From contig DASZFO010000192.1 in the NCBI GenBank assembly GCA_035939775.1, forward strand, positions 1 to 57,038: 57,038 nt of DNA. Direction: 5' to 3'. Positions within the stretch are counted from its first letter, which is position 1. Each line of letters opens with the position of its first letter. Source of the DNA: Pirellulales bacterium. GTDB lineage: Bacteria; Planctomycetota; Planctomycetia; Pirellulales; DATAWG01. The notes beneath the pieces were generated by a model. The model ran no database searches and was not told the origin of the DNA. It was given only the letters and a program-made list of their open reading frames with translations. Both the position numbers and the translations under genes were made by a program. This document shows, in pieces, positions 1-57,038 of the stretch.

Positions 1-1
1 G

Positions 2-196
2 GCGGGCGGATTCGCCGGCGACTTCTACGACATCACCGCCGGTTTGAACTACCATCCGAACGCGAACGTCCAATTCCGTCCGGAAATCCGCTACGACTGG
101 TTCAGCGGCCAAGACCTCAACGGCGTCAAGCCGTACCACGACGGCACGGCCAACCACCAGTGGATTTACTCGACGGACATGATCGTGCAGTTCTAA
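2..196 (+). CDS. C-terminal end of an outer-membrane beta-barrel (porin-like) protein, partial
   Basis: Only the last 64 codons are in the window; the frame is open at the left edge and stops with TAA at 194-196. The peptide shows alternating polar and aromatic residues typical of barrel strands (for example the segment ITAGLNYHPNANVQFRPEIR) and ends in a strand with a terminal phenylalanine (STDMIVQF), the usual C-terminal signal of outer-membrane barrels. It looks like the OmpL-like BBP2 porin family that is common in planctomycetes. The family call is inferred from this tail alone; the substrate is unknown. A strong terminator follows directly. Confidence 0.6.
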   Translation, partial: AGGFAGDFYDITAGLNYHPNANVQFRPEIRYDWFSGQDLNGVKPYHDGTANHQWIYSTDMIVQF

Positions 197-238
197 CGGT
201 TGATCTCCGCCGCCAGGCGGACTGGCGAACGTCACTTG

Positions 239-276
239 AATCGCCGCGGCAGCCAAACTGCCGCGGCGATTTTTTT
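239..276 (+). terminator. Rho-independent terminator of the barrel gene
   Basis: A perfect 14-bp stem (239-252 with 258-271) closes a 5-nt loop (CCAAA) and runs into a T tract at 270-276. It lies 43 bp after the stop codon of the barrel gene. This is the clearest intrinsic terminator in the window. Confidence 0.9.
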
Positions 277-289
277 GCACTGGTGTAGA

Positions 290-315
290 GTGCGTCAAGC
301 GAAGCGCAGACGCAC
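290..315. repeat. Short palindromic repeat, GTGCGTC...GACGCAC family
   Basis: Inverted arms GTGCGTC (290-296) and GACGCAC (309-315) flank a loop containing AAGCGAAGCGC. Related copies sit at 9712-9738, 49325-49353 and 49409-49435. This one lies in the gap between convergent genes. Confidence 0.6.
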
Positions 316-386
316 CATGAAGCGCCAGGGTGCGTCGCAACGGATATTAAATCTGGTTCGCGTCGCTCTCTGGTCGGTGACTCTTC

Positions 387-1367
387 TTAAGCGGCCTTCG
401 TGAGCTGCTTCCGATGTGCGCGACGCTGCGCGAGGATTTGGTCGGCTAGCACGCCGACGAGAATGACGCCTCCCATCACGGCAAAGTTCAACGAACTTGG
501 GATGCCGAGAAGATTGACGGCATTCTGTAGTACCTGAAGGAGCGCGGTCCCGATGACCACTCCGAGGATCGATCCCTCTCCGCCGCGAAGGCTGCAGCCA
601 CCGAGCACCGCGGCCGCGATTCCATACATTTCGTAGCCGATACCGAAGTCGCTGGCCTGAATCGTGTTCGTATCGATCGCGAACAGGATGCCGGAAAATG
701 CCGCCAGCACCGTGCAAAGGACGTAGGCGCCGGCAACAACGAGCTTGCTATTAATTCCGGAGTAACGGGCCGCGTCTTCATTGCGGCCCACGGCGAACAA
801 GTATCGGCCGTACACCGAGCGGTGCAGCACGACCCACATGATCGCCGCCACGGCCACAAATGCAACGAACGGCGCTCCGATGACATACCTGGTGAACGGG
901 ATCCCAACTCTGCCCGATGCCAGCGCCCGGAAAACCCCGAAATTCTCGGCGCCGAAACCGGCGCTGGCATCGGAAATAATGTAGCGGGCCACGCTCCGAT
1001 AGATGAGCATGCCGCAGAGCGTGACAATGAACGACTGCAGCCGGACTTTTGTGATCAAGAAAGCATGGATCGCTCCCAGGCAAGCGGCCCCCGCAACGAT
1101 AACGGCGGTCGCGATTGGCCAGGGCCAATGCCACTCGCGCAGCATGATATAAAGTGTCACTCCCAGCAAGGCGAAGACGGATCCGACTGAAAGGTCAATG
1201 CCTCCTGAAATGATAACCAATGCCAACCCGACACCAAATATGCCGAACATTCCGATCAGTGTCGAAAGGTTCTTGACGTTGTAGGGGCTATAGAAATTGG
1301 GCGTAGACCACCCTACCGCCAGGCAGACCGCAGCCAGAATCAGGAAAATGCCAAGTTCCTTTTTCAC
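387..1367 (-). CDS. Ribose-type sugar ABC transporter permease (RbsC-like)
   Basis: 326-residue polytopic membrane protein of the BPD_transp_2 family, the permease of RbsC/XylH-type carbohydrate importers. Hydrophobic segments span nearly the whole chain, starting with an N-terminal membrane helix (LGIFLILAAVCLAVGW). The family signature ISGGIDLSVGSVFAL lies near residues 53-67. Its start codon overlaps the stop of the upstream ATPase gene by 4 nt (ATGA at 1364-1367), so the two are very probably translationally coupled. It is the last gene of the operon binding protein-ATPase-permease. The sugar is not evident from the sequence; ribose, xylose or inositol are all possible. Confidence 0.9.
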   Translation of the reverse strand: MKKELGIFLILAAVCLAVGWSTPNFYSPYNVKNLSTLIGMFGIFGVGLALVIISGGIDLSVGSVFALLGVTLYIMLREWHWPWPIATAVIVAGAACLGAIHAFLITKVRLQSFIVTLCGMLIYRSVARYIISDASAGFGAENFGVFRALASGRVGIPFTRYVIGAPFVAFVAVAAIMWVVLHRSVYGRYLFAVGRNEDAARYSGINSKLVVAGAYVLCTVLAAFSGILFAIDTNTIQASDFGIGYEMYGIAAAVLGGCSLRGGEGSILGVVIGTALLQVLQNAVNLLGIPSSLNFAVMGGVILVGVLADQILAQRRAHRKQLTKAA

Positions 1368-2881
1368 GCGATCGCCCTTCTTTCTGCCATCCCGACCGCC
1401 AAATTCATGATCCCTTCCTCAGTCGCCTCGTTCCGATTGACGATGCCGGTAATCGCGCCCTCGTGCATGACGGCGATGCGATCGGCCACGCCGAGCACTT
1501 CTTCCATGTCGGAACTGATCATGATGATCGCGACTCCGTTGGCCGCCAAGTCGCTCATCAGCTTGTAGATCTCGGCTTTGGCGCCGACGTCAATTCCGCG
1601 CGTAGGCTCGTCAAAGATCAACACCCGCGGTTTGAGCGCCAACCACTTTCCCAGCACGACTTTCTGCTGGTTCCCGCCCGAAAGATTGGCAACGCGCGTC
1701 TCGACAGTCGGCGCTTTGATCCGCAATCGCTTGATCTGTTCTGCGGCGGCGCGGGACTCTCGGTTTCGGCTAATCAAGGCGAGCTTGGTATAGTTCCAGA
1801 TGCCAGGCATCGAGACGTTCTCCCGGATCGACATATCCGTTACGAGGCCCATTTTTCGGCGATCTTCGGGAACCAGAAAGATTCCGGCGCTGATGGCATC
1901 GCGCGAAGAGTGGATCGCGACGGGCTTTCCGTCGATCGAGATGCTTCCTTCCAGCGGCGGATCGACTCCGAAAACCGCTTGAGCGACTTCGGAGCGACCG
2001 GCACCAACAAGACCGGCAATACCGAGGACCTCGCCGCGCTCGACGTCGAAGCTGACGGTGGCGTGCGGATTGGCGGCAGTGCGAAGCCCCCGGACCTGCA
2101 AGCAACGACCTTGCCGCTCGCCGGAAGTACGCACGAATAGATCCTTCAGGTCGCGGCCGACCATCAAGCGGACCATATTTTGATGATTGATCTGCTCGCG
2201 GTCCAGGAAACCGGCATTCTTACCGTCGCGCAGCGCCACCACGCGATCTGCGCATTGTTTCACTTCGTTGAGTCGGTGAGATATATAGATGATGCTGACG
2301 CCTTGATCACGCAGATCCTTAATCGTGGCCAGTAGCCGACCCGTCTCGGTGAGTGTTAAGCAACTGGTCGGTTCATCCATGATGATGATGCGGGCGTTCT
2401 GCGACAGCACCTTAGCGATCTCCACCATCTGCTGCTGGGCCAGAGATAGTTCGGAGAGCGGCGTCGCGGGATCGATATTCAGCCCCAGCCTCTTCAGATG
2501 AATCGCGGCCTGATTTCGCATCGTCGAGCGGTCCACCAGGCAAAGCGGCCCGCCCCACAGCCGCTCGCGGCCGAGAAAGACATTGGCCGCCACGTCGAGA
2601 TTATCGAGTACGTTCAGTTCCTGGTGGATGAATCCAATCCCAAACTCGATTGCCTGGTGCACGGAACGGATCGTAACCGGCTTTCCTTCCAAGCGGATCG
2701 TCCCGGCATCGGCCTGGTGGACGCCACCAAGGATCCTCATGAGGGTCGATTTGCCGGCGCCATTCTCGCCGATCAGGGCGACAACTTCTCGCGGAAAGAA
2801 CTCGAGCGAAACGGAATCGAGCGCGACCACGCCGGGAAACCGTTTGGAAATCGACGACAATTCAAGCAAGGGAATCGGCAT
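1364..2881 (-). CDS. Sugar ABC transporter ATP-binding protein (RbsA/MglA-like, two ATPase domains)
   Basis: A 505-residue duplicated ABC ATPase that energises uptake of a monosaccharide. The first domain has Walker A GENGAGKST and the helical QQQMVEIAK segment before MDEPTS; the second has a degenerate Walker A (GLVGAGRSEV), LSGGNQQK and FDEPTRGIDVG, the pattern normal for RbsA/MglA/XylG. I start it at the ATG at 2881 (MPIPLLELSSISKRF), because the 14 residues further upstream look non-conserved. It lies 139 bp after the binding-protein gene and overlaps the permease gene by 4 nt. Length fits the family (about 500). Confidence 0.9.
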   Translation of the reverse strand: MPIPLLELSSISKRFPGVVALDSVSLEFFPREVVALIGENGAGKSTLMRILGGVHQADAGTIRLEGKPVTIRSVHQAIEFGIGFIHQELNVLDNLDVAANVFLGRERLWGGPLCLVDRSTMRNQAAIHLKRLGLNIDPATPLSELSLAQQQMVEIAKVLSQNARIIIMDEPTSCLTLTETGRLLATIKDLRDQGVSIIYISHRLNEVKQCADRVVALRDGKNAGFLDREQINHQNMVRLMVGRDLKDLFVRTSGERQGRCLQVRGLRTAANPHATVSFDVERGEVLGIAGLVGAGRSEVAQAVFGVDPPLEGSISIDGKPVAIHSSRDAISAGIFLVPEDRRKMGLVTDMSIRENVSMPGIWNYTKLALISRNRESRAAAEQIKRLRIKAPTVETRVANLSGGNQQKVVLGKWLALKPRVLIFDEPTRGIDVGAKAEIYKLMSDLAANGVAIIMISSDMEEVLGVADRIAVMHEGAITGIVNRNEATEEGIMNLAVGMAERRAIA

Positions 2882-3020
2882 GCGTCGTCGGTCGTGGAAG
2901 CCGCGCCCGTCGCTTAAATTCACGCGGGTACGACACCCCCTCCACGTGTCATCTCAAGTACGTCGGAGTGCAAGGCAAGTTGCAGCGAAGGCGGTTCTGC
3001 CCGGCGCATCGTTGCAAAAC

Positions 3021-4019
3021 TCACTTGCCGCGAAGCTTCTTGAGGCGCGCGGAGAATTCGTCAACCGTGTCCTTATTGATCGCCAGCGTTGGCACAATGA
3101 TGACCTTGCTATCGGGGACGACACTCTTGTCTCCCCCAATCACTTTGGCCATCAGCGTGATTGCCTGGTAGCCGAATTCATAGGGCTGTTGCACGACGGT
3201 CGCGAAAATGGCCCCATCCTTCACTCCAGCCAGGGTCTCATCTTCCTCATCAAAAGTGACGATCTTGATTTTACCGACCTTGTCGGCATCTTTCACGGCA
3301 TTGTAGATGGCCGGTCCGTTATAGCTCCACAGGCCAACGAGACATGCCAGCTCAGGATATTTGAGGATCGCATCTTTGACGTTGGACTTCGCCCGGACAC
3401 GATCGGTCTCATCGGTGCGGACCTCGATGATTTCGACTTTGGAGCCTTTCAGCGCCTCTTGAATTCCGGTGTATCGGTCTTTGGCGTTCTGGGCGTCGAG
3501 CGTGCCGACAAAGATCATGATCTTTCCGCCGTTGGGTAGCGCCTCTTTGATCAATCCGCCCGCTTGGCGACCGGCGGCCGTATTGTCGGTTCCGATGTAG
3601 CAGGCCCGATCACTGGCCGGAGCGTCCGAGTCGTGGCAAATCAGCAGCGCCTGTTTGGCCGCTTCGTTGAGCAGTTCCGTTTGATTGGCAGGATCCTTGG
3701 GGCTGATCGCGATTCCGTTGACGCCTTTGGCGAGCAGGTCTTGGACGATCCGTTTCTGAGTGGCGGCGCTGCCGTCGGCGGGGACTTGAAAATCGAGCTC
3801 AACATTTCCCAGATCGGCAACGGCCTTATCGCAGCCGGCGTGAGCATACGTCCAGAAATCGGAAGCATTGTTGGTGACGAACGCCAATTTCACCGTCTTC
3901 GCTGCGGCAGCGGAAGGAGCAGCCGCGGAAGGACTGGGAGTCTTCGTGCAACCGACCAGCGCGGTCATGCTAAAAAGCGCTGCAGCAATTCCGCAAACTA
4001 CCGAACTTCGATGGAGCAT
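3021..4019 (-). CDS. Sugar ABC transporter substrate-binding lipoprotein (RbsB-like)
   Basis: 332 residues, Peripla_BP_4 fold. An N-terminal signal ends in a lipobox (ALVGC, lipid-modified Cys24), followed by a Ser/Ala/Pro-rich linker, so the protein is probably membrane-anchored in the periplasm. The body has family features: KLAFVTNNASDFW at the first strand, the NGIAISPKDPA segment, and GTDNTAAGRQAGGLI. It is the first gene of the operon and would bind the sugar and deliver it to the RbsA/RbsC-like pair. A ribosome-binding AAAGGA lies 8 nt before the ATG. Ligand identity cannot be read from the sequence. Confidence 0.9.
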   Translation of the reverse strand: MLHRSSVVCGIAAALFSMTALVGCTKTPSPSAAAPSAAAAKTVKLAFVTNNASDFWTYAHAGCDKAVADLGNVELDFQVPADGSAATQKRIVQDLLAKGVNGIAISPKDPANQTELLNEAAKQALLICHDSDAPASDRACYIGTDNTAAGRQAGGLIKEALPNGGKIMIFVGTLDAQNAKDRYTGIQEALKGSKVEIIEVRTDETDRVRAKSNVKDAILKYPELACLVGLWSYNGPAIYNAVKDADKVGKIKIVTFDEEDETLAGVKDGAIFATVVQQPYEFGYQAITLMAKVIGGDKSVVPDSKVIIVPTLAINKDTVDEFSARLKKLRGK

Positions 4020-4414
4020 TTGCCGAGTCCTTTGTTATTGACCAGCCATTGACTTGACGATTGCAATCCGTGCGAATAGATCGGGACCGAGCGAAAAAAC
4101 AGAAATGAGTCACGATCGCAAACGGATGTCCCGCGAACGAGCGATTCTAAAATGCCCGGCAGCGGATCGCAAGTAGGAGCGCTGTACAGAGTTTTCGATT
4201 GATAAGGATTGGCACAACTGACTACAGCCAGAATCGCGACGCGAACAGCGCAGTCAAAGCGGGCAAAACGGCGAGGATTTGCCGCAAATTCGGTGCAGGC
4301 GCAGCGTTTTCAATTGTCGCGGAAGAACGGCCGATTCAAACTGCACGACCCAACTTCCTTGACAAAGGCGAACTGCAATTCTGCTTCGCGGAATGGCAAC
4401 TCGCGCCTGCACGA
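4020..4414. other. Divergent intergenic region (395 bp)
   Basis: The gap between the divergently read sugar-transport operon and the kinase gene. It holds the candidate promoter at 4144-4172. An open frame runs into the kinase from a TTG at 4199, but its 72 residues show no kinase character. I see no hairpin or repeat here. Confidence 0.5.
4144..4172 (-). promoter_or_regulatory. Candidate sigma-70-type promoter for the sugar ABC operon
   Basis: Read on the minus strand, TTGCGA and TAGAAT are separated by exactly 17 nt, about 125 bp before the binding-protein ATG. The -10 matches the consensus in 5 of 6 positions, the -35 in 4 of 6. Planctomycete promoter rules are poorly known, so this is only a candidate. 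Confidence 0.4.
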
Positions 4415-5365
4415 ATGACCCAGACTACCGAGCCGAAATTGCTGCTCGCCTCGGACGGCCCCCGCCGGACTAGCGCATCGCACGAGACCGCCGAATATCC
4501 GCGAGCGGTTGCCGCGGCTCTGCCGACCGAGGCCGGCGACTGGCGATTGGAGGGACTGTTGGGGGAAGGGGCTTTAGCAAGAGTTTTCCGCGCTCGGCCC
4601 GCCGCTAGTCCAGCGGGCCACCGCGCCGCCTATGCCCTGAAAATGTTGCATCGTCGCTGGGAAGAGCAATCGGAAGCGGTGGCCCTGTTGCGCCGCGAGG
4701 CAAAGGTCGGCCGGACGGTGGTTCATCCGCACGTCATTCCCGTGCTGGCCGCGCATCTGCACGACGCGCCGTACTTTGTCGTGATGCCGCGGCTCGTTGG
4801 GCAAACGCTCGCCGCTCGGCTGCGCGGCGGCCCGCTTAATGCGTCAACGGCTCTGTGGATCGCCCGGCAAACCGCGGAGGGACTCTCTGCCATGCACCGC
4901 CACGGCTATCTGCATGGCGACGTCAAGCCGGCCAATATCTTTTTGGCCCGCAACGGGCATTTGACGCTGCTGGATTTGGGGTTCGCGCGGGCATTTGGCG
5001 AGACCGGCTCGGCCGCCAATCGGCTGGTGCTGGGCACGATTAACTATCTGGCCCCCGAGCTGCTCACTTCCGCGCTCGCGGCCGACGAGCGAACAGACAT
5101 CTTCAGCCTGGGGATCGTGCTATTCGAGATGCTCGCCGGCCGGCTGCCGCTGGCCGCCCGCGACCTGGCGGACCTGTTGCGGATGCACAACGAATACCGG
5201 CCGCCCAATCTTCGCGCTCTGCGGCCCGATCTCCCGCCCGAGTTGGCTCATCTCGTGCGGCGGATGCTTTTCAAGGAACCATTGCGTCGCCCGCAATCGA
5301 TGCAGGAAGTGATCCACCAACTCGTGCGGCTGGAGATTGACGCACTGGATGAGCGCGCAGCGTGA
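4415..5365 (+). CDS. Small Ser/Thr protein kinase (Hanks type), non-RD
   Basis: 316 residues, a soluble bacterial Hanks-type kinase without a membrane segment or sensor domain. Visible motifs: glycine loop GEGALARV (about 50-57), ALK with the ATP-binding Lys76, catalytic loop HGDVKPAN (Asp169, Lys171, Asn174), DLG in place of DFG (Asp187), APE (213-215) and DIFSLG. The catalytic loop has Gly instead of Arg before the Asp, so activation-loop control may differ from RD kinases. The ATG at 4415 is preferred over a TTG at 4199, as the extension carries no domain. Neighbours give no clue to the target. It is convergent with the glycolate oxidase operon. Confidence 0.85.
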   Translation: MTQTTEPKLLLASDGPRRTSASHETAEYPRAVAAALPTEAGDWRLEGLLGEGALARVFRARPAASPAGHRAAYALKMLHRRWEEQSEAVALLRREAKVGRTVVHPHVIPVLAAHLHDAPYFVVMPRLVGQTLAARLRGGPLNASTALWIARQTAEGLSAMHRHGYLHGDVKPANIFLARNGHLTLLDLGFARAFGETGSAANRLVLGTINYLAPELLTSALAADERTDIFSLGIVLFEMLAGRLPLAARDLADLLRMHNEYRPPNLRALRPDLPPELAHLVRRMLFKEPLRRPQSMQEVIHQLVRLEIDALDERAA

Positions 5366-5397
5366 CGGCGCAGACTGTTTCCGCGGCCCAGACGGAG

Positions 5398-5430
5398 GTG
5401 GCACTGGCCAGCGAAGTCGGCCAGTGCCGG
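5398..5430. repeat. Palindromic repeat GGCACTGGCC...GGCCAGTGCC, copy 1
   Basis: A 10-bp perfect stem (5400-5409 with 5419-5428) around a 9-nt loop, in the gap between convergent genes. Further copies are at 5509-5538 (inverted) and 27145-27175. It may serve as a bidirectional terminator or mRNA 3'-end protector (inference). Confidence 0.65.
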
Positions 5431-5508
5431 AACCTGCCGCCGCGGTGATTTGAAGGATTGCCGTGACTGAGAAGCCTAATGTGCGGGCCCATTTTGTCTG
5501 GCGATTCA

Positions 5509-5538
5509 GCACTGGCCGACGTTGCTGGCCAGTGGCAC
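5509..5538. repeat. Palindromic repeat GCACTGGCC family, copy 2 (inverted)
   Basis: The same repeat as at 5398-5430 but in the opposite orientation, with stem CACTGGCC/GGCCAGTG and loop GACGTTGCT. The two copies face each other between the kinase stop and the glcF stop. Confidence 0.6.
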
Positions 5539-5548
5539 GCGACGCGGA

Positions 5549-6952
5549 CTAACTCCGTGACGGCCGCCCATTGATCTCTGGCCTCCCTTCTCGATAACTT
5601 CTGTCGAGCAAATCCATCGGATGCACGATCTCCAGTCGCTCGCCTTGCTGGCGGGCTTCGCGGGCGATTTGGAGCAGGCAGCCGGCGTTGGCGGTGACGA
5701 CCACGCGGGCGCCAGTGCTGACGACGTTCGCCAGCTTCCGTTTGCTGAGCCGCTGGGCCATCTCGGGTTCGGTGAGATTGTAAGTCCCTGCCGCGCCGCA
5801 GCAGAGTTCGGATTCGGGAAGCTCCTTGAGCATGAGGCCGGGGATTTGGGCCAGCAGCCGCCGCGGGGCTTCGCGGATTCTTTGCGCATGAACCAGATGG
5901 CAGGCGTCGTGATAAGTTGCGGTCGTCTCGATTCGCCCTGGCGGAGGAACAATCCCCAGGCGATCGAGAAACTCATGGATGTCTTGCACCTTGGCGGCGA
6001 ATTGCTCGCGGTCGGGTTGGCGATCGTCGTGCCAGTGATGGCCGTAGTCTTTGAGCATCGCCCCGCAGCCGGCGACATTCACGATCACGGCATCCAAGTC
6101 GCGATAGTCGAAGGCCGCCAGATTGGCGTCCGCGAATTGGCGGGCCGGCTCGCTCGCGCCGGAGTGGAAATGGATCGCCCCGCAGCAGCCTTGTTGCTGG
6201 GGAACGAACACGTCGCAACCATTCTTTTGCAAGACGCGGGCGGTGGCCCAATTCGTGTGGCGAAACATCGCGTCCGATACGCAGCCGGTGAAGAGCGCGA
6301 CCCGCGCGCGGCGCTTTCCCTCGGCGGGCAGGAACTCCGGCAACCGGCGATCGTTGCGGCGCGGCGGCGGCAACATCGCGACCAATTGCCGCAGCCGCTG
6401 CGGCAACAGCCGCAGCAATCCGGTGACTTCGGCGAACCGGAGCAGGCCAAGCCGCTGGGCGATCCGCGCGGGAATCAACAGCTTACGCATCCGATTCGGA
6501 TAGGGAAACACACCGAACAGAATCCAGCGGTGAAACCAATCTTGGCTTTTTTTCGGCCCATCGCCCGTGTGTTCCATCGCCACGCGGAATGGTTCGATTA
6601 GCTTGCCGTATTGCACGCCCGACGGGCAGGCCGTTTCGCAGGCCCGGCAGTCGAGGCAGAGTTCCAGATGCCGGCGGACTTCGCTCGTTAGTTCGAGCCG
6701 GCCATCGGTCACCGCGCGCATCAAATAGATGCGGCCGCGCGGGCTATCGTTCTCATTTCCCAGTTCCGCGTAAGTCGGGCAAGCGGCCGTGCAAAGCCCA
6801 CAATGCACGCATTCGAGGAACCGCCGATAATCGATTCCCGCACCCGGATTCTGTGGCGCGTCCGGACTCGACGGCAGCGATACTTCGACCTTCGCCCCAT
6901 CCGCTCGCGGCGGGTCTTCTGTCTCCAGTGATGCTTCTGTAATCGTCGTCAT
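5549..6952 (-). CDS. glcF: Glycolate oxidase iron-sulfur subunit GlcF
   Basis: 467 residues. The GlcF subunit passes electrons from the flavin subunits GlcD/GlcE during oxidation of glycolate to glyoxylate, at the inner face of the membrane (family knowledge). Two 4Fe-4S ferredoxin motifs are visible: CVHCGLCTAACP (Cys48, 51, 54, 58) and CLDCRACETACP (Cys99, 102, 105, 109). Two CCG-type regions follow (QQQGCCGA and LCCGAAG). The ATG at 6952 is chosen because it gives a 4-nt ATGA overlap with glcE; a longer open frame upstream lies inside glcE. Last gene of glcD-glcE-glcF. Confidence 0.92.
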   Translation of the reverse strand: MTTITEASLETEDPPRADGAKVEVSLPSSPDAPQNPGAGIDYRRFLECVHCGLCTAACPTYAELGNENDSPRGRIYLMRAVTDGRLELTSEVRRHLELCLDCRACETACPSGVQYGKLIEPFRVAMEHTGDGPKKSQDWFHRWILFGVFPYPNRMRKLLIPARIAQRLGLLRFAEVTGLLRLLPQRLRQLVAMLPPPRRNDRRLPEFLPAEGKRRARVALFTGCVSDAMFRHTNWATARVLQKNGCDVFVPQQQGCCGAIHFHSGASEPARQFADANLAAFDYRDLDAVIVNVAGCGAMLKDYGHHWHDDRQPDREQFAAKVQDIHEFLDRLGIVPPPGRIETTATYHDACHLVHAQRIREAPRRLLAQIPGLMLKELPESELCCGAAGTYNLTEPEMAQRLSKRKLANVVSTGARVVVTANAGCLLQIAREARQQGERLEIVHPMDLLDRSYREGRPEINGRPSRS

Positions 6953-8169
6953 GCGTTGGAATAAACAAACCGGCCTGGATTGAGCAAGTTCTTCGGATCG
7001 AATTGGCGTTTCACCGCTTCCATCAGCATAGCAGCGCCGGCAGTTGTTCCCCAGACAGCCTGCCGCGTGAGTTCGCCGGATAGCGTTGATGAAAGTACGA
7101 TTAGATTGCCGGCCGCGTTCTGGGCCGCAGGCTGCAGGCGGCCGACGAGGATTCGTGACACGCCGCCTGCGGGAAACGTAGGATATCGGGCCAGTACGAT
7201 TCCGTTGCCGGCGTGGGCCTGGATCGAGCAATCCGCCACCGCATCCGTGAGCAACCGGACCATCTCGACCGCGCGGCTGGGCGGAACGTTGGCCTTGAGG
7301 ACGAGCGCCGATTCGGCTGCGGGAAACTCGCGGAGCCGGTGCCATAGCCCCACTGCGCGATCATCAGCAACAATATTTCCCGTCGCTCCTTGAGCCTTCA
7401 ATTCTTCGACGAGTGTGGTTTTCATCCATTCGACTTCGGAACCGGTTCCTTCGAGCGCTACGACGAGATGGCCGAATTCGCCGCTTGTCAATGGCTCGAG
7501 CGCCGGATCGTCGCGCCACGCCGGGCCGGCGACGAGTTCGATCGCCACCGGCGTAGTCGCTGATGCAACGAGCGCCGTCAGGAGCCGCTCCGCATGCGCC
7601 AGATCCTTGACCCGGCAGGCGAAAAGAGCCGTTTGCTCCGGGATCGGCTTTACCTTGAGCGTCACTTGCGTGATCACCCCCAGCGTTCCCAAAGAACCGG
7701 TGAGCAGCTTGCAGAAATCGTAGCCGGCGACGTTTTTCACGACGCGGCCGCCCCCTTTGAACGGCTTGCCGCGGCCATCGACGGCGTTGATGCCGATCAC
7801 GTAGTCGCGAATCGTCCGATGCCCATAACGGAGCGGGCCGCTGAAGTTCGTCGCGATTACGCCGCCGAGCGTCGCCCGATCCGCCTGCGGCACGTCGATC
7901 GGCAGCCGCTGGCGTTCGGCCGCCAACGTTGCGGCCAGTGCTGACATCGTGATCCCCGCCTCGACCGTGATCGTCATATCGCGGGCCGGGTAATCGATCA
8001 ACCGGTTCAGTTTGGCAAGCGACAATTCGACTCCCGGCCGCGCGGCCGGCAAGCCAAATCCCAAGCTCGTCCCGCCACCGACCGGATAAACCGGCGTGCC
8101 GCCGGCAAATGCGTCAGCAATAGCGGCTACGACGGCCGGCTGCGCGGCGGGAGTGATCCTGTCTGGCAT
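6949..8169 (-). CDS. glcE: Glycolate oxidase FAD-binding subunit GlcE
   Basis: 406 residues with an FAD_binding_4 (PCMH-type) domain: the pyrophosphate loop PVGGGTSLGFG lies at about residues 31-41, and the motif DVPQADRATLGGVIATNFSG typical of GlcE near 94-113. It ends with the VKRQFDPKNLLNPGRF signature of the family. It works with GlcD and GlcF as the three-subunit glycolate oxidase. It starts 43 bp after the glcD stop, with a small tandem repeat in that gap, and overlaps glcF by 4 nt. At 406 residues it is somewhat longer than the E. coli protein. Confidence 0.92.
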   Translation of the reverse strand: MPDRITPAAQPAVVAAIADAFAGGTPVYPVGGGTSLGFGLPAARPGVELSLAKLNRLIDYPARDMTITVEAGITMSALAATLAAERQRLPIDVPQADRATLGGVIATNFSGPLRYGHRTIRDYVIGINAVDGRGKPFKGGGRVVKNVAGYDFCKLLTGSLGTLGVITQVTLKVKPIPEQTALFACRVKDLAHAERLLTALVASATTPVAIELVAGPAWRDDPALEPLTSGEFGHLVVALEGTGSEVEWMKTTLVEELKAQGATGNIVADDRAVGLWHRLREFPAAESALVLKANVPPSRAVEMVRLLTDAVADCSIQAHAGNGIVLARYPTFPAGGVSRILVGRLQPAAQNAAGNLIVLSSTLSGELTRQAVWGTTAGAAMLMEAVKRQFDPKNLLNPGRFVYSNA

Positions 8170-8185
8170 TTCTCAACCGTCGTTT

Positions 8186-8213
8186 CGTACTTCGTACTTT
8201 ATACTTTGTACTT
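8186..8213. repeat. Tandem short repeat (CGTACTT units) between glcD and glcE
   Basis: Four adjoining 7-8 bp units (CGTACTT, CGTACTTT, ATACTTT, GTACTT) fill most of the 43-bp gap and touch the glcD stop codon. This kind of TTCGTACTT array looks like a dispersed planctomycete repeat. No function is apparent. Confidence 0.55.
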
Positions 8214-9652
8214 CACACCGCCGCTCTGCGGCCGGGGCGGGTTTGTTCCATTCCGCAGGCGCCGGCCGTCGGCAGCATTTTGCAAGGGCTGAGGCGATTT
8301 TCAGGATTGAACGCCGCGCGCAGCCGTTCCATCGCAGCCAGATCATCGTCGCTGAATAGCTTTCGCATGTAGCCGATCTTTTCGACGCCGATGCCGTGCT
8401 CACCGGTGACGCTCCCGCCGCAGGCGATGCACTCGTTGAGGATCTCGCTGCTGGCCTTGAGCACGCGCTCGGTCGCGCCCGGATCGCGCTCGTCGAACAA
8501 GATGATCGGATGGATATTGCCGTCGCCGGCGTGGAAGACATTCACGATTCGCACCTTGTAGCGCTTGCCGATTTCGATGATGTGCCGGAAAATGTGCGGC
8601 AGCTTGGTTCGCGGCACGACGCCGTCCTGTGTGCAATAGCTCGGGCTGAGCCGGCCGATCGCGCCGAACGCTTGCTTGCGGCACTTCCAGAGCAACTGCC
8701 GCTCCTTGGCGTCGCGGGCTTGGCGCACCTCGCGAGTGCCGCACTTCTTGCACAGCTCGATGATCCGATCGCGCTGTTGGTCGAGCCCGGCTTCCAGTCC
8801 ATCCACTTCGATCAACAGGATCGCTTTCGCATCGAGCGGAAAACCGAAATGAAAGGCCTGCTCGACCGCCTCCAGAATCCCCTGGTCCATCATCTCGAGC
8901 GCCGCCGGGATGATTCCCGCGCCGATGATCTCGCTGATCGTGTTGGTGGCGTCGTCAACCGAATCGTAAACGCCCAGCAGCGTGCGGCAGCCTTGCGGAT
9001 CGCGAGTGAGGCGGACCCAAACCTTCGTGACGATCGCCAGCGTTCCCTCGCTCCCGACGAGCGCGCCGGTGAGATCGAGCCCCGGATAGTCCTCGGCCGG
9101 CCCGCCGGATTGAAACACCCGCCCGTCCGCGAGCACGGCCTCGACGCCGAGGACGTGATTCACCGTGACGCCATACTTGAGCGTGTGCGGACCGCCGGAA
9201 TTGGTAGCAACATTGCCGCCGATCGTACACGCCCCTTGGCTCGAAGGATCGGGGGCGTAATGGTAGCCGGTCCCCTTCAGCGCCTGAGTTAGCCAGGCAT
9301 TGACCACTCCCGGCTGCACCACCGCATAGCGATCGCGGATATTGATCTCGAGAATCTGCTTCATCCGCGTGAGCACGATCATCACCCCGCCCCCTACCGG
9401 CAGGCAACCTCCGGCGAGGCTCGTCCCGGCTCCACGGGGAACGATCGGCGCGCCATGGCGAACGGCCGCCCGAACGATCCGGGCTACTTCGTCGGTCGTT
9501 CGCGGGAAAACGGCCACGTCGGGACAATTCTTCTCCATCACGAACCCGTCGCATTCGTAGACGACCAGATCGGAATGGGCCGATAGCACGCCGTCGAGCC
9601 CGACGATCTCGCGGAGTTCTTCGATCAAGGGAGTGAGGATTGCCGGCGGCAT
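8213..9652 (-). CDS. glcD: Glycolate oxidase FAD-linked subunit GlcD
   Basis: 479 residues, the flavin catalytic subunit of glycolate oxidase; FAD_binding_4 then FAD-oxidase_C. Visible motifs: IVPRGAGTSLAGGCLPV (flavin pyrophosphate loop), QGACTIGGNVATNSGG, HAGDGNIHP (active-site histidines) and SVTGEHGIGVEK near the C-terminus. Length matches the family (about 480-500). I start at the ATG at 9652 (MPPAILTPLIEELREI); the longer open frame to 9898 reads through intergenic palindromes and is not protein-like. D-lactate dehydrogenase is the main alternative, but the linked glcE and glcF argue for glycolate. Confidence 0.92.
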   Translation of the reverse strand: MPPAILTPLIEELREIVGLDGVLSAHSDLVVYECDGFVMEKNCPDVAVFPRTTDEVARIVRAAVRHGAPIVPRGAGTSLAGGCLPVGGGVMIVLTRMKQILEINIRDRYAVVQPGVVNAWLTQALKGTGYHYAPDPSSQGACTIGGNVATNSGGPHTLKYGVTVNHVLGVEAVLADGRVFQSGGPAEDYPGLDLTGALVGSEGTLAIVTKVWVRLTRDPQGCRTLLGVYDSVDDATNTISEIIGAGIIPAALEMMDQGILEAVEQAFHFGFPLDAKAILLIEVDGLEAGLDQQRDRIIELCKKCGTREVRQARDAKERQLLWKCRKQAFGAIGRLSPSYCTQDGVVPRTKLPHIFRHIIEIGKRYKVRIVNVFHAGDGNIHPIILFDERDPGATERVLKASSEILNECIACGGSVTGEHGIGVEKIGYMRKLFSDDDLAAMERLRAAFNPENRLSPCKMLPTAGACGMEQTRPGRRAAV

Positions 9653-9711
9653 GGGATTCGAGAGTGACGACGGGTCGGGTAGCGGAATTCGCCAGAATTC
9701 CGACTGCGTAC

Positions 9712-9738
9712 GGTGTGTCAAGTCAGCGCTGATACACC
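9712..9738. repeat. Palindromic repeat GGTGTGTCA...TGATACACC
   Basis: Imperfect inverted arms around AGTCAGCGC, related to the copies at 290, 49325 and 49409. It sits in the divergent gap between glcD and the ThuA-like gene. Confidence 0.5.
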
Positions 9739-9813
9739 GACGGCACTGTAGATTAGAGGTGCCGGCCTTGCACCCGCTAGGCTCGCCGCGCGGCTGCCGC
9801 ACCCTCACCCCAG

Positions 9814-9834
9814 CCCTCTCCCAGAGGGAGAGGG
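9814..9834. repeat. Perfect 9-bp palindrome CCCTCTCCC-AGA-GGGAGAGGG
   Basis: Hairpin with stem 9814-9822 and 9826-9834 and a 3-nt loop, inside the longer phrase CCTCACCCCAGCCCTCTCCC, a type of dispersed repeat found between genes in planctomycetes and other bacteria (recalled from general knowledge). No T tract. Confidence 0.65.
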
Positions 9835-9900
9835 AGTGGCGCGGGACGAGCATTGCGGCTAGGCTCATGATAATCCGCGAGCCGAAAAGGAGCGCCAACG

Positions 9901-10641
9901 ATGCCCGACCCGATCCGCATCACCGTCTGGAATGAATTCATCCATGAAAGGACGAAGCCCGAAGTCCAGCGAATCTACCCCGACGGAATTCATCGGACGA
10001 TTGCCGATGCGCTCGCACAGCAGCTTGGCGCCGCGATCGCGGTCCACACTGCCACGCTCGAAGAACCGGAACACGGGCTAAGCGAAGCGGCGCTCGCCGC
10101 GACGGACGTCCTGTATTGGTGGGGTCATGCCGCTCACGACCGCGTCGCCGACGGAATCGTGGATCGCGTGCAGCGGCGTGTGCTCGAAGGAATGGGGCTC
10201 GTCGTGCTCCATTCGGGCCACGCCTCGAAGATCTTTCGCCGGCTGATGGGGACAAGCTGCATGTTGCGATGGCGCGATGCCGGCGAGTTGGAGCGGCTTT
10301 GGATCGTGAACCCGGCCCATCCGCTCGTCGAAGGTCTCTTGGGCGAATGCTTCGCGCTGCCGCAATCGGAGATGTACGGCGAGCAATTCGACATCCCCGC
10401 GCCGGATGAATTAGTGTTGGTGAGTTGGTTCGCCGGCGGCGAAGTCTTTCGCTCTGGCTGCACCTTCCGCCGCGGCAAGGGAAAGATCGTCTACTTCAGC
10501 CCCGGCCACGAAACGTTTCCGATCTACCACGATCCGAACGTGCAGCGTATCCTCGCCAACGCCGCCCGCTGGGCCGCCCCGACCGGCTCCGCCTATCACG
10601 GCGAAGGCCGGCAAATCCGCGAGCCGCTCAGCCCGAAATAA
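9901..10641 (+). CDS. ThuA-like (trehalose utilisation) domain protein
   Basis: 246 residues of the ThuA family, a glutamine-amidotransferase-like fold. It opens with [12 protein letters not shown], has [14 protein letters not shown] in the middle, and [17 protein letters not shown] at the usual nucleophile-elbow region, where the position normally held by the catalytic Cys is not obviously conserved. ThuA proteins take part in uptake or modification of disaccharides, and in planctomycetes they often accompany sugar-oxidation genes. An AAGGAG sits 8 nt before the ATG. There is no signal peptide, so it is cytoplasmic. It is divergent from glcD; no functional link is evident. Confidence 0.85.
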
Positions 10642-10684
10642 CGTCACTGGCGCGGGATCACGGCGCGATGGAGAGATTGCGGTA

Positions 10685-12379
10685 CTATAACAGCGTGCTG
10701 CCGCTCGAATTCGGATCATCGCGGTTGGCCGCCCGTTGCCCCTGCGGCGCTGCGAGCGTCGATGACGAGGTGAGCCGGTCTCGGAGTCCGTCAACGCGAA
10801 ATGCCGGCACGCTGCCTTCGTGCTTGGTTTTGATCGCGGTTTGCGAGGCATGCACGAGATTCCAAACGCGCTGGTACATTTCCGGGCTGATCAAGACTTG
10901 CCCTGGACCAGCGCCGTCGCAATATCGCGACGTTCGGTTCACGGCATCGCCGATCACCGTAAACTCCATCCGCTCTTCAGAACCGATGAAGCCGTGCAGT
11001 GCTTCGCCACAGTGGATTCCGATTCCCATCTCGCAAACGACCTGACCGCGAGCCTGCCGCGCGCTATTGACCTCGGCGATCGCGGCTTGCATCGCCAGCG
11101 CAGCGCGGACGGCCTTGGCGTGCTGATCGGGATCGGGTTCGGGGCTGCCAAAGACGGCCAGGATCGCATCGCCGATGAATTTGTCCACCGTGCCGTCGTG
11201 CCGAAAAATCGCACTCACCAGAGCCGAGAAGTAGCTATTGAGCATGTCGACGATATCGACGGCGTCCATCGCGGCGCTCGTTTTGGTGAACCCGCGGATA
11301 TCGGAAGAAAGGATCGTCACCTCCGATTTTTCGCCCCCGAGCTTCAACCGGCCGTGCCGGGCTTTTTCCAAAAGCCGGCGGCGAATCGCGGGAGAAAAGT
11401 TGGTCAGCAGTCGTTCGATGAGTGCCGCGTTGCGACGGAGATCCTCGCGCAACTGGTAATTCGCGATCGCCAGCGCCACATGTTGCCCGGCCGCGACGAC
11501 CAACTCCAGGTCCGTCTCGGCAAACTCGTGCGAGCTGTCGCAGTTGTCGACGCAGATCACGCCGAATGTCTCGCCGCGCCAAGTCAACGGGGCATAAATG
11601 CCCTCGGCGATTTGCAGCGTCATCATGCTTTCAGAAACGGCGTTTACGTCCGTGCCCCTTCGCCAAATGAACCCTCCGCCGCATTGCATGGCATGTTCGG
11701 CCAGCGTTGTGCTAATGGCCGGCTGTCCCGGCGGCAAATGAGCTTTGAGCAGCAACCCCGCTCCGCCAGAATCTCGCAGCAGCAGGGCGCCGCGTTGCGC
11801 CGCGGGAACGGACGCCACCAAGCGATCCACCGCGAACTGCAAGAGTTGGTCCAAGGGCGCGTCGGTCCCGAAATACAAAAGCAGCTCGTAGAGCAATCGC
11901 TGCTGACGGCTCGCCGCGGGCTCCGCGGGGTCGAACGGCACGGGCAATCCGCCGATGAGCGTGGTCGGGGTGGCCGCCAGCGAAGGCGCGCCCCCTCCGT
12001 CTTGCGCGGACGCGCCCAAGGCCACGGGCTCCTTCGCCTGGAGGATCGGGGAAATCGTGACGTTGTCGATCAACAGCGGCGCCGCAATAAACAGCGTGGT
12101 CTGGCCGATGCGGATTTCGCTCTTTTCCGTCAGCGCCACTCGGCCCTTGCCGCGGATATCATCGCCGTCAACTCGAGTTCCATGTCCGCTGCCGAGATCT
12201 TCGACCCAGAACTGGCCGCTGTCGAAACTGATCCGCGCATGAGGGCGCGACACGGCCATGTCAGGGGAGAGATCGAGGTCGACCGAAACGCTTCCCGGCT
12301 TGGCGCGGCCGATGACGACCGCCGCGGTCGGAGAATCAAACAGGCTTTCTTCGCCTTTATAGAGGTAGCGGATTCGCAT
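10685..12379 (-). CDS. FHA-GAF-class III nucleotidyl cyclase
   Basis: 564 residues with three modules. FHA (about 5-100): [15 protein letters not shown] and GSGHGTRV, a phosphothreonine reader. GAF (about 165-310), a probable ligand or light/redox sensor. Class III cyclase (about 350-535): metal-binding Asp360 (SSDIRGFT) and Asp404 in [13 protein letters not shown], adenine-selecting Lys400 and Asp478, and transition-state Asn481 and Arg485. All six catalytic positions are intact, which fits an active adenylate cyclase of type IIIb. The C-terminal tail (about 535-564) is Ser/Gln-rich and looks disordered. The FHA domain suggests input from a Ser/Thr kinase such as the one at 4415 (inference). 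It is convergent with the ThuA gene. Confidence 0.9.
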
Positions 12380-12519
12380 CGGTTCTCAACGGCCGGCCGA
12401 CTTCCAGTCCGGCGGCGGCATAAGGATGGTACCATTCCGCAACAGAACTCCCGCCGAAACGTCGTACTCCTCGAATATAACAAGTCTATACACAACTCGA
12501 AGCCACCGCATAGAATTAG

Positions 12520-12618
12520 AACCCCTCACAAAACCGCCGGGACGAAGGGGACAGTCCCCAGTTTTGCTCCGCGGACTCCGCAAAATGGGGACGGTCCCCG
12601 GCGGTTTTGTGAGGGGTT
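12520..12618. repeat. Long nested palindrome, family P1, copy A
   Basis: A perfect 22-bp inverted repeat (12520-12541 with 12597-12618) encloses two smaller palindromes, GGGGACAGTCCCC (12547-12559) and GGGGACGGTCCCC (12587-12599), and a TTTTGC/GCAAAA pair. The core GAAGGGGACAGTCCCC followed by GTTTTGCTCCG also occurs, inverted, in the copies at 41920 and 47456. It lies in the divergent gap before ettA. Confidence 0.8.
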
Positions 12619-12636
12619 TCTAAACGCTTTTAAAAT
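12607..12636 (+). promoter_or_regulatory. Candidate promoter for ettA using the palindrome arm
   Basis: TTGTGA (12607-12612) and TAAAAT (12631-12636) are 18 nt apart and lie 25 bp before the ettA start. The -35 element falls inside the right arm of the palindrome. Match to consensus is 4/6 and 5/6; treat as a candidate. Confidence 0.35.
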
Positions 12637-12661
12637 CCGACTTGATGAGATTCTTCCGCTC

Positions 12662-14335
12662 ATGGGCCAGCAATACATTTATCAAATCGGCGATCTGGTC
12701 AAGAAATTTGGCCAGCGCGAAGTGCTCAAGAATATCTGGCTTGCCTTTTATCCCGGGGCGAAGATCGGGGTGCTCGGGCGAAACGGCTCTGGCAAGAGTT
12801 CGCTGCTGCGGATCATGGCCGGGCAAGACAAGGAATTCGACGGCGAGGCCAAGTTGAGCGACGGCTTCACTGCCGGCTATCTCTCGCAGGAGCCGCGGCT
12901 CAATTCAGAGAAGGACGTGCTAGGGAACGTCGAAGAAGCCGTCGCCCACACTCGGGCCATCCTGTGGCGGTTCGACGAGATCAACGCAAAGCTCGGGGAG
13001 CCGCTCGAACCGGACGAGATGGACAAGCTGCTCGCCGAGCAGGCCCGCGTGCAAGATCAGATCGAAGCGCTCGGGGCTTGGGAACTCGACCGGCAGATTG
13101 AGATCGCGATGGACGCGATGAACCTGCCTCCCGGCGATGCCGACGTTTCGAAGCTCTCGGGCGGCGAGCGGCGGCGCGTCGCGCTCTGTAAGATTCTGCT
13201 CGAGCGGCCCGACCTGTTGCTCTTGGACGAGCCGACGAACCATCTCGATGCCGAGAGTGTCGCCTGGCTCGAGCGGCATTTGCACGATTATTCCGGCACG
13301 GTGGTCGCGGTCACGCACGATCGCTATTTCCTCGACAACGTGGCCGGCTGGATTTTGGAACTCGACCGCGGCCGCGGCATCCCGTGGGAAGGCAACTACA
13401 GCTCGTGGCTCGAACAGAAGCGGGATCGGCTGAAGCTTGAGGAAAAGGCCGCCTCCGCTCGCCAGAAGACTTTGGACCGCGAGCTGGAATGGATTCGGAT
13501 GGCCCCCAAGGCCCGGCAGTCGAAGAGCAAAGCCCGCATTCGAGCCTACGAGCAAATGTCGGCCGAGAAATTCCAGGAGCGCGAGGACGAGTTTGAGATT
13601 CAGATTCCGCCCGGCAAGAAACTTGGCGAGTTGGTCGTCGAGGCCCAGGGAGTGTCAAAGGCCTATGGCGATAATCTGCTATTCGAGAATTTCAGCTTCC
13701 GTTTGCCCGCCGGCGGGATCGTGGGCGTGATCGGACCAAACGGGGCCGGAAAGACTACGCTGTTCAGGCTCATCACGGGTGAGGAACAGCCGGATGCGGG
13801 CACAATTCGAATCGGCCCGACCGTCGAAATGGGCTATGTGGATCAGACGCGCGACGCGCTCGATCCCGAAAAGAGCGCTTTCGAGGAGATTTCCGGCGGG
13901 CACGATACTTTGGAAATGGGGGGCCGGAAGATCAATGCCCGGGCTTATGTCGCGAGGTTCAATTTCACGGGGCAAGATCAGCAAAAGCGCGTTGGCGTGC
14001 TCTCCGGCGGCGAGCGGAACCGCGTCCACCTGGCCAAGCTGCTCCGCCGCGGCTGCAACCTGCTCTTGCTCGACGAGCCGACGAACGATCTAGACGTCGA
14101 CACGCTTCGGGCGTTGGAAGAAGCGATCGTCAACTTCGCCGGCTGCGCCGTGGTGATCAGCCACGATCGCTGGTTCCTCGACCGGATCGCCACTCATATC
14201 ATCGCCTTCGAAGGGGACGGCTACGTCCACGTCTGCGAAGGGAATTTTCAGACCTACGAAGAGCAGCGCCGCCAGCGGCTAGGAATGGAAGCCGACCAGC
14301 CGCACCGATTCCGGTACAAGAAGCTGCAGCATTGA
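12662..14335 (+). CDS. ettA: Energy-dependent translational throttle protein EttA (ABC-F)
   Basis: 557 residues, almost the same length as E. coli EttA (555). It is a soluble ABC-F protein with two ATPase domains that binds the ribosomal E site and gates translation according to ATP level (family knowledge). Walker A motifs GRNGSGKSS and GPNGAGKTT, signatures [12 protein letters not shown] and [12 protein letters not shown], Walker [13 protein letters not shown] and [12 protein letters not shown] are visible. Between them is the P-site tRNA interaction linker, with the charged run [20 protein letters not shown]. The ATG at 12662 begins the conserved sequence ([20 protein letters not shown]); the much longer open frame upstream is antisense to the cyclase gene. 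Confidence 0.94.
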
Positions 14336-14428
14336 TCTGACGATCTTCGCACGAAAAGACCGCTAGATCCCGGAGCCGGCCGCAGCCTCTCATCAGTGCC
14401 CTACGTGCCCGGCGGCGGGCCTCGATTT

Positions 14429-14463
14429 GATTAAATTAGCCAGAACAATTGGCGAATTTAATC
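14429..14463. repeat. AT-rich inverted repeat, possible operator or terminator
   Basis: Arms GATTAAATTAGCCA and TGGCGAATTTAATC pair over 14 bp with one mismatch around a 7-nt loop. It is unusually AT-rich for this window and not obviously related to the other palindromes. It could end the ettA transcript, though no T tract follows, or be a binding site upstream of the giant gene. Confidence 0.5.
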
Positions 14464-14836
14464 ATAGACGCGGTTGTAGTTTCTGGGCAAGCTGGAAGGG
14501 TCAGAATTGTGAACCTTTCTTTTTGATTTTGCTTGCCGCGGTTGCGATGCGGGCTGCCGCGCTTTCCGTGCGTTGCAATTCGGGATAATTCGTCGGCGCG
14601 CCGACCGTTGCGACGCGACCGACTGGCGGAACGGTTGGGAGGTTTTCGGCGCCGCGAGATGCACGTTCGTGTAGAGCGCCAAGGGCGACCGTGGAAGTCT
14701 GGCAGCGGCGGGTGGCCGGCGGACTAACCGATGCCGCCGGTTCCTTCCAATTCGTCAGCGCCCCGTAAGAGAGAGCCGGGTTCGCCGCCGGTCGCTGCGT
14801 ATAAACCGTCTTGTCAAGGGATTCATTCAATAGTCC

Positions 14837-14842
14837 GAGGAG
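14837..14842 (+). promoter_or_regulatory. Ribosome-binding site fixing the start of the giant protein
   Basis: GAGGAG lies 7 nt before the ATG at 14850. This argues against the TTG at 14811, which has no such site. Confidence 0.7.
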
Positions 14843-14849
14843 TCGGTCG

Positions 14850-17800
14850 ATGACCTCGCCCAATAGATTCTCGATGGTCCAGATTGGTAAAGCGTTTATC
14901 AATCGAACTGGTCGTCCAAGTCGAATTCGCTGCCTGTCCGCGCTTATGGGATCCGCAGTGGCAGTGCTTCTGGCCGGCTCATTGCACGCGGCCAACACCG
15001 ATACTTGGACGGGCGGCGCGGGGGACGGAAGTTGGTCGAATGGCAATAACTGGAACCTCCCGGCCACTCCCGCCGTCGGCGACACTTTGGTTTTCACAAA
15101 TGTGACCGGCGCGACCACGAGCCTGACCGACGACGATAACGTCTCTTTTGGCGGTTTGACGTTCAGCACGTCGGCCACGCCCTATGCTTACTCGATTGCC
15201 GCCGGGGGGGCGGTGACGACCCTAACGCTAACTGGCGCGCTCACCGATCAATCGTCCAACGGCAGCGTTCAGACGTTCAACCTGGGAATCACGGGCACCA
15301 CACTGACGTTGACCGGCACGGGTGGCAGCGGCCTGGCGCTCAACAACGGCGGCACGTTCACCGGCGCTTTGACCGACACCAGCAACGGCGCAACTGCCGA
15401 CACGCTTGCGATCGGCGCGGGACAAACACTGAGTTTCGCCGCGGCAAACACCATCGGCGCCGCAGCCGGCACGGTCAACACGACTACCTCGCTCTCGGTC
15501 ACTGGAACGGTATCATCCGTGCTGTCGTTGACGAGTAGTCTTACCGTGGGAGGAAACGCGAACACCGGGACCGGCACATCCAATATCGTGACGGCCAACT
15601 TAAGCGGAATTGGCACGTTCAACTTGACGGCGACGAGCGGCAGCCTTGGCGTTGCCACGGCCGCGCAAACCAGCGCCACACTGACGTTGGCCAATACGAG
15701 CAACACCATCAACGTCGGCTCCGTTAGTGTCGGTAATTTCAACGACACATTGACCGGTACCACTGAACCGTTTGGCGGTACGCTACACTTGGGCGGCGGC
15801 ACGAACGTTTTCAATGTGGGCACAGCGGCGACAACCCCCGGCGCCTTTTTGATTGGTTCCGGGCGCAATGGGACCGTTGATTTTGCCGGCCCAGGTGGAT
15901 CGGTGACGATCGCCGGATTTAACGGCGCTGTTGGCGTCAATGGCGCCAAAATCACTGTCGGAGAGGGTCGCTCGATCACAACCACTCGGCCGAACGTGAC
16001 CGCCAACCTGAGTCTCGCGGGACACACGGCCAACATAGATGCGAGCACGGTGATCGTTGGCCTGAATGACACGACTGCTTTCAATCCCGGCAACAGTACT
16101 GCCAATCTAACTTTCGACACGGGCACGTTTAATATCCAGACGCTTCAACTTGCCAGGGAAACCAACAGTCATGGAACGATGGCGGCTACTTTTACGCTCG
16201 GAACGAACTCCGCCAGCACCGGCGTTCTGAACGTAGCCACCGAGTTCGACATCCTCGACAACACGGTCAACGACGGAAATGCGCAGGCTGGAACGTTCAT
16301 CATCAACGGCGGAACCGCCAACCTCCAGACTTCGATTGTGGTAAAGGCGACGGGCGCCAACACGGCGAGCAAGATCGCATCAACCCTCACGCTGGCTGGC
16401 GGTATTTTGAACATGAACGGCAATGCCATCGGCGCGAGCGGAAACGGCGCTGGCGGCGACAGCGCATTGGTCAAGATCGTGAATATGCCCGGCTCGGGAC
16501 AAACGTTTACCATCAAAAATCTTGGAACCACCACGGCGAGCGGCGGCACGGCTGTTGGCGATGGCATCAACGGCGCCGGCTTGACGATGAACGGCGCCGG
16601 CACTTTGATCCTCGACGGCACGAATACCTACGGCCAAACGACCGTCAGCACGGGCACATTGCGCGTCGGGGCAGGCTCGACCGCCGGCACGTTGGGTACC
16701 AGCGCGGTCACCGACAACAGCATTTTGCAGTTCAATCGCAGCGACTCCGGGTTCACAGTGAGCAACGCGATCAGTGGGTCCGGCGCCGTCCAACAGATCG
16801 GCAGCGGGACGACGACATTGACCGGCGCCAACAATTACGCCGGCGCCACCACGATCACCAATGGCACACTCGTCTTTTCCGGCGATAATGTGTATTCGGG
16901 CGCAGGGGCGATGACGGTCAATGCCGGTACTCTGCGGCTGATCACCACGTCGTCCACCAATAATATCTCGAGCGCCGCGAGCATCACGATCAACAGTGGC
17001 GGCACGTTCGACTTGACCCAAGTTGCCCCGGTCGGCGGATTCGTTCTCGGCAATTCGCAAACCCTGTTTAACAACGGCGGCGTCGCCACCGGCAACGTCA
17101 CCGCCCTCAACGGCGGGACCGTCGCCGGCGGCGGCGGAACCTTCAACGGTCCGAGCGGCAACAACACCGTCACCATCAACGGCGGCGCGTTGGTGCCCGG
17201 AAACTTGACGACCGTCGGAAACATGACGATGAGCAACCTCGCGGTCGCTTCAAGCGGCGCTTGGGGGATCAAGATCAATGGCGCGAGCGCCGATTCGATC
17301 GCCGTTTCCGGCACAGCCTCTTTTGCCAATGATCAATCGCTGTTCATCTCGCAGTTGGCCAAAGCGACCAGCGCTTCGTACACCGTATTGACGGCCGGCA
17401 GTTTGACCGGCTTGACCGCGGGAACGCTCCAAACGGTCGGGCGCACGACTTACAGCATCGATGCGCCCGCGCTGGCCGCGAACACCCTCAAGCTCGACGT
17501 CACCGGCAGCCCTGCCGCGCTGGCCTGGACCGGCACCGGGACGGTCCCCGCGCAATGGGACGACACCCAGGCCACCGCCAATTGGATCCGCACCGATGGA
17601 GGACTCGGGGATACTACTCATTTCTACGACGGGGACAATGTCACTTTCGACGATAGCCACAATACGGGCAATCAATACAACATCAACCTCTCGACCAACG
17701 TCGCGCCCGGTACGATCACGGTGACCAACGGCAGCATCGCCACGCCGAACACGATCTACGTACTCGGCTCGACGAACGGCAGCTCGATCTCCGCGCTCAG

Positions 17801-20800
17801 CCTGTTGATGAGCAGCAGCAACGGCACCGGCGCATTGACGATCAACACCAGCAACAACTCGTTCACCCTGGGGACCATCGTGCAAAGCGGCACGCTCAAT
17901 GCCAACGCCGCCGGCGCGCTGGGCACGCAGGCGGTCACCGTCAGCGGAGGCGTCCTCAATCTCACGGCCGCCAACGCCGTGAACTCCTCCACTCCCACCG
18001 TCACGATCAACGGTGGCGCCCTCAATCTGAACGTTTCCGGCGCCCTGGGAAACAATCCGATCAACTTGACGAGCGGCAACCTCGATTTCGGCGCTTCCGG
18101 CGCGATTGGAAGCGGCATGCTGACCCTGGGCGGCGGCACGATCGACAACACGTCTGGCGCGGCGATCACACTCAACAACAATCCGCAGGTCTGGAACGGC
18201 AGTTTCGTCTTCCAGGGTACGAACGACTTGGATATGGGAACTGGCACGGTAACGCTCAACAGCAACCCGACGGTGACTGTCGCGGCCGGCAATTTGACGG
18301 TCGACGGAGCGATCGGTAACGGTACGGGCAATAGCGTGACGAAATCCGGCGCCGGCACGCTGATCCTCACGAGCAACGCATCCGGTTACAGCGGCGGCAC
18401 CACGATCAACGCCGGCGTGGTGAAGTTCACCAGCTTCGGTGCGCTGGGAACCGGTCCCGTTTCGATCTCCGGCGGCGGCACCCTCGACCTCAGCGGCCTG
18501 CTGACCGCGAACATCGCCAACGGTTTCGGGACCACACAGGTGACGATCGCCGGCACGGGGGTTGCTACACTAGCGTTCCCCGGCGGCGAGGGGGCCATTT
18601 TCAATAACGGACCGTCACAGCAGAACGCCTTTCAGAAGATCACGCTTTCCGCCGATGCGACCATTGGCGGCAACGGGGCTGCCACCGGTAATTCAGCGAC
18701 CGGACGCTACGACCTTCGCGGCGGCACGCCGGTGCTCGATCTGGCGGGCCACACGCTTACCAAGGCTGGCAGCAGCCAGTTCACGTTGGTCAGCACGTCC
18801 GTCACCGCCGGTAATATCGTCGTCGCATCCCCCGGTGCGGTCGGCGCCGTTTTCCGGAATACGCTGGGCGTCGAGAGCGCGTCGAGCATCCCGGCCACCA
18901 TCAATCCCGACAGCACTCCGTCGACCATCACGTTCAACGACGACACGAACCTCGAGCTTTTCCAATTATCCGGCGCGGTTACGCGGCCGATGGTCTTCAA
19001 CGGCGATGTACTGGTCAGCACTGGCACCACGGCCGTATCCTCGACACTCGGCAGCCCAATCACCATCAACGGCGTTCTGAGGGTCGACAGTGCGCTTTCC
19101 GGGGCCAATAATAATGCTCCGATTATTCTGACCGGCAATCTCAGCGGACCTGGCTCGATCATCAAGGCAAACAGTAACACGGGTAACGTGACCGGGGCCG
19201 CCGTACTCACACTGTCCGGCAATAGTAGCTACAGCGGTGGGACGACCATCACGGGTGGCACGATCGTGGCCGGCAGCAACACCGCTCTGGGGACCGGGCC
19301 GCTAAACGTGAGCAGCGGCTCGACGCTTGACCTTCACGGGTTCAGCCTGACCGTTGGCCCCTTGAGCGGCGACACCGGCACGATCACCAGCGCTGTCGCG
19401 GGCGCCGTCACGCTTACGGTCGGCAACGGAGGCGGCGATGGTTCGTTCGGCGGCACCATCCAGAACGGCAGCGGGACCGTCGGTTTCACGAAGGTCGGCG
19501 CGGGCACCGAATTCCTAACCGGTTCGAACATTTACGCCGGCGCGACCCAAATCCAGGCGGGCACGCTCCGTCTTGGCGGCTTCGGTGTCCTTCCCACGGC
19601 GACAAGTGTCTCGCTCGGCAGCGGCACGGGCAGCGGGATCCTCGACCTGGCGGGTAACAATGCGACGGTCGCCAGCCTGACGAGCAATGGAACTGGCGCG
19701 GCCAACATCGTCGGCAATAGCGGAGCGATTGCGTCGACGCTGACTCTTTCCGCCGCGAGCGGCTCCTTCGGCGGCACGATCCAGGACGTTCTCGGCAGTG
19801 GCACGGCCACCACGACTCTCACCATCTCCGGCGGCTCGCTCACGCTCACCGGCGCGAACACCTATACCGGCGGCACCAACATCAACGGCGGCGGCACGCT
19901 AACGGTAAACGGCTCGCTTGCTTCCACTGCCCCGATCGCGCTCAATTCCGGCACGCTCTCGGGCAACGGAAGCGTGGGGAACGTCACCATGCAGGTTGGC
20001 TCATCGATCCGGCCCGGTCTGACGGCGGCAGACGGCGTGCTCGGCAATCTAACCATGCACAACCTGACGGTCAACGGCGGCGATTTGCGCGTCGACCTTG
20101 CCGCCGGCAATCAGAGCGATGAGTTGATCGTCACCGGGGCCGCGAGTTTTCTCGGTAACTCGACAATCACTCCCACCGCCAGCTCTCCGCCGCCTGGCAA
20201 CTACCTGCTGCTTACCGCCGCGGGCGGAGTCGGCGGCACGCCTCCGACCTTGCCGGCCGCAACGCGCACAGTCTACACGCTTCATTTTGGCGACGCCACG
20301 TCGGGACCGGACGATATCACTCTGAATGTCGTCGGCGCCGCCAAGTCGCTGACTTGGACAGGGAACATTCCGCCGGGCAGCCCGCCAGGCGACGGGTCAA
20401 CTTGGGACGTCCAGAACAATCAGAACTGGTCGGACAACGGCGGCACAACGACCGATCAAACTTTCTTCAACCAAGATTCGGTTACATTCCCCAACAACTC
20501 GCACCGCGCGATCACTCTCAATCAGATTGTTGATCCAGGCGCCGTGACGTTCGCCAATGACGCAAACAATCCATATACGCTCAGTGGCTCGGGCGCGATC
20601 GACGGCTTGACCGGTCTGACCGTCTCGGGGGGCGGCACCGTGACCATCACGACCACCAACACTTACAGCGGCACCACCGCCGTCACGAGCGGCAGCACGC
20701 TGCGCATCGCCGATCCGACCGTCAATAGCGGCACTTTGGGGAGCCTCGGCACCGGACCGATCGCCGTGGACGGCACCGTGATTTTCAACCGCAGCGATTC

Positions 20801-23800
20801 CCTGACGGTGCCCGGCGCCATCAGCGGTGCGGGCGTTGTACAGCAAAATGGCACGGGCACGCTCGTGCTTTCGGGCGCGAGCAGCTATACGGGCGGCACC
20901 GTTTTCAACGGCGGCACCGTCCAGGTCGCCGCGGACAACAATCTTGGCGGCGGAGCAGGTCCGTTGAAGTTTAACGGCGGCACGCTCGAGGCGACCGCGA
21001 GCTTCGCCACCGCCCGCGGCACGACAATCAACGCGCCGGGCGGGTCGTTCAACGTCGACTCCGGCGCCACGCTCACCCAAAGCGGTGTCATCACGGGTGG
21101 AGGCATGTTGTTCACGACCGGCCCCGGCACTCTGGTTCTAGCTGCCAGCAACACGATGACCGGCGGCGTGATGATCGACAACGGCATCCTCCAAGTAGGC
21201 ATCGCCGGGGCGCTCAATTCCACGACGCCGAACGCCGTGGCGTTTCCCGCCAATGCACCCAGCGGTGCCGCACTGCGGCTCAACGGCATCAACGTGACGA
21301 TCAGCGGCTTGAACACCGATCCAGTCAACCCTGGTAGCGCGGTCGTCGACAACGGCAGCGCCACGGCGGCCACGTTAACCGTGAAAAGTGCCGTCACTAA
21401 CACGTTTGGCGGGGTCATGCAAAATACGGGATCGGCAAATCTCAATCTGGCCATGACCGGCGGTGGAACGTTGCTGCTCTCCGGCACGAATAGTTTCGGC
21501 GGCTTGACAACGATCAACGGCAGCACGATTCAAACCGCCGTCGCCGGCAACTTGGTCGGTCTGGCAGGGCAGGTCAACTTTATTAACGGTACGCTCCATA
21601 TCACGGGCGATCCCACCAATCCGGGCGCCCCTATTGTCGCCGCGAACACGACGAACAAATTCAGCAACTCCGGCAATGCGGGCGCTACCGGAACCTTTAA
21701 CATCGATGCCGGCGTGAGTTTCCAAGTCGGGGCGACCGTCACCCAAACCACTGCCGTATTGCAAACCGCTGGCACCGGACCAAACGGCTCGGGAACCGCG
21801 GGCGGCTCGTTCATCAAGACCGGACTGGGGACCATGATCATCTATGGCCAAAACAACCAGCAGGACACGAACTTCCAATTGCAGCAGGGCACGATCGACT
21901 TGCGGTCGGCCAGAGGGCTCGGCGGCGAGGACACCAACGCGGTCCGGCTCGATATGTCGGACGGCACGAAGTTGATCCTCGATGCCGATCCCGGCTTCAA
22001 TAATGTGACCGTGCCTCCTCCGGCCGGACTCACCGGCACCGATTTTCTCACCGGCTTGCGGTCAGCCACTGCCGGCGGCACGATGAACATCACGGTGGAT
22101 CAACTGACGGCCGGCGCGGCCAATAGCCAAGCGATCGGCGCCTTGCAGGCGGCGGGCGCCTTCACGATGAATGTCACCTCCGGCCCGAACATGACCAGCG
22201 GTACGGCCGGTCTGTTCCTCGATCAAAACAATAATCAGACGGGGGGCGGCTTTAACGGCGCGGTCGCGCTCAGCGGCAACGGCACCTTCAATGTCGTCAC
22301 CAACACGGCCGCCGGCGCCAGCGGGATGTTGATGACCATCAACGGCCCCGTCACCGGCACAGGCTTCGGGATAACCAAAACCGGCAGCGGCACGCTGCAA
22401 CTCAACAGCGCCAACACGTATAGCGGCGCAACCAACATCACCGGCGGCACGCTACGATTGTCCAGTGCCAGCGTCAACAGCATCCCGAGTTCACCGACGT
22501 TCAGCATCGGCAGCGGAGCAACCTTCGACGTCAGCGGTCTTACCAACGGCACCATCGTCCTCGGCAGCGGTGCTACCGCGCAAACCTTGACGGGCAGCGG
22601 CACGCTGAACGGGTCCGTAACCGTCAACGCCGGCAGCGCATTCGGCGGTGCCAGCGGCGGGACACTTACCATCACCGGCGGCGCCAGCTTGCAGGACCAG
22701 TCGCATTCGGCCTTCACGCTCGGCGCGCCCAACGGTTCCGGAAATGCGCTGACCTCGCTGGTGAACATCGCCGGCGCGCTTGCGGTCGCGGGCACCAATC
22801 TCGTCGATCTGTCCGGCGCCGCTCAGGCTGGCACGTACGAGCTGTACGCCTTTACGAGCGGCGCGCCAACGGCCAGTCAGTTTTTGGTCAGCAGCAGCTC
22901 GGCCGGCGCATTCAACTACACTTTCAGCGTCATTCCGAATCAAGAGGTGGACCTGATCGCGACGCCAAGCGCTTCCGCCTCGTGGAACTTCAACGGCAAC
23001 GGCAACTATAGCGAAAGCGCGAAGTGGAGTCCGACGACCGTTCCCAACGGCACCGGCTTGACCGCCACATTTGGTGATGGAGTGCCTGCCGGGATCGTGG
23101 CCCCGCCTCCCTCGGCGGTGACAGTCACGATCGACGGCGTCTACACGCTCGGCACGTTACAGTTCAATAACTCGGCCAGCCCGACCAGCACGCAGTATAT
23201 TCTGGGGAATGATGCGGTCGGATTCCATAACATCACGCTCAACAACGGCGGCCTAGGTGCCACAGTCAGCGTGGCGGCCGGCGTAAGCGCGCAGCAGGAG
23301 ATTCTGGCCAACCTCCTGCTTGCCGACAACGCGACTTTCAATATCGCCGGCGGCACGTCGCTCCTGGTCAGCGTCGGATCAATCAGCCAGACCGGCGGTA
23401 ACCGAAGCCTCACGCTGACCGGCGGCGGCACGCTCACCATCGACAGCGCCAGCAGCTACGGCGGCGGAACTACCGTCACCAACGGCGAGCTGACGACCAC
23501 GGCGACTGGAACACTCGGCAACGGCCCGCTGGCGATCAATGCGGCCGACACGATTACCTCGTCCGTCAATCTCAACAGCAACCAAAATGTGACGAGCATA
23601 TCGGGTACGACCGCGGGAAGCGGTACGGCGAGTCTCAACGTGGCCGCCGGCACGACACTTACGGTCAACCAAGCGAGCACCACGATTTACTCTGGAAATG
23701 TGAGCCTGGCGCCGAGCGGCGCGGCGCACGGCGGAGGCACGCTGACGAAGTCCGGCGCCGGCATTCTCGAGATCGACGGCGCTCCGTCGCTCGGGACCAA

Positions 23801-24446
23801 TAGCAACCTGAACGTCAGCGGCGGCACGCTCAGATTCAAAGTCACCAGCGGCTCGGTCTTCGTCGGCACGGGTGTGTTGGCGACGGTCACCGGCACGGCC
23901 ACGCTGGAATTGGCCGGCTCCGAGTCGGCCTTGGATCCGCTCATCATCAAGGGCCGAGCCGATATTCTGAACAATAGCACCGCCTCAGCCGGCGTCTTGG
24001 TCACTGGCACCAATCAGCAAGTCGGCGGCATCGACGGCACGGGAACGACGCAAGTCGACGGCGGCAGCGATCTCACGGCCAATCACATCGCGCAAGGCGC
24101 CCTGGTGATCGGCGGCGACGCCACGCACGCGGCCCTCGTGACGATCGACGCTTCGGACAGCAATGGAAATCCGCTGGCTTCTTCTGGCGGAATGGCCTTG
24201 GCCGGCTCCTTGGAGCCGCGCGAGCCATTTGGCTCAGACACGGCGAGTGCCGCGAGTTTTCTGGCCTCGAGCAGCTCGTCGTCGGGTAGAAGTTTGGGCT
24301 CGGCCGGCGCAGCGCTGGGCGGCGCGGCCAGTCTCGGCGGTAGCCTATCGACCGTCCCTGAGCCGGCAACGTTCGTGCTGCTGAGCTTGGGAAGCCTGGT
24401 CTGCCTCATCCCTCGGTTGCGCCGACGACTTGCCGACACTCGATGA
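14850..24446 (+). CDS. Giant autotransporter-repeat (PATR) surface protein with PEP-CTERM anchor
   Basis: 3198 residues. An N-terminal signal peptide ends near GSLHA, and a PEP-CTERM sorting tail (VPEPATFVLLSLGSLV, then RLRRRL) closes the chain, so it is exported and probably processed by an exosortase. At least twelve autotransporter-associated beta-strand repeats (TIGR02601 type, pattern TLxLxGxNxYxGxTxIxxGTLxxG) are readable, as in TLQLNSANTYSGATNITGG, giving a long beta-helix. Four W-G-W-NW modules near residues 50, 890, 1835 and 2710 divide it into similar segments. There is no translocator barrel. The stop overlaps the next start by 4 nt (ATGA). It is likely a surface or matrix protein; the ligand is unknown. 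Confidence 0.9.
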   Translation: MTSPNRFSMVQIGKAFINRTGRPSRIRCLSALMGSAVAVLLAGSLHAANTDTWTGGAGDGSWSNGNNWNLPATPAVGDTLVFTNVTGATTSLTDDDNVSFGGLTFSTSATPYAYSIAAGGAVTTLTLTGALTDQSSNGSVQTFNLGITGTTLTLTGTGGSGLALNNGGTFTGALTDTSNGATADTLAIGAGQTLSFAAANTIGAAAGTVNTTTSLSVTGTVSSVLSLTSSLTVGGNANTGTGTSNIVTANLSGIGTFNLTATSGSLGVATAAQTSATLTLANTSNTINVGSVSVGNFNDTLTGTTEPFGGTLHLGGGTNVFNVGTAATTPGAFLIGSGRNGTVDFAGPGGSVTIAGFNGAVGVNGAKITVGEGRSITTTRPNVTANLSLAGHTANIDASTVIVGLNDTTAFNPGNSTANLTFDTGTFNIQTLQLARETNSHGTMAATFTLGTNSASTGVLNVATEFDILDNTVNDGNAQAGTFIINGGTANLQTSIVVKATGANTASKIASTLTLAGGILNMNGNAIGASGNGAGGDSALVKIVNMPGSGQTFTIKNLGTTTASGGTAVGDGINGAGLTMNGAGTLILDGTNTYGQTTVSTGTLRVGAGSTAGTLGTSAVTDNSILQFNRSDSGFTVSNAISGSGAVQQIGSGTTTLTGANNYAGATTITNGTLVFSGDNVYSGAGAMTVNAGTLRLITTSSTNNISSAASITINSGGTFDLTQVAPVGGFVLGNSQTLFNNGGVATGNVTALNGGTVAGGGGTFNGPSGNNTVTINGGALVPGNLTTVGNMTMSNLAVASSGAWGIKINGASADSIAVSGTASFANDQSLFISQLAKATSASYTVLTAGSLTGLTAGTLQTVGRTTYSIDAPALAANTLKLDVTGSPAALAWTGTGTVPAQWDDTQATANWIRTDGGLGDTTHFYDGDNVTFDDSHNTGNQYNINLSTNVAPGTITVTNGSIATPNTIYVLGSTNGSSISALSLLMSSSNGTGALTINTSNNSFTLGTIVQSGTLNANAAGALGTQAVTVSGGVLNLTAANAVNSSTPTVTINGGALNLNVSGALGNNPINLTSGNLDFGASGAIGSGMLTLGGGTIDNTSGAAITLNNNPQVWNGSFVFQGTNDLDMGTGTVTLNSNPTVTVAAGNLTVDGAIGNGTGNSVTKSGAGTLILTSNASGYSGGTTINAGVVKFTSFGALGTGPVSISGGGTLDLSGLLTANIANGFGTTQVTIAGTGVATLAFPGGEGAIFNNGPSQQNAFQKITLSADATIGGNGAATGNSATGRYDLRGGTPVLDLAGHTLTKAGSSQFTLVSTSVTAGNIVVASPGAVGAVFRNTLGVESASSIPATINPDSTPSTITFNDDTNLELFQLSGAVTRPMVFNGDVLVSTGTTAVSSTLGSPITINGVLRVDSALSGANNNAPIILTGNLSGPGSIIKANSNTGNVTGAAVLTLSGNSSYSGGTTITGGTIVAGSNTALGTGPLNVSSGSTLDLHGFSLTVGPLSGDTGTITSAVAGAVTLTVGNGGGDGSFGGTIQNGSGTVGFTKVGAGTEFLTGSNIYAGATQIQAGTLRLGGFGVLPTATSVSLGSGTGSGILDLAGNNATVASLTSNGTGAANIVGNSGAIASTLTLSAASGSFGGTIQDVLGSGTATTTLTISGGSLTLTGANTYTGGTNINGGGTLTVNGSLASTAPIALNSGTLSGNGSVGNVTMQVGSSIRPGLTAADGVLGNLTMHNLTVNGGDLRVDLAAGNQSDELIVTGAASFLGNSTITPTASSPPPGNYLLLTAAGGVGGTPPTLPAATRTVYTLHFGDATSGPDDITLNVVGAAKSLTWTGNIPPGSPPGDGSTWDVQNNQNWSDNGGTTTDQTFFNQDSVTFPNNSHRAITLNQIVDPGAVTFANDANNPYTLSGSGAIDGLTGLTVSGGGTVTITTTNTYSGTTAVTSGSTLRIADPTVNSGTLGSLGTGPIAVDGTVIFNRSDSLTVPGAISGAGVVQQNGTGTLVLSGASSYTGGTVFNGGTVQVAADNNLGGGAGPLKFNGGTLEATASFATARGTTINAPGGSFNVDSGATLTQSGVITGGGMLFTTGPGTLVLAASNTMTGGVMIDNGILQVGIAGALNSTTPNAVAFPANAPSGAALRLNGINVTISGLNTDPVNPGSAVVDNGSATAATLTVKSAVTNTFGGVMQNTGSANLNLAMTGGGTLLLSGTNSFGGLTTINGSTIQTAVAGNLVGLAGQVNFINGTLHITGDPTNPGAPIVAANTTNKFSNSGNAGATGTFNIDAGVSFQVGATVTQTTAVLQTAGTGPNGSGTAGGSFIKTGLGTMIIYGQNNQQDTNFQLQQGTIDLRSARGLGGEDTNAVRLDMSDGTKLILDADPGFNNVTVPPPAGLTGTDFLTGLRSATAGGTMNITVDQLTAGAANSQAIGALQAAGAFTMNVTSGPNMTSGTAGLFLDQNNNQTGGGFNGAVALSGNGTFNVVTNTAAGASGMLMTINGPVTGTGFGITKTGSGTLQLNSANTYSGATNITGGTLRLSSASVNSIPSSPTFSIGSGATFDVSGLTNGTIVLGSGATAQTLTGSGTLNGSVTVNAGSAFGGASGGTLTITGGASLQDQSHSAFTLGAPNGSGNALTSLVNIAGALAVAGTNLVDLSGAAQAGTYELYAFTSGAPTASQFLVSSSSAGAFNYTFSVIPNQEVDLIATPSASASWNFNGNGNYSESAKWSPTTVPNGTGLTATFGDGVPAGIVAPPPSAVTVTIDGVYTLGTLQFNNSASPTSTQYILGNDAVGFHNITLNNGGLGATVSVAAGVSAQQEILANLLLADNATFNIAGGTSLLVSVGSISQTGGNRSLTLTGGGTLTIDSASSYGGGTTVTNGELTTTATGTLGNGPLAINAADTITSSVNLNSNQNVTSISGTTAGSGTASLNVAAGTTLTVNQASTTIYSGNVSLAPSGAAHGGGTLTKSGAGILEIDGAPSLGTNSNLNVSGGTLRFKVTSGSVFVGTGVLATVTGTATLELAGSESALDPLIIKGRADILNNSTASAGVLVTGTNQQVGGIDGTGTTQVDGGSDLTANHIAQGALVIGGDATHAALVTIDASDSNGNPLASSGGMALAGSLEPREPFGSDTASAASFLASSSSSSGRSLGSAGAALGGAASLGGSLSTVPEPATFVLLSLGSLVCLIPRLRRRLADTR

Positions 24447-27136
24447 TCGATTCTCCCCGGCGATTTACTAAATCGGCTTCGTGCATGACGATCAACCGAA
24501 CATGGACGCTCGCGCTGCCGACGGTCGCTGCTATGGCTGCGGCGATTTCCCTGGCGCGCTCCGCCAGCGCCGCGCCGGATGCTCCGCCGTTCGACATCAA
24601 GGAGCACGAACGGCAGCGAGTCGTCGGCGCGGCAGACCAATACCTTCAGGAGCGCCCGGTCACGATCACCGAATTTCCCGCGCAGCGCAGCGCCGGCGGG
24701 CCGCACGACTACTACTCGGAAGCAGACTACTTTTGGCCTGACCCGAAAAACCTCGACGGTCCTTACGTCAATCGCGACGGGATGTCGAACCCCGACAATT
24801 TCAACGAGCACCGCCATGCGCTGATCCGCATGAGCATTCAGGTTCCGGCGCTGGCGGCGGCGACTCTCATCACGGGCGACGAGAAATACGCCCGCCACGC
24901 CGCAACCCACTTGCGGGCCTGGTTCATCGACGAGGCCACGCGCATGAACCCTAGCTTGCTGTATTCGCAAGCGATTCGCAATAAAGTCAGCGGCCGATCG
25001 ATCGGCATCATCGACACGCTGCACCTCGTGGAAGTGGCCCGCTCGGTCGCCGTGCTCCGCCGGCATTCGCTGCTGGCGAAGCCCGACGAAGCCGCGATCG
25101 TGCAGTGGTTCGCCGATTATCTGAAATGGATGACGACGCATCCTTACGGCATCCAAGAGGGGCTGGCCAAGAACAATCACGCCGTCTGCTATTGGCTGCA
25201 AGTGGCCGAATTCGCGACGTTGACCGGCGATCGCGCAGCACTCGAACAATGCCGCAAGCGGTTCAAGGAGCAACTCCTCGGGCAGATCGCCGCCGACGGC
25301 AGGTTTCCGGGCGAGCTGTCGCGGAGCAAGCCGTATTGCTATTCGCTCTTCAATCTCGACCAGATGGTGATGCTCAGCCAGGTGCTCTCGACGCCGGAGG
25401 ATAATCTCTGGACGTTCGCCCTGGCCGATGGCCGCACGCTTCAGAACGGCCCGGCATACATGTTTCCCTTCGTGAAGGACAAGTCGAAATGGCCGCTCAA
25501 GCCGGATGTGATGTACGACAAATACTGGCCGGTGCGAAGCTGCACCTGGCTATTCGCGGGACTGGCCTATAACGAACCGAAGTACCTCGATCTATGGAAG
25601 CAGCTCGACGCCAATCCGACGAACGACGAAGTGCTCCGCAACTTGCCGATCCGCCAGCCGGTGCTGTGGTTCGACTTTCCGGAGACCCGCATTCGCACGC
25701 CGAAGCCTTCGGCAACTCCGCGGATCAACGGCCCGCGGGTCTATGGCGAGCGTCCCGGCCGGCCGTTTCTCTATACGATTCCGGCCACCGGGCAACCGCC
25801 GCTGGCGTTTTCCGCTGAGGGATTGCCGGAGGGCCTGACGCTCGACGCCAAATCGGGCCGGATCACCGGCTCGGTCGCTCGGGCCGGAGAGTATCGAGTC
25901 ACGCTTGCCGCGGGCAACTCGCTCGGCCGCGATACGGCGCCTCTCTCGATCAAGATCGGCGACCAGATTTGCCTTACGCCACCGATGGGGTGGAACTCTT
26001 GGAACTGCTTCGGCGGCAAAGTGGATCAAGAGAAGGTAGCCGCCCAAGCCGCTGCGATGGCCTCGAGCGGCCTGCTCCAGCATGGCTGGACGTATATCAA
26101 TATCGACGACACCTGGCAGGGCCGCCGCGCCGGTCCCGAGCACGTGCTCGAGCCGGACTCGAAGTTTCGAGACATGAAGCGGCTCTGCGACGACATCCAC
26201 GCGCTCGGACTCAAGGCCGGGATCTATTCGACCCCGTGGGTCACGAGCTACGCGCGCCATGCCGGCGGTTCCGCGGAGAATTCCGAAGGGACCTGGGAAC
26301 CTCCGCCTCCCGGCCCTAAGCAGGTCAACAAGAAGGTCCTTCCCTACGCGATTGGCAAATATCACTTCATGCGGCAAGACGCGCGGCAATGGGCCGAGTG
26401 GGGCTTCGATTATCTCAAATACGATTGGAACCCGATCGAGGCGCCGGACGTGCGGGAAATGGCCGAGGCTCTCCAGGGCAGCGGCCGCGACTTCGTCTAC
26501 AGCCTTTCCAACCACGCTCCGTTTTCCGGCGCCGCCAATTTCGCACGCCTCGCCAATCTCTGGCGAACCACCGGCGATATCAAGGACACTTGGAAGAGCA
26601 TGAGCAGCATCGGCTTCGCGCAGGAGAAGTGGGCGCCCTTCGCGGGGCCGGGGCATTGGAACGATCCGGACATGCTGGTGGTCGGCATTGTCGGCTGGGG
26701 CAAGCCGCGACACACGGGGCTAACCGCGGACGAGCAATACACCCACATCTCGCTCTGGTGCCTGCTCTCCGCCCCGCTGTTGATCGGTTGCGACCTGACG
26801 AAGCTCGACGACTTCACCCTCGGCCTCTTGACCAACGACGAAGTCCTCGCGGTGGACCAAGACGCGCTGGGGCGAGAGGCCACGCGCGTCGGCGCCAGCA
26901 GCGGGCAAGAGGTCTGGGCCAAGCCGCTCGCCGACGGCGCCTGGGCCGTCGGCCTATTCAACCGCGACGACCAGCCGGCGGAGGTGACGCTCAGTCTGGC
27001 CGATCTCAAGCTCAGCGGCCCGCAACCGGTTCGCGACCTTTGGCGCCAAAAGAACCTCCCCGCCGCCGACGGCAAGCTCACGGCCAAAGTCGCCCCGCAC
27101 GGCGCCGAGCTGTTCAAGCTCGGCTCGGCGAGATGA
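24443..27136 (+). CDS. Secreted fusion of an alginate-lyase-type domain and a GH27 alpha-galactosidase
   Basis: 897 residues. A signal peptide is readable from the internal Met15 (TWTLALPTVAAMAAAISLA, cut near SASA), so the true start may be 24485. Residues about 60-400 resemble the Alginate_lyase (alpha/alpha)-barrel of PL5/PL38-type lyases, with KNNHAVCYW (Asn244-His245) and a YSLFNLD tyrosine as likely catalytic groups. Residues about 440-510 look like a putative Ig (He_PIG) linker. From about 512 a GH27 domain begins with PPMGWNSW; KYDWN holds the nucleophile Asp661, WRTTGDI the acid/base Asp712, and GHWNDPDML is conserved. It would cut an acidic polysaccharide and remove alpha-galactose, outside the cytoplasm. 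It overlaps the giant gene by 4 nt, suggesting co-expression. Confidence 0.87.
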   Translation: MIDSPRRFTKSASCMTINRTWTLALPTVAAMAAAISLARSASAAPDAPPFDIKEHERQRVVGAADQYLQERPVTITEFPAQRSAGGPHDYYSEADYFWPDPKNLDGPYVNRDGMSNPDNFNEHRHALIRMSIQVPALAAATLITGDEKYARHAATHLRAWFIDEATRMNPSLLYSQAIRNKVSGRSIGIIDTLHLVEVARSVAVLRRHSLLAKPDEAAIVQWFADYLKWMTTHPYGIQEGLAKNNHAVCYWLQVAEFATLTGDRAALEQCRKRFKEQLLGQIAADGRFPGELSRSKPYCYSLFNLDQMVMLSQVLSTPEDNLWTFALADGRTLQNGPAYMFPFVKDKSKWPLKPDVMYDKYWPVRSCTWLFAGLAYNEPKYLDLWKQLDANPTNDEVLRNLPIRQPVLWFDFPETRIRTPKPSATPRINGPRVYGERPGRPFLYTIPATGQPPLAFSAEGLPEGLTLDAKSGRITGSVARAGEYRVTLAAGNSLGRDTAPLSIKIGDQICLTPPMGWNSWNCFGGKVDQEKVAAQAAAMASSGLLQHGWTYINIDDTWQGRRAGPEHVLEPDSKFRDMKRLCDDIHALGLKAGIYSTPWVTSYARHAGGSAENSEGTWEPPPPGPKQVNKKVLPYAIGKYHFMRQDARQWAEWGFDYLKYDWNPIEAPDVREMAEALQGSGRDFVYSLSNHAPFSGAANFARLANLWRTTGDIKDTWKSMSSIGFAQEKWAPFAGPGHWNDPDMLVVGIVGWGKPRHTGLTADEQYTHISLWCLLSAPLLIGCDLTKLDDFTLGLLTNDEVLAVDQDALGREATRVGASSGQEVWAKPLADGAWAVGLFNRDDQPAEVTLSLADLKLSGPQPVRDLWRQKNLPAADGKLTAKVAPHGAELFKLGSAR

Positions 27137-27144
27137 GTCGTAGG

Positions 27145-27175
27145 GTGGCACTGGCGAGCAACGTCGGCCAGTGCC
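27145..27175. repeat. Palindromic repeat GGCACTGGC...GGCCAGTGCC, copy 3
   Basis: The same family as at 5398 and 5509, with loop sequence GAGCAACGTC. It lies 8 bp after the lyase/galactosidase stop, between convergent genes. Confidence 0.6.
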
Positions 27176-27253
27176 GAATTGCAAGTTGACGATGACCGTG
27201 CCGATCAACTGTTATCTGCGCGCCGTCACTTCATTACAACCGCTGACGGGCTC

Positions 27254-28258
27254 TTACGACTTCTTCATCAACCCCAAGTCGGTCGCCCACTCGACGAACC
27301 TCTTTGGCCAGGTCCCGAACGGGATTCCATTTCGCGGCTTGATTCCGTTGCCATGTCCACCGTGGCCATAGATGTGAAGCTCGACCGGGATCCGCGCATT
27401 GAACAACGCGTTGTAGAATTCGACCGTCTGCCGCGCGTGGAACGCGTCGTCGAGGCCCGCCGATGTCAGGAACGCCGGCGGCGCACTGCTGGGGACCTGG
27501 CTGAGATCCATGCTGCGCCAGCCTGGGTAGACCAGCACCGCGAAATCCGGGCGGCTGCTCTGTTTCTCGACCACGTCGGTGGCCTGTGGATTGCCATTGT
27601 CGAATTTCAACTCCGCGCGAGCCGCCTGTTCGCCTCCCGCCGAAAAGCCCATAACACCGATCCGTTTCGGATCGACGCCCCACTCTTTGGCATTGGCGCG
27701 GACCAGCCGGATTGCCCGCTGTGTGTCGGCCAGCGCATCGACGGCCGAATCGTAGGGGCGCAGGCGGTATCTCAAAATGAACGCGGAAACGCCCAAGTCG
27801 TTCAGCCAAGCGGCAATCTCGGTCCCTTCCGTGCCTACGACGAGTTGCGTGTTTCCACCTCCGGGCGCCACGACGATCGCCAACCCGTTGGCCTTCTCCG
27901 GCGGCGCCAAATGCAGCTCGATCGACGGATTATGAACGTTCGTGACCGATTGAATTCGCTCCGGCTGACTCGCTGAAGTCTTGAACACCTCCTTTTGATC
28001 GAACCCCTTCAATGTCGGATGACCGGCGGGCCAAAGCGCGACGACCTTCGCACCGGGCACCAGCGGCAACGGCGGCACCGACGGCGTAACGGCGCCGGCT
28101 GCCGGCGCGGCGCTATCTGGCGCGGACGCGGCAGGCGCTGAAGTGGTCCGCGCGGGTTCCTCAGCGCTGGCCGTCGCTGCCGGAATGCTCGGGAACATGA
28201 TCAGGGCCAAGATTGCATTTGGAATTCTTGCACTACGTTTCGCCAGTTGGGATCTCAT
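27254..28258 (-). CDS. Exported alpha/beta hydrolase (acetylxylan-esterase/BD-FAE-like)
   Basis: 334 residues: signal peptide, then an Ala/Pro-rich linker (about 35-65), then an alpha/beta-hydrolase fold. The nucleophile motif GFSAGG places Ser206; the SAGLDDAFH Asp and the HIYGHGGHG His complete a triad. An oxyanion-type APGGGNTQ lies near 131-138. This set-up is typical of planctomycete esterases that remove acetyl or feruloyl groups from plant polysaccharides (family inference). An AAGGAA sits close before the ATG. It is convergent with the lyase/galactosidase gene, so a shared role in polysaccharide breakdown is plausible but not shown. Confidence 0.82.
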   Translation of the reverse strand: MRSQLAKRSARIPNAILALIMFPSIPAATASAEEPARTTSAPAASAPDSAAPAAGAVTPSVPPLPLVPGAKVVALWPAGHPTLKGFDQKEVFKTSASQPERIQSVTNVHNPSIELHLAPPEKANGLAIVVAPGGGNTQLVVGTEGTEIAAWLNDLGVSAFILRYRLRPYDSAVDALADTQRAIRLVRANAKEWGVDPKRIGVMGFSAGGEQAARAELKFDNGNPQATDVVEKQSSRPDFAVLVYPGWRSMDLSQVPSSAPPAFLTSAGLDDAFHARQTVEFYNALFNARIPVELHIYGHGGHGNGIKPRNGIPFGTWPKRFVEWATDLGLMKKS

Positions 28259-28465
28259 GGCAATTCCTTGGCTAAGGGTTACTCAATGACTCAATGCTCT
28301 TATTCTTCGAGACGTTGACCTGTCCTTCGATATTAGAGACAGAGATCGACACGATTTCAAACGATTCCCATTGTGCAGCGTCGCCGCCCTGCACAATACG
28401 GTTTTAGCCGCGTTGCCGGTGGGATTTGACCCGTGCGCCGCCGCCGAACGTTGGCGGATCGAATG

Positions 28466-29116
28466 TCAGTGTGCGATATTGCAGTTCGGCAACGCCGTCT
28501 GAAGGTCTTTCACTCCGGCGTCAGTGACTTTGGTCAAACCCAGGCCGAGGGATTCAAGGTGTGTTAAACCTTTGAGCTTCGTCAATCCAGCATCGGTAAC
28601 TTTGGTTGCATTCAGAGACAGCTCTTTGAGGTGGTGCATCTCTTTCAGGTTCTCCAAATCGGCGTCGGTGACGGCTCCCGAAAAATGTAGAAACTGGAGT
28701 TGAGTTAGCCCTTTGAGGTTTTCGAGTCCACCGTCGCTGACGGTTAGCTGTAGCTTCTTGAGTTGAGTTAGCTGTTTAAGGTTTTCCAGTTTACCATCGC
28801 TGGTGCTGAGGACCACCCAATAGACATCGCTAAAAAAGTTCTCTCCAAGCAGATTTCGCAGCCAATCTGGTCCGGGTGGTTTCGCATTATTGGCAGGCGG
28901 ACTCAGCCACCCTCGGTCTTCGTAGTCGTAAAATACGCTGCCGCCCGATTTGACGATCGCGGCGACCGCTTCCCGCTCTCGGCGCTTTTGGTCTATCTTT
29001 CTGCCGAGCCACGCGGACCCGACGGCGCAAATCATCGTGAAGATCATCAGCGAGCGCAGGCTGTATTGAAGCCAGCGGCGACGGCGCTTCGGACCATTCC
29101 CGATGTCGGTGTCCAT
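28466..29116 (-). CDS. Membrane-anchored leucine-rich-repeat protein (second of a pair)
   Basis: 216 residues. The N-terminus has a basic run and the planctomycete motif RWLQYSLRSLMIFTMICAVG, which begins a single membrane helix (about 15-37). A linker with WLRNLLGENFFSD follows, then five or so short LRR units of the type LKELSLNATKVTDAGLTKLK, and a capping end with LQTALPNCNIAH. The repeats probably face the periplasm and bind an unknown partner. It starts 20 bp after the stop of the paralogue at 29137, and the two share motor-less architecture and the same N-terminal and C-terminal phrases, so they are a tandem duplication. Confidence 0.8.
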   Translation of the reverse strand: MDTDIGNGPKRRRRWLQYSLRSLMIFTMICAVGSAWLGRKIDQKRREREAVAAIVKSGGSVFYDYEDRGWLSPPANNAKPPGPDWLRNLLGENFFSDVYWVVLSTSDGKLENLKQLTQLKKLQLTVSDGGLENLKGLTQLQFLHFSGAVTDADLENLKEMHHLKELSLNATKVTDAGLTKLKGLTHLESLGLGLTKVTDAGVKDLQTALPNCNIAH

Positions 29117-29136
29117 GATTCACTTCGCCATTCAAA

Positions 29137-29922
29137 TCATCGTTCAATCTTGCAGTCGGGCAGTGCCTGCTTGAGATTTGCCGCGCCGTTTTCCGTCACC
29201 CACGTTCCGCGAATGTCCAGCGACGATAGGCTCTTGAGCACGCCGAGCTTTTCCACTCCGGCGTCGGTGATCTCGGGGCTATCGACGCACAAGACGCTGA
29301 GCCGGGCGAGCGCCGCAAGTTGTTCGAGTCCCGCGTCTGATATACGGGTTTCCCGCAGGTCCAGAGTTCGAAGTTGATTGAGTCCGCGAAGGTGCGCGAG
29401 TCCGGCGTTGGTGATTGGCGTGTTATACAGGACCAGCGTTTGGAGCTGTGGCAGCGATGTGAGGAATTCCAAGTCCGCGTCGCTGAAACGGGCGCCGATG
29501 AGATTCAGCGACTCGAGCCGGTTCAATGCACTGAGATGCTTCAGTCCGGCATTTGAGAATCGGGTGGGCGCCAATTGCAAGAATCTCAACTGGCTGAATT
29601 CGCCGATTTGCTCGAGCCCCGCCTCGGTCTGTACGCATGCAGAAATCGGGCTCCGGAAGAAGTCGTCGCCGAGGAGCGCGCGCAGCCAGGCCGGTTGCGG
29701 CGGCGGCAGTCGATTCTCGTACGACACCAACCCGCGATCCTTTCGAATTGCATCGACCGCTGCCTGCCAACGTGCCTTTTCCATTTTCGCGCCAAACCAG
29801 GCGCACGCGATCGCGAACAGAACGACAAAGATCATCAGCGAGCGCAAGCTGAATTGGAACCAGCGGCGGCGGCGCTTCTTCGCCTCGACCGGCGGATCAA
29901 CGTCGGCTGGATTCTCGACCAT
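29137..29922 (-). CDS. Membrane-anchored leucine-rich-repeat protein (first of a pair)
   Basis: 261 residues from the ATG at 29922 (an open frame reaches 29976). Architecture matches the downstream gene: basic stretch, RWFQFSLRSLMIFVVLFAI membrane helix, WLRALLGDDFFRSP linker, then about seven LRR units (LRTLDLRETRISDAGLEQL is typical) and the closing LKQALPDCKIER. These units resemble the bacterial GALA/F-box-associated type LRR. The function is unknown. The two paralogues form a probable operon, read away from the palindrome at 30027. Confidence 0.8.
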   Translation of the reverse strand: MVENPADVDPPVEAKKRRRRWFQFSLRSLMIFVVLFAIACAWFGAKMEKARWQAAVDAIRKDRGLVSYENRLPPPQPAWLRALLGDDFFRSPISACVQTEAGLEQIGEFSQLRFLQLAPTRFSNAGLKHLSALNRLESLNLIGARFSDADLEFLTSLPQLQTLVLYNTPITNAGLAHLRGLNQLRTLDLRETRISDAGLEQLAALARLSVLCVDSPEITDAGVEKLGVLKSLSSLDIRGTWVTENGAANLKQALPDCKIER

Positions 29923-30026
29923 GCCCGCATTGTAGCGGAGGACGCGGGGAATTGCCGCGGCGGACGCACGCGTCACAGGGCTTTTTACTTTTTCACATCA
30001 CGAGGTTTGGGGCGATCACTTTAGTC

Positions 30027-30096
30027 ACTAGCCCGAAGCGCCAGCGAGGGAATTCCATTTGGAAAGCCAGAACCCTCGCTGGCGCGTCGGGCTAGT
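30027..30096. repeat. Long palindromic repeat ACTAGCCCG...CGGGCTAGT
   Basis: 24-bp arms at 30027-30050 and 30073-30096 pair with a single mismatch around a 22-nt loop. It lies between the DUF1559 gene and the LRR pair, just after the DUF1559 stop, where it could act as a terminator or as a dispersed REP-like element. The phrase GCGCCAGCGAGGG recurs widely in planctomycetes (recalled, not checked). Confidence 0.75.
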
Positions 30097-30138
30097 ATGC
30101 GGTTCCCAAATTGAAAAAATGAAAGGCCCTGGCACGCC

Positions 30139-31257
30139 TCAATACTTACTCGCGTCGATCGTTTCGCCGTCGCTAGAGAGGTTGAGCTTGTCCCAAATGC
30201 CGAGGCAGGCGGGGGGAGTGCCGGGGGTGCCCAATTGGACGAAGTCGCTGATGAAGCGCACGCTGCCGTCCGCCAGGCAGACGTTGACGCCGCCGGCGTG
30301 CATGCTTTTCGGGCCCTGTTGCCAATTGGGCTCATTCCTCGGCGAGCATGACATGCCCATCCGGATTAGTTGCGTCGCGCCGATTGCCGCCTGCACTTCG
30401 GTGCATGCCAAGGGATCGTCGCCCGGCGGCACGTTGCAATTGGGGCCGTTATCGTCCGAGGCATAGCCATAGGCCCAGAGCGCACTCGGGCAGGCGCCGC
30501 TCATGGCCCAGATGCCGCGCGTGTCTTGCGCGATGACTCCCGCGCGGATTTCGGCGAGCAAGATCGTGTTGCTCGTGCCGTCGCGGATATCCTCGATCCG
30601 CAATGACGTGTTGGCCCCCATGATGCCGCGCAGCCAGCGGCTGCCCCATCCGCCGCCGCTAAAGGTTGTCCCCTGGCCAACGCCAGTGACGCCCACTCTG
30701 TCTCCGGGCCCGAGGTACCCCAACGACCCGTTGGCCGCATAATTGGATCGAGCCCAACCATTTCCCAAATTGCTCGTCAAGCCACTGGCCTTGCCGTTAA
30801 ACGGCATTGCGTTGAATGCGTCGGAGGGACATTGCATGACGGACAACGGAATGGCACGCGGACTGGCGTTCGCCGGATCGGGGATCGGCTTGGTCAGATC
30901 AAAGCGGGTCCGCAGAGTCTGCTGCTCGATCTGCGGCAGGATGAGGATGACCCAATTCTCGGCCAGACCCGGATTATCTTCCAGCCCGATGTTGGTGAGG
31001 TCAAGCTTGCCATTAACCCTCCAGACGGAGCTGGGAGGGAACCGCTTTTTGGCCGAGTGGAAGTTGGTCAGCGCCAAGCCCAACTGCTTGAGATTGTTGG
31101 TGCATTGCACGCGGCGGGCCGCTTCACGAGTCGATTGAACTGCCGGGAGCAATAGCGAAATCAAAATGCCGATGATCGATATGACCACCAGCAGCTCGAC
31201 GAGCGTAAAGCCGCGGCAGACTGCGTGAAACCGACTACGCTTCAGCAAAGCGGGCAT
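30139..31257 (-). CDS. DUF1559 type II pseudopilin-like protein
   Basis: 372 residues. The N-terminus is a prepilin signal: RGFTLVELLVVISIIGILIS, with the prepilin peptidase cut expected after Gly and the conserved Glu at +5. The body is DUF1559 (SBP_bac_10-type), with NNLKQLGLALTNFHS near 55, and the C-terminus has the H-X9-DG motif (HAGGVNVCLADG). Planctomycetes carry dozens of such proteins; they are thought to be surface or periplasmic fibres, but the role is unsettled. GGAG lies 7 nt before the ATG at 31257, which fixes the start over an upstream frame to 31401. Confidence 0.92.
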   Translation of the reverse strand: MPALLKRSRFHAVCRGFTLVELLVVISIIGILISLLLPAVQSTREAARRVQCTNNLKQLGLALTNFHSAKKRFPPSSVWRVNGKLDLTNIGLEDNPGLAENWVILILPQIEQQTLRTRFDLTKPIPDPANASPRAIPLSVMQCPSDAFNAMPFNGKASGLTSNLGNGWARSNYAANGSLGYLGPGDRVGVTGVGQGTTFSGGGWGSRWLRGIMGANTSLRIEDIRDGTSNTILLAEIRAGVIAQDTRGIWAMSGACPSALWAYGYASDDNGPNCNVPPGDDPLACTEVQAAIGATQLIRMGMSCSPRNEPNWQQGPKSMHAGGVNVCLADGSVRFISDFVQLGTPGTPPACLGIWDKLNLSSDGETIDASKY

Positions 31258-31507
31258 TGAGGATCTCCAAAGTGATCCCAGGAGCCACTGATGGTACCGC
31301 GCCGTAAGAGATTTGAACAGCAGTTTTGACAGAGCGGGCCATCCGAAGAAAAGCCCAAAGTGCGATCGCGAATGCCGAGGCCGTGACGGGAAAAAGGACA
31401 AAACTGTGGAAAGCCGAACGCCGCCGCGGTATGCTGTCGGCTGGGGCGGCTCCTATTCCAGTCGCCATATCAGCGAGCATCAGATCCATACGGTCAGGAG
31501 AGCGGAG

Positions 31508-32794
31508 ATGTCGAACAGCGCAACTCGCGTTCACCGGCGGCGGTTTTTGAAGACTGCGCTGTCAGCCGGCGCGGCCGTGATGGCGCCCACGATCATCCCC
31601 AGTTCGGCCTTGGGCAAGGACGGCGCGGTTGCCCCCAGCGAGCGGATCGTGGTCGGAGGGATCGGCATTGGAAATCGCGGGAGCTACGACCTCGGTTGCT
31701 TCCTCGAGCAAAAGGACGTGCAATTCGTCGCCGTCTGTGATGTGAAAGCCGCTCGCCGCGACGCGGTCAAGAAAATGGTCGATCAACGGTATGGCTACCT
31801 GGACTGCGACAGGTATCGCGACTTTCGCGAACTGCTCGACCGCTCCGACATCGACGCGGTGCTGATCGCCACGGGTCCGAACTGGCACGCCACGGCCGCG
31901 GTCGCGGCGGCGAAGGCCGCCAAAGACATCTATTGCGAGAAACCTTGCACGAAAAACATCGCCCAGAGCCTGACGCTGGCTGAAACGATCCGCCGCACAG
32001 GTCGCGTCTTTCAGGCCGGCACGCAGCGGCGGAATCTGCCACACTTCGCGTTTGCTTGCGAGCTGGCGCGCAGCGGGAAGCTCGGCAAGCTCAAAACGGT
32101 TTATGCGCATCCGGCCGGGATGACGGCTAAGATGAGCGGTTGGCTGAGTCCGGAGCCCGAGCCGCCCAAGGAAACGGTCGATTGGGATATGTACCTCGGC
32201 CCTGCGGCATGGCGGCCGTTCAACAAGCAGCTTCTCGACGGCTTCAATTTCGAAAAAGGGGGCGGGCTTGTTGGCGGCGGAGTGCTGGAATGGGGTTCCC
32301 ATTGCGTGGACCTCTGCCAATGGGCCGTGGGGGCCGATGGCACGGCCCCGATCGAGTACAACCCGCCGAAGGATGGCCGCCTGATCGCGCGCTACGAAAA
32401 CGGAGTCGAGTTGATTTTGCGCGAGACCGGCTGGCTCCCTCTGGGCTCGTGTCCGGTGCGGTTCGAGGGGGAGACGGGGTGGGTCGAAGCGGGCGACAGC
32501 GGCAAGCTCGTTTTAAGTTCGCCGGAGCTGCTCGCCGGAAGGACCGTGGCGGAGATCGGCGGCTACCCGGCGACATTCCACGTTCGCGACTTCCTCGACT
32601 GTGTGAAATCGCGGAGCCAGCCGAAGGCCAACGCCGAGGCAGCCTGCTACTCGCATATCACCTGCCACGCGGCGAATATCGCCCTCGCGCTCGGGCGCAA
32701 GCTGACATTCGATCCGCGGAAGCACGAGTTCATTGGCGACGAGCAAGCCAACCGTTTGCGATCGGAGGCGCTCCGAGAACCATGGCGATTGTAA
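31508..32794 (+). CDS. Gfo/Idh/MocA family oxidoreductase, twin-arginine exported
   Basis: 428 residues. A Tat signal (HRRRFLKTALSAGAA, about 9-23) sends the folded, cofactor-loaded protein to the periplasm. The Rossmann motif GGIGIGNRGS follows near 50, then DIYCEKPCTKN, the EKP signature that carries the catalytic lysine region, and the C-terminal substrate domain with GGGVLEWGSHCVDLCQW. The family oxidises or epimerises sugars and cyclitols with NAD(P). AGGAG lies 7 nt before the ATG. The next gene begins 29 bp downstream, so the two form an operon. Confidence 0.9.
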   Translation: MSNSATRVHRRRFLKTALSAGAAVMAPTIIPSSALGKDGAVAPSERIVVGGIGIGNRGSYDLGCFLEQKDVQFVAVCDVKAARRDAVKKMVDQRYGYLDCDRYRDFRELLDRSDIDAVLIATGPNWHATAAVAAAKAAKDIYCEKPCTKNIAQSLTLAETIRRTGRVFQAGTQRRNLPHFAFACELARSGKLGKLKTVYAHPAGMTAKMSGWLSPEPEPPKETVDWDMYLGPAAWRPFNKQLLDGFNFEKGGGLVGGGVLEWGSHCVDLCQWAVGADGTAPIEYNPPKDGRLIARYENGVELILRETGWLPLGSCPVRFEGETGWVEAGDSGKLVLSSPELLAGRTVAEIGGYPATFHVRDFLDCVKSRSQPKANAEAACYSHITCHAANIALALGRKLTFDPRKHEFIGDEQANRLRSEALREPWRL

Positions 32795-32823
32795 AACGGT
32801 TCATCGACCAAGAGGAACGCAAT

Positions 32824-34968
32824 ATGACAAGGCCCAACCGCTCCATTGGCTGCGCCGCGTTGCTCGCAATCTTGGTTTCGCTGGCCAGCGTTTCGGCCCG
32901 GGCCGGCGAGGATCAAAGCGCATCGAAAGAAACAGAGCGGAAGCTGATCGAAACCCTTCGATCGAGTTCGCCTGCGGAGAAAGCCATCGCCTGCAAGCAA
33001 CTGGCCATTCACGGCACGGCGGACGCGGTCCCCGAATTGGCGGGGCTGTTGGCCGACGAACAGCTTGCCTCTTGGGCGCGGATCGCGCTCGAGGCCATTC
33101 CAGACGCGGCGGCCAATGAAGCGCTGCGCAAGGCCACGCAGTCGCTGAAGGGCCGGCTGCTGATTGGCGTCATCAATTCGATCGGCGTCCGCCGCGATGC
33201 CGGGGCGGTCGATCAATTGACAGTTCACTTGCAAGATCAGGACGCCGCCGTCGCTGCGGCTGCGGCCGTGGCGCTGGGTCACATCGGCAATGCCTCGGCG
33301 ACCAAGACGCTCCGGCAGGCGTTGCCCACCGCGGCCGCAGGCGCGCTCCGCTCGGCCGTTGCCGAAGGTTGTATTCTGTGTGCGGAACGGCGCATGGCCG
33401 AAGGAAAGATGAAGGAGGCCGCCGAGATTTACGACGAAGTCCGCCGGGCGGACGTTCCCAAGCCGAGGATTCTCGAGGCGACCCGCGGCGCGATTCTCGC
33501 TCGAGCGTCGGATGGTATCCCGCTGTTGATTGAGCAACTTAACTCGCCCGACAAGAGATTGTTCCAAATTGGCCTGAGCGCCGCCCGAGAGCTTGGCGGG
33601 CATGACGTGGCCGAAGCCCTCGCCGCGGAGCTATCGCGCACGACGCCGGAGCGGGCGGCGCTCTTGCTTCGTGCCTTGGCGGATCGCAACGAGCGCGTCG
33701 TCCCGTCCGCGGTGCTGGCAGCCGCCAAACGCGGCCCGAAATTGGTCCGCGTCGCGGCGATCGGCTTTCTCGGACGATCGGCAGACGCCTCCAGCCTGTC
33801 TGCACTATTGGAGATCGCGGGCGAAGCCGACGACGAATTGGCGCAGGCGGCGAAAACGTCGCTGGCAAGCCTGCCTGGCGAGAAAGTCGATGCCGCGATC
33901 GCAGAGCGTCTTGCGAAAGCGGACGAGAAAACCCTGCCCGTTCTCATCGAACTCATCGGGCAACGGCGAATCGACGCGACGGAAGCGTTGGTGAGATTGC
34001 TCGACCACCCGAACCCGGCGATCCGCCGCGCCGCGCTGACCGCATTGGGCGAGACGATCGGGCCCAAGCGGCTTTCCGTGCTCATCTCGCAGGTGGTTGC
34101 GCCCAAGAATCCGGTGGATGCGGAAGTGGCCCAGCGAGCGCTTGGCGCGGCCTGTGTTCGCATGCCCGATCGCGACGCATGCGCGGCGGAACTCGCGGCG
34201 GCGATGCCCCGCGCGTCGGCTTCAACGAAGGTAAGGCTCCTAGAAATCTTGGGCGCCGTGGGAGGAGCGACGGCGCTGGAAACGATTGCCGCCGCGGTGA
34301 AGGGCAACGATCCGGACCTCACCGACACCGGCAGCCGTTTGTTGGGGGAGTGGATGACCGTGGACGCCGCGCCGGTCTTGTTGGATCTCGCAAAACACTC
34401 GCCGAACGAAAAATACAAGTCGCGCGCGATGCGCGGCTATATCCGGCTGGCCCGCCAATTCGTGATGCCCGACCGGCAACGAGCCGAGATGTGCGCGGCC
34501 GCGCTGGAGGCCACCGACCGACCGGCCGAACAAAAATTGGTGCTCGCGGTGCTCGAGCGTTATCCGAGCGACGCGACCCTGCGCGTGGCCGCCAAGGCGA
34601 CGGAGACGCCGGCGCTGAAGGAGGACGCCAAGCGAGCGGTGCTGGCCATCTCCCAAAAGCTGCCTGGCGGTTCGCCCGACGTAGGGAAATTGCTGTCTCA
34701 AGTCGGCGCGGAGACGCTGAAAATTGAGATAATCAAGGCCGAGTATGGCGCCGGGACAACGCAGAAAGACGTGACCGACGCGATCAAGCGGCAGGTTCGC
34801 GGCCTGTCTCTGATCGGCTTGTCGGCGGCGACCTACAACGAGAGCTTCGGCGGCGATCCGGTGCCCGGAATCCCAAAACAACTAAAGATCCAATACCGGA
34901 TCAACGGCAAGTCAGGCGAGGCCTCGTTTGCTGAGAACGCCGTCATCATGCTGCCCGTGCCGAAGTGA
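32824..34968 (+). CDS. Exported HEAT-repeat protein with C-terminal DUF3395-like domain
   Basis: 714 residues. Signal peptide (CAALLAILVSLASVSARA), then tandem HEAT-like helical repeats over about 30-640, such as VAAAAAVALGHIGNASATK, and a C-terminal beta domain (about 640-714) with the pattern YGAGTTQKDVT, FGGDPVPGIPKQLKIQY, which resembles the DUF3395-type module found in planctomycete sugar-metabolism proteins. HEAT repeats bind proteins, so a scaffold role in the periplasm is likely. GAGGA lies 7 nt before the ATG; the longer frame upstream is inside the Gfo/Idh/MocA gene. Its stop is only 6 bp from that of the convergent DAC-like gene. Confidence 0.82.
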   Translation: MTRPNRSIGCAALLAILVSLASVSARAGEDQSASKETERKLIETLRSSSPAEKAIACKQLAIHGTADAVPELAGLLADEQLASWARIALEAIPDAAANEALRKATQSLKGRLLIGVINSIGVRRDAGAVDQLTVHLQDQDAAVAAAAAVALGHIGNASATKTLRQALPTAAAGALRSAVAEGCILCAERRMAEGKMKEAAEIYDEVRRADVPKPRILEATRGAILARASDGIPLLIEQLNSPDKRLFQIGLSAARELGGHDVAEALAAELSRTTPERAALLLRALADRNERVVPSAVLAAAKRGPKLVRVAAIGFLGRSADASSLSALLEIAGEADDELAQAAKTSLASLPGEKVDAAIAERLAKADEKTLPVLIELIGQRRIDATEALVRLLDHPNPAIRRAALTALGETIGPKRLSVLISQVVAPKNPVDAEVAQRALGAACVRMPDRDACAAELAAAMPRASASTKVRLLEILGAVGGATALETIAAAVKGNDPDLTDTGSRLLGEWMTVDAAPVLLDLAKHSPNEKYKSRAMRGYIRLARQFVMPDRQRAEMCAAALEATDRPAEQKLVLAVLERYPSDATLRVAAKATETPALKEDAKRAVLAISQKLPGGSPDVGKLLSQVGAETLKIEIIKAEYGAGTTQKDVTDAIKRQVRGLSLIGLSAATYNESFGGDPVPGIPKQLKIQYRINGKSGEASFAENAVIMLPVPK

Positions 34969-34974
34969 TCGTCT

Positions 34975-36222
34975 TCACAAGAAATGCATCACGGCGTCGC
35001 ATCCCTGCTCGCCGTTTCTGCTTTTGAAGTAAACCGTGACATCGCCATCGGAACTCACTTCGATCGGACGAGCGCCCCAGAGATACGCCGATTTGGCGGC
35101 CGTTTTTCTGGCGCCCATTTGGTTGCCGACGCCAGGATGAGAACGGATCAAGGCCCCGGTGGCGAGAAGGTTTTCGTCATCGAAGACTACCGCCCCGTCG
35201 ATGCAGGCCAGTTCGATCAATTGCCTCTTTCGCTTGAGCGAACCGGCCTTCTTTCCGATGGCGATATCGTTGATCGAGCCCCCGATCAGGGTCTGACCGC
35301 ATTCGGCCCTTCGCTTCGCGCGGCGGTTCTGATCGTCGTCCGGGCGCATGATGCTTTCCCGGTTGAGAATTCGGTCCTGAATCCGATGCTCGGGGTCGTA
35401 AATCAATAGCGCTCCCTGCCGCCGGAAGCTCAGATCGAACATCACCTCCAAGAGATTGGCGCCGACATGCGGGCTGCCCAGGCAATAGGCGAGACTGTTC
35501 TTGAAGGTCCGAACGTCGTAGATGTTCCATCGTCGCTTTCTTTTCGTGGCCAGGACCCCCGCCTTGCTCATGATGACCAAATCACCACGCGGCGTAAGGT
35601 GGGCCACGAAATCCGCGTCCGTGAGGACGCTGTGGATCGGGTGCAGGAATTCCGGATAGAACTTGCAGGACTTGGCGTTGTTGACCTGCGACCATTCGAC
35701 CGAGCCGTATTGAATCAATTGAAGATCGGGATCGACGGCCAGATACGTGAACGTGAAGGGAGACGATGCGAGCCGATCGAAGAATTTCTGCAAATGAGGT
35801 TGGGTGACGTCTCCCTGCCCCGCGCCGGGACGAATGACCAGCGTCAGAGCGACCGGCAGGTTTTCGTTGGTGCGCCGCGAGACCGTCTCGAGGTACTTGA
35901 TGAGCCGCACCCAATCCGGTTCCTGCGAGTGCATGCGCAGCCACTCGACAACGAAGCCCTCGAGAAGAATATCGGTGAGGCCGGGATACTCGATAAATCG
36001 ATCCAGAGGGAGTTGTCGGGTCCGAGTCGAGATCGCCGCCAGCAATGCCCTGAGATTCGGCGCGAGCTTGGAGTGATTGTGGAATCCGGCCGATGACTCT
36101 CCGATCGGTATGGAATATCTCGCCGGACCGCAATGGGCCTCATACCAATGCGGAACCAGGCGGATGATTTCCCGGCCAATCTCGGTCTCGGTTACCGCTC
36201 GCAGAATATCTGGCGGAGTCAT
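34975..36222 (-). CDS. Diadenylate-cyclase-like (DAC/DisA_N) protein with altered RHR motif
   Basis: 415 residues. The last 170 follow the DAC fold closely: FRRQGALLIYD (267-276) matches the RTGALIVIE strand, LACIDGAVVFDDENLLATGAL (339-359) carries the catalytic DGA (342-344), and MGARKTAAKSAYLWGARPIEV matches the GTRHRAA region but has Arg-Lys-Thr where active enzymes have Arg-His-Arg. The first 230 residues are an unrecognised domain, possibly one of the sensor-like N-terminal domains Pfam attaches to DAC proteins (DACNV and relatives). It may make a cyclic dinucleotide or only sense one. No membrane helix. The ATG at 36222 is preferred; a GTG at 36330 is possible. Confidence 0.72.
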   Translation of the reverse strand: MTPPDILRAVTETEIGREIIRLVPHWYEAHCGPARYSIPIGESSAGFHNHSKLAPNLRALLAAISTRTRQLPLDRFIEYPGLTDILLEGFVVEWLRMHSQEPDWVRLIKYLETVSRRTNENLPVALTLVIRPGAGQGDVTQPHLQKFFDRLASSPFTFTYLAVDPDLQLIQYGSVEWSQVNNAKSCKFYPEFLHPIHSVLTDADFVAHLTPRGDLVIMSKAGVLATKRKRRWNIYDVRTFKNSLAYCLGSPHVGANLLEVMFDLSFRRQGALLIYDPEHRIQDRILNRESIMRPDDDQNRRAKRRAECGQTLIGGSINDIAIGKKAGSLKRKRQLIELACIDGAVVFDDENLLATGALIRSHPGVGNQMGARKTAAKSAYLWGARPIEVSSDGDVTVYFKSRNGEQGCDAVMHFL

Positions 36223-38638
36223 GCGGCGGATGATACCGAAGATACGCCGCCTGCCCAATAGGTCTTGCTTGCCAGCAGGCGATCGCGACACCCGCAGACA
36301 ATCGATGGTTGCGGGAAAGCCCGCCCTCACGCGATTTCCGCCTCCACCAACTCGTTATCGAGTCGGCTCGAACGATAATCGAGAGAGAAACATTCGTGGC
36401 CGACGCACTATTGGACACTTCCGCGAAGCGACTCGCTCCGACGTCTTGTTCCGCAGTCAGAGGATTGCCCGATGCGTCGGAAGGAGCGATCGTCACGACC
36501 GCCGGGGCGCTGGCCGTGCCGCCGATCACCAATGCGCCGAGAACGATGTGATTGGCCGTGAAATTTCCGCCCGAATTGACGATCAGGCTACCGCTGCCGT
36601 CGATGCCGCCGACGACCTGATTGACGCCGGAGGCCAGTTCTCCGGCGCCGCCAGCGCCAATCGTCAAGTTCGTGCCCGTCGGCAAGGCGCCGGCATTCGC
36701 CAAGATCAGCGTGCCGCCGTTGATCACCGTTCCTCCGGCATAGGAATTGGATCCCGATAGCGTTATCGTGCCATTGGTGCTCTTCGTCAGGCCGCCGGGG
36801 CCAGACAGGTTGGCGCTCACTGTGCCGCCGTTGAGTTGAAACGCAGCGGCGCTGACGCTGCCGCCGATGATGCTGCCGCCCGTATCGAGGGTCAGAGTTC
36901 CTCCGGACGAAAACATTCCGCCGGGAATCACGTTGAGCACACCGCTCGCCGTCACACTGACATTGGTCGTCACCGCCAGGCTGGCGCCAGCGCCGACGGC
37001 CACTTGTCCACCGCCGCTGATCGCCAGCGAGTAAGCCGCTTGAGCCGACGTAACTTGCACGATATTGGCCGTGTCGATAATCGCGTTGGCCGTATTATCG
37101 GGATAGGGCAAACTCGCGCCGGACCATTGCGGATCGGTCCAATTACCGTTCGAGATCCCTTTCCAGGTAAGCGTGGCGGAGCCGGGAGCGAAGGTAAATC
37201 GGTCGGCGGACGTAGTGGCCGACGTTCCGTAGCCGAAAATCGGTTTGGTGACGTTGGCGTTGGGGTTGCTGCTGATGTTGTCGGTTTCCTGGATGCCCGA
37301 CTGGACCGTGATATCGACCATCCCCGAGCCGCTTGGCACGATCGCCTTGATTTGCGAATCGCTCACCACGGTTAAAGAACTTGCAGGCATATTGCCGAAC
37401 AGCACCGACAAGCGCCCTGCCGCGCCCGAGAAGTTCTGTCCGGTAATCGTGATTGTGCTGCCGGCCAAACCGGTCGTCGCGCTCAGGCCGGTCACGCGGG
37501 GCGTCAGGTCCACGACCTCGAAGTCGCCTGCGTTTAGCGCCTTCAGTCCGTTCGAGGCGAAGATGTCGTTCAGATTCCAGGTCAACTTGGTGTTGGGGGA
37601 ATCCACATTGTCTATTGTCGCGGAGGCGCCCGTGACGTACATCGCGGTGCCGATATCCGCGACGATCAGACCATACTGCTGCATGGCGCGAGCAATGATT
37701 TGGGATTCCGGAGGCATGTTGCCGATCAGCATGTTGACGGCCGTCGTGTTCGCCAGCCGCAGCCGCGCTCCGAACGGCAGCTTGTCGGACGCTTGCGAGT
37801 CACTGACCATGTGGGAGGCAGGATAGATGTACTGCGGGTTGACCACACTGCTCGGCAGCGTGAGGCGCAGGGCGTGATTGATGACACCTTGCCCTCCCTC
37901 GGAAACCGTCAGCCCCTCGTCGGGCCGAGCCAGACCGGCCAGGATCGACAATCCGGCCGCGTCGGCCGAAGTGGCGCCGAGCGTGCGGAACTCGTCGGTC
38001 TTCATGTTCCAAACAGTTTCCTGCGCCGCGTGCCAGGCGGTATCCGTCTTGGTCAATTCCACATTATGGTTGTTCGGGAACAAGGTGGGGTCATTCGGCC
38101 GCGACACACCGTATAGTTCATAGGCCACGTTGTTATCTTCATCGAAGACGATCAGGTGCGAATCGCCGCGCTGGTTGGTGCCGTAGCCGCCCCCGTTGAG
38201 GTTCGGTCCGTTTTGGTAATCCCCTTCGAGGACCGCGTTCGGCGGGATCGGGACCGGAACGATGTCGCTCTCGCCCGGATAATTGTCGATCTGGACGTTG
38301 ATCGTCGGCGTGCTGTTGCCGTGAATGATATTGAACGGAATCCCATATAGCGGGCTGGTGCCGTTGACCGGATCGTCCGCGCCCCAATCGGGATGAATAT
38401 GGACCGTAGCGCCGATATTCGCGATAACGGCCGACGAGTTGGCCGCCACGGGCGCGGCGCTGATATTCTGGTTCCATGCATTATCCGCGGGAAAGAGTTG
38501 CAGACCCTGGAGCGAAAGCGCCATCCGCTCTTCCAGCACTTCCACCTGGCAGCGGCACCGCCGTGGCCGACGACTTGCGTTGCAAGCGCGCCTCGCGGAA
38601 CGAACCGAGAACAAACTGCGCAGAAACCGGATCCACAT
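36140..38638 (-). CDS. Exported TIG/beta-repeat protein with LEPR-XLL-like start, probable frameshift at the 3' end
   Basis: 832 residues as read. The basic N-terminus leads to CQVEVLEERMALSLQ, a LEPR-XLL-like sorting motif. A 330-residue domain of unknown function follows (from LFPADNAWNQNIS), then an IPT/TIG domain (about 385-455, VTGLSATTGLAGSTITITG) and one W-G-W module with a beta-strand repeat (TITLSGSNSYAGGTVINGG). The module VGGIDGSGSLIVNSGGNF leading to TANHIVLGALVIGG also occurs near the end of the giant protein at 14850. The last 62 residues (SIIVRADSITSWWRRKSRE onwards) are not protein-like and overlap the DAC gene. A 2-nt loss in the (GA)4 tract at 36381-36388 would restore a stop at 36327. 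Confidence 0.72.
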   Translation of the reverse strand: MWIRFLRSLFSVRSARRACNASRRPRRCRCQVEVLEERMALSLQGLQLFPADNAWNQNISAAPVAANSSAVIANIGATVHIHPDWGADDPVNGTSPLYGIPFNIIHGNSTPTINVQIDNYPGESDIVPVPIPPNAVLEGDYQNGPNLNGGGYGTNQRGDSHLIVFDEDNNVAYELYGVSRPNDPTLFPNNHNVELTKTDTAWHAAQETVWNMKTDEFRTLGATSADAAGLSILAGLARPDEGLTVSEGGQGVINHALRLTLPSSVVNPQYIYPASHMVSDSQASDKLPFGARLRLANTTAVNMLIGNMPPESQIIARAMQQYGLIVADIGTAMYVTGASATIDNVDSPNTKLTWNLNDIFASNGLKALNAGDFEVVDLTPRVTGLSATTGLAGSTITITGQNFSGAAGRLSVLFGNMPASSLTVVSDSQIKAIVPSGSGMVDITVQSGIQETDNISSNPNANVTKPIFGYGTSATTSADRFTFAPGSATLTWKGISNGNWTDPQWSGASLPYPDNTANAIIDTANIVQVTSAQAAYSLAISGGGQVAVGAGASLAVTTNVSVTASGVLNVIPGGMFSSGGTLTLDTGGSIIGGSVSAAAFQLNGGTVSANLSGPGGLTKSTNGTITLSGSNSYAGGTVINGGTLILANAGALPTGTNLTIGAGGAGELASGVNQVVGGIDGSGSLIVNSGGNFTANHIVLGALVIGGTASAPAVVTIAPSDASGNPLTAEQDVGASRFAEVSNSASATNVSLSIIVRADSITSWWRRKSREGGLSRNHRLSAGVAIACWQARPIGQAAYLRYHPPHDSARYSASGNRDRDWPGNHPPGSALV

Positions 38639-38779
38639 GGGAGCCTCCTCTCTGGGCAGCTTGATTATATCTACCGGGCGCGATACGCAGTAATCGCCCG
38701 CGCGAGCGAGATGGTCGGCTGCCCTGATGCCGCCGGACGACAGCGACCTCGGTCGGACATTTGGAGACGCCCGTGAGTA

Positions 38780-40153
38780 TTAGGGCCGCTTCAACGCTGT
38801 GAGTGTCTCGGCCAGGCACTCGACGAGAAAGTCGACGTCGTCCTTGGTGAGGCACATCGGCGGCTTGATGCGCAGTACGTTCCCATATAGCCCTCCCTTG
38901 CCCAACAGTAAGCCACGCTCTTTGCAGTGTTCCAGCAGGTCGGCGGTTTCGGTGGTTGCCGGCTCTTTGGATTCGCGATCGCGCACCAGCTCGACTCCCA
39001 GCATCAATCCCATCCCGCGCACGTCACCCACCAATGGCTGGCGCTGCTGTAGATCGAGTAGCCGGTCCTTGAGATAGCCGCCCACGACGCGGGCGTTTTC
39101 CTGGATGTTCTCGCGATCGATCACTTCCAGCGTGGCCAGGCCCTGCGTCATCGAGATTGGATTGCCGCCGAACGTGTTGAAATGGACGCGGTTGGTCGTC
39201 GTGTGGGCGATCTCGGCGCGGGTGACACAAGCCCCCAGCGGCGCGCCGTTGCCGATGCCCTTGGCCATGGTCACCAGATCGGGTGTCACGCCCCAATTCT
39301 CGAATCCCCAGAAGTGCGTGCCCGTGCGTCCGAAGCCGGTTTGCACTTCGTCGGCGATGCACAATCCGCCATGACGACGGACGATGTCGTAGATAATCTG
39401 AAAGTATTCCGGCGGCGGCGTCACGGTGCCGCCAACGCCCTGGATCGGCTCGGCGATGAAGCACGCTGGATTGCCCGAAGTTTCGTAGCGAATCAAGGGC
39501 TCGATGTCGCGCGCGCAGCGGATATCGCAGGTGGGATAGGTCAGACCGTAGGGACAGCGGTAGCAATAGCCGGGCGTGGCATTCTTGACAGTCGTGGGCG
39601 GATTGCTGGGAAACTTCCAAGTGCCAACGGCCGTCAGCGCCATCGTGCCTTGGGTGCCGCCGTGATAGCCGTTGCGCAGCGAGATGATCTCGGAGCGACC
39701 GGTGAACTCGCGCGACATCAGGATCGCCAATTCGTTGGCTTCGCTGCCGGAGTTGGTGAAATAGGAAAGGTTCAGCTCAGAATCAGCCGGCATGTGCTCG
39801 GCCAGTTTTTTGCCCAACAGCCCGATCGTCGGGTGAAGGTAAATCGTCGTGGCGTGCTGCAGCTTGCCTGCCTGCTCGCGCACCTTTTCGACGATGTACG
39901 GATGACAATGCCCGACCGAGACGGTGACGATTCCCGCGATGGCGTCGAGATAGCGCCGCCCGCGCTCGTCCCAGACGTACTGCATGTGCCCTTCGACGAC
40001 CATCAGCGGGTCGCGATAATAAGTGATCAGTCCGGGCGTGAGATATTTTCGGCGCAGGGCCATCACCTCGTCTCGACTGGGGCCGTCGTAGGGCGCCGGC
40101 GCGTGATCACAGATTGGAAGCCGCGGGGTTTGAGGTTTTGCAGTGGCGGCCAC
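38780..40153 (-). CDS. Class III aminotransferase, AGXT2-like (beta-alanine/malonate semialdehyde step)
   Basis: 457 residues. PLP enzyme that most resembles alanine-glyoxylate/beta-aminoisobutyrate aminotransferase AGXT2: LPICDHAPAPYDG at the N-terminus, GIVTVSVGHCHP (about 74-85), the TNSGSEANELA PLP-phosphate loop, ADEVQTGFGRTG, and Schiff-base Lys298 (TMAKGIGNGAPLG). A Cys-rich insert (YCYRCPYGLTYPTCDIRC) is shared with bacterial relatives. It would transfer the amino group of beta-alanine, the end product of pyrimidine breakdown. I use the GTG at 40153, 8 nt after a GGAG, because conserved sequence begins before the first internal ATG and the upstream ATG at 40357 lies inside mmsA. It lies 50 bp after mmsA. 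Confidence 0.88.
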   Translation of the reverse strand: MAATAKPQTPRLPICDHAPAPYDGPSRDEVMALRRKYLTPGLITYYRDPLMVVEGHMQYVWDERGRRYLDAIAGIVTVSVGHCHPYIVEKVREQAGKLQHATTIYLHPTIGLLGKKLAEHMPADSELNLSYFTNSGSEANELAILMSREFTGRSEIISLRNGYHGGTQGTMALTAVGTWKFPSNPPTTVKNATPGYCYRCPYGLTYPTCDIRCARDIEPLIRYETSGNPACFIAEPIQGVGGTVTPPPEYFQIIYDIVRRHGGLCIADEVQTGFGRTGTHFWGFENWGVTPDLVTMAKGIGNGAPLGACVTRAEIAHTTTNRVHFNTFGGNPISMTQGLATLEVIDRENIQENARVVGGYLKDRLLDLQQRQPLVGDVRGMGLMLGVELVRDRESKEPATTETADLLEHCKERGLLLGKGGLYGNVLRIKPPMCLTKDDVDFLVECLAETLTALKRP

Positions 40154-40203
40154 GGTTGTGTCTCCAGCGTTCAAAGTTGACGCGTTCAGCGCGATGGTTC
40201 CGC

Positions 40204-41739
40204 CTACGCCTCGCCCTGTTTTGGTTTCCAGATTGGGTCGGCGTGCGATTCTTTGGCCGAGCGAAACCAGCGCGTCATGGTTAGCTTCTGCTGCGTGTAA
40301 AACTGCACTCCTTCGGTCCCCTGGATGTGCAAATCGCCGAAGAACGACTTGTTCCAACCGGTGAAGGGAAACCAGGCCATCGGCGCCGGGACGCCCACGT
40401 TGATGCCGATCATGCCGGCGTTGAAACGGCGCTGAAACTCCCGCGCGGCATAACCGCTTTGGGTGAAAATGCAGGCCCCGTTGCCATACTCGCAGTCCTG
40501 GCCAAGGGCCAACGCCTCGTCGAGATCATCGGCGCGCATTACCGACAGCACGGGGCCGAACACCTCCTCGCGCGCCAGGCGCATGTCCGAGCGCACGCGG
40601 TCGACCACGCTCGGGCCGAGCAGAAAGCCGTCGCGGGGCAGGTCGAACGAACGGCCGTCGAGCGCCACCTCGGCGCCTTCGCTGCGCGCGACGTCCAGAT
40701 AGCTCGCCACGCGGTCGCGATGCGCGGCGTTGATCAGGGGGCCCATGTCGACTTCCGCGCCGCCATCGGTGGCGCCGACCTTCATCCTCTGTCCGGCGCG
40801 ACACAGGCCCTCGACAACGTCGTCGGCGATGCGCCCGACGGGCACGGCCAGGCTGCCCGCCATGCAGCGCTCGCCGGCGCAGCCGAAAGCCGACGCTTGG
40901 ATGGCCTTGACGGCCTGTTCGACGTCGGCGTCGGGCATGATGATCAAATGGTTCTTAGCGCCGCCAGCCGCTTGGACCCGCTTGCCATGCGCGGTGCCGG
41001 TTTCATAAATGTGACGCGCCACGCTGGTCGAGCCGACAAACGAGATCGCCCGCACCAGCGGATGCGTCAACAGCGCATCGACTGCCGTCTTGTCGCCGTG
41101 AACGATATTGAACACGCCCTCGGGCAGACCCGACTCGGCCAACAGCTCGGCGAATTTCATGGCTGAGAGCGGCACCTTTTCCGAAGGTTTGAGCACGAAC
41201 GTGTTGCCGCAGGTCAGCGCCACCGGAAACATCCACAGCGGAACCATCGAGGGAAAGTTGAACGGCGTGATGCCGACGCACACTCCCACCGGATGCCGAT
41301 TCGTCTGGCAATCGACGTTGGGCGCAAGATTCTCCAGCGACTGGCCCATCAACAAACTGGGAATGCCACACGAAAACTCGACCATCTCAATCCCGCGCTG
41401 CATTTCGGCGCGGGCCTCGGAGATCGTCTTGCCGTGCTCGCGCGTCACCAGGGCGGCCAGTTCCTCGAACCGCGCTTGCAGTCGCTCACGAAAACGAAAC
41501 ATCACCCGGGCGCGCTCGACCGCCGGCGTTTCACTCCACGCTGCTATCGCGGCCGCCGCAGCGAGAACCGCCCGATCAACCTCCTCGGCCGTGCACAGGG
41601 GAACGCGGGCTTGCACGAAACCGGTCGACGGATTGAAAACATCTCCGCGACGGTCGCTCGCAGACGGCTCGAAGCAACCGGCAATGTAGACCGGCACATC
41701 GATTGGTTGTACCCGATGGTCGGAAACCGGCAATGCCAT
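40204..41739 (-). CDS. mmsA: (Methyl)malonate-semialdehyde dehydrogenase, CoA-acylating
   Basis: 511 residues, aldehyde dehydrogenase superfamily. It oxidises malonate or methylmalonate semialdehyde with NAD and CoA to acetyl- or propionyl-CoA. Catalytic Cys292 lies in AGERCMAGS. The usual ALDH glutamate is replaced (AAGGAKNHLII, Asn263), which is diagnostic of the CoA-dependent subgroup. ITPFNFPSMVPLWMFPVAL is also typical. It takes the product of the aminotransferase gene that follows on the same strand. It is divergent from the beta-ureidopropionase gene across the palindrome at 41920. Confidence 0.93.
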   Translation of the reverse strand: MALPVSDHRVQPIDVPVYIAGCFEPSASDRRGDVFNPSTGFVQARVPLCTAEEVDRAVLAAAAAIAAWSETPAVERARVMFRFRERLQARFEELAALVTREHGKTISEARAEMQRGIEMVEFSCGIPSLLMGQSLENLAPNVDCQTNRHPVGVCVGITPFNFPSMVPLWMFPVALTCGNTFVLKPSEKVPLSAMKFAELLAESGLPEGVFNIVHGDKTAVDALLTHPLVRAISFVGSTSVARHIYETGTAHGKRVQAAGGAKNHLIIMPDADVEQAVKAIQASAFGCAGERCMAGSLAVPVGRIADDVVEGLCRAGQRMKVGATDGGAEVDMGPLINAAHRDRVASYLDVARSEGAEVALDGRSFDLPRDGFLLGPSVVDRVRSDMRLAREEVFGPVLSVMRADDLDEALALGQDCEYGNGACIFTQSGYAAREFQRRFNAGMIGINVGVPAPMAWFPFTGWNKSFFGDLHIQGTEGVQFYTQQKLTMTRWFRSAKESHADPIWKPKQGEA

Positions 41740-41919
41740 GTGACGAATTCAATTCGCTGGGAGTGCGTTCGGACCCGATACGAACACCGACACGAGCGCT
41801 CGAATCGCGCGAAAAACGGCTTGCTCGCCCTCGACCTTTGCCTATCATGGAATGACGTCGTCCGGGCGATGCGTCCGACGAGAGTGAGTATACGGCCAAC
41901 GCGATCCAGTTGTCATTAG

Positions 41920-42038
41920 AACGCCTAGCAAATCCGGCGGGGACCGTCCCCCTTTTGCGCGGGCACCATCGCCGCGATGGTCGGCGGAGCAAAACGGGGA
42001 CTGTCCCCTTCCCGCGGCCGGATTTGTTAGGCGCTCTT
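41920..42038. repeat. Long nested palindrome, family P1, copy B
   Basis: About 119 bp. Outer arms around CGCCTAGCAAATCCGG (from 41922) and CCGGATTTGTTAGGCG (42018-42033) pair with one mismatch; inside are GGGGACCGTCCCCC, an ACCATCG-CCG-CGATGGT hairpin and CGGAGCAAAACGGGGACTGT. About 95% identical by eye to the copy at 47456. It fills the divergent gap between mmsA and the beta-ureidopropionase gene, only 14 bp before the latter's ATG. Confidence 0.85.
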
Positions 42039-42052
42039 AGGGGAGTGGCGTC

Positions 42053-42922
42053 ATGTCTCGAATTGTGCGCGGCGGCTTGATCCAGGCAACTCTGTGTGAG
42101 CCGGCGTCGTCGCCCGTGGCCAAGATCAAGCAGGCGATGATCGATAAGCACGAGGCGCTGATCGCCCAAGCGGCCGCGCGGGGCGCTCAGATCGTGTGCC
42201 TGCAAGAGCTGTTTTACGGTCCCTATTTTTGCGCCGAGCAGCAGACCAAGTGGTACGACCTGACGGAGCGTGTGCCGGAAGGGCCGACCACCGAGCGGTT
42301 CTGCGAACTTGCGCGTAAGCACGGCATTGTGATTGTGATGCCGATTTATGAAGAAGAGAACACCGGCGTTTACTACAACACGGCGGCCGTGATCGATGCC
42401 GACGGCGGCTACCTCGGCAAGTTCCGGAAGATGCACATTCCTCAAGTGCTGCCCGGCTTTTGGGAGAAGTACTACTTCCGTCCGGGAAACCTGGGGTATC
42501 CGGTGTTTCGCACCCGCTTCGCCCAGATCGGCGTTTACATTTGCTACGACCGCCATTTTCCAGAGGGGGCCCGCTGCCTGGGTTTGAACGGCGCCGAAAT
42601 CGTGTTCAATCCGTCGGCCACCGTCGCGGGCCTGTCGGAGTATCTCTGGAAGCTAGAGCAGCCGGCGCACGCGGCGGCCAACGGATACTTCGTGGGCGCG
42701 ATCAATCGCCCGGGCTGGGAGGAACCCTGGCGTATCGGCGAATTCTATGGCCAAAGCTACTTCTGCGATCCTCGGGGGAAAATCCTAGTCGAGGGAGCGC
42801 GAAACACCGACGACATCGTGATCGGGGACCTCGATCTGGATCTGATTCGCGAAGTGCGCAACACCTGGCAGTTCTATCGCGACCGCCGGCCCGAAACTTA
42901 TGGGGCAATCACCGCTCTTTGA
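42053..42922 (+). CDS. Beta-ureidopropionase (N-carbamoyl-beta-alanine amidohydrolase), nitrilase type
   Basis: 289 residues, nitrilase superfamily. The catalytic triad is readable: Glu52 (CLQELF), Lys126 (KFRKMHIPQ) and Cys164 (YICYDRHFPEGAR). The HIPQVLPGFWEKYYFRPGN and NPSATVAGLSEYLW segments are typical of N-carbamoyl-beta-alanine and N-carbamoylputrescine amidases; the pyrimidine context makes the first more likely. It releases CO2 and ammonia from N-carbamoyl-beta-alanine, third step of the reductive pathway. The ribosome-binding GGGGAG lies just past the right arm of the palindrome. Confidence 0.9.
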   Translation: MSRIVRGGLIQATLCEPASSPVAKIKQAMIDKHEALIAQAAARGAQIVCLQELFYGPYFCAEQQTKWYDLTERVPEGPTTERFCELARKHGIVIVMPIYEEENTGVYYNTAAVIDADGGYLGKFRKMHIPQVLPGFWEKYYFRPGNLGYPVFRTRFAQIGVYICYDRHFPEGARCLGLNGAEIVFNPSATVAGLSEYLWKLEQPAHAAANGYFVGAINRPGWEEPWRIGEFYGQSYFCDPRGKILVEGARNTDDIVIGDLDLDLIREVRNTWQFYRDRRPETYGAITAL

Positions 42923-42964
42923 CGACGCTGCCTGTTGGAGCTTCAATGCTGATACGGTGGGTGT

Positions 42965-42991
42965 CATGGCCACTGCCCCCGAGTGGCCATG
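42965..42991. repeat. Perfect 10-bp palindrome CATGGCCACT...AGTGGCCATG
   Basis: Arms 42965-42974 and 42982-42991 around GCCCCCG, in the gap between the convergent beta-ureidopropionase and permease genes. A hairpin of this kind may act as a transcription end in both directions. Confidence 0.65.
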
Positions 42992-43004
42992 CGTCGTTGC
43001 AACT

Positions 43005-43030
43005 CATACCCACGCCGAGCCGTGGGCATG
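43005..43030. repeat. Palindrome CATACCCACG...CGTGGGCATG
   Basis: Arms 43005-43014 and 43021-43030 with one mismatch, loop CCGAGC, 14 bp from the preceding palindrome and of a different sequence family. Confidence 0.6.
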
Positions 43031-43064
43031 GCACCCAACATATCAAAATAGCTTTGAAGCTCGA

Positions 43065-44588
43065 CTAGGACCGTGCCGCCGAACGGCTGAGCTTCATCAG
43101 CGCGAAGTAGCTGACAAACGCCACGCCGAAGCTGACGAACCAGGCATAGTCGTAGAGCCTTGACCAGATGCTGCCCACGTCGGCAAGTCCCGCCGTATTG
43201 GCAAAGCCTGGTAGACACGGCGCGATGCCCGCCGCCAGCGCCAGCATGGCGCAAGGATTCCAACCGTTGCGATACCAATAGGGACCTTGCCGGCGATAGA
43301 GTCCAGGCAAATCGAGCCGCATCCGCCGAATGACGTAGTAGTCGGCGATCAGCACGCCGCCGCAGGCTCCCAATAGCAACGAGTAGCCGATCAACCACCT
43401 GTCGATGTACACGCTGGCGTTGGCCAGCAGCCGCCAGGGTTGAATGAGGATTCCTATTAATCCCGTGATCAGGCCGCCGATGCGAAAGGTGATCAGCTTC
43501 GGCCGCAGATGGGCGAAGTCGTTCGCCGGTCCGACGACATTGGCGGCAATGTTCGTTGCCAGCGTCGCCAAACCCAGCGAGATCATGGCGATGATCAGCG
43601 TGAGCGGGCTGTCGAATCGGGTCAAAAGCTGCACGGGATCCCAAATCGGCTTGCCATAGATCGCGACGGTGGCACTGGTCACGGCGACCCCGATGAACGA
43701 GTACAAACCCATCGTCATCGGCAGCCCGAGGGCTTGCCCGAGCACCTGATCGCGCTGCGAATAGGCGTAGCGGCTGAAGTCGGGAATGTTCAGCGAGAGC
43801 GTGGCCCAGAAGCTGACGTTGGCCGTGAGCGCCGGAAAGAAGAAGACCCAAAACTGCCCCGCTTTGGGCTGGCCCGCGGCGAATTGCGATGGCTTTGAGA
43901 GCATCGGTCCGAACCCGCCGGCCCGATGATAGGCCCAGGCCAGCAACAGCAGCCCCAGCGCGATCAACAGCGGCGCTTTGATATTCAACAATATGCGGAT
44001 CGACTCCATGCCGCGCCATACCACGAGGATGTTCAAGAGCCAGAACGCGAGAAAGCAGGCGAGCTGCGGAGCTGTGATATCCAAGTAGGCGATCGGCGGA
44101 TAGGCATGCAGCCCCGGAAACCAAACGCCCAGCAGCGTATAAAGCGCCATGCCGCCGATCCAGGTCTGAATGCCGAACCAGCCGCAGGCCACTAGGGCCC
44201 GCATCAAGGCCGGTATGTTCGCGCCGCGGATGCCGAACGCCGCGCGGCAGTACACCGGAAACGGAATCCCATAGCGCGTGCCGGCATGAGCGTTCAAGAT
44301 CATTGGCACCAGCACGATGCAGTTGCCCAGAAAGATCGTCATTACGGCTTGTCGCCAATCCATGCCCAGCTCAATCAGCGACGAGGCGAGCATGTAGGTC
44401 GGAATGCAGGCCGACATGCTGATCCATAGGACGGCCAGATCGCGCACACCCCACTTGCGCCGCGCCCGCGAAACCGGCGCCATGTCCGGGCTGTAGTATT
44501 CAGACGAAGAGACGTCTTGCGTAAGTTCGCAGATGTCGCCGTTGACTGGCGCTACTGGCGGATCGCTGTTGGAAGCGTTCGTCGACAT
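43065..44588 (-). CDS. NCS1 family nucleobase/cation symporter
   Basis: 507 residues with about twelve membrane segments, NCS1 family (uracil, allantoin, cytosine, hydantoin permeases). Visible hallmarks: ISMSACIPTYMLASSLIELG in the first helix region, GWFGIQTWIGG (helix 3), SLNIPDFSRYA and IAANVVGPANDFAHLRP. Next to dihydropyrimidinase and other uracil-catabolic genes, uracil, cytosine or a hydantoin is the likely substrate. The ATG at 44588 (MSTNASN) or 44597 could be the start. It is convergent with the beta-ureidopropionase gene and divergent from dihydropyrimidinase. Confidence 0.9.
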   Translation of the reverse strand: MSTNASNSDPPVAPVNGDICELTQDVSSSEYYSPDMAPVSRARRKWGVRDLAVLWISMSACIPTYMLASSLIELGMDWRQAVMTIFLGNCIVLVPMILNAHAGTRYGIPFPVYCRAAFGIRGANIPALMRALVACGWFGIQTWIGGMALYTLLGVWFPGLHAYPPIAYLDITAPQLACFLAFWLLNILVVWRGMESIRILLNIKAPLLIALGLLLLAWAYHRAGGFGPMLSKPSQFAAGQPKAGQFWVFFFPALTANVSFWATLSLNIPDFSRYAYSQRDQVLGQALGLPMTMGLYSFIGVAVTSATVAIYGKPIWDPVQLLTRFDSPLTLIIAMISLGLATLATNIAANVVGPANDFAHLRPKLITFRIGGLITGLIGILIQPWRLLANASVYIDRWLIGYSLLLGACGGVLIADYYVIRRMRLDLPGLYRRQGPYWYRNGWNPCAMLALAAGIAPCLPGFANTAGLADVGSIWSRLYDYAWFVSFGVAFVSYFALMKLSRSAARS

Positions 44589-44755
44589 TCGTAGCAATAT
44601 ACCCGCCGACGCTCGCGCGGCCAGTCCGGAAATCGGTGCCGAACGGGGCCGCTTGACGATCTCCCTTACGGACGCGACAAATATGGCGTGTCACGGCTGG
44701 ACGGGCTCCATGAAGAATCGCCGTTGGCACGGACCGCTTCGGCGAGAAACGAGCA

Positions 44756-46141
44756 ATGGCGCTTCTGGTCAAAAACAGCGACATCGTGACCCCCGCCGCG
44801 CGGTTTCGCGGCGATATCTGGTGCGAAGGGGAAACCATCACTCGGATCGGCGCCGATCTGACCGCGCCGCCGGGCGCGGAAGTGATCGACGCCCGGGGCA
44901 AGCTCGTGTTTCCCGGCTTCATCGACCCACACGTTCACATCTATCTGCCCTTTATGGGCACCTTCGCCAAGGACACGTACGAATCAGCTAGCCGCGCCGC
45001 GCTGGTCGGTGGCACAACGACGCTGATCGAGATGGTCTGCCCGGCGCGCAACGACGATCCCTGGGAAGCCTACGAGTTGTGGAAATCGCGGGCGGCCGGG
45101 CGCTCGGCTTGCGACTATGCGTTTCACATGGGAGTGACGCGCTGGGACGACAAGACCGCGGAGGTGCTCGGCCGCGTCGTTGGCGACGGCACTGCCTCGT
45201 TCAAGGTTTTCTTGGCATACCAGGGCGCGTTCGGCATCGACGATGGCGAGCTGTTTCGCACGTTGGAGCTGGCACGCCGGTTGGGCGTAATCGTAACCGC
45301 GCACTGCGAAAATGCGGAGCTGGTGGCGCAGTTGCAGCGGCGCTTGCTGGCCGAGGGCAAGACCGGCCCCGAGTGGCACGAGCCATCGCGTCCCGCCAGG
45401 GTTGAAGCCGAAGGCGTACACCATCTAGCGACGTTCGCCGAGCTGACCGGCGCGCACGTCTACGTGGTTCACACCTCGTGCGAAGACGCACTCTTCGCGG
45501 CACGTCGCGCGCGAGAGCGAGGCGTCGCCCTGTGGGTGGAAACCGTAATTCCGTACCTCGTGCTCGACAGCACCTATGCCGAGCGCCCGGAGTTCGAAGG
45601 GGCCAAGTACGTCATGTCGCCGCCGCTGCGCGACATCCGGCACCAGCGTGTCCTGTGGAATGCTCTGGCCGCCGGCGAGATCGACACAGTTTCCACGGAC
45701 CACGCCCCCTTCGACTTCCATATACAGAAGGAGATGGGCCGAGGCGACTTCACCAGAATCCCCAACGGCATCCCCAGCGTCCAGGACCGCGTACACCTCC
45801 TCTATACGCATGGCGTGGCGACGGGAAAGATTGACCTTCATCGCTTTGCCGACGTGGCCTCGACACAGGCCGCGAAGCTGTTCGGGCTGTTCCCACGCAA
45901 GGGCACGATTCAGCCGGGCGCCGATGCCGATCTGGTCATCTTCGATCCGGAACATCGCGGCACCATCTCGGCCGCCACGCAACTGATGAACGTTGACTAC
46001 AGCGCTTTTGAGGGCTGGCCCATCCAGGGTCGGGTCGAGACGGTCACCGTCCGCGGGCGCGTGCAAGTCCGCGACGGTGTGTTTGTCGGCGCCGGCGGCG
46101 ACGGACAGATACTGCGACGCGACCCGACTCACGGCGGGTGA
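44756..46141 (+). CDS. hydA: Dihydropyrimidinase
   Basis: 461 residues, cyclic amidohydrolase family (D-hydantoinase/dihydropyrimidinase). It opens dihydrouracil to N-carbamoyl-beta-alanine, second step of the reductive pathway. The binuclear zinc site is complete: His59 and His61 (DPHVHIY), carboxylated Lys150 (ASFKVFLAY), His183 (TAHCENAE), His239 (VVHTSCEDA) and the catalytic Asp in STDHAPFD (about 315). The C-terminal IQPGADADLVIFDPE and NVDYSAFEGWPIQGR are standard. Its stop is 27 bp from that of the convergent preA gene. Confidence 0.93.
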   Translation: MALLVKNSDIVTPAARFRGDIWCEGETITRIGADLTAPPGAEVIDARGKLVFPGFIDPHVHIYLPFMGTFAKDTYESASRAALVGGTTTLIEMVCPARNDDPWEAYELWKSRAAGRSACDYAFHMGVTRWDDKTAEVLGRVVGDGTASFKVFLAYQGAFGIDDGELFRTLELARRLGVIVTAHCENAELVAQLQRRLLAEGKTGPEWHEPSRPARVEAEGVHHLATFAELTGAHVYVVHTSCEDALFAARRARERGVALWVETVIPYLVLDSTYAERPEFEGAKYVMSPPLRDIRHQRVLWNALAAGEIDTVSTDHAPFDFHIQKEMGRGDFTRIPNGIPSVQDRVHLLYTHGVATGKIDLHRFADVASTQAAKLFGLFPRKGTIQPGADADLVIFDPEHRGTISAATQLMNVDYSAFEGWPIQGRVETVTVRGRVQVRDGVFVGAGGDGQILRRDPTHGG

Positions 46142-46168
46142 ACCGGCGTGAAGTCGAAGAAGCCCGGT

Positions 46169-47308
46169 TCAGCCCCGCGACAGTGCGTCGGTCTGGCGAA
46201 CGAAGTCGTCGGCTTGCCACTCGTGGTCTGCGCGGATCGGCAGGCCGTCGCTCTTGGCTGTGGCCGCGGCATGAGACGCTTTGCGAGCTTCCGTCTGACG
46301 ATGCACCAGATCGTAGTGGGTGGTGAAGTATTGCAAGCTGTGTCCGCGAAAATCTGCCAGCGTGCGGAACTGATGGGCGTCCATGAACTCGGCCAGTTCG
46401 TCGAGCATCTGCCGGACGCAGCGATAGCCGACTTTCATCACATGCGTGCAGACCTGCACAGTATCGCAGCCCAACAAGATGAACTGCGCGGCGTCGCGCC
46501 CCGACTCGATCCCGCCGATCCCCGATAATGTCCGGCCGGGAAATTCGTCGCGGATCAAGCGGGCGACTTCCATGCACATCCGCAGCGCGATGGGCATCAC
46601 AGCCTTGCAGGAATAACCACCGAGCGTGGTATAGCCCTCGACCGTCGGCTCGGGCCGCAACGTGTCGAGGTTGACGCCGATCACGCTGCGGATCGTGTTG
46701 ATCGCGCTGATGCCTTGGCAGCCGGCCGCGAGCGCGGCCCGCGAGGGATCCTCGATGTGCGTTACATTGGGCGTCATCTTGGCCCAGACCGGCACCTTGG
46801 CCGCGCTCATCACCCAACCGCAGACCTCCTTTAGAATCTCGGGGTTTTCCCCCATCGCCGAACCCATGCGCCGCTCGGGCAGTCCATGTGGGCAGGAGAA
46901 GTTGCACTCGAATGCGTCGACGCCCGCCTGCTGGCAGCGCTCAATGATCTCGATCCAGGCGTCCTTGCGGTATTCCTCCATGATGGAGGCGATCAGCACG
47001 CGGTCGGGATACTTGTCCTTGACTCTCTTAAACTCATCGAGCCAGACTCCGAAATCGCGATCGCTGATCAGCTCGATGTTTTCCCAGCCGATGATTTCCT
47101 TCGACGCCTCCGTGCGCAATCGCGCGTAGCGCGGCTGAACGTTGACCACTTTCGATGCGTCCAGGCTGATGGTCTTGCAAATCACCGCGCCCCAGCCCTC
47201 GTCGAAAGCCTTGCCGATCACGTTGGCATTCGTGCCCGGCGGCCCGGAACCGATGACAAGCGGATTCGGAAGCTTTAGTCCATCGACGTTGACGCTGAGG
47301 TCGGGCAT
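46169..47308 (-). CDS. preA: Dihydropyrimidine dehydrogenase catalytic subunit (PreA-like), without Fe-S domain
   Basis: 379 residues, dihydroorotate-dehydrogenase-like TIM barrel that reduces uracil or thymine to the dihydro base using FMN. The catalytic Cys139 is in NFSCPHGLPERRMGSAMGE; GSGPPGTNANVIGKAFDEGW and KMTPNVTHIEDPSRAA are characteristic. Bacterial PreA and mammalian DPD end with a double 4Fe-4S domain; here the barrel is followed by about 75 residues with no CxxCxxC pattern. No PreT partner gene is in the window. Plant PYD1 is also a catalytic-domain-only protein, so activity is still plausible. Divergent from the cytosine deaminase gene. Confidence 0.88.
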   Translation of the reverse strand: MPDLSVNVDGLKLPNPLVIGSGPPGTNANVIGKAFDEGWGAVICKTISLDASKVVNVQPRYARLRTEASKEIIGWENIELISDRDFGVWLDEFKRVKDKYPDRVLIASIMEEYRKDAWIEIIERCQQAGVDAFECNFSCPHGLPERRMGSAMGENPEILKEVCGWVMSAAKVPVWAKMTPNVTHIEDPSRAALAAGCQGISAINTIRSVIGVNLDTLRPEPTVEGYTTLGGYSCKAVMPIALRMCMEVARLIRDEFPGRTLSGIGGIESGRDAAQFILLGCDTVQVCTHVMKVGYRCVRQMLDELAEFMDAHQFRTLADFRGHSLQYFTTHYDLVHRQTEARKASHAAATAKSDGLPIRADHEWQADDFVRQTDALSRG

Positions 47309-47455
47309 GGCGCATTCTTGGGGGCAGCGAGAGCGGCGACAAGGGACTCGGCGTCGCCGTGGATCGCCCTAGATAAGTATATCCGCAAGCACTTGTCATG
47401 TCTGGGACATACCGATTACGCTGATTTCGGCCGACCTACGCGGCCGTGGACGTAT

Positions 47456-47574
47456 GAACGCCTAACAAATCCGGCGGGGACTGTCCCCCTTTTGCGCGGG
47501 CACCATCGCCGCGATGGTCGGCGGAGCAAAACGGCGACTGTCCCCTTCTCCCCGCCGGATTTGTTAGGCGCTCT
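47456..47574. repeat. Long nested palindrome, family P1, copy C
   Basis: About 119 bp with a perfect 21-bp outer inverted repeat (47459-47479 with 47550-47570) and the same inner ACCATCG-CCG-CGATGGT hairpin as copy B. It sits in the divergent gap between preA and the cytosine deaminase gene, about 40 bp before the deaminase ribosome-binding site. Confidence 0.88.
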
Positions 47575-47623
47575 ACGGGCCGCCGTGCCGCCGATGGATT
47601 GTTCGCTCATGGGAGGAGTCGTG

Positions 47624-48061
47624 ATGGACCCGTTTCTGCAGGCCGCAATCGACGAAGCTCGGCGCGGACTGTCCGAAGGTGGAATTCCCATCGGATCGGT
47701 GCTCGTGATCGACAATCGGATCGTGGGCCGAGGCCACAACCGACGAGTCCAGCGGGGCAGCGCCATCCTGCACGCCGAAATGGATTGCCTGGAAAACTGC
47801 GGCCGCCTGTCGTCCAAGGATTATCGCCGCGCCGTCCTCTACTCCACTTTGTCCCCCTGCGATATGTGCAGCGGCACGGCGTTGCTCTATCGCATCCCGA
47901 GGATCGTGATCGGCGAGAACCAAACCTTTCAAGGCCCGGAATCGTACCTCCGCACGCGCGGCGTTAAGCTAGAAATCGTGAACGATGCCGAGTGCATCCA
48001 ACTGATGCGCGAGTTCATCGCCGCCCATCCTGAACTTTGGAACGAAGACATCGGCGAGTAG
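47624..48061 (+). CDS. Cytosine deaminase, fungal Fcy1 type
   Basis: 145 residues, CMP/dCMP-type zinc deaminase. It converts cytosine to uracil, feeding the adjacent uracil-degradation genes. Zinc ligands are His50, Cys79 and Cys82 (ILHAEMD, LSPCDMC), with proton-shuttling Glu52. Compared from memory with yeast Fcy1, the match runs the length of the protein: GRGHNRRVQRGSAILHAE, LENCGRL, YSTLSPCDMC, and a near-identical C-terminus (WNEDIGE against WFEDIGE), so the ending that covers the Fcy1 active site is kept. It is not the CodA amidohydrolase type. GGAGG lies 7 nt before the ATG at 47624. Confidence 0.88.
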   Translation: MDPFLQAAIDEARRGLSEGGIPIGSVLVIDNRIVGRGHNRRVQRGSAILHAEMDCLENCGRLSSKDYRRAVLYSTLSPCDMCSGTALLYRIPRIVIGENQTFQGPESYLRTRGVKLEIVNDAECIQLMREFIAAHPELWNEDIGE

Positions 48062-48078
48062 AGCCGGTGCTCTAAAAC

Positions 48079-49311
48079 ATGGACGAAGGTCAATGGGACG
48101 CGGTCGTGATCGGCGCGGGGGCAGCCGGGCTTGTGGCCGCGTTTTGCGCCGCCGAGCGCGGCAAGCGAACGCTACTTCTGGAAAAGAACAAACAGGCCGG
48201 CATCAAGATCCTGATGTCCGGCGGCACCCGCTGCAACATCACGCAGGCCACGGACAATCGGGGCATCGTCGCGGCCTATGGCCCGCCGGGCAAATTTCTC
48301 CATTCGGCACTGGCCGCGCTGAGCGTGCAATCGACCATCGCGATGTTCGAGGCGGAAGGGGTGCTGACCAAAGTCGAGAAAACCGGAAAGGTCTTTCCCG
48401 TCAGCAACAAAGCCAGTCACGTGCTGGCCGGGCTCTTGGCGCGGTTCCAGCGCAGCGGGGCCACTCTGGCATTGGCAGAACCCGTTCTGGAGCTGGAGCG
48501 GGAAGCCGAGGCATTTCGGCTGCTCACGCCGCGGCGGCCGTTGCAAGCGGCACGCGTGATTCTCACGACGGGCGGACAATCGTATCCGGGCGCGGGAACC
48601 ACGGGCGACGGCTTTCGCTTCGCAGCGCAGTTTGGGCACACGATTGTTCCGCCGCGTCCGGCCCTTGTCCCGCTGACCACCACCGCGCCTTGGGTCCTCG
48701 ACCTGCGGGGGGTGACGTTGCCCGACGTCACCTTGCGGATCATGGACGATGGTCGCCGTTTGGCTTGCCGGCGCAGCTCGCTCTTATTCGCGCACTTCGG
48801 CCTGACCGGCCCCGCCGCTCTCGACGTGAGCCGAGTCGTATCCGGTCATCCCAGGCCGGCGACGCTCGCCGCGGATGTCGACCTCGTGCCCGACAAGAGC
48901 GAATCGCAATTGGTCGAATGGTTGCGACTCGAATCCCTAAGTTCCGGTAAAAAGCAACTGGCGGTCGTCGTCGGCCAGCTCATTCCCCGACGACTCGCGG
49001 AAATCGTGTTGCAATTGGCCGCGGTGGCACCCGACCGAAAGGCGGCCGAGCTGAGCAAAGAGGAGCGCAATCGCCTGGTCCGATGGCTCAAGCACTTGAC
49101 GGTGCCGCTGACGGGGACGCTCGGGTTCAAGAAGGCGGAAGTCACGGCGGGGGGCGTTTCGCTCGATGAAGTCGATTCGCGCACAATGCAGAGCAAGATC
49201 GTGCCCCGCCTATTCTTTGCCGGCGAGGTCCTCGACCTCGATGGCCCGATTGGCGGCTACAACTTTCAGTCCGCCTGGAGCACCGGTTGGTTGGCCGGCA
49301 GCAGCGTGTAA
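48079..49311 (+). CDS. HI0933/YhiN-type flavoprotein (NAD(P)/FAD-dependent oxidoreductase)
   Basis: 410 residues. The dinucleotide motif VIGAGAAGLVAAFCAAERG opens the chain, followed by LLEKNKQAGIKILMSGGTRCNIT, TTGGQSYPGAGTTGDGF and a C-terminal GEVLDLDGPIGGYNFQSAW, all signatures of the HI0933 family; the bile-acid reductase BaiN is a characterised relative. Substrate unknown. It starts 17 bp after the cytosine deaminase stop on the same strand, so the two may be co-transcribed, but I see no strong ribosome-binding site and no evidence for a pyrimidine role. It has no Fe-S motif. Confidence 0.87.
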   Translation: MDEGQWDAVVIGAGAAGLVAAFCAAERGKRTLLLEKNKQAGIKILMSGGTRCNITQATDNRGIVAAYGPPGKFLHSALAALSVQSTIAMFEAEGVLTKVEKTGKVFPVSNKASHVLAGLLARFQRSGATLALAEPVLELEREAEAFRLLTPRRPLQAARVILTTGGQSYPGAGTTGDGFRFAAQFGHTIVPPRPALVPLTTTAPWVLDLRGVTLPDVTLRIMDDGRRLACRRSSLLFAHFGLTGPAALDVSRVVSGHPRPATLAADVDLVPDKSESQLVEWLRLESLSSGKKQLAVVVGQLIPRRLAEIVLQLAAVAPDRKAAELSKEERNRLVRWLKHLTVPLTGTLGFKKAEVTAGGVSLDEVDSRTMQSKIVPRLFFAGEVLDLDGPIGGYNFQSAWSTGWLAGSSV

Positions 49312-49324
49312 GGGACTCGTGCAC

Positions 49325-49353
49325 GGTGCGTCTGCGCAAAGCCTTGACGCACC
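49325..49353. repeat. Palindromic repeat GGTGCGTC...GACGCACC, inverted copy
   Basis: Arms GGTGCGTC and GACGCACC around TGCGCAAAGCCTT, related to the repeats at 290, 9712 and 49409. It lies 13 bp after the flavoprotein stop, between convergent genes. Confidence 0.65.
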
Positions 49354-49408
49354 CTACGGCGCTACGGCTGCGGTTTCGCGAAGAAACGATGAACGCCGAA
49401 AGTCGTAA

Positions 49409-49435
49409 GGTGTGTCAAGTCCGCGCGGACGCACC
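49409..49435. repeat. Palindromic repeat GGTGTGTC...GACGCACC
   Basis: A second, opposite-facing member of the same family in the same convergent gap, with internal AAGTCCGCGCG. Confidence 0.55.
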
Positions 49436-49454
49436 GGCTCAGGTGAAACTCGCG

Positions 49455-50387
49455 CTACACGTCGCGGCCCAAATCAAGATCTCTGCAGGCCGGAAAAAAT
49501 TTCTGAAGCGCGGCGGGCAAAGGGGAGTAGAAACTCAAGCGCTCGCCGGTGAGCGGATGGGCAAACGCCAACTTACTCGCGTGCAGCGCCAGCCGCCCAC
49601 TCGAATTCGATTTCGCACCGTATCGCCGGTCGCCGGCGACCGGACAGCCGAGGTCCGCCAGGTGGACCCGGATTTGATGTTTGCGGCCCGTTTCCAAGCG
49701 GACCTCCAAGAGCGACAGATCGCCGCGCGTTTGCAGCAGGCGGTAATGCGTAATCGCCTTTCGACCGCCGGGCGTCAGATGGTCGTTGCTGAAAACTTGC
49801 AGGGCCTTGGTCTCGGTCAGATAGCTGGCGATCGTTCCGCGCTCGCGCTGGGGGCGTCCATTCACGATCGCCTGGTAGGTTTTTTCCACCTCCGTCCAAT
49901 TGGCCTGCAACAGACTTTGCGCCCGCTCGGTTTTGACGAACAGCACCAAGCCCGACGTCTCTCGATCGAGTCGATGCACGACGATGGCGCGATCGGGTTC
50001 GGCCGCGTGTCGGCCAAGCAAGAATTCGTTCAACCGAAAGAAGAGCGTGTCGGTCCCGCTGTCGCCCGTCGCCACGGTCAACAGCCCGGCAGGCTTTTCG
50101 ACCACGATCAACGCGGCATCTTCATGAACCACGTGAATCCGGGCAAATTCCAAGCGGCCGGCGGCGGCGGCAGTTCGAGCGTCGCTCACCAGCACCTCGT
50201 CGCCGATTGCCAGCGGATGGTCAAACTGCCGGACCGTCGAACCGTTGACCGCGACTGCGCCGAATTTGAGGAGATTCTTGACCGCGCGACGATTCAGCCC
50301 CAGCGCGCCCAGCAGGTACGCGATCAGCGGCTCGCCATGACTAACGGTCGCCCTCCGAAGAATGGTCAATGCGAACTCAGCTTTCAA
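49455..50387 (-). CDS. RluA-family pseudouridine synthase
   Basis: 310 residues. An S4-type RNA-binding part (about 18-70: LIAYLLGALGLNRRAVKNLLKFGAVAVNG) precedes the catalytic domain with IVVEKPAGLLTV, the active-site motif VHRLDRETSGLVLF (Asp141) and TGRKHQIRVHLADLG. It isomerises uridine to pseudouridine in rRNA or tRNA; which site cannot be said (RluA, RluC, RluD and others share these motifs). Length is typical. Its start is 13 bp after the stop of a small membrane-protein gene on the same strand, so they are probably co-transcribed. Confidence 0.9.
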   Translation of the reverse strand: MKAEFALTILRRATVSHGEPLIAYLLGALGLNRRAVKNLLKFGAVAVNGSTVRQFDHPLAIGDEVLVSDARTAAAAGRLEFARIHVVHEDAALIVVEKPAGLLTVATGDSGTDTLFFRLNEFLLGRHAAEPDRAIVVHRLDRETSGLVLFVKTERAQSLLQANWTEVEKTYQAIVNGRPQRERGTIASYLTETKALQVFSNDHLTPGGRKAITHYRLLQTRGDLSLLEVRLETGRKHQIRVHLADLGCPVAGDRRYGAKSNSSGRLALHASKLAFAHPLTGERLSFYSPLPAALQKFFPACRDLDLGRDV

Positions 50388-50399
50388 CTAGGAAACTTC

Positions 50400-50588
50400 T
50401 CACAATTTTAGCGCCCGGATTATCGCACTGAGGACGAAAGCGATCCCCGCCAGCGCGAGCGGCAAAATCACCCAATAAAAAGCCACCCATCGCAAGGCGT
50501 GAAGGAACCGCGCGATTGCGAAGCCGCTCGATGGATTCTCGGGCTGGCATTGCGGCGGTTCGTAAGGGTTCTCGTCCATATCCGCCAT
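50400..50588 (-). CDS. Small membrane protein with NPYEPP motif
   Basis: 62 residues (59 if the second Met is the start). The N-terminus MDENPYEPPQC is a motif seen at the start of many small planctomycete membrane proteins, and the C-terminal half forms one long or two short hydrophobic helices (WVAFYWVILPLALAGIAFVL). The function is unknown. It lies just before the pseudouridine synthase gene on the same strand. Confidence 0.7.
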   Translation of the reverse strand: MADMDENPYEPPQCQPENPSSGFAIARFLHALRWVAFYWVILPLALAGIAFVLSAIIRALKL

Positions 50589-50865
50589 TCTACCCGACTC
50601 CGCATGAAAAAGCCGGCCGCCGAGACCTACGGATTAAAAGTCCGTTGCACTTGGGTGCAGCCCGGCATGTCGTCCAAACGGGCGCTAGCCGGGCGCAGGG
50701 GGCCGCTCCTATCAACACAGTCCTTATAATGGCACGTCGGGCAAGGTCCTTGTTTTGCCGGCTCGGGGTAGGGAGAATGGCGGACGTCCTTGAAGCGATT
50801 CGTGTGGGGCTACTCACGAAATCGAAGTACCGGATCCCTCAAAACCACCAAGAAGTGAAACCAAG

Positions 50866-52242
50866 ATGAGCACAATCAAAAAGTCTGCCGCGTCACGCCG
50901 TCAGTTTCTGAAGAATAGCGGGAGAGTGGCCGCGGCTACGGCCCTGGCCGGTATGGTCGTCCCGCGCGTCCATGCCGCGGAGGACAACACGATTCGCCTG
51001 GTGCTGGTCGGATGCGGTGGCCGCGGCACCGGCGCCGCCGCCGACGCCTTGTCGGTCAAGAACGGTCCCATCAAGCTGGTGGCTATGGCTGATGTCTTCA
51101 AGGATCGGCTCGACGGCAGCTACGCGTCCACCAAGAAACGGTTCGGGGATCGGGTGGACGTGCCCGAAGATCGTCAGTTCATCGGATTCGACGCCTACCA
51201 GAAGGCGATGGACGTTCTGAAGCCCGGTGACGTCGCGATCTTCGCCACGCCGCCGGCGTTCCGGTGGGTGCATTTCACCTACGCCATTGAGAAGGGGCTG
51301 AATGTCTTCATGGAAAAGCCGGTGACTGTGGATGGTCCGACGTCGCGCAAAATGTTCAAACTCGCCGAGGAAGCGACCGCGAAGAACCTCAAGGTGGGCG
51401 TGGGATTGATGTCGCGACACAGCCGCGCGATGCAACAACTTGCCGACCGCATCCATGGCGGCGAAATCGGTGACCTCATCCTCATGCGTGGCTACCGGAT
51501 GCACGGGCCCGTTGGATCGATGCGGTCGTTGCCGAAGCCGGCCGGCGTCTCCGAGGTGGAATATCAAGTGCGGAAGTTCCACAGCTTCCTGTGGGCGAGT
51601 GGAGGATGTTTCAGCGACTTCTACATTCACATCATCGACCATTCCTGTTGGATGAAAAACGCCTGGCCGGTGCAGGCTCAGGCGATCGGCGGGCGGCATT
51701 ACCGCGGCGACTACATCGACCAGAATTTCGATACGTACGGCGTCGAATACACGTTTCCCGACGAAACGAAGTTCACCATGGACGGGCGCTGCATCGACGG
51801 CTGTTCCGAAATCTACCACAGCTTCGCGCACGGGACCAAAGGCACCGCGGAGATTTCACACAGTGGCGATTGCGGGGCGCCTTCAGCCACGTTCAAGGGT
51901 CTGGGCTCGTTGCGGGCCGACATGCTCTGGGAATCCAAGCTCGGCCCCGACGAGGGAAACCCTTACCAGAACGAATGGAACGATCTGGTCGACGCCATCC
52001 GCAACAACAAGCCCTACAACGAGGTAAAACGGGGCGTTGAAACCAGCCTGGTAACGTCCATGGGCCGCATGGCTGCGCACACCGGGCGGATCGTCACTTA
52101 CGATCAGATACTTAACTCCAAACACGAATTCGCCCCCTCCGTCGACAAGCTCACCATGAACGGCGCCGCGCCCCTGGTGGCCGACGCCAAAGGCAAGTAT
52201 CCCGTGCCGCAGCCGGGAATTGTCACCCAGCAGGAGTATTGA
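50866..52242 (+). CDS. Gfo/Idh/MocA family oxidoreductase, twin-arginine exported (second)
   Basis: 458 residues. Tat signal SRRQFLKNSGRVAAATALAG (about 10-29), Rossmann motif VLVGCGGRGTGAAADAL and NVFMEKPVTVDG (EKP region) near 145. The C-terminal substrate domain has GGCFSDFYIHIIDHSCWMKNAWP with the conserved HxxxD-like His. The NAD(P)-dependent sugar or cyclitol dehydrogenation expected for the family cannot be narrowed. It is only distantly similar to the homologue at 31508 and has no operon partner. It is convergent with the hydrolase gene. Confidence 0.9.
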   Translation: MSTIKKSAASRRQFLKNSGRVAAATALAGMVVPRVHAAEDNTIRLVLVGCGGRGTGAAADALSVKNGPIKLVAMADVFKDRLDGSYASTKKRFGDRVDVPEDRQFIGFDAYQKAMDVLKPGDVAIFATPPAFRWVHFTYAIEKGLNVFMEKPVTVDGPTSRKMFKLAEEATAKNLKVGVGLMSRHSRAMQQLADRIHGGEIGDLILMRGYRMHGPVGSMRSLPKPAGVSEVEYQVRKFHSFLWASGGCFSDFYIHIIDHSCWMKNAWPVQAQAIGGRHYRGDYIDQNFDTYGVEYTFPDETKFTMDGRCIDGCSEIYHSFAHGTKGTAEISHSGDCGAPSATFKGLGSLRADMLWESKLGPDEGNPYQNEWNDLVDAIRNNKPYNEVKRGVETSLVTSMGRMAAHTGRIVTYDQILNSKHEFAPSVDKLTMNGAAPLVADAKGKYPVPQPGIVTQQEY

Positions 52243-52286
52243 GGCGCGCTGTAAAGCGAGAGCGGGCGTCGCCACTTTTCCGCCGG

Positions 52287-54329
52287 CTACTGGAACTTGA
52301 GGTGTTCTTGCGCTCTGCCGGCCTGATAGGCGGCTGAGGTCGCGGTGAAACGGTCGGCGAGCGAGCCGACGATCGTCAGCGGACGCGGCGCGACTAGACC
52401 GAGGGCTTCCGGCACGTCGCAAATGCGCAGCACGTTCAGGAATTGCGGCGCCGTCGAGTCCATGTGCGTGGTCGGGGGAGACACGAGCGTCACGCGGGCG
52501 ATTTCGGGCGTCCAGATCGCGGCATACGCGGCAATCAGCCCGGCCGCCCCCTTTCCGGCGACCTCAACCGCTGCCGGGCGGGCGGATTGTTCCGACCGAG
52601 ATCGGCTCGATAGGTACTTGGCCGCAGCCGCTACATCCCAAACCCGGCCCGTGTCAACCGTTCGCCCCAAGAGCGCATGAGATCGTTCGACGTAGTTGGG
52701 CGGATTCTTTCGCGTCCATCTCGTGGCGCCAATCCCGCGTGGCTCGCAATAAACGACGGCCTGGTCCGCCGCTGCGATCTTCGTGCTCCAGTCGGGCGTG
52801 GTGCCGGCTTCGTCGGCGTTGAGCACGACCAGCAGCACGCTACTTGCCCCCTTGGAAATGGTCTTCTCCGCATAACGGAGCCGAAACTCGATTCCTTGCT
52901 CGGATTGCATCCGCTCTGTCAGCTTGTCGATATCCGCTAGTCGCCTTGCCGCGGGAATGGTGTCCGGGAAATAGCCGAAACTGACTCGCCGAAGCTCGTC
53001 AACGAGTCCTCGCTTCCAATCGTCCAGTTTTCCCGGCTCGGGAGCCGGGACTTTCGCGATCGGCACAAATTGTTCGTCGATCGTCTTGTTGATCGAGTCG
53101 CTCGGCAGGTCTGCGTCAGCGGGGAATACGCGCAGCCGCTCTGGAGCAATGGGGTATGATCCCGGATCATTTCCCTCGCTGACCAGATCGACTTCGGTGT
53201 CGAGCACCGGTCGTGCATCGCCCTTCAATTGCGCGTTGATGAATCGGAACGAAGCCTGACGGATGTCCCTGCGATAAGCATGCTCGCCAACGCTGACCAC
53301 GGCGTCCACTTGATCGCTCGCTCCGTAGAGGCTGTAGAGCCGCTTCAATCGGTTGATGACCCGTTCATTCGCGTCCATCGGGAAGTACACGTCGTGGTCG
53401 CTGTTCACGAACAGCAAGGCTCGCGGCGCGATCAGCCCCGCGATCCGCGTCCACGGCCACTGGAACGTGTTGTGGATGAACATGCAGTCGCAGTGGCGAT
53501 TGATTGTGCGATTCGGCACGTACGATTCAAGATCGGCCATGCCGCTAACTGGCACAGCCACCTTGATGCGTTCGTCGAGGGCCGCGATCCAGAATGTAGC
53601 CGCGCCGCCCCCGCTGATGCCAGTGACTGCGATCCGTTGCGGATCGACATCGGGCCGGCCGATCAAGTAATCGACGCCGCGCACCCCGTTCCAAGCCTCG
53701 ACGCCGGCCGGCGTATAGCCCCGCGAGTGCCACCACCAACGTTCCAGGCTATATGTGCCATGATGGAACGAGGCGATCTCTCCCAGCTCGACCGTATCGA
53801 CCACGAGACAGATATAGCCATGCCGGGCGAACCAGATGCCATGCGACTGATAGGCAACCTTGTTTCCATTGCGCCCGCGACCGGAGTGGCCGCACACGTA
53901 GAGGATGGCAGGCAGTTTTTTCCCCGGCTCGACGACCGACGGACGGTAAAGATTGCCGGTGACATAAAGCCGCGGCCGGCTCTGATAATGGAGCATTTCG
54001 ACGACATAGCCGTCGCCCTTGAAGGCGCCCGTGATTTTGGCGTCTAGTGGCGTTTTTTCGGGCAGCGGTGAAAGCCCGAGCATATACGCATATTCCTTGG
54101 CGTGTTGCGGCCGCTTGGCTTCCCAATCGGCGAGCGACGTGGTGTCGTCAGAAAGCCGAGCGGAGATCTTTTCGGTCTCTTGCCTGAGATACTCCTGTAT
54201 CATCGCGTCGCCGGGCGAGTCGCGGTCCGGCGCGCCGAACGATTGGGCGTGAACCGGAGTGGCCGACGCTTCCAATCCTCCGATCAAGATGGCGAGCTGC
54301 AGAATCAACAAACGCGGCCGGCTTTTCAT
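52287..54329 (-). CDS. Large exported alpha/beta hydrolase (acetylxylan-esterase-like, two-part)
   Basis: 680 residues from the ATG at 54329; a signal peptide ends near TPVHA. The first half is an alpha/beta hydrolase of the acetylxylan esterase/dienelactone-hydrolase type: LPAILYVCGHSGRGRNG (oxyanion region), GITVTGISGGGAATFW-like nucleophile elbow (GISGGG), the DHDVYFPMD acid region and VGEHAYRRD with a histidine. The second half (about 420-680) resembles the C-terminal part of the same family, with VAGKGAAGLIAAYAA in place of a nucleophile elbow and VAPRPLTIVG near the end, so it may be a degenerate duplicate. It is likely to act on acetylated polysaccharide outside the cytoplasm. Confidence 0.8.
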   Translation of the reverse strand: MKSRPRLLILQLAILIGGLEASATPVHAQSFGAPDRDSPGDAMIQEYLRQETEKISARLSDDTTSLADWEAKRPQHAKEYAYMLGLSPLPEKTPLDAKITGAFKGDGYVVEMLHYQSRPRLYVTGNLYRPSVVEPGKKLPAILYVCGHSGRGRNGNKVAYQSHGIWFARHGYICLVVDTVELGEIASFHHGTYSLERWWWHSRGYTPAGVEAWNGVRGVDYLIGRPDVDPQRIAVTGISGGGAATFWIAALDERIKVAVPVSGMADLESYVPNRTINRHCDCMFIHNTFQWPWTRIAGLIAPRALLFVNSDHDVYFPMDANERVINRLKRLYSLYGASDQVDAVVSVGEHAYRRDIRQASFRFINAQLKGDARPVLDTEVDLVSEGNDPGSYPIAPERLRVFPADADLPSDSINKTIDEQFVPIAKVPAPEPGKLDDWKRGLVDELRRVSFGYFPDTIPAARRLADIDKLTERMQSEQGIEFRLRYAEKTISKGASSVLLVVLNADEAGTTPDWSTKIAAADQAVVYCEPRGIGATRWTRKNPPNYVERSHALLGRTVDTGRVWDVAAAAKYLSSRSRSEQSARPAAVEVAGKGAAGLIAAYAAIWTPEIARVTLVSPPTTHMDSTAPQFLNVLRICDVPEALGLVAPRPLTIVGSLADRFTATSAAYQAGRAQEHLKFQ

Positions 54330-54582
54330 GGAAACGTCTCTGAGGAGATTACATATCAGAAGGCGACGCTTTGCCAGCCACGATGGTCGCAACAGCGAAC
54401 AGCATTGACAGGCTAAAGCGAAAACGAGCGGCGCGAGGCCTTCGGCGGGTCAGCTTTGGGGCGCTCGTCTGGCACGACCCATTATCCGCAACCGCAGCCG
54501 GCCGGAGCAAGGCTGCCGAAGCCGGTGTTTACGGCGCTGGCTGATCGGGGGGTGAAGAACTGCACAGGTCTATTTTCTGCTT

Positions 54583-55158
54583 CTATCGTAGCCAATTCAC
54601 CATCCGCTCGCCCTTCATATTGTAATGGAGTTCGACTAGCCGCCCGTTGAAGTCAACTTGGACAAGGAACAACGGGCTTCGATTCTCCAACACCGGCGTA
54701 ATCGAGATGATCGTCCCGATCTGATCTCGCTGGGCGTTCTTTGCGATGTCGAGCAACGAAGCGTGGCTCAGGGCCAGCAGAGTCAACTGTTCGGAGGCCC
54801 GAGAAACGTGCGCCACGTCCTTGAAGCTTTCGACCTCAGGAGTCCATTTTTCGGCCAGAGGACTGCCGGCCAATTCGTTCAACACATTTTTTTCCGCGGG
54901 AGTGGCCAGCCCTTTTTCCGCCGTATCTACGGACAGCGAGAGCTTTCCATCCTCGATCTCGAATTTCGCGGATAATGCTGCCGTGGGGGCCTTAGCCGCT
55001 TGCTCGATGCCCTCGGCCAAAGTGTGCTTGATTCCGGCCAGCGCATGGTGCAACTGCTGGTCCTCGTCGGCAGCGAAGCCGCGCCCGGCGCCCTGACCAA
55101 GAATACCAACCACTACGATCGACGCCATGAAAATGATTGCAAAGTTCCTTGACGTCAT
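54583..55158 (-). CDS. Exported hypothetical protein
   Basis: 191 residues from the ATG at 55158 (55173 is possible). A signal peptide (NFAIIFMASIVVVGILGQG, cut near GFA) and a hydrophilic mature domain rich in Lys/Glu/Ala, with a final segment LFLVQVDFNGRLVELHYNMKG that looks like beta strands. I recognise no family. The phrase GAGACGTTCC before the ATG resembles the leader of the hydrolase gene downstream (GAGACGTTTCC), which may be chance. Confidence 0.55.
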   Translation of the reverse strand: MTSRNFAIIFMASIVVVGILGQGAGRGFAADEDQQLHHALAGIKHTLAEGIEQAAKAPTAALSAKFEIEDGKLSLSVDTAEKGLATPAEKNVLNELAGSPLAEKWTPEVESFKDVAHVSRASEQLTLLALSHASLLDIAKNAQRDQIGTIISITPVLENRSPLFLVQVDFNGRLVELHYNMKGERMVNWLR

Positions 55159-55496
55159 CGGAACGTCTCGCATTTTTCGGATTGACGATGATCGGTAGAA
55201 ACGTAGTTGCCGACGGCGCAAGTTCGTCCAAGAAGTGACGCGGCCAACCGTGCGGCTTTCGGTCGGCCAGCAGTACTTAGACGGACTCGCGCCACTTAAG
55301 TTCCCGTCGAAGTGCATGGATCGCGGTCTTCGATCCCCCGCCGATCCGCGCCGGCGAAGTGTGTGAGACGGGGCCGCCGCCGTTAATGGCGCGAGCGGCG
55401 CGCTGCAGAAGCAATCGAATTCCGAGGTCGGATCGGCCGGATTGCAACCGGACTTTTGGCGAATTCGGCTATGAGAAACCGAGCACGCCGGCCGTA
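55159..55496. other. Intergenic region (338 bp)
   Basis: Between the start of the exported hypothetical and the end of the lipoprotein gene, both on the minus strand. I see no gene, repeat or terminator hairpin in it. Confidence 0.4.
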
Positions 55497-56129
55497 TTAC
55501 GGAATCGCGACGCCGACCGAGACGCCCGGGCGACGGTAGTAGCCGCCGTAGTACGGATATGGCCGGTAATAGCGCGGGCCCCAGTAGGGATCGTAATAGG
55601 GATCCGCCACGATGACCGGCGGCGGGGCCTGTTGCACGATGACCGGCTGTGGCGCCGGCGGCTGATGAGCTGGGTTCTGCATCGCTTGGATCACGCGGCT
55701 GCTCACCCCGTTTTGGGTGAGGTAGGTGATGTCGGCCGTGTTGAGCGGGCGGACGACGCCGTTGTTGTTGATATGACTGACGATCACCTGCTCGTCGACG
55801 CCGGCCCTGGTCATCGCGATCGCGTCTTCAATCGACACACCGCCAGCACCCACCGGATGCCCGAGCCGGGCCTCGATCAGCGCCCGATTGCGAGCTTCGC
55901 TCTCGTCGATCTTGTTGCCGACCACAGCGCCCGTGAGCGCGCCGGCCCCGGCGCCGATCACCGCTCCGGCGGCCGTACTATGCAGTTGATGCCCGACGAT
56001 GCCGCCCAGCACAGCGCCGGTGGCGCCGCCGAACAGTGCCCCCTGGTCGGCGTTGGAAGTTGATTGGCAACCGGTTGCCAGCAAAGCCAAGAATCCTAGC
56101 GTTGAGGAGACCGCGAGCGAGCGAGCCAT
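55497..56129 (-). CDS. Glycine-zipper lipoprotein
   Basis: 210 residues from the ATG at 56129. Lipobox LLATGC gives lipidated Cys21. Residues about 30-75 form a glycine zipper (GALFGGATGAVLGGIVGH and AAGAVIGAGAGALTGAVVG) that can pack into or span a membrane. A middle part with SIEDAIAMTRAGVDEQVIVSH resembles a short repeated helix-turn unit seen in planctomycete exported proteins, and the C-terminus is Pro/Tyr-rich (YYDPYWGPRYYRPYPYYGG). Probably an outer-membrane lipoprotein with a structural role. Confidence 0.85.
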   Translation of the reverse strand: MARSLAVSSTLGFLALLATGCQSTSNADQGALFGGATGAVLGGIVGHQLHSTAAGAVIGAGAGALTGAVVGNKIDESEARNRALIEARLGHPVGAGGVSIEDAIAMTRAGVDEQVIVSHINNNGVVRPLNTADITYLTQNGVSSRVIQAMQNPAHQPPAPQPVIVQQAPPPVIVADPYYDPYWGPRYYRPYPYYGGYYRRPGVSVGVAIP

Positions 56130-56461
56130 AAGATGAATCCTTTCCTCAATTCCGCGTCTCGAATCCGTCCGACACCCGCCCGGCGCCAAGAGCCTATCCG
56201 AGCATGGCGTTTCCTTCTCTCATTATCGGTTCAGAGGGTCAAGAGAGATTGATCCTGTTGCAAGATTGAGAGAAACTGCGCAAGACACGCAAGCTGGCGC
56301 GAATTTGACGGGGGAAGCGAGATCGAAAGGAAGGCTGGCCACTCGCTGTCGAGATTGCGTTTTGGGTTCGTGGCGGACGCTGCTTACGTCCGCGCCGACG
56401 CTAGCAGCGTCGGCCACGATGGTGCAAATCACCAGTCGCTTCAAGACTTGCTCGGCGCAGA
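56130..56461. other. Intergenic region (332 bp) with one inverted repeat
   Basis: Lies between the lipoprotein start and the end of the next minus-strand gene. It contains the inverted repeat at 56370-56417 and, I presume, the lipoprotein promoter. No gene is supported. Confidence 0.45.
56370..56417. repeat. Inverted repeat GTGGCGGACGCTGC...GCAGCGTCGGCCAC
   Basis: 14-bp arms (56370-56383 and 56404-56417) with one mismatch; between them lies a second, partly complementary GACGTCCG/CGCCGACG-like stretch. A further palindromic family of the dispersed type, found after the 3' end of the last gene. Confidence 0.6.
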
Positions 56462-57037
56462 TTATTTGGCCGCGCGCGGCTGGAGATTGGCCGTCCGCCA
56501 ATCGCTCCATTTCTTGAACGCCTCGGCCCGCTCCGTGTCGCTGCGGAAGCCGAAGTTGGCGACTTGATAGAGCAACTGATCGTTCGGTGGAACGCGCGTG
56601 AATCCATAGCCCTTTGGATCCTGTCCCGCCAGCCGCAGGCCGACATACAATGCTACGTCGCGCAGTTGCGTCGAGTAGCGGACGCCGTTGACGTCGATCT
56701 GCGCGCAGAGATCAGTCGCCTGCATGAACGGTTCAATGAGCGGCAAGTGCTCCTTGCCGCCAAACTTCGAGATGGCCAACAGGGCGAGCGGCTTCACCTG
56801 CGGGACGGCGCCCGGCTGCTGAAGCAACCTAATCGCCGGATCCAAGCCTTCCTTCAAGTTGAACCGCATCGCCAGATATAGATTTTGATAGACGAGCGTC
56901 TGACTCGCGTCGCGGGCGATCCAAGTTCCAAGAATCTTCTTGAGCAGTTCGGATTGCTGGCCCGCGACAATCGCTGACTGAAACGGTTGGTAATACGGCA
57001 AGTTGCCCAACTGCAACGCGAAGTCATCGGCAAGATT
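56462..57037 (-). CDS. Exported or HEAT-like protein, C-terminal part (incomplete at the right edge)
   Basis: The frame is open to the right edge, so the true start lies outside the window; 191 codons and the stop are visible. The segment has helical repeats of the HEAT/armadillo type (AIRLLQQPGAVPQVKPLALLAISKFGG and LRDVALYVGLRLAGQDPKGYG), and ends in EAFKKWSDWRTANLQ. This pattern, a HEAT-like series closed by FRSDTERAEAFKKW, is common in planctomycete proteins of unknown function. I cannot name the product. Confidence 0.6.
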   Translation of the reverse strand, partial: NLADDFALQLGNLPYYQPFQSAIVAGQQSELLKKILGTWIARDASQTLVYQNLYLAMRFNLKEGLDPAIRLLQQPGAVPQVKPLALLAISKFGGKEHLPLIEPFMQATDLCAQIDVNGVRYSTQLRDVALYVGLRLAGQDPKGYGFTRVPPNDQLLYQVANFGFRSDTERAEAFKKWSDWRTANLQPRAAK

Positions 57038-57038
57038 G

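What the first reader, a model, noticed from the sequence alone, without database searches (positions are those of the whole stretch)
34975..36222. Divergent diadenylate-cyclase-like protein with Arg-Lys-Thr in place of Arg-His-Arg
The C-terminal 170 residues keep the DAC strand order and the catalytic DGA, but the RHR motif that contacts the nucleotide phosphates reads RKT. The N-terminal 230 residues match no domain I can name. In place of a housekeeping c-di-AMP gene this may be a second-messenger enzyme with another product, or a sensor. It stands alone between a HEAT-repeat protein (convergent) and an exported beta-repeat protein.
Basis: partly seen in the sequence, partly recalled or inferred. 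Interest (0 to 1): 0.72.

Follow-up and report, generated by a model that had tools for sequence, protein, structure and literature searches.

The report
Two-lobed divergent diadenylate-cyclase-like protein near defences
This bacterial gene encodes a protein made of two copies of the fold that normally makes the signal molecule cyclic di-AMP, one copy dead and one with an altered active site, and several relatives in other bacteria sit beside anti-virus defence genes, so it may be an overlooked signalling or sensing part of bacterial immunity.

Summary
Window 34975-36222 (-) is a 415-residue protein whose C-terminal part (249-415) has the diadenylate-cyclase (DAC) fold. It keeps DGA, and the RHR motif reads RKT. 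This is a family trait: all 28 relatives compared keep DGA, and in all 27 with an intact motif the Arg stays while the His is lost. The genome also has a separate, near-universal housekeeping DAC (DGA, RHW).

(1) The 'unnamed' N-terminus is probably a second, catalytically dead DAC lobe (about 93-235). Folded alone, its 40 best structural matches are DACs, and its profile aligns in register with the C-lobe (0 of 200 shuffles as good). (2) The family is patchy and crosses phyla. In 6 of 16 lineages it neighbours anti-phage systems: BREX, DISARM, type I RM, type IIG RM, a DNA methylase in Tn7-like cargo, and CBASS. None of 18 loci of a vertically inherited paralogue group does. The window gene itself has no defence neighbour.

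Best reading: a tandem pseudo-DAC/DAC nucleotide enzyme or sensor of a defence-associated family. Product or ligand unknown; canonical c-di-AMP synthesis doubtful. DAC-CBASS linkage is already published.

The parts
34975..36222 (-). DAC-like gene, 415 aa plus stop
   Evidence: open frame with ATG start; 64% identical full-length homologue in a sister genus
35947..36222 (-). residues 1-92: N-terminal helix, beta hairpin and helices; no family or fold assigned
   Evidence: AlphaFold2 models; Pfam finds nothing there at E<=10
35518..35946 (-). residues about 93-235: probable degenerate DAC lobe (pseudo-DAC)
   Evidence: folded alone, ranks 1-40 of the VIA-align list are DisA/CdaA-type chains, Z 8.3-5.9; Foldseek top hit 3c1y, E 0.1, prob 0.87; profile aligns in register with the C-lobe, 0 of 200 shuffles as good
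35743..35751 (-). residues 158-160 (FTY), in the N-lobe at the place of DGA: catalytic Asp absent
   Evidence: profile-profile alignment of N-half and C-half
35860..35871 (-). residues 118-121 (TNEN; mostly TYEN in the family), E120 invariant in the 14-sequence alignment
   Evidence: alignment A5, motif table
34978..35478 (-). residues 249-415: C-terminal DAC-fold lobe
   Evidence: Foldseek E 2.4e-6 to CdaA; VIA-align Z 9.4 to 2fb5 and 8.6 to DisA; PF02457 weak match
35191..35202 (-). residues 341-344, IDGA; D342 invariant
35101..35109 (-). residues 372-374, RKT in place of RHR; only R372 is conserved in the family
35041..35055 (-). residues 390-394, SSDGD in place of the SEE region; S390, D392 and G393 near-invariant
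36230..36257 (-). promoter-like site TGGGCA-16-TATCAT just upstream of the ATG; similar bases stand at the same place in G001
   Evidence: consensus scan, 1 found against 0.3 expected; upstream comparison; no proof of function

Best explanation
It is a single-chain, two-lobed member of the DAC fold: an N-terminal degenerate DAC lobe without the catalytic Asp, followed by a C-terminal DAC lobe. The C-lobe keeps DGA, the first Arg of RHR and an SxDG acidic motif, but has lost the His. I infer that it still binds a nucleotide and most likely makes a nucleotide signal, at a site shaped either by the C-lobes of two chains or by the dead lobe facing the live one, much as paired live/dead domains work in mammalian adenylate cyclases. 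The family it belongs to is mobile and repeatedly stands beside DNA-modification and cyclic-nucleotide anti-phage systems, so its probable role is an infection- or stress-triggered signalling or licensing module. Shown by computation: DAC fold of the C-lobe, motif state, patchy cross-phylum distribution, defence neighbours of relatives. Probable: the N-lobe is a DAC duplicate. Inferred: nucleotide binding, catalysis, and a defence role for the window gene.
For: C-lobe fold. Motifs: 28 of 28 DGA; first Arg kept and no His at the next position in 27 of 27. D342 invariant and D392 near-invariant at 15-20% identity, which suggests the site is under selection. Separate housekeeping DAC in the own genome and in 50 of 52 relatives, against 2 of 57 for this gene. 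Second lobe. Cross-phylum spread: Planctomycetota, Bacteroidota, Paenibacillus and, more distantly, Agrobacterium and Vescimonas plasmids. Defence neighbours: type I RM operon with an HNH gene, and BREX; DISARM and a DNA methylase; type IIG RM with 4-nt overlap, NucC and QatC nearby; CBASS. Control: 0 defence-specific loci of 18; Fisher p 0.006. Literature: DS-2, a CBASS plus a DAC, where mutating two predicted catalytic residues of the DAC ended defence (PMC13092281).
Against: The window gene and its nearest relatives have no defence neighbour. RHR to AAA abolishes ATP binding and/or c-di-AMP synthesis in known DACs (PMC3328451; PMC4568413), so the protein may not be an enzyme. The N-lobe claim rests on a middling Z, one model from 7 sequences, and a profile match of E 0.005. 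Ten of 16 lineages show no defence neighbour, judged by eye or by Pfam. It is not shown that DS-2's DAC belongs to this family.
Confidence: 0.5

Rival explanations
1. Pseudoenzyme sensor: both lobes have lost synthase activity, and the protein binds c-di-AMP or another nucleotide and passes the signal to a partner.
For: RHR, needed for ATP binding and activity in known DACs, is lost throughout the family; the N-lobe has no DGA.
Against: The catalytic Asp of DGA is kept in every member, and the SxDG Asp is near-invariant at 15-20% identity; a pure sensor need not keep the catalytic Asp. Third-position variation is natural in housekeeping DACs (RHW).
Confidence: 0.27
2. A second, divergent c-di-AMP synthase with an ordinary physiological role (osmotic balance, envelope, DNA-damage response), unconnected with defence; the defence neighbours of relatives reflect residence on genomic islands.
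For: The window gene sits among metabolic and exported-protein genes. One planctomycete family has two or three vertically inherited copies in most genomes with no defence neighbours.
Against: The housekeeping DAC is already present and near-universal. Relatives stand in tight, co-directional arrangement with defence genes: 4-nt overlap with type IIG RM, 22 nt after BrxL, between YgjP and HNH in a type I RM operon.
Confidence: 0.18
3. The N-terminal half is not a DAC lobe but an unrelated alpha/beta sensor domain with a similar strand order.
For: Sequence identity to DACs is only about 6-16%; Foldseek E is 0.1; FBPase also reaches Z 5.3. N-half against the housekeeping-DAC profile is not significant (5 of 200 shuffles as good).
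Against: Forty consecutive best matches are DACs. The N-half/C-half profile alignment is in register over 60 columns, matching the DGA, GxR and SxDG positions, and beats all 200 shuffles. The order of helices and strands is nearly the same in both halves.
Confidence: 0.3

Closest known systems
Canonical diadenylate cyclases (DisA, CdaA/DacA, CdaS, CdaM, DacZ; PF02457)
   Same: C-lobe fold, DGA, first Arg of RHR, order of strands
   Different: His and third residue of RHR replaced (RKT; family RxT/RxL/RxA); SxDG in place of SEE; extra dead DAC-like lobe; patchy distribution
DS-2, CBASS plus DAC system of E. coli (DefensePredictor, PMC13092281)
   Same: a DAC-fold protein tied to anti-phage defence; a distant member of this family (Agrobacterium plasmid, L089) stands next to CBASS
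   Different: window gene has no CBASS neighbour; the motif state of the DS-2 DAC and its membership in this family could not be tested; other members stand with BREX, DISARM and RM systems instead
DACNV and the other DACN N-terminal sensor domains (Pfam; Galperin 2023, text not held, known to me from memory)
   Same: an extra N-terminal region in front of a DAC domain
   Different: no match of the window protein or of its relatives scanned to any DACN model; PF21751 DACNV is in the library
Own-genome housekeeping DAC (contig C73, L009)
   Same: DAC domain with DGA
   Different: has GARHW, scores 81 bits, present in 50 of 52 relatives

Membership tests
DAC fold / PF02457 superfamily | DAC fold of the catalytic domain | tested here: met
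   Foldseek E 2.4e-6, VIA-align Z 7-9.4 for residues 249-415
DAC fold / PF02457 superfamily | window protein scores over Pfam's cut-off (27 bits) | tested here: not met
   14.7 bits; homologues L087 36.8 and L018 27.1 do pass
Canonical diadenylate cyclase (c-di-AMP synthase) | DGA motif | tested here: met
   residues 342-344; 28 of 28 family members
Canonical diadenylate cyclase (c-di-AMP synthase) | RHR motif (RH at least) | tested here: not met
   RKT; no family member has His there
Canonical diadenylate cyclase (c-di-AMP synthase) | makes c-di-AMP from ATP | not testable with these tools
   needs a biochemical assay
Housekeeping DAC of this order | near-universal vertical presence | tested here: not met
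   2 of 57 relatives against 50 of 52 for the housekeeping gene
DACNV sensor-domain family | match of the N-terminus to PF21751 | tested here: not met
   no match at E<=10; model present in the library
DACNH, DACNK and DACNG sensor-domain families | match of the N-terminus to their Pfam models | tested here: inconclusive
   no match, but I did not verify that these three models are in the copy
CBASS-linked DAC (DS-2 kind) | CD-NTase/CBASS genes adjacent | tested here: not met
   window neighbours are HEAT, TIG/PATR, aminotransferase and aldehyde dehydrogenase genes; met only by distant relative L089
CBASS-linked DAC (DS-2 kind) | catalytic residues of the DAC needed for defence | not testable with these tools
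   published for DS-2, not for this family

The most novel reading that the evidence does not exclude
An intramolecular pseudo-heterodimeric DAC (dead N-lobe facing an altered C-lobe) that makes a nucleotide signal other than c-di-AMP and serves as a detachable alarm or licensing module, shared by BREX, DISARM, RM and CBASS loci.
Probability: 0.2. Interest if true: 0.87.

Novelty: new variant of a known kind. Interest (0 to 1): 0.62.

Why it matters
DAC enzymes are known as housekeeping c-di-AMP synthases and, very recently, as a part of one CBASS-type defence. A tandem dead/live DAC family with a lost RHR motif, found beside BREX, DISARM and restriction-modification systems, would extend cyclic-nucleotide signalling to modification-based immunity. 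It would also give a simple test of whether DAC folds make products other than c-di-AMP.

Tried and rejected
Single-protein scan of genome contigs found nothing; an alignment of close relatives succeeded. IMG/VR scans with three queries found no relative, and the viral structure library gave no match at E<=0.001, so a viral origin is not supported. The one 'phage' hit, MT837587, is an unverified contig dominated by a large frame that I judge to be bacterial, so it is not counted as a phage gene. A blastn search for an E. coli relative with the Agrobacterium gene found none; it cannot exclude a diverged one such as the DS-2 DAC. Conserved neighbours of the window gene itself: none; the sister genus has RtcB and deoxyhypusine synthase there. 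The N-lobe's weak likeness to fructose-1,6-bisphosphatase (Z 5.3) stands below 40 DAC rows and was set aside. N-half against the housekeeping-DAC profile is not significant (5 of 200 shuffles as good). NCBIfam gave no match for the window protein, PADLOC none for the first eight family members.

Full report
What is there. The gene runs from ATG 36222 to the stop at 34975-34977 on the minus strand and encodes 415 residues. The HEAT-repeat gene ends 6 nt away and is convergent. The upstream gene on the same strand is an exported protein with TIG and PATR repeats. A promoter-like site lies just before the ATG, and similar bases stand at the same place in the nearest genome. This fits a gene transcribed on its own, but is no proof.

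DAC homology. The window protein alone is below Pfam's cut-off (14.7 bits). Its homologues are not: L087 from Paenibacillus tyrfis scores 36.8 bits and L018 27.1, and six of the first eight members match. The profile of eight members finds diadenylate cyclases as its first three solved structures. An AlphaFold2 model from seven sequences (pLDDT 78.6, pTM 0.81) matches CdaA (E 2.4e-6), and 2fb5 and DisA at Z 9.4 and 8.6 over residues 249-415.

Active-site state. In the table all 28 members have DGA, and the 27 with an intact second motif read G-x-R followed by K, A, V, T, S, R or G, never His. The region after it reads S-x-D-G in place of SEE. D342 is invariant and R372, S390, D392 and G393 are near-invariant at 15-20% identity. 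RHR changed to AAA abolishes activity in M. tuberculosis DisA, together with ATP binding (PMC3328451), and in CdaS (PMC4568413). The housekeeping DACs of this order read RHW, so the third residue is free to vary and the loss of the His is the real departure. The own genome holds such a housekeeping DAC, as do 50 of 52 relatives; the present gene occurs in 2 of 57.

The N-terminal half. No sequence family matches it. When residues 1-248 were folded alone (pLDDT 78.4, pTM 0.80), Foldseek's best hit was DisA (E 0.1, prob 0.87). VIA-align's ranks 1-40 were all DAC enzymes, Z 8.3 to 5.9, over residues about 93-234, with fructose-1,6-bisphosphatase next at 5.3. The tool warns that Z near 8 can be a common arrangement. 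As an independent test I aligned the N-half profile with the C-half profile of 39 members: score 22.7, E 0.005, 60 columns, above all 200 column shuffles (max 19.3; a smaller set beat 120 of 120). The alignment is in register: residues 158-160 (FTY) against DGA, 190-192 against GAR, TPRGD against SSDGD. So the protein is probably a tandem of a dead and a live DAC lobe. Known DACs need two lobes face to face (PMC8573169). I infer that the dead lobe may complete or regulate the site of the live one.

Distribution. The family is patchy: Planctomycetota, a Bacteroidota MAG and Paenibacillus, a second genome found in the Bacteroidota search, and distant members on Agrobacterium, Paracoccus (truncated) and Vescimonas plasmids. 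In the tree the window sits in a fully supported clade of 12 with Bacteroidota and Paenibacillus members, which suggests horizontal transfer. One planctomycete family ('f22') carries two or three paralogues in most genomes.

Gene neighbours. G618: HsdM, HsdS, HsdR, YgjP, DAC, HNH on one strand. G186: PglX, Fic, PglZ, BrxL, DAC on one strand. L083: DISARM DrmD, DrmMI and DrmA divergent from an HTH gene followed by the DAC. L087: DNA methylase directly upstream, in cargo next to TniQ-like genes. L102: type IIG restriction-methylase overlapping the DAC start by 4 nt, with NucC and QatC nearby. L089: a complete CBASS operon convergent with it. That is 6 of 16 lineages; the other ten were judged by eye or by Pfam. 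In 18 f22 loci, 69 neighbours gave only two generic PADLOC hits. Fisher p 0.006, or 8e-5 against an assumed 5% background. The six do not form one clade. The window gene and its sisters show no defence neighbour.

Comparison with the literature. DS-2 is a CBASS with a DAC; mutation of two predicted catalytic residues of that DAC ended defence, and 15 of 30 homologues stood with CBASS (PMC13092281). Whether that DAC belongs to this family could not be tested. No paper in the library joins 'diadenylate cyclase' with BREX, and none of the listed DISARM papers mentions diadenylate cyclase. Galperin 2023 ('All DACs in a row') is not held, so an earlier mention of this family cannot be excluded.

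Verdict. Observation confirmed; interpretation partly supported. The protein is filed as a divergent, probably tandem member of the DAC fold, not as a canonical c-di-AMP synthase, because RHR was tested and not met. Its defence role is inferred from relatives.

Noticed in passing
window 36140-38638 (-): The TIG/PATR repeat ORF runs 83 nt into the DAC gene in another frame. The neighbouring frame just upstream ends in ...RLDNELVEAEIA-stop near 36327, a typical planctomycete exported-protein ending (my knowledge), so a frameshift (natural or assembly) is likely and the overlap is probably not real.
   Followed up: partly
L134:8267-9565 (G024, same order): A 432-aa DAC with DGA, intact RHR (GTRHRSA) and VSQDGDV, a few kb from transposase-like genes: shows SxDG can go with RHR; only a weak match to this family's profile.
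   Followed up: partly
L047:8548-9327 (-): HNH nuclease gene 1 nt downstream of the DAC in the type I RM operon; N-terminus like HNH effectors of CBASS/SAVED systems (PDC-M68A); a candidate effector partner.
   Followed up: partly
f22 loci L053-L080: Two or three DAC-like paralogues per genome in most members of one planctomycete family, about 470-500 aa, with a GARTLA motif and no defence neighbours: a possibly housekeeping branch of unknown role.
   Followed up: partly
L088 (MT837587): Unverified 'bacteriophage' record that carries a DAC-like gene beside a large exported-looking frame; looks like a bacterial contig mislabelled as phage.
   Followed up: partly
L102:5000-17300: Dense defence island in a genome drawn from the Bacteroidota search: QatC, type IIG RM, the DAC, and NucC within about 12 kb.
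   Followed up: partly
window 14811-24446 (+): A 3211-aa open frame followed by an alginate-lyase/melibiase-type fusion protein (24443-27136); the giant frame itself was not examined.
   Followed up: no
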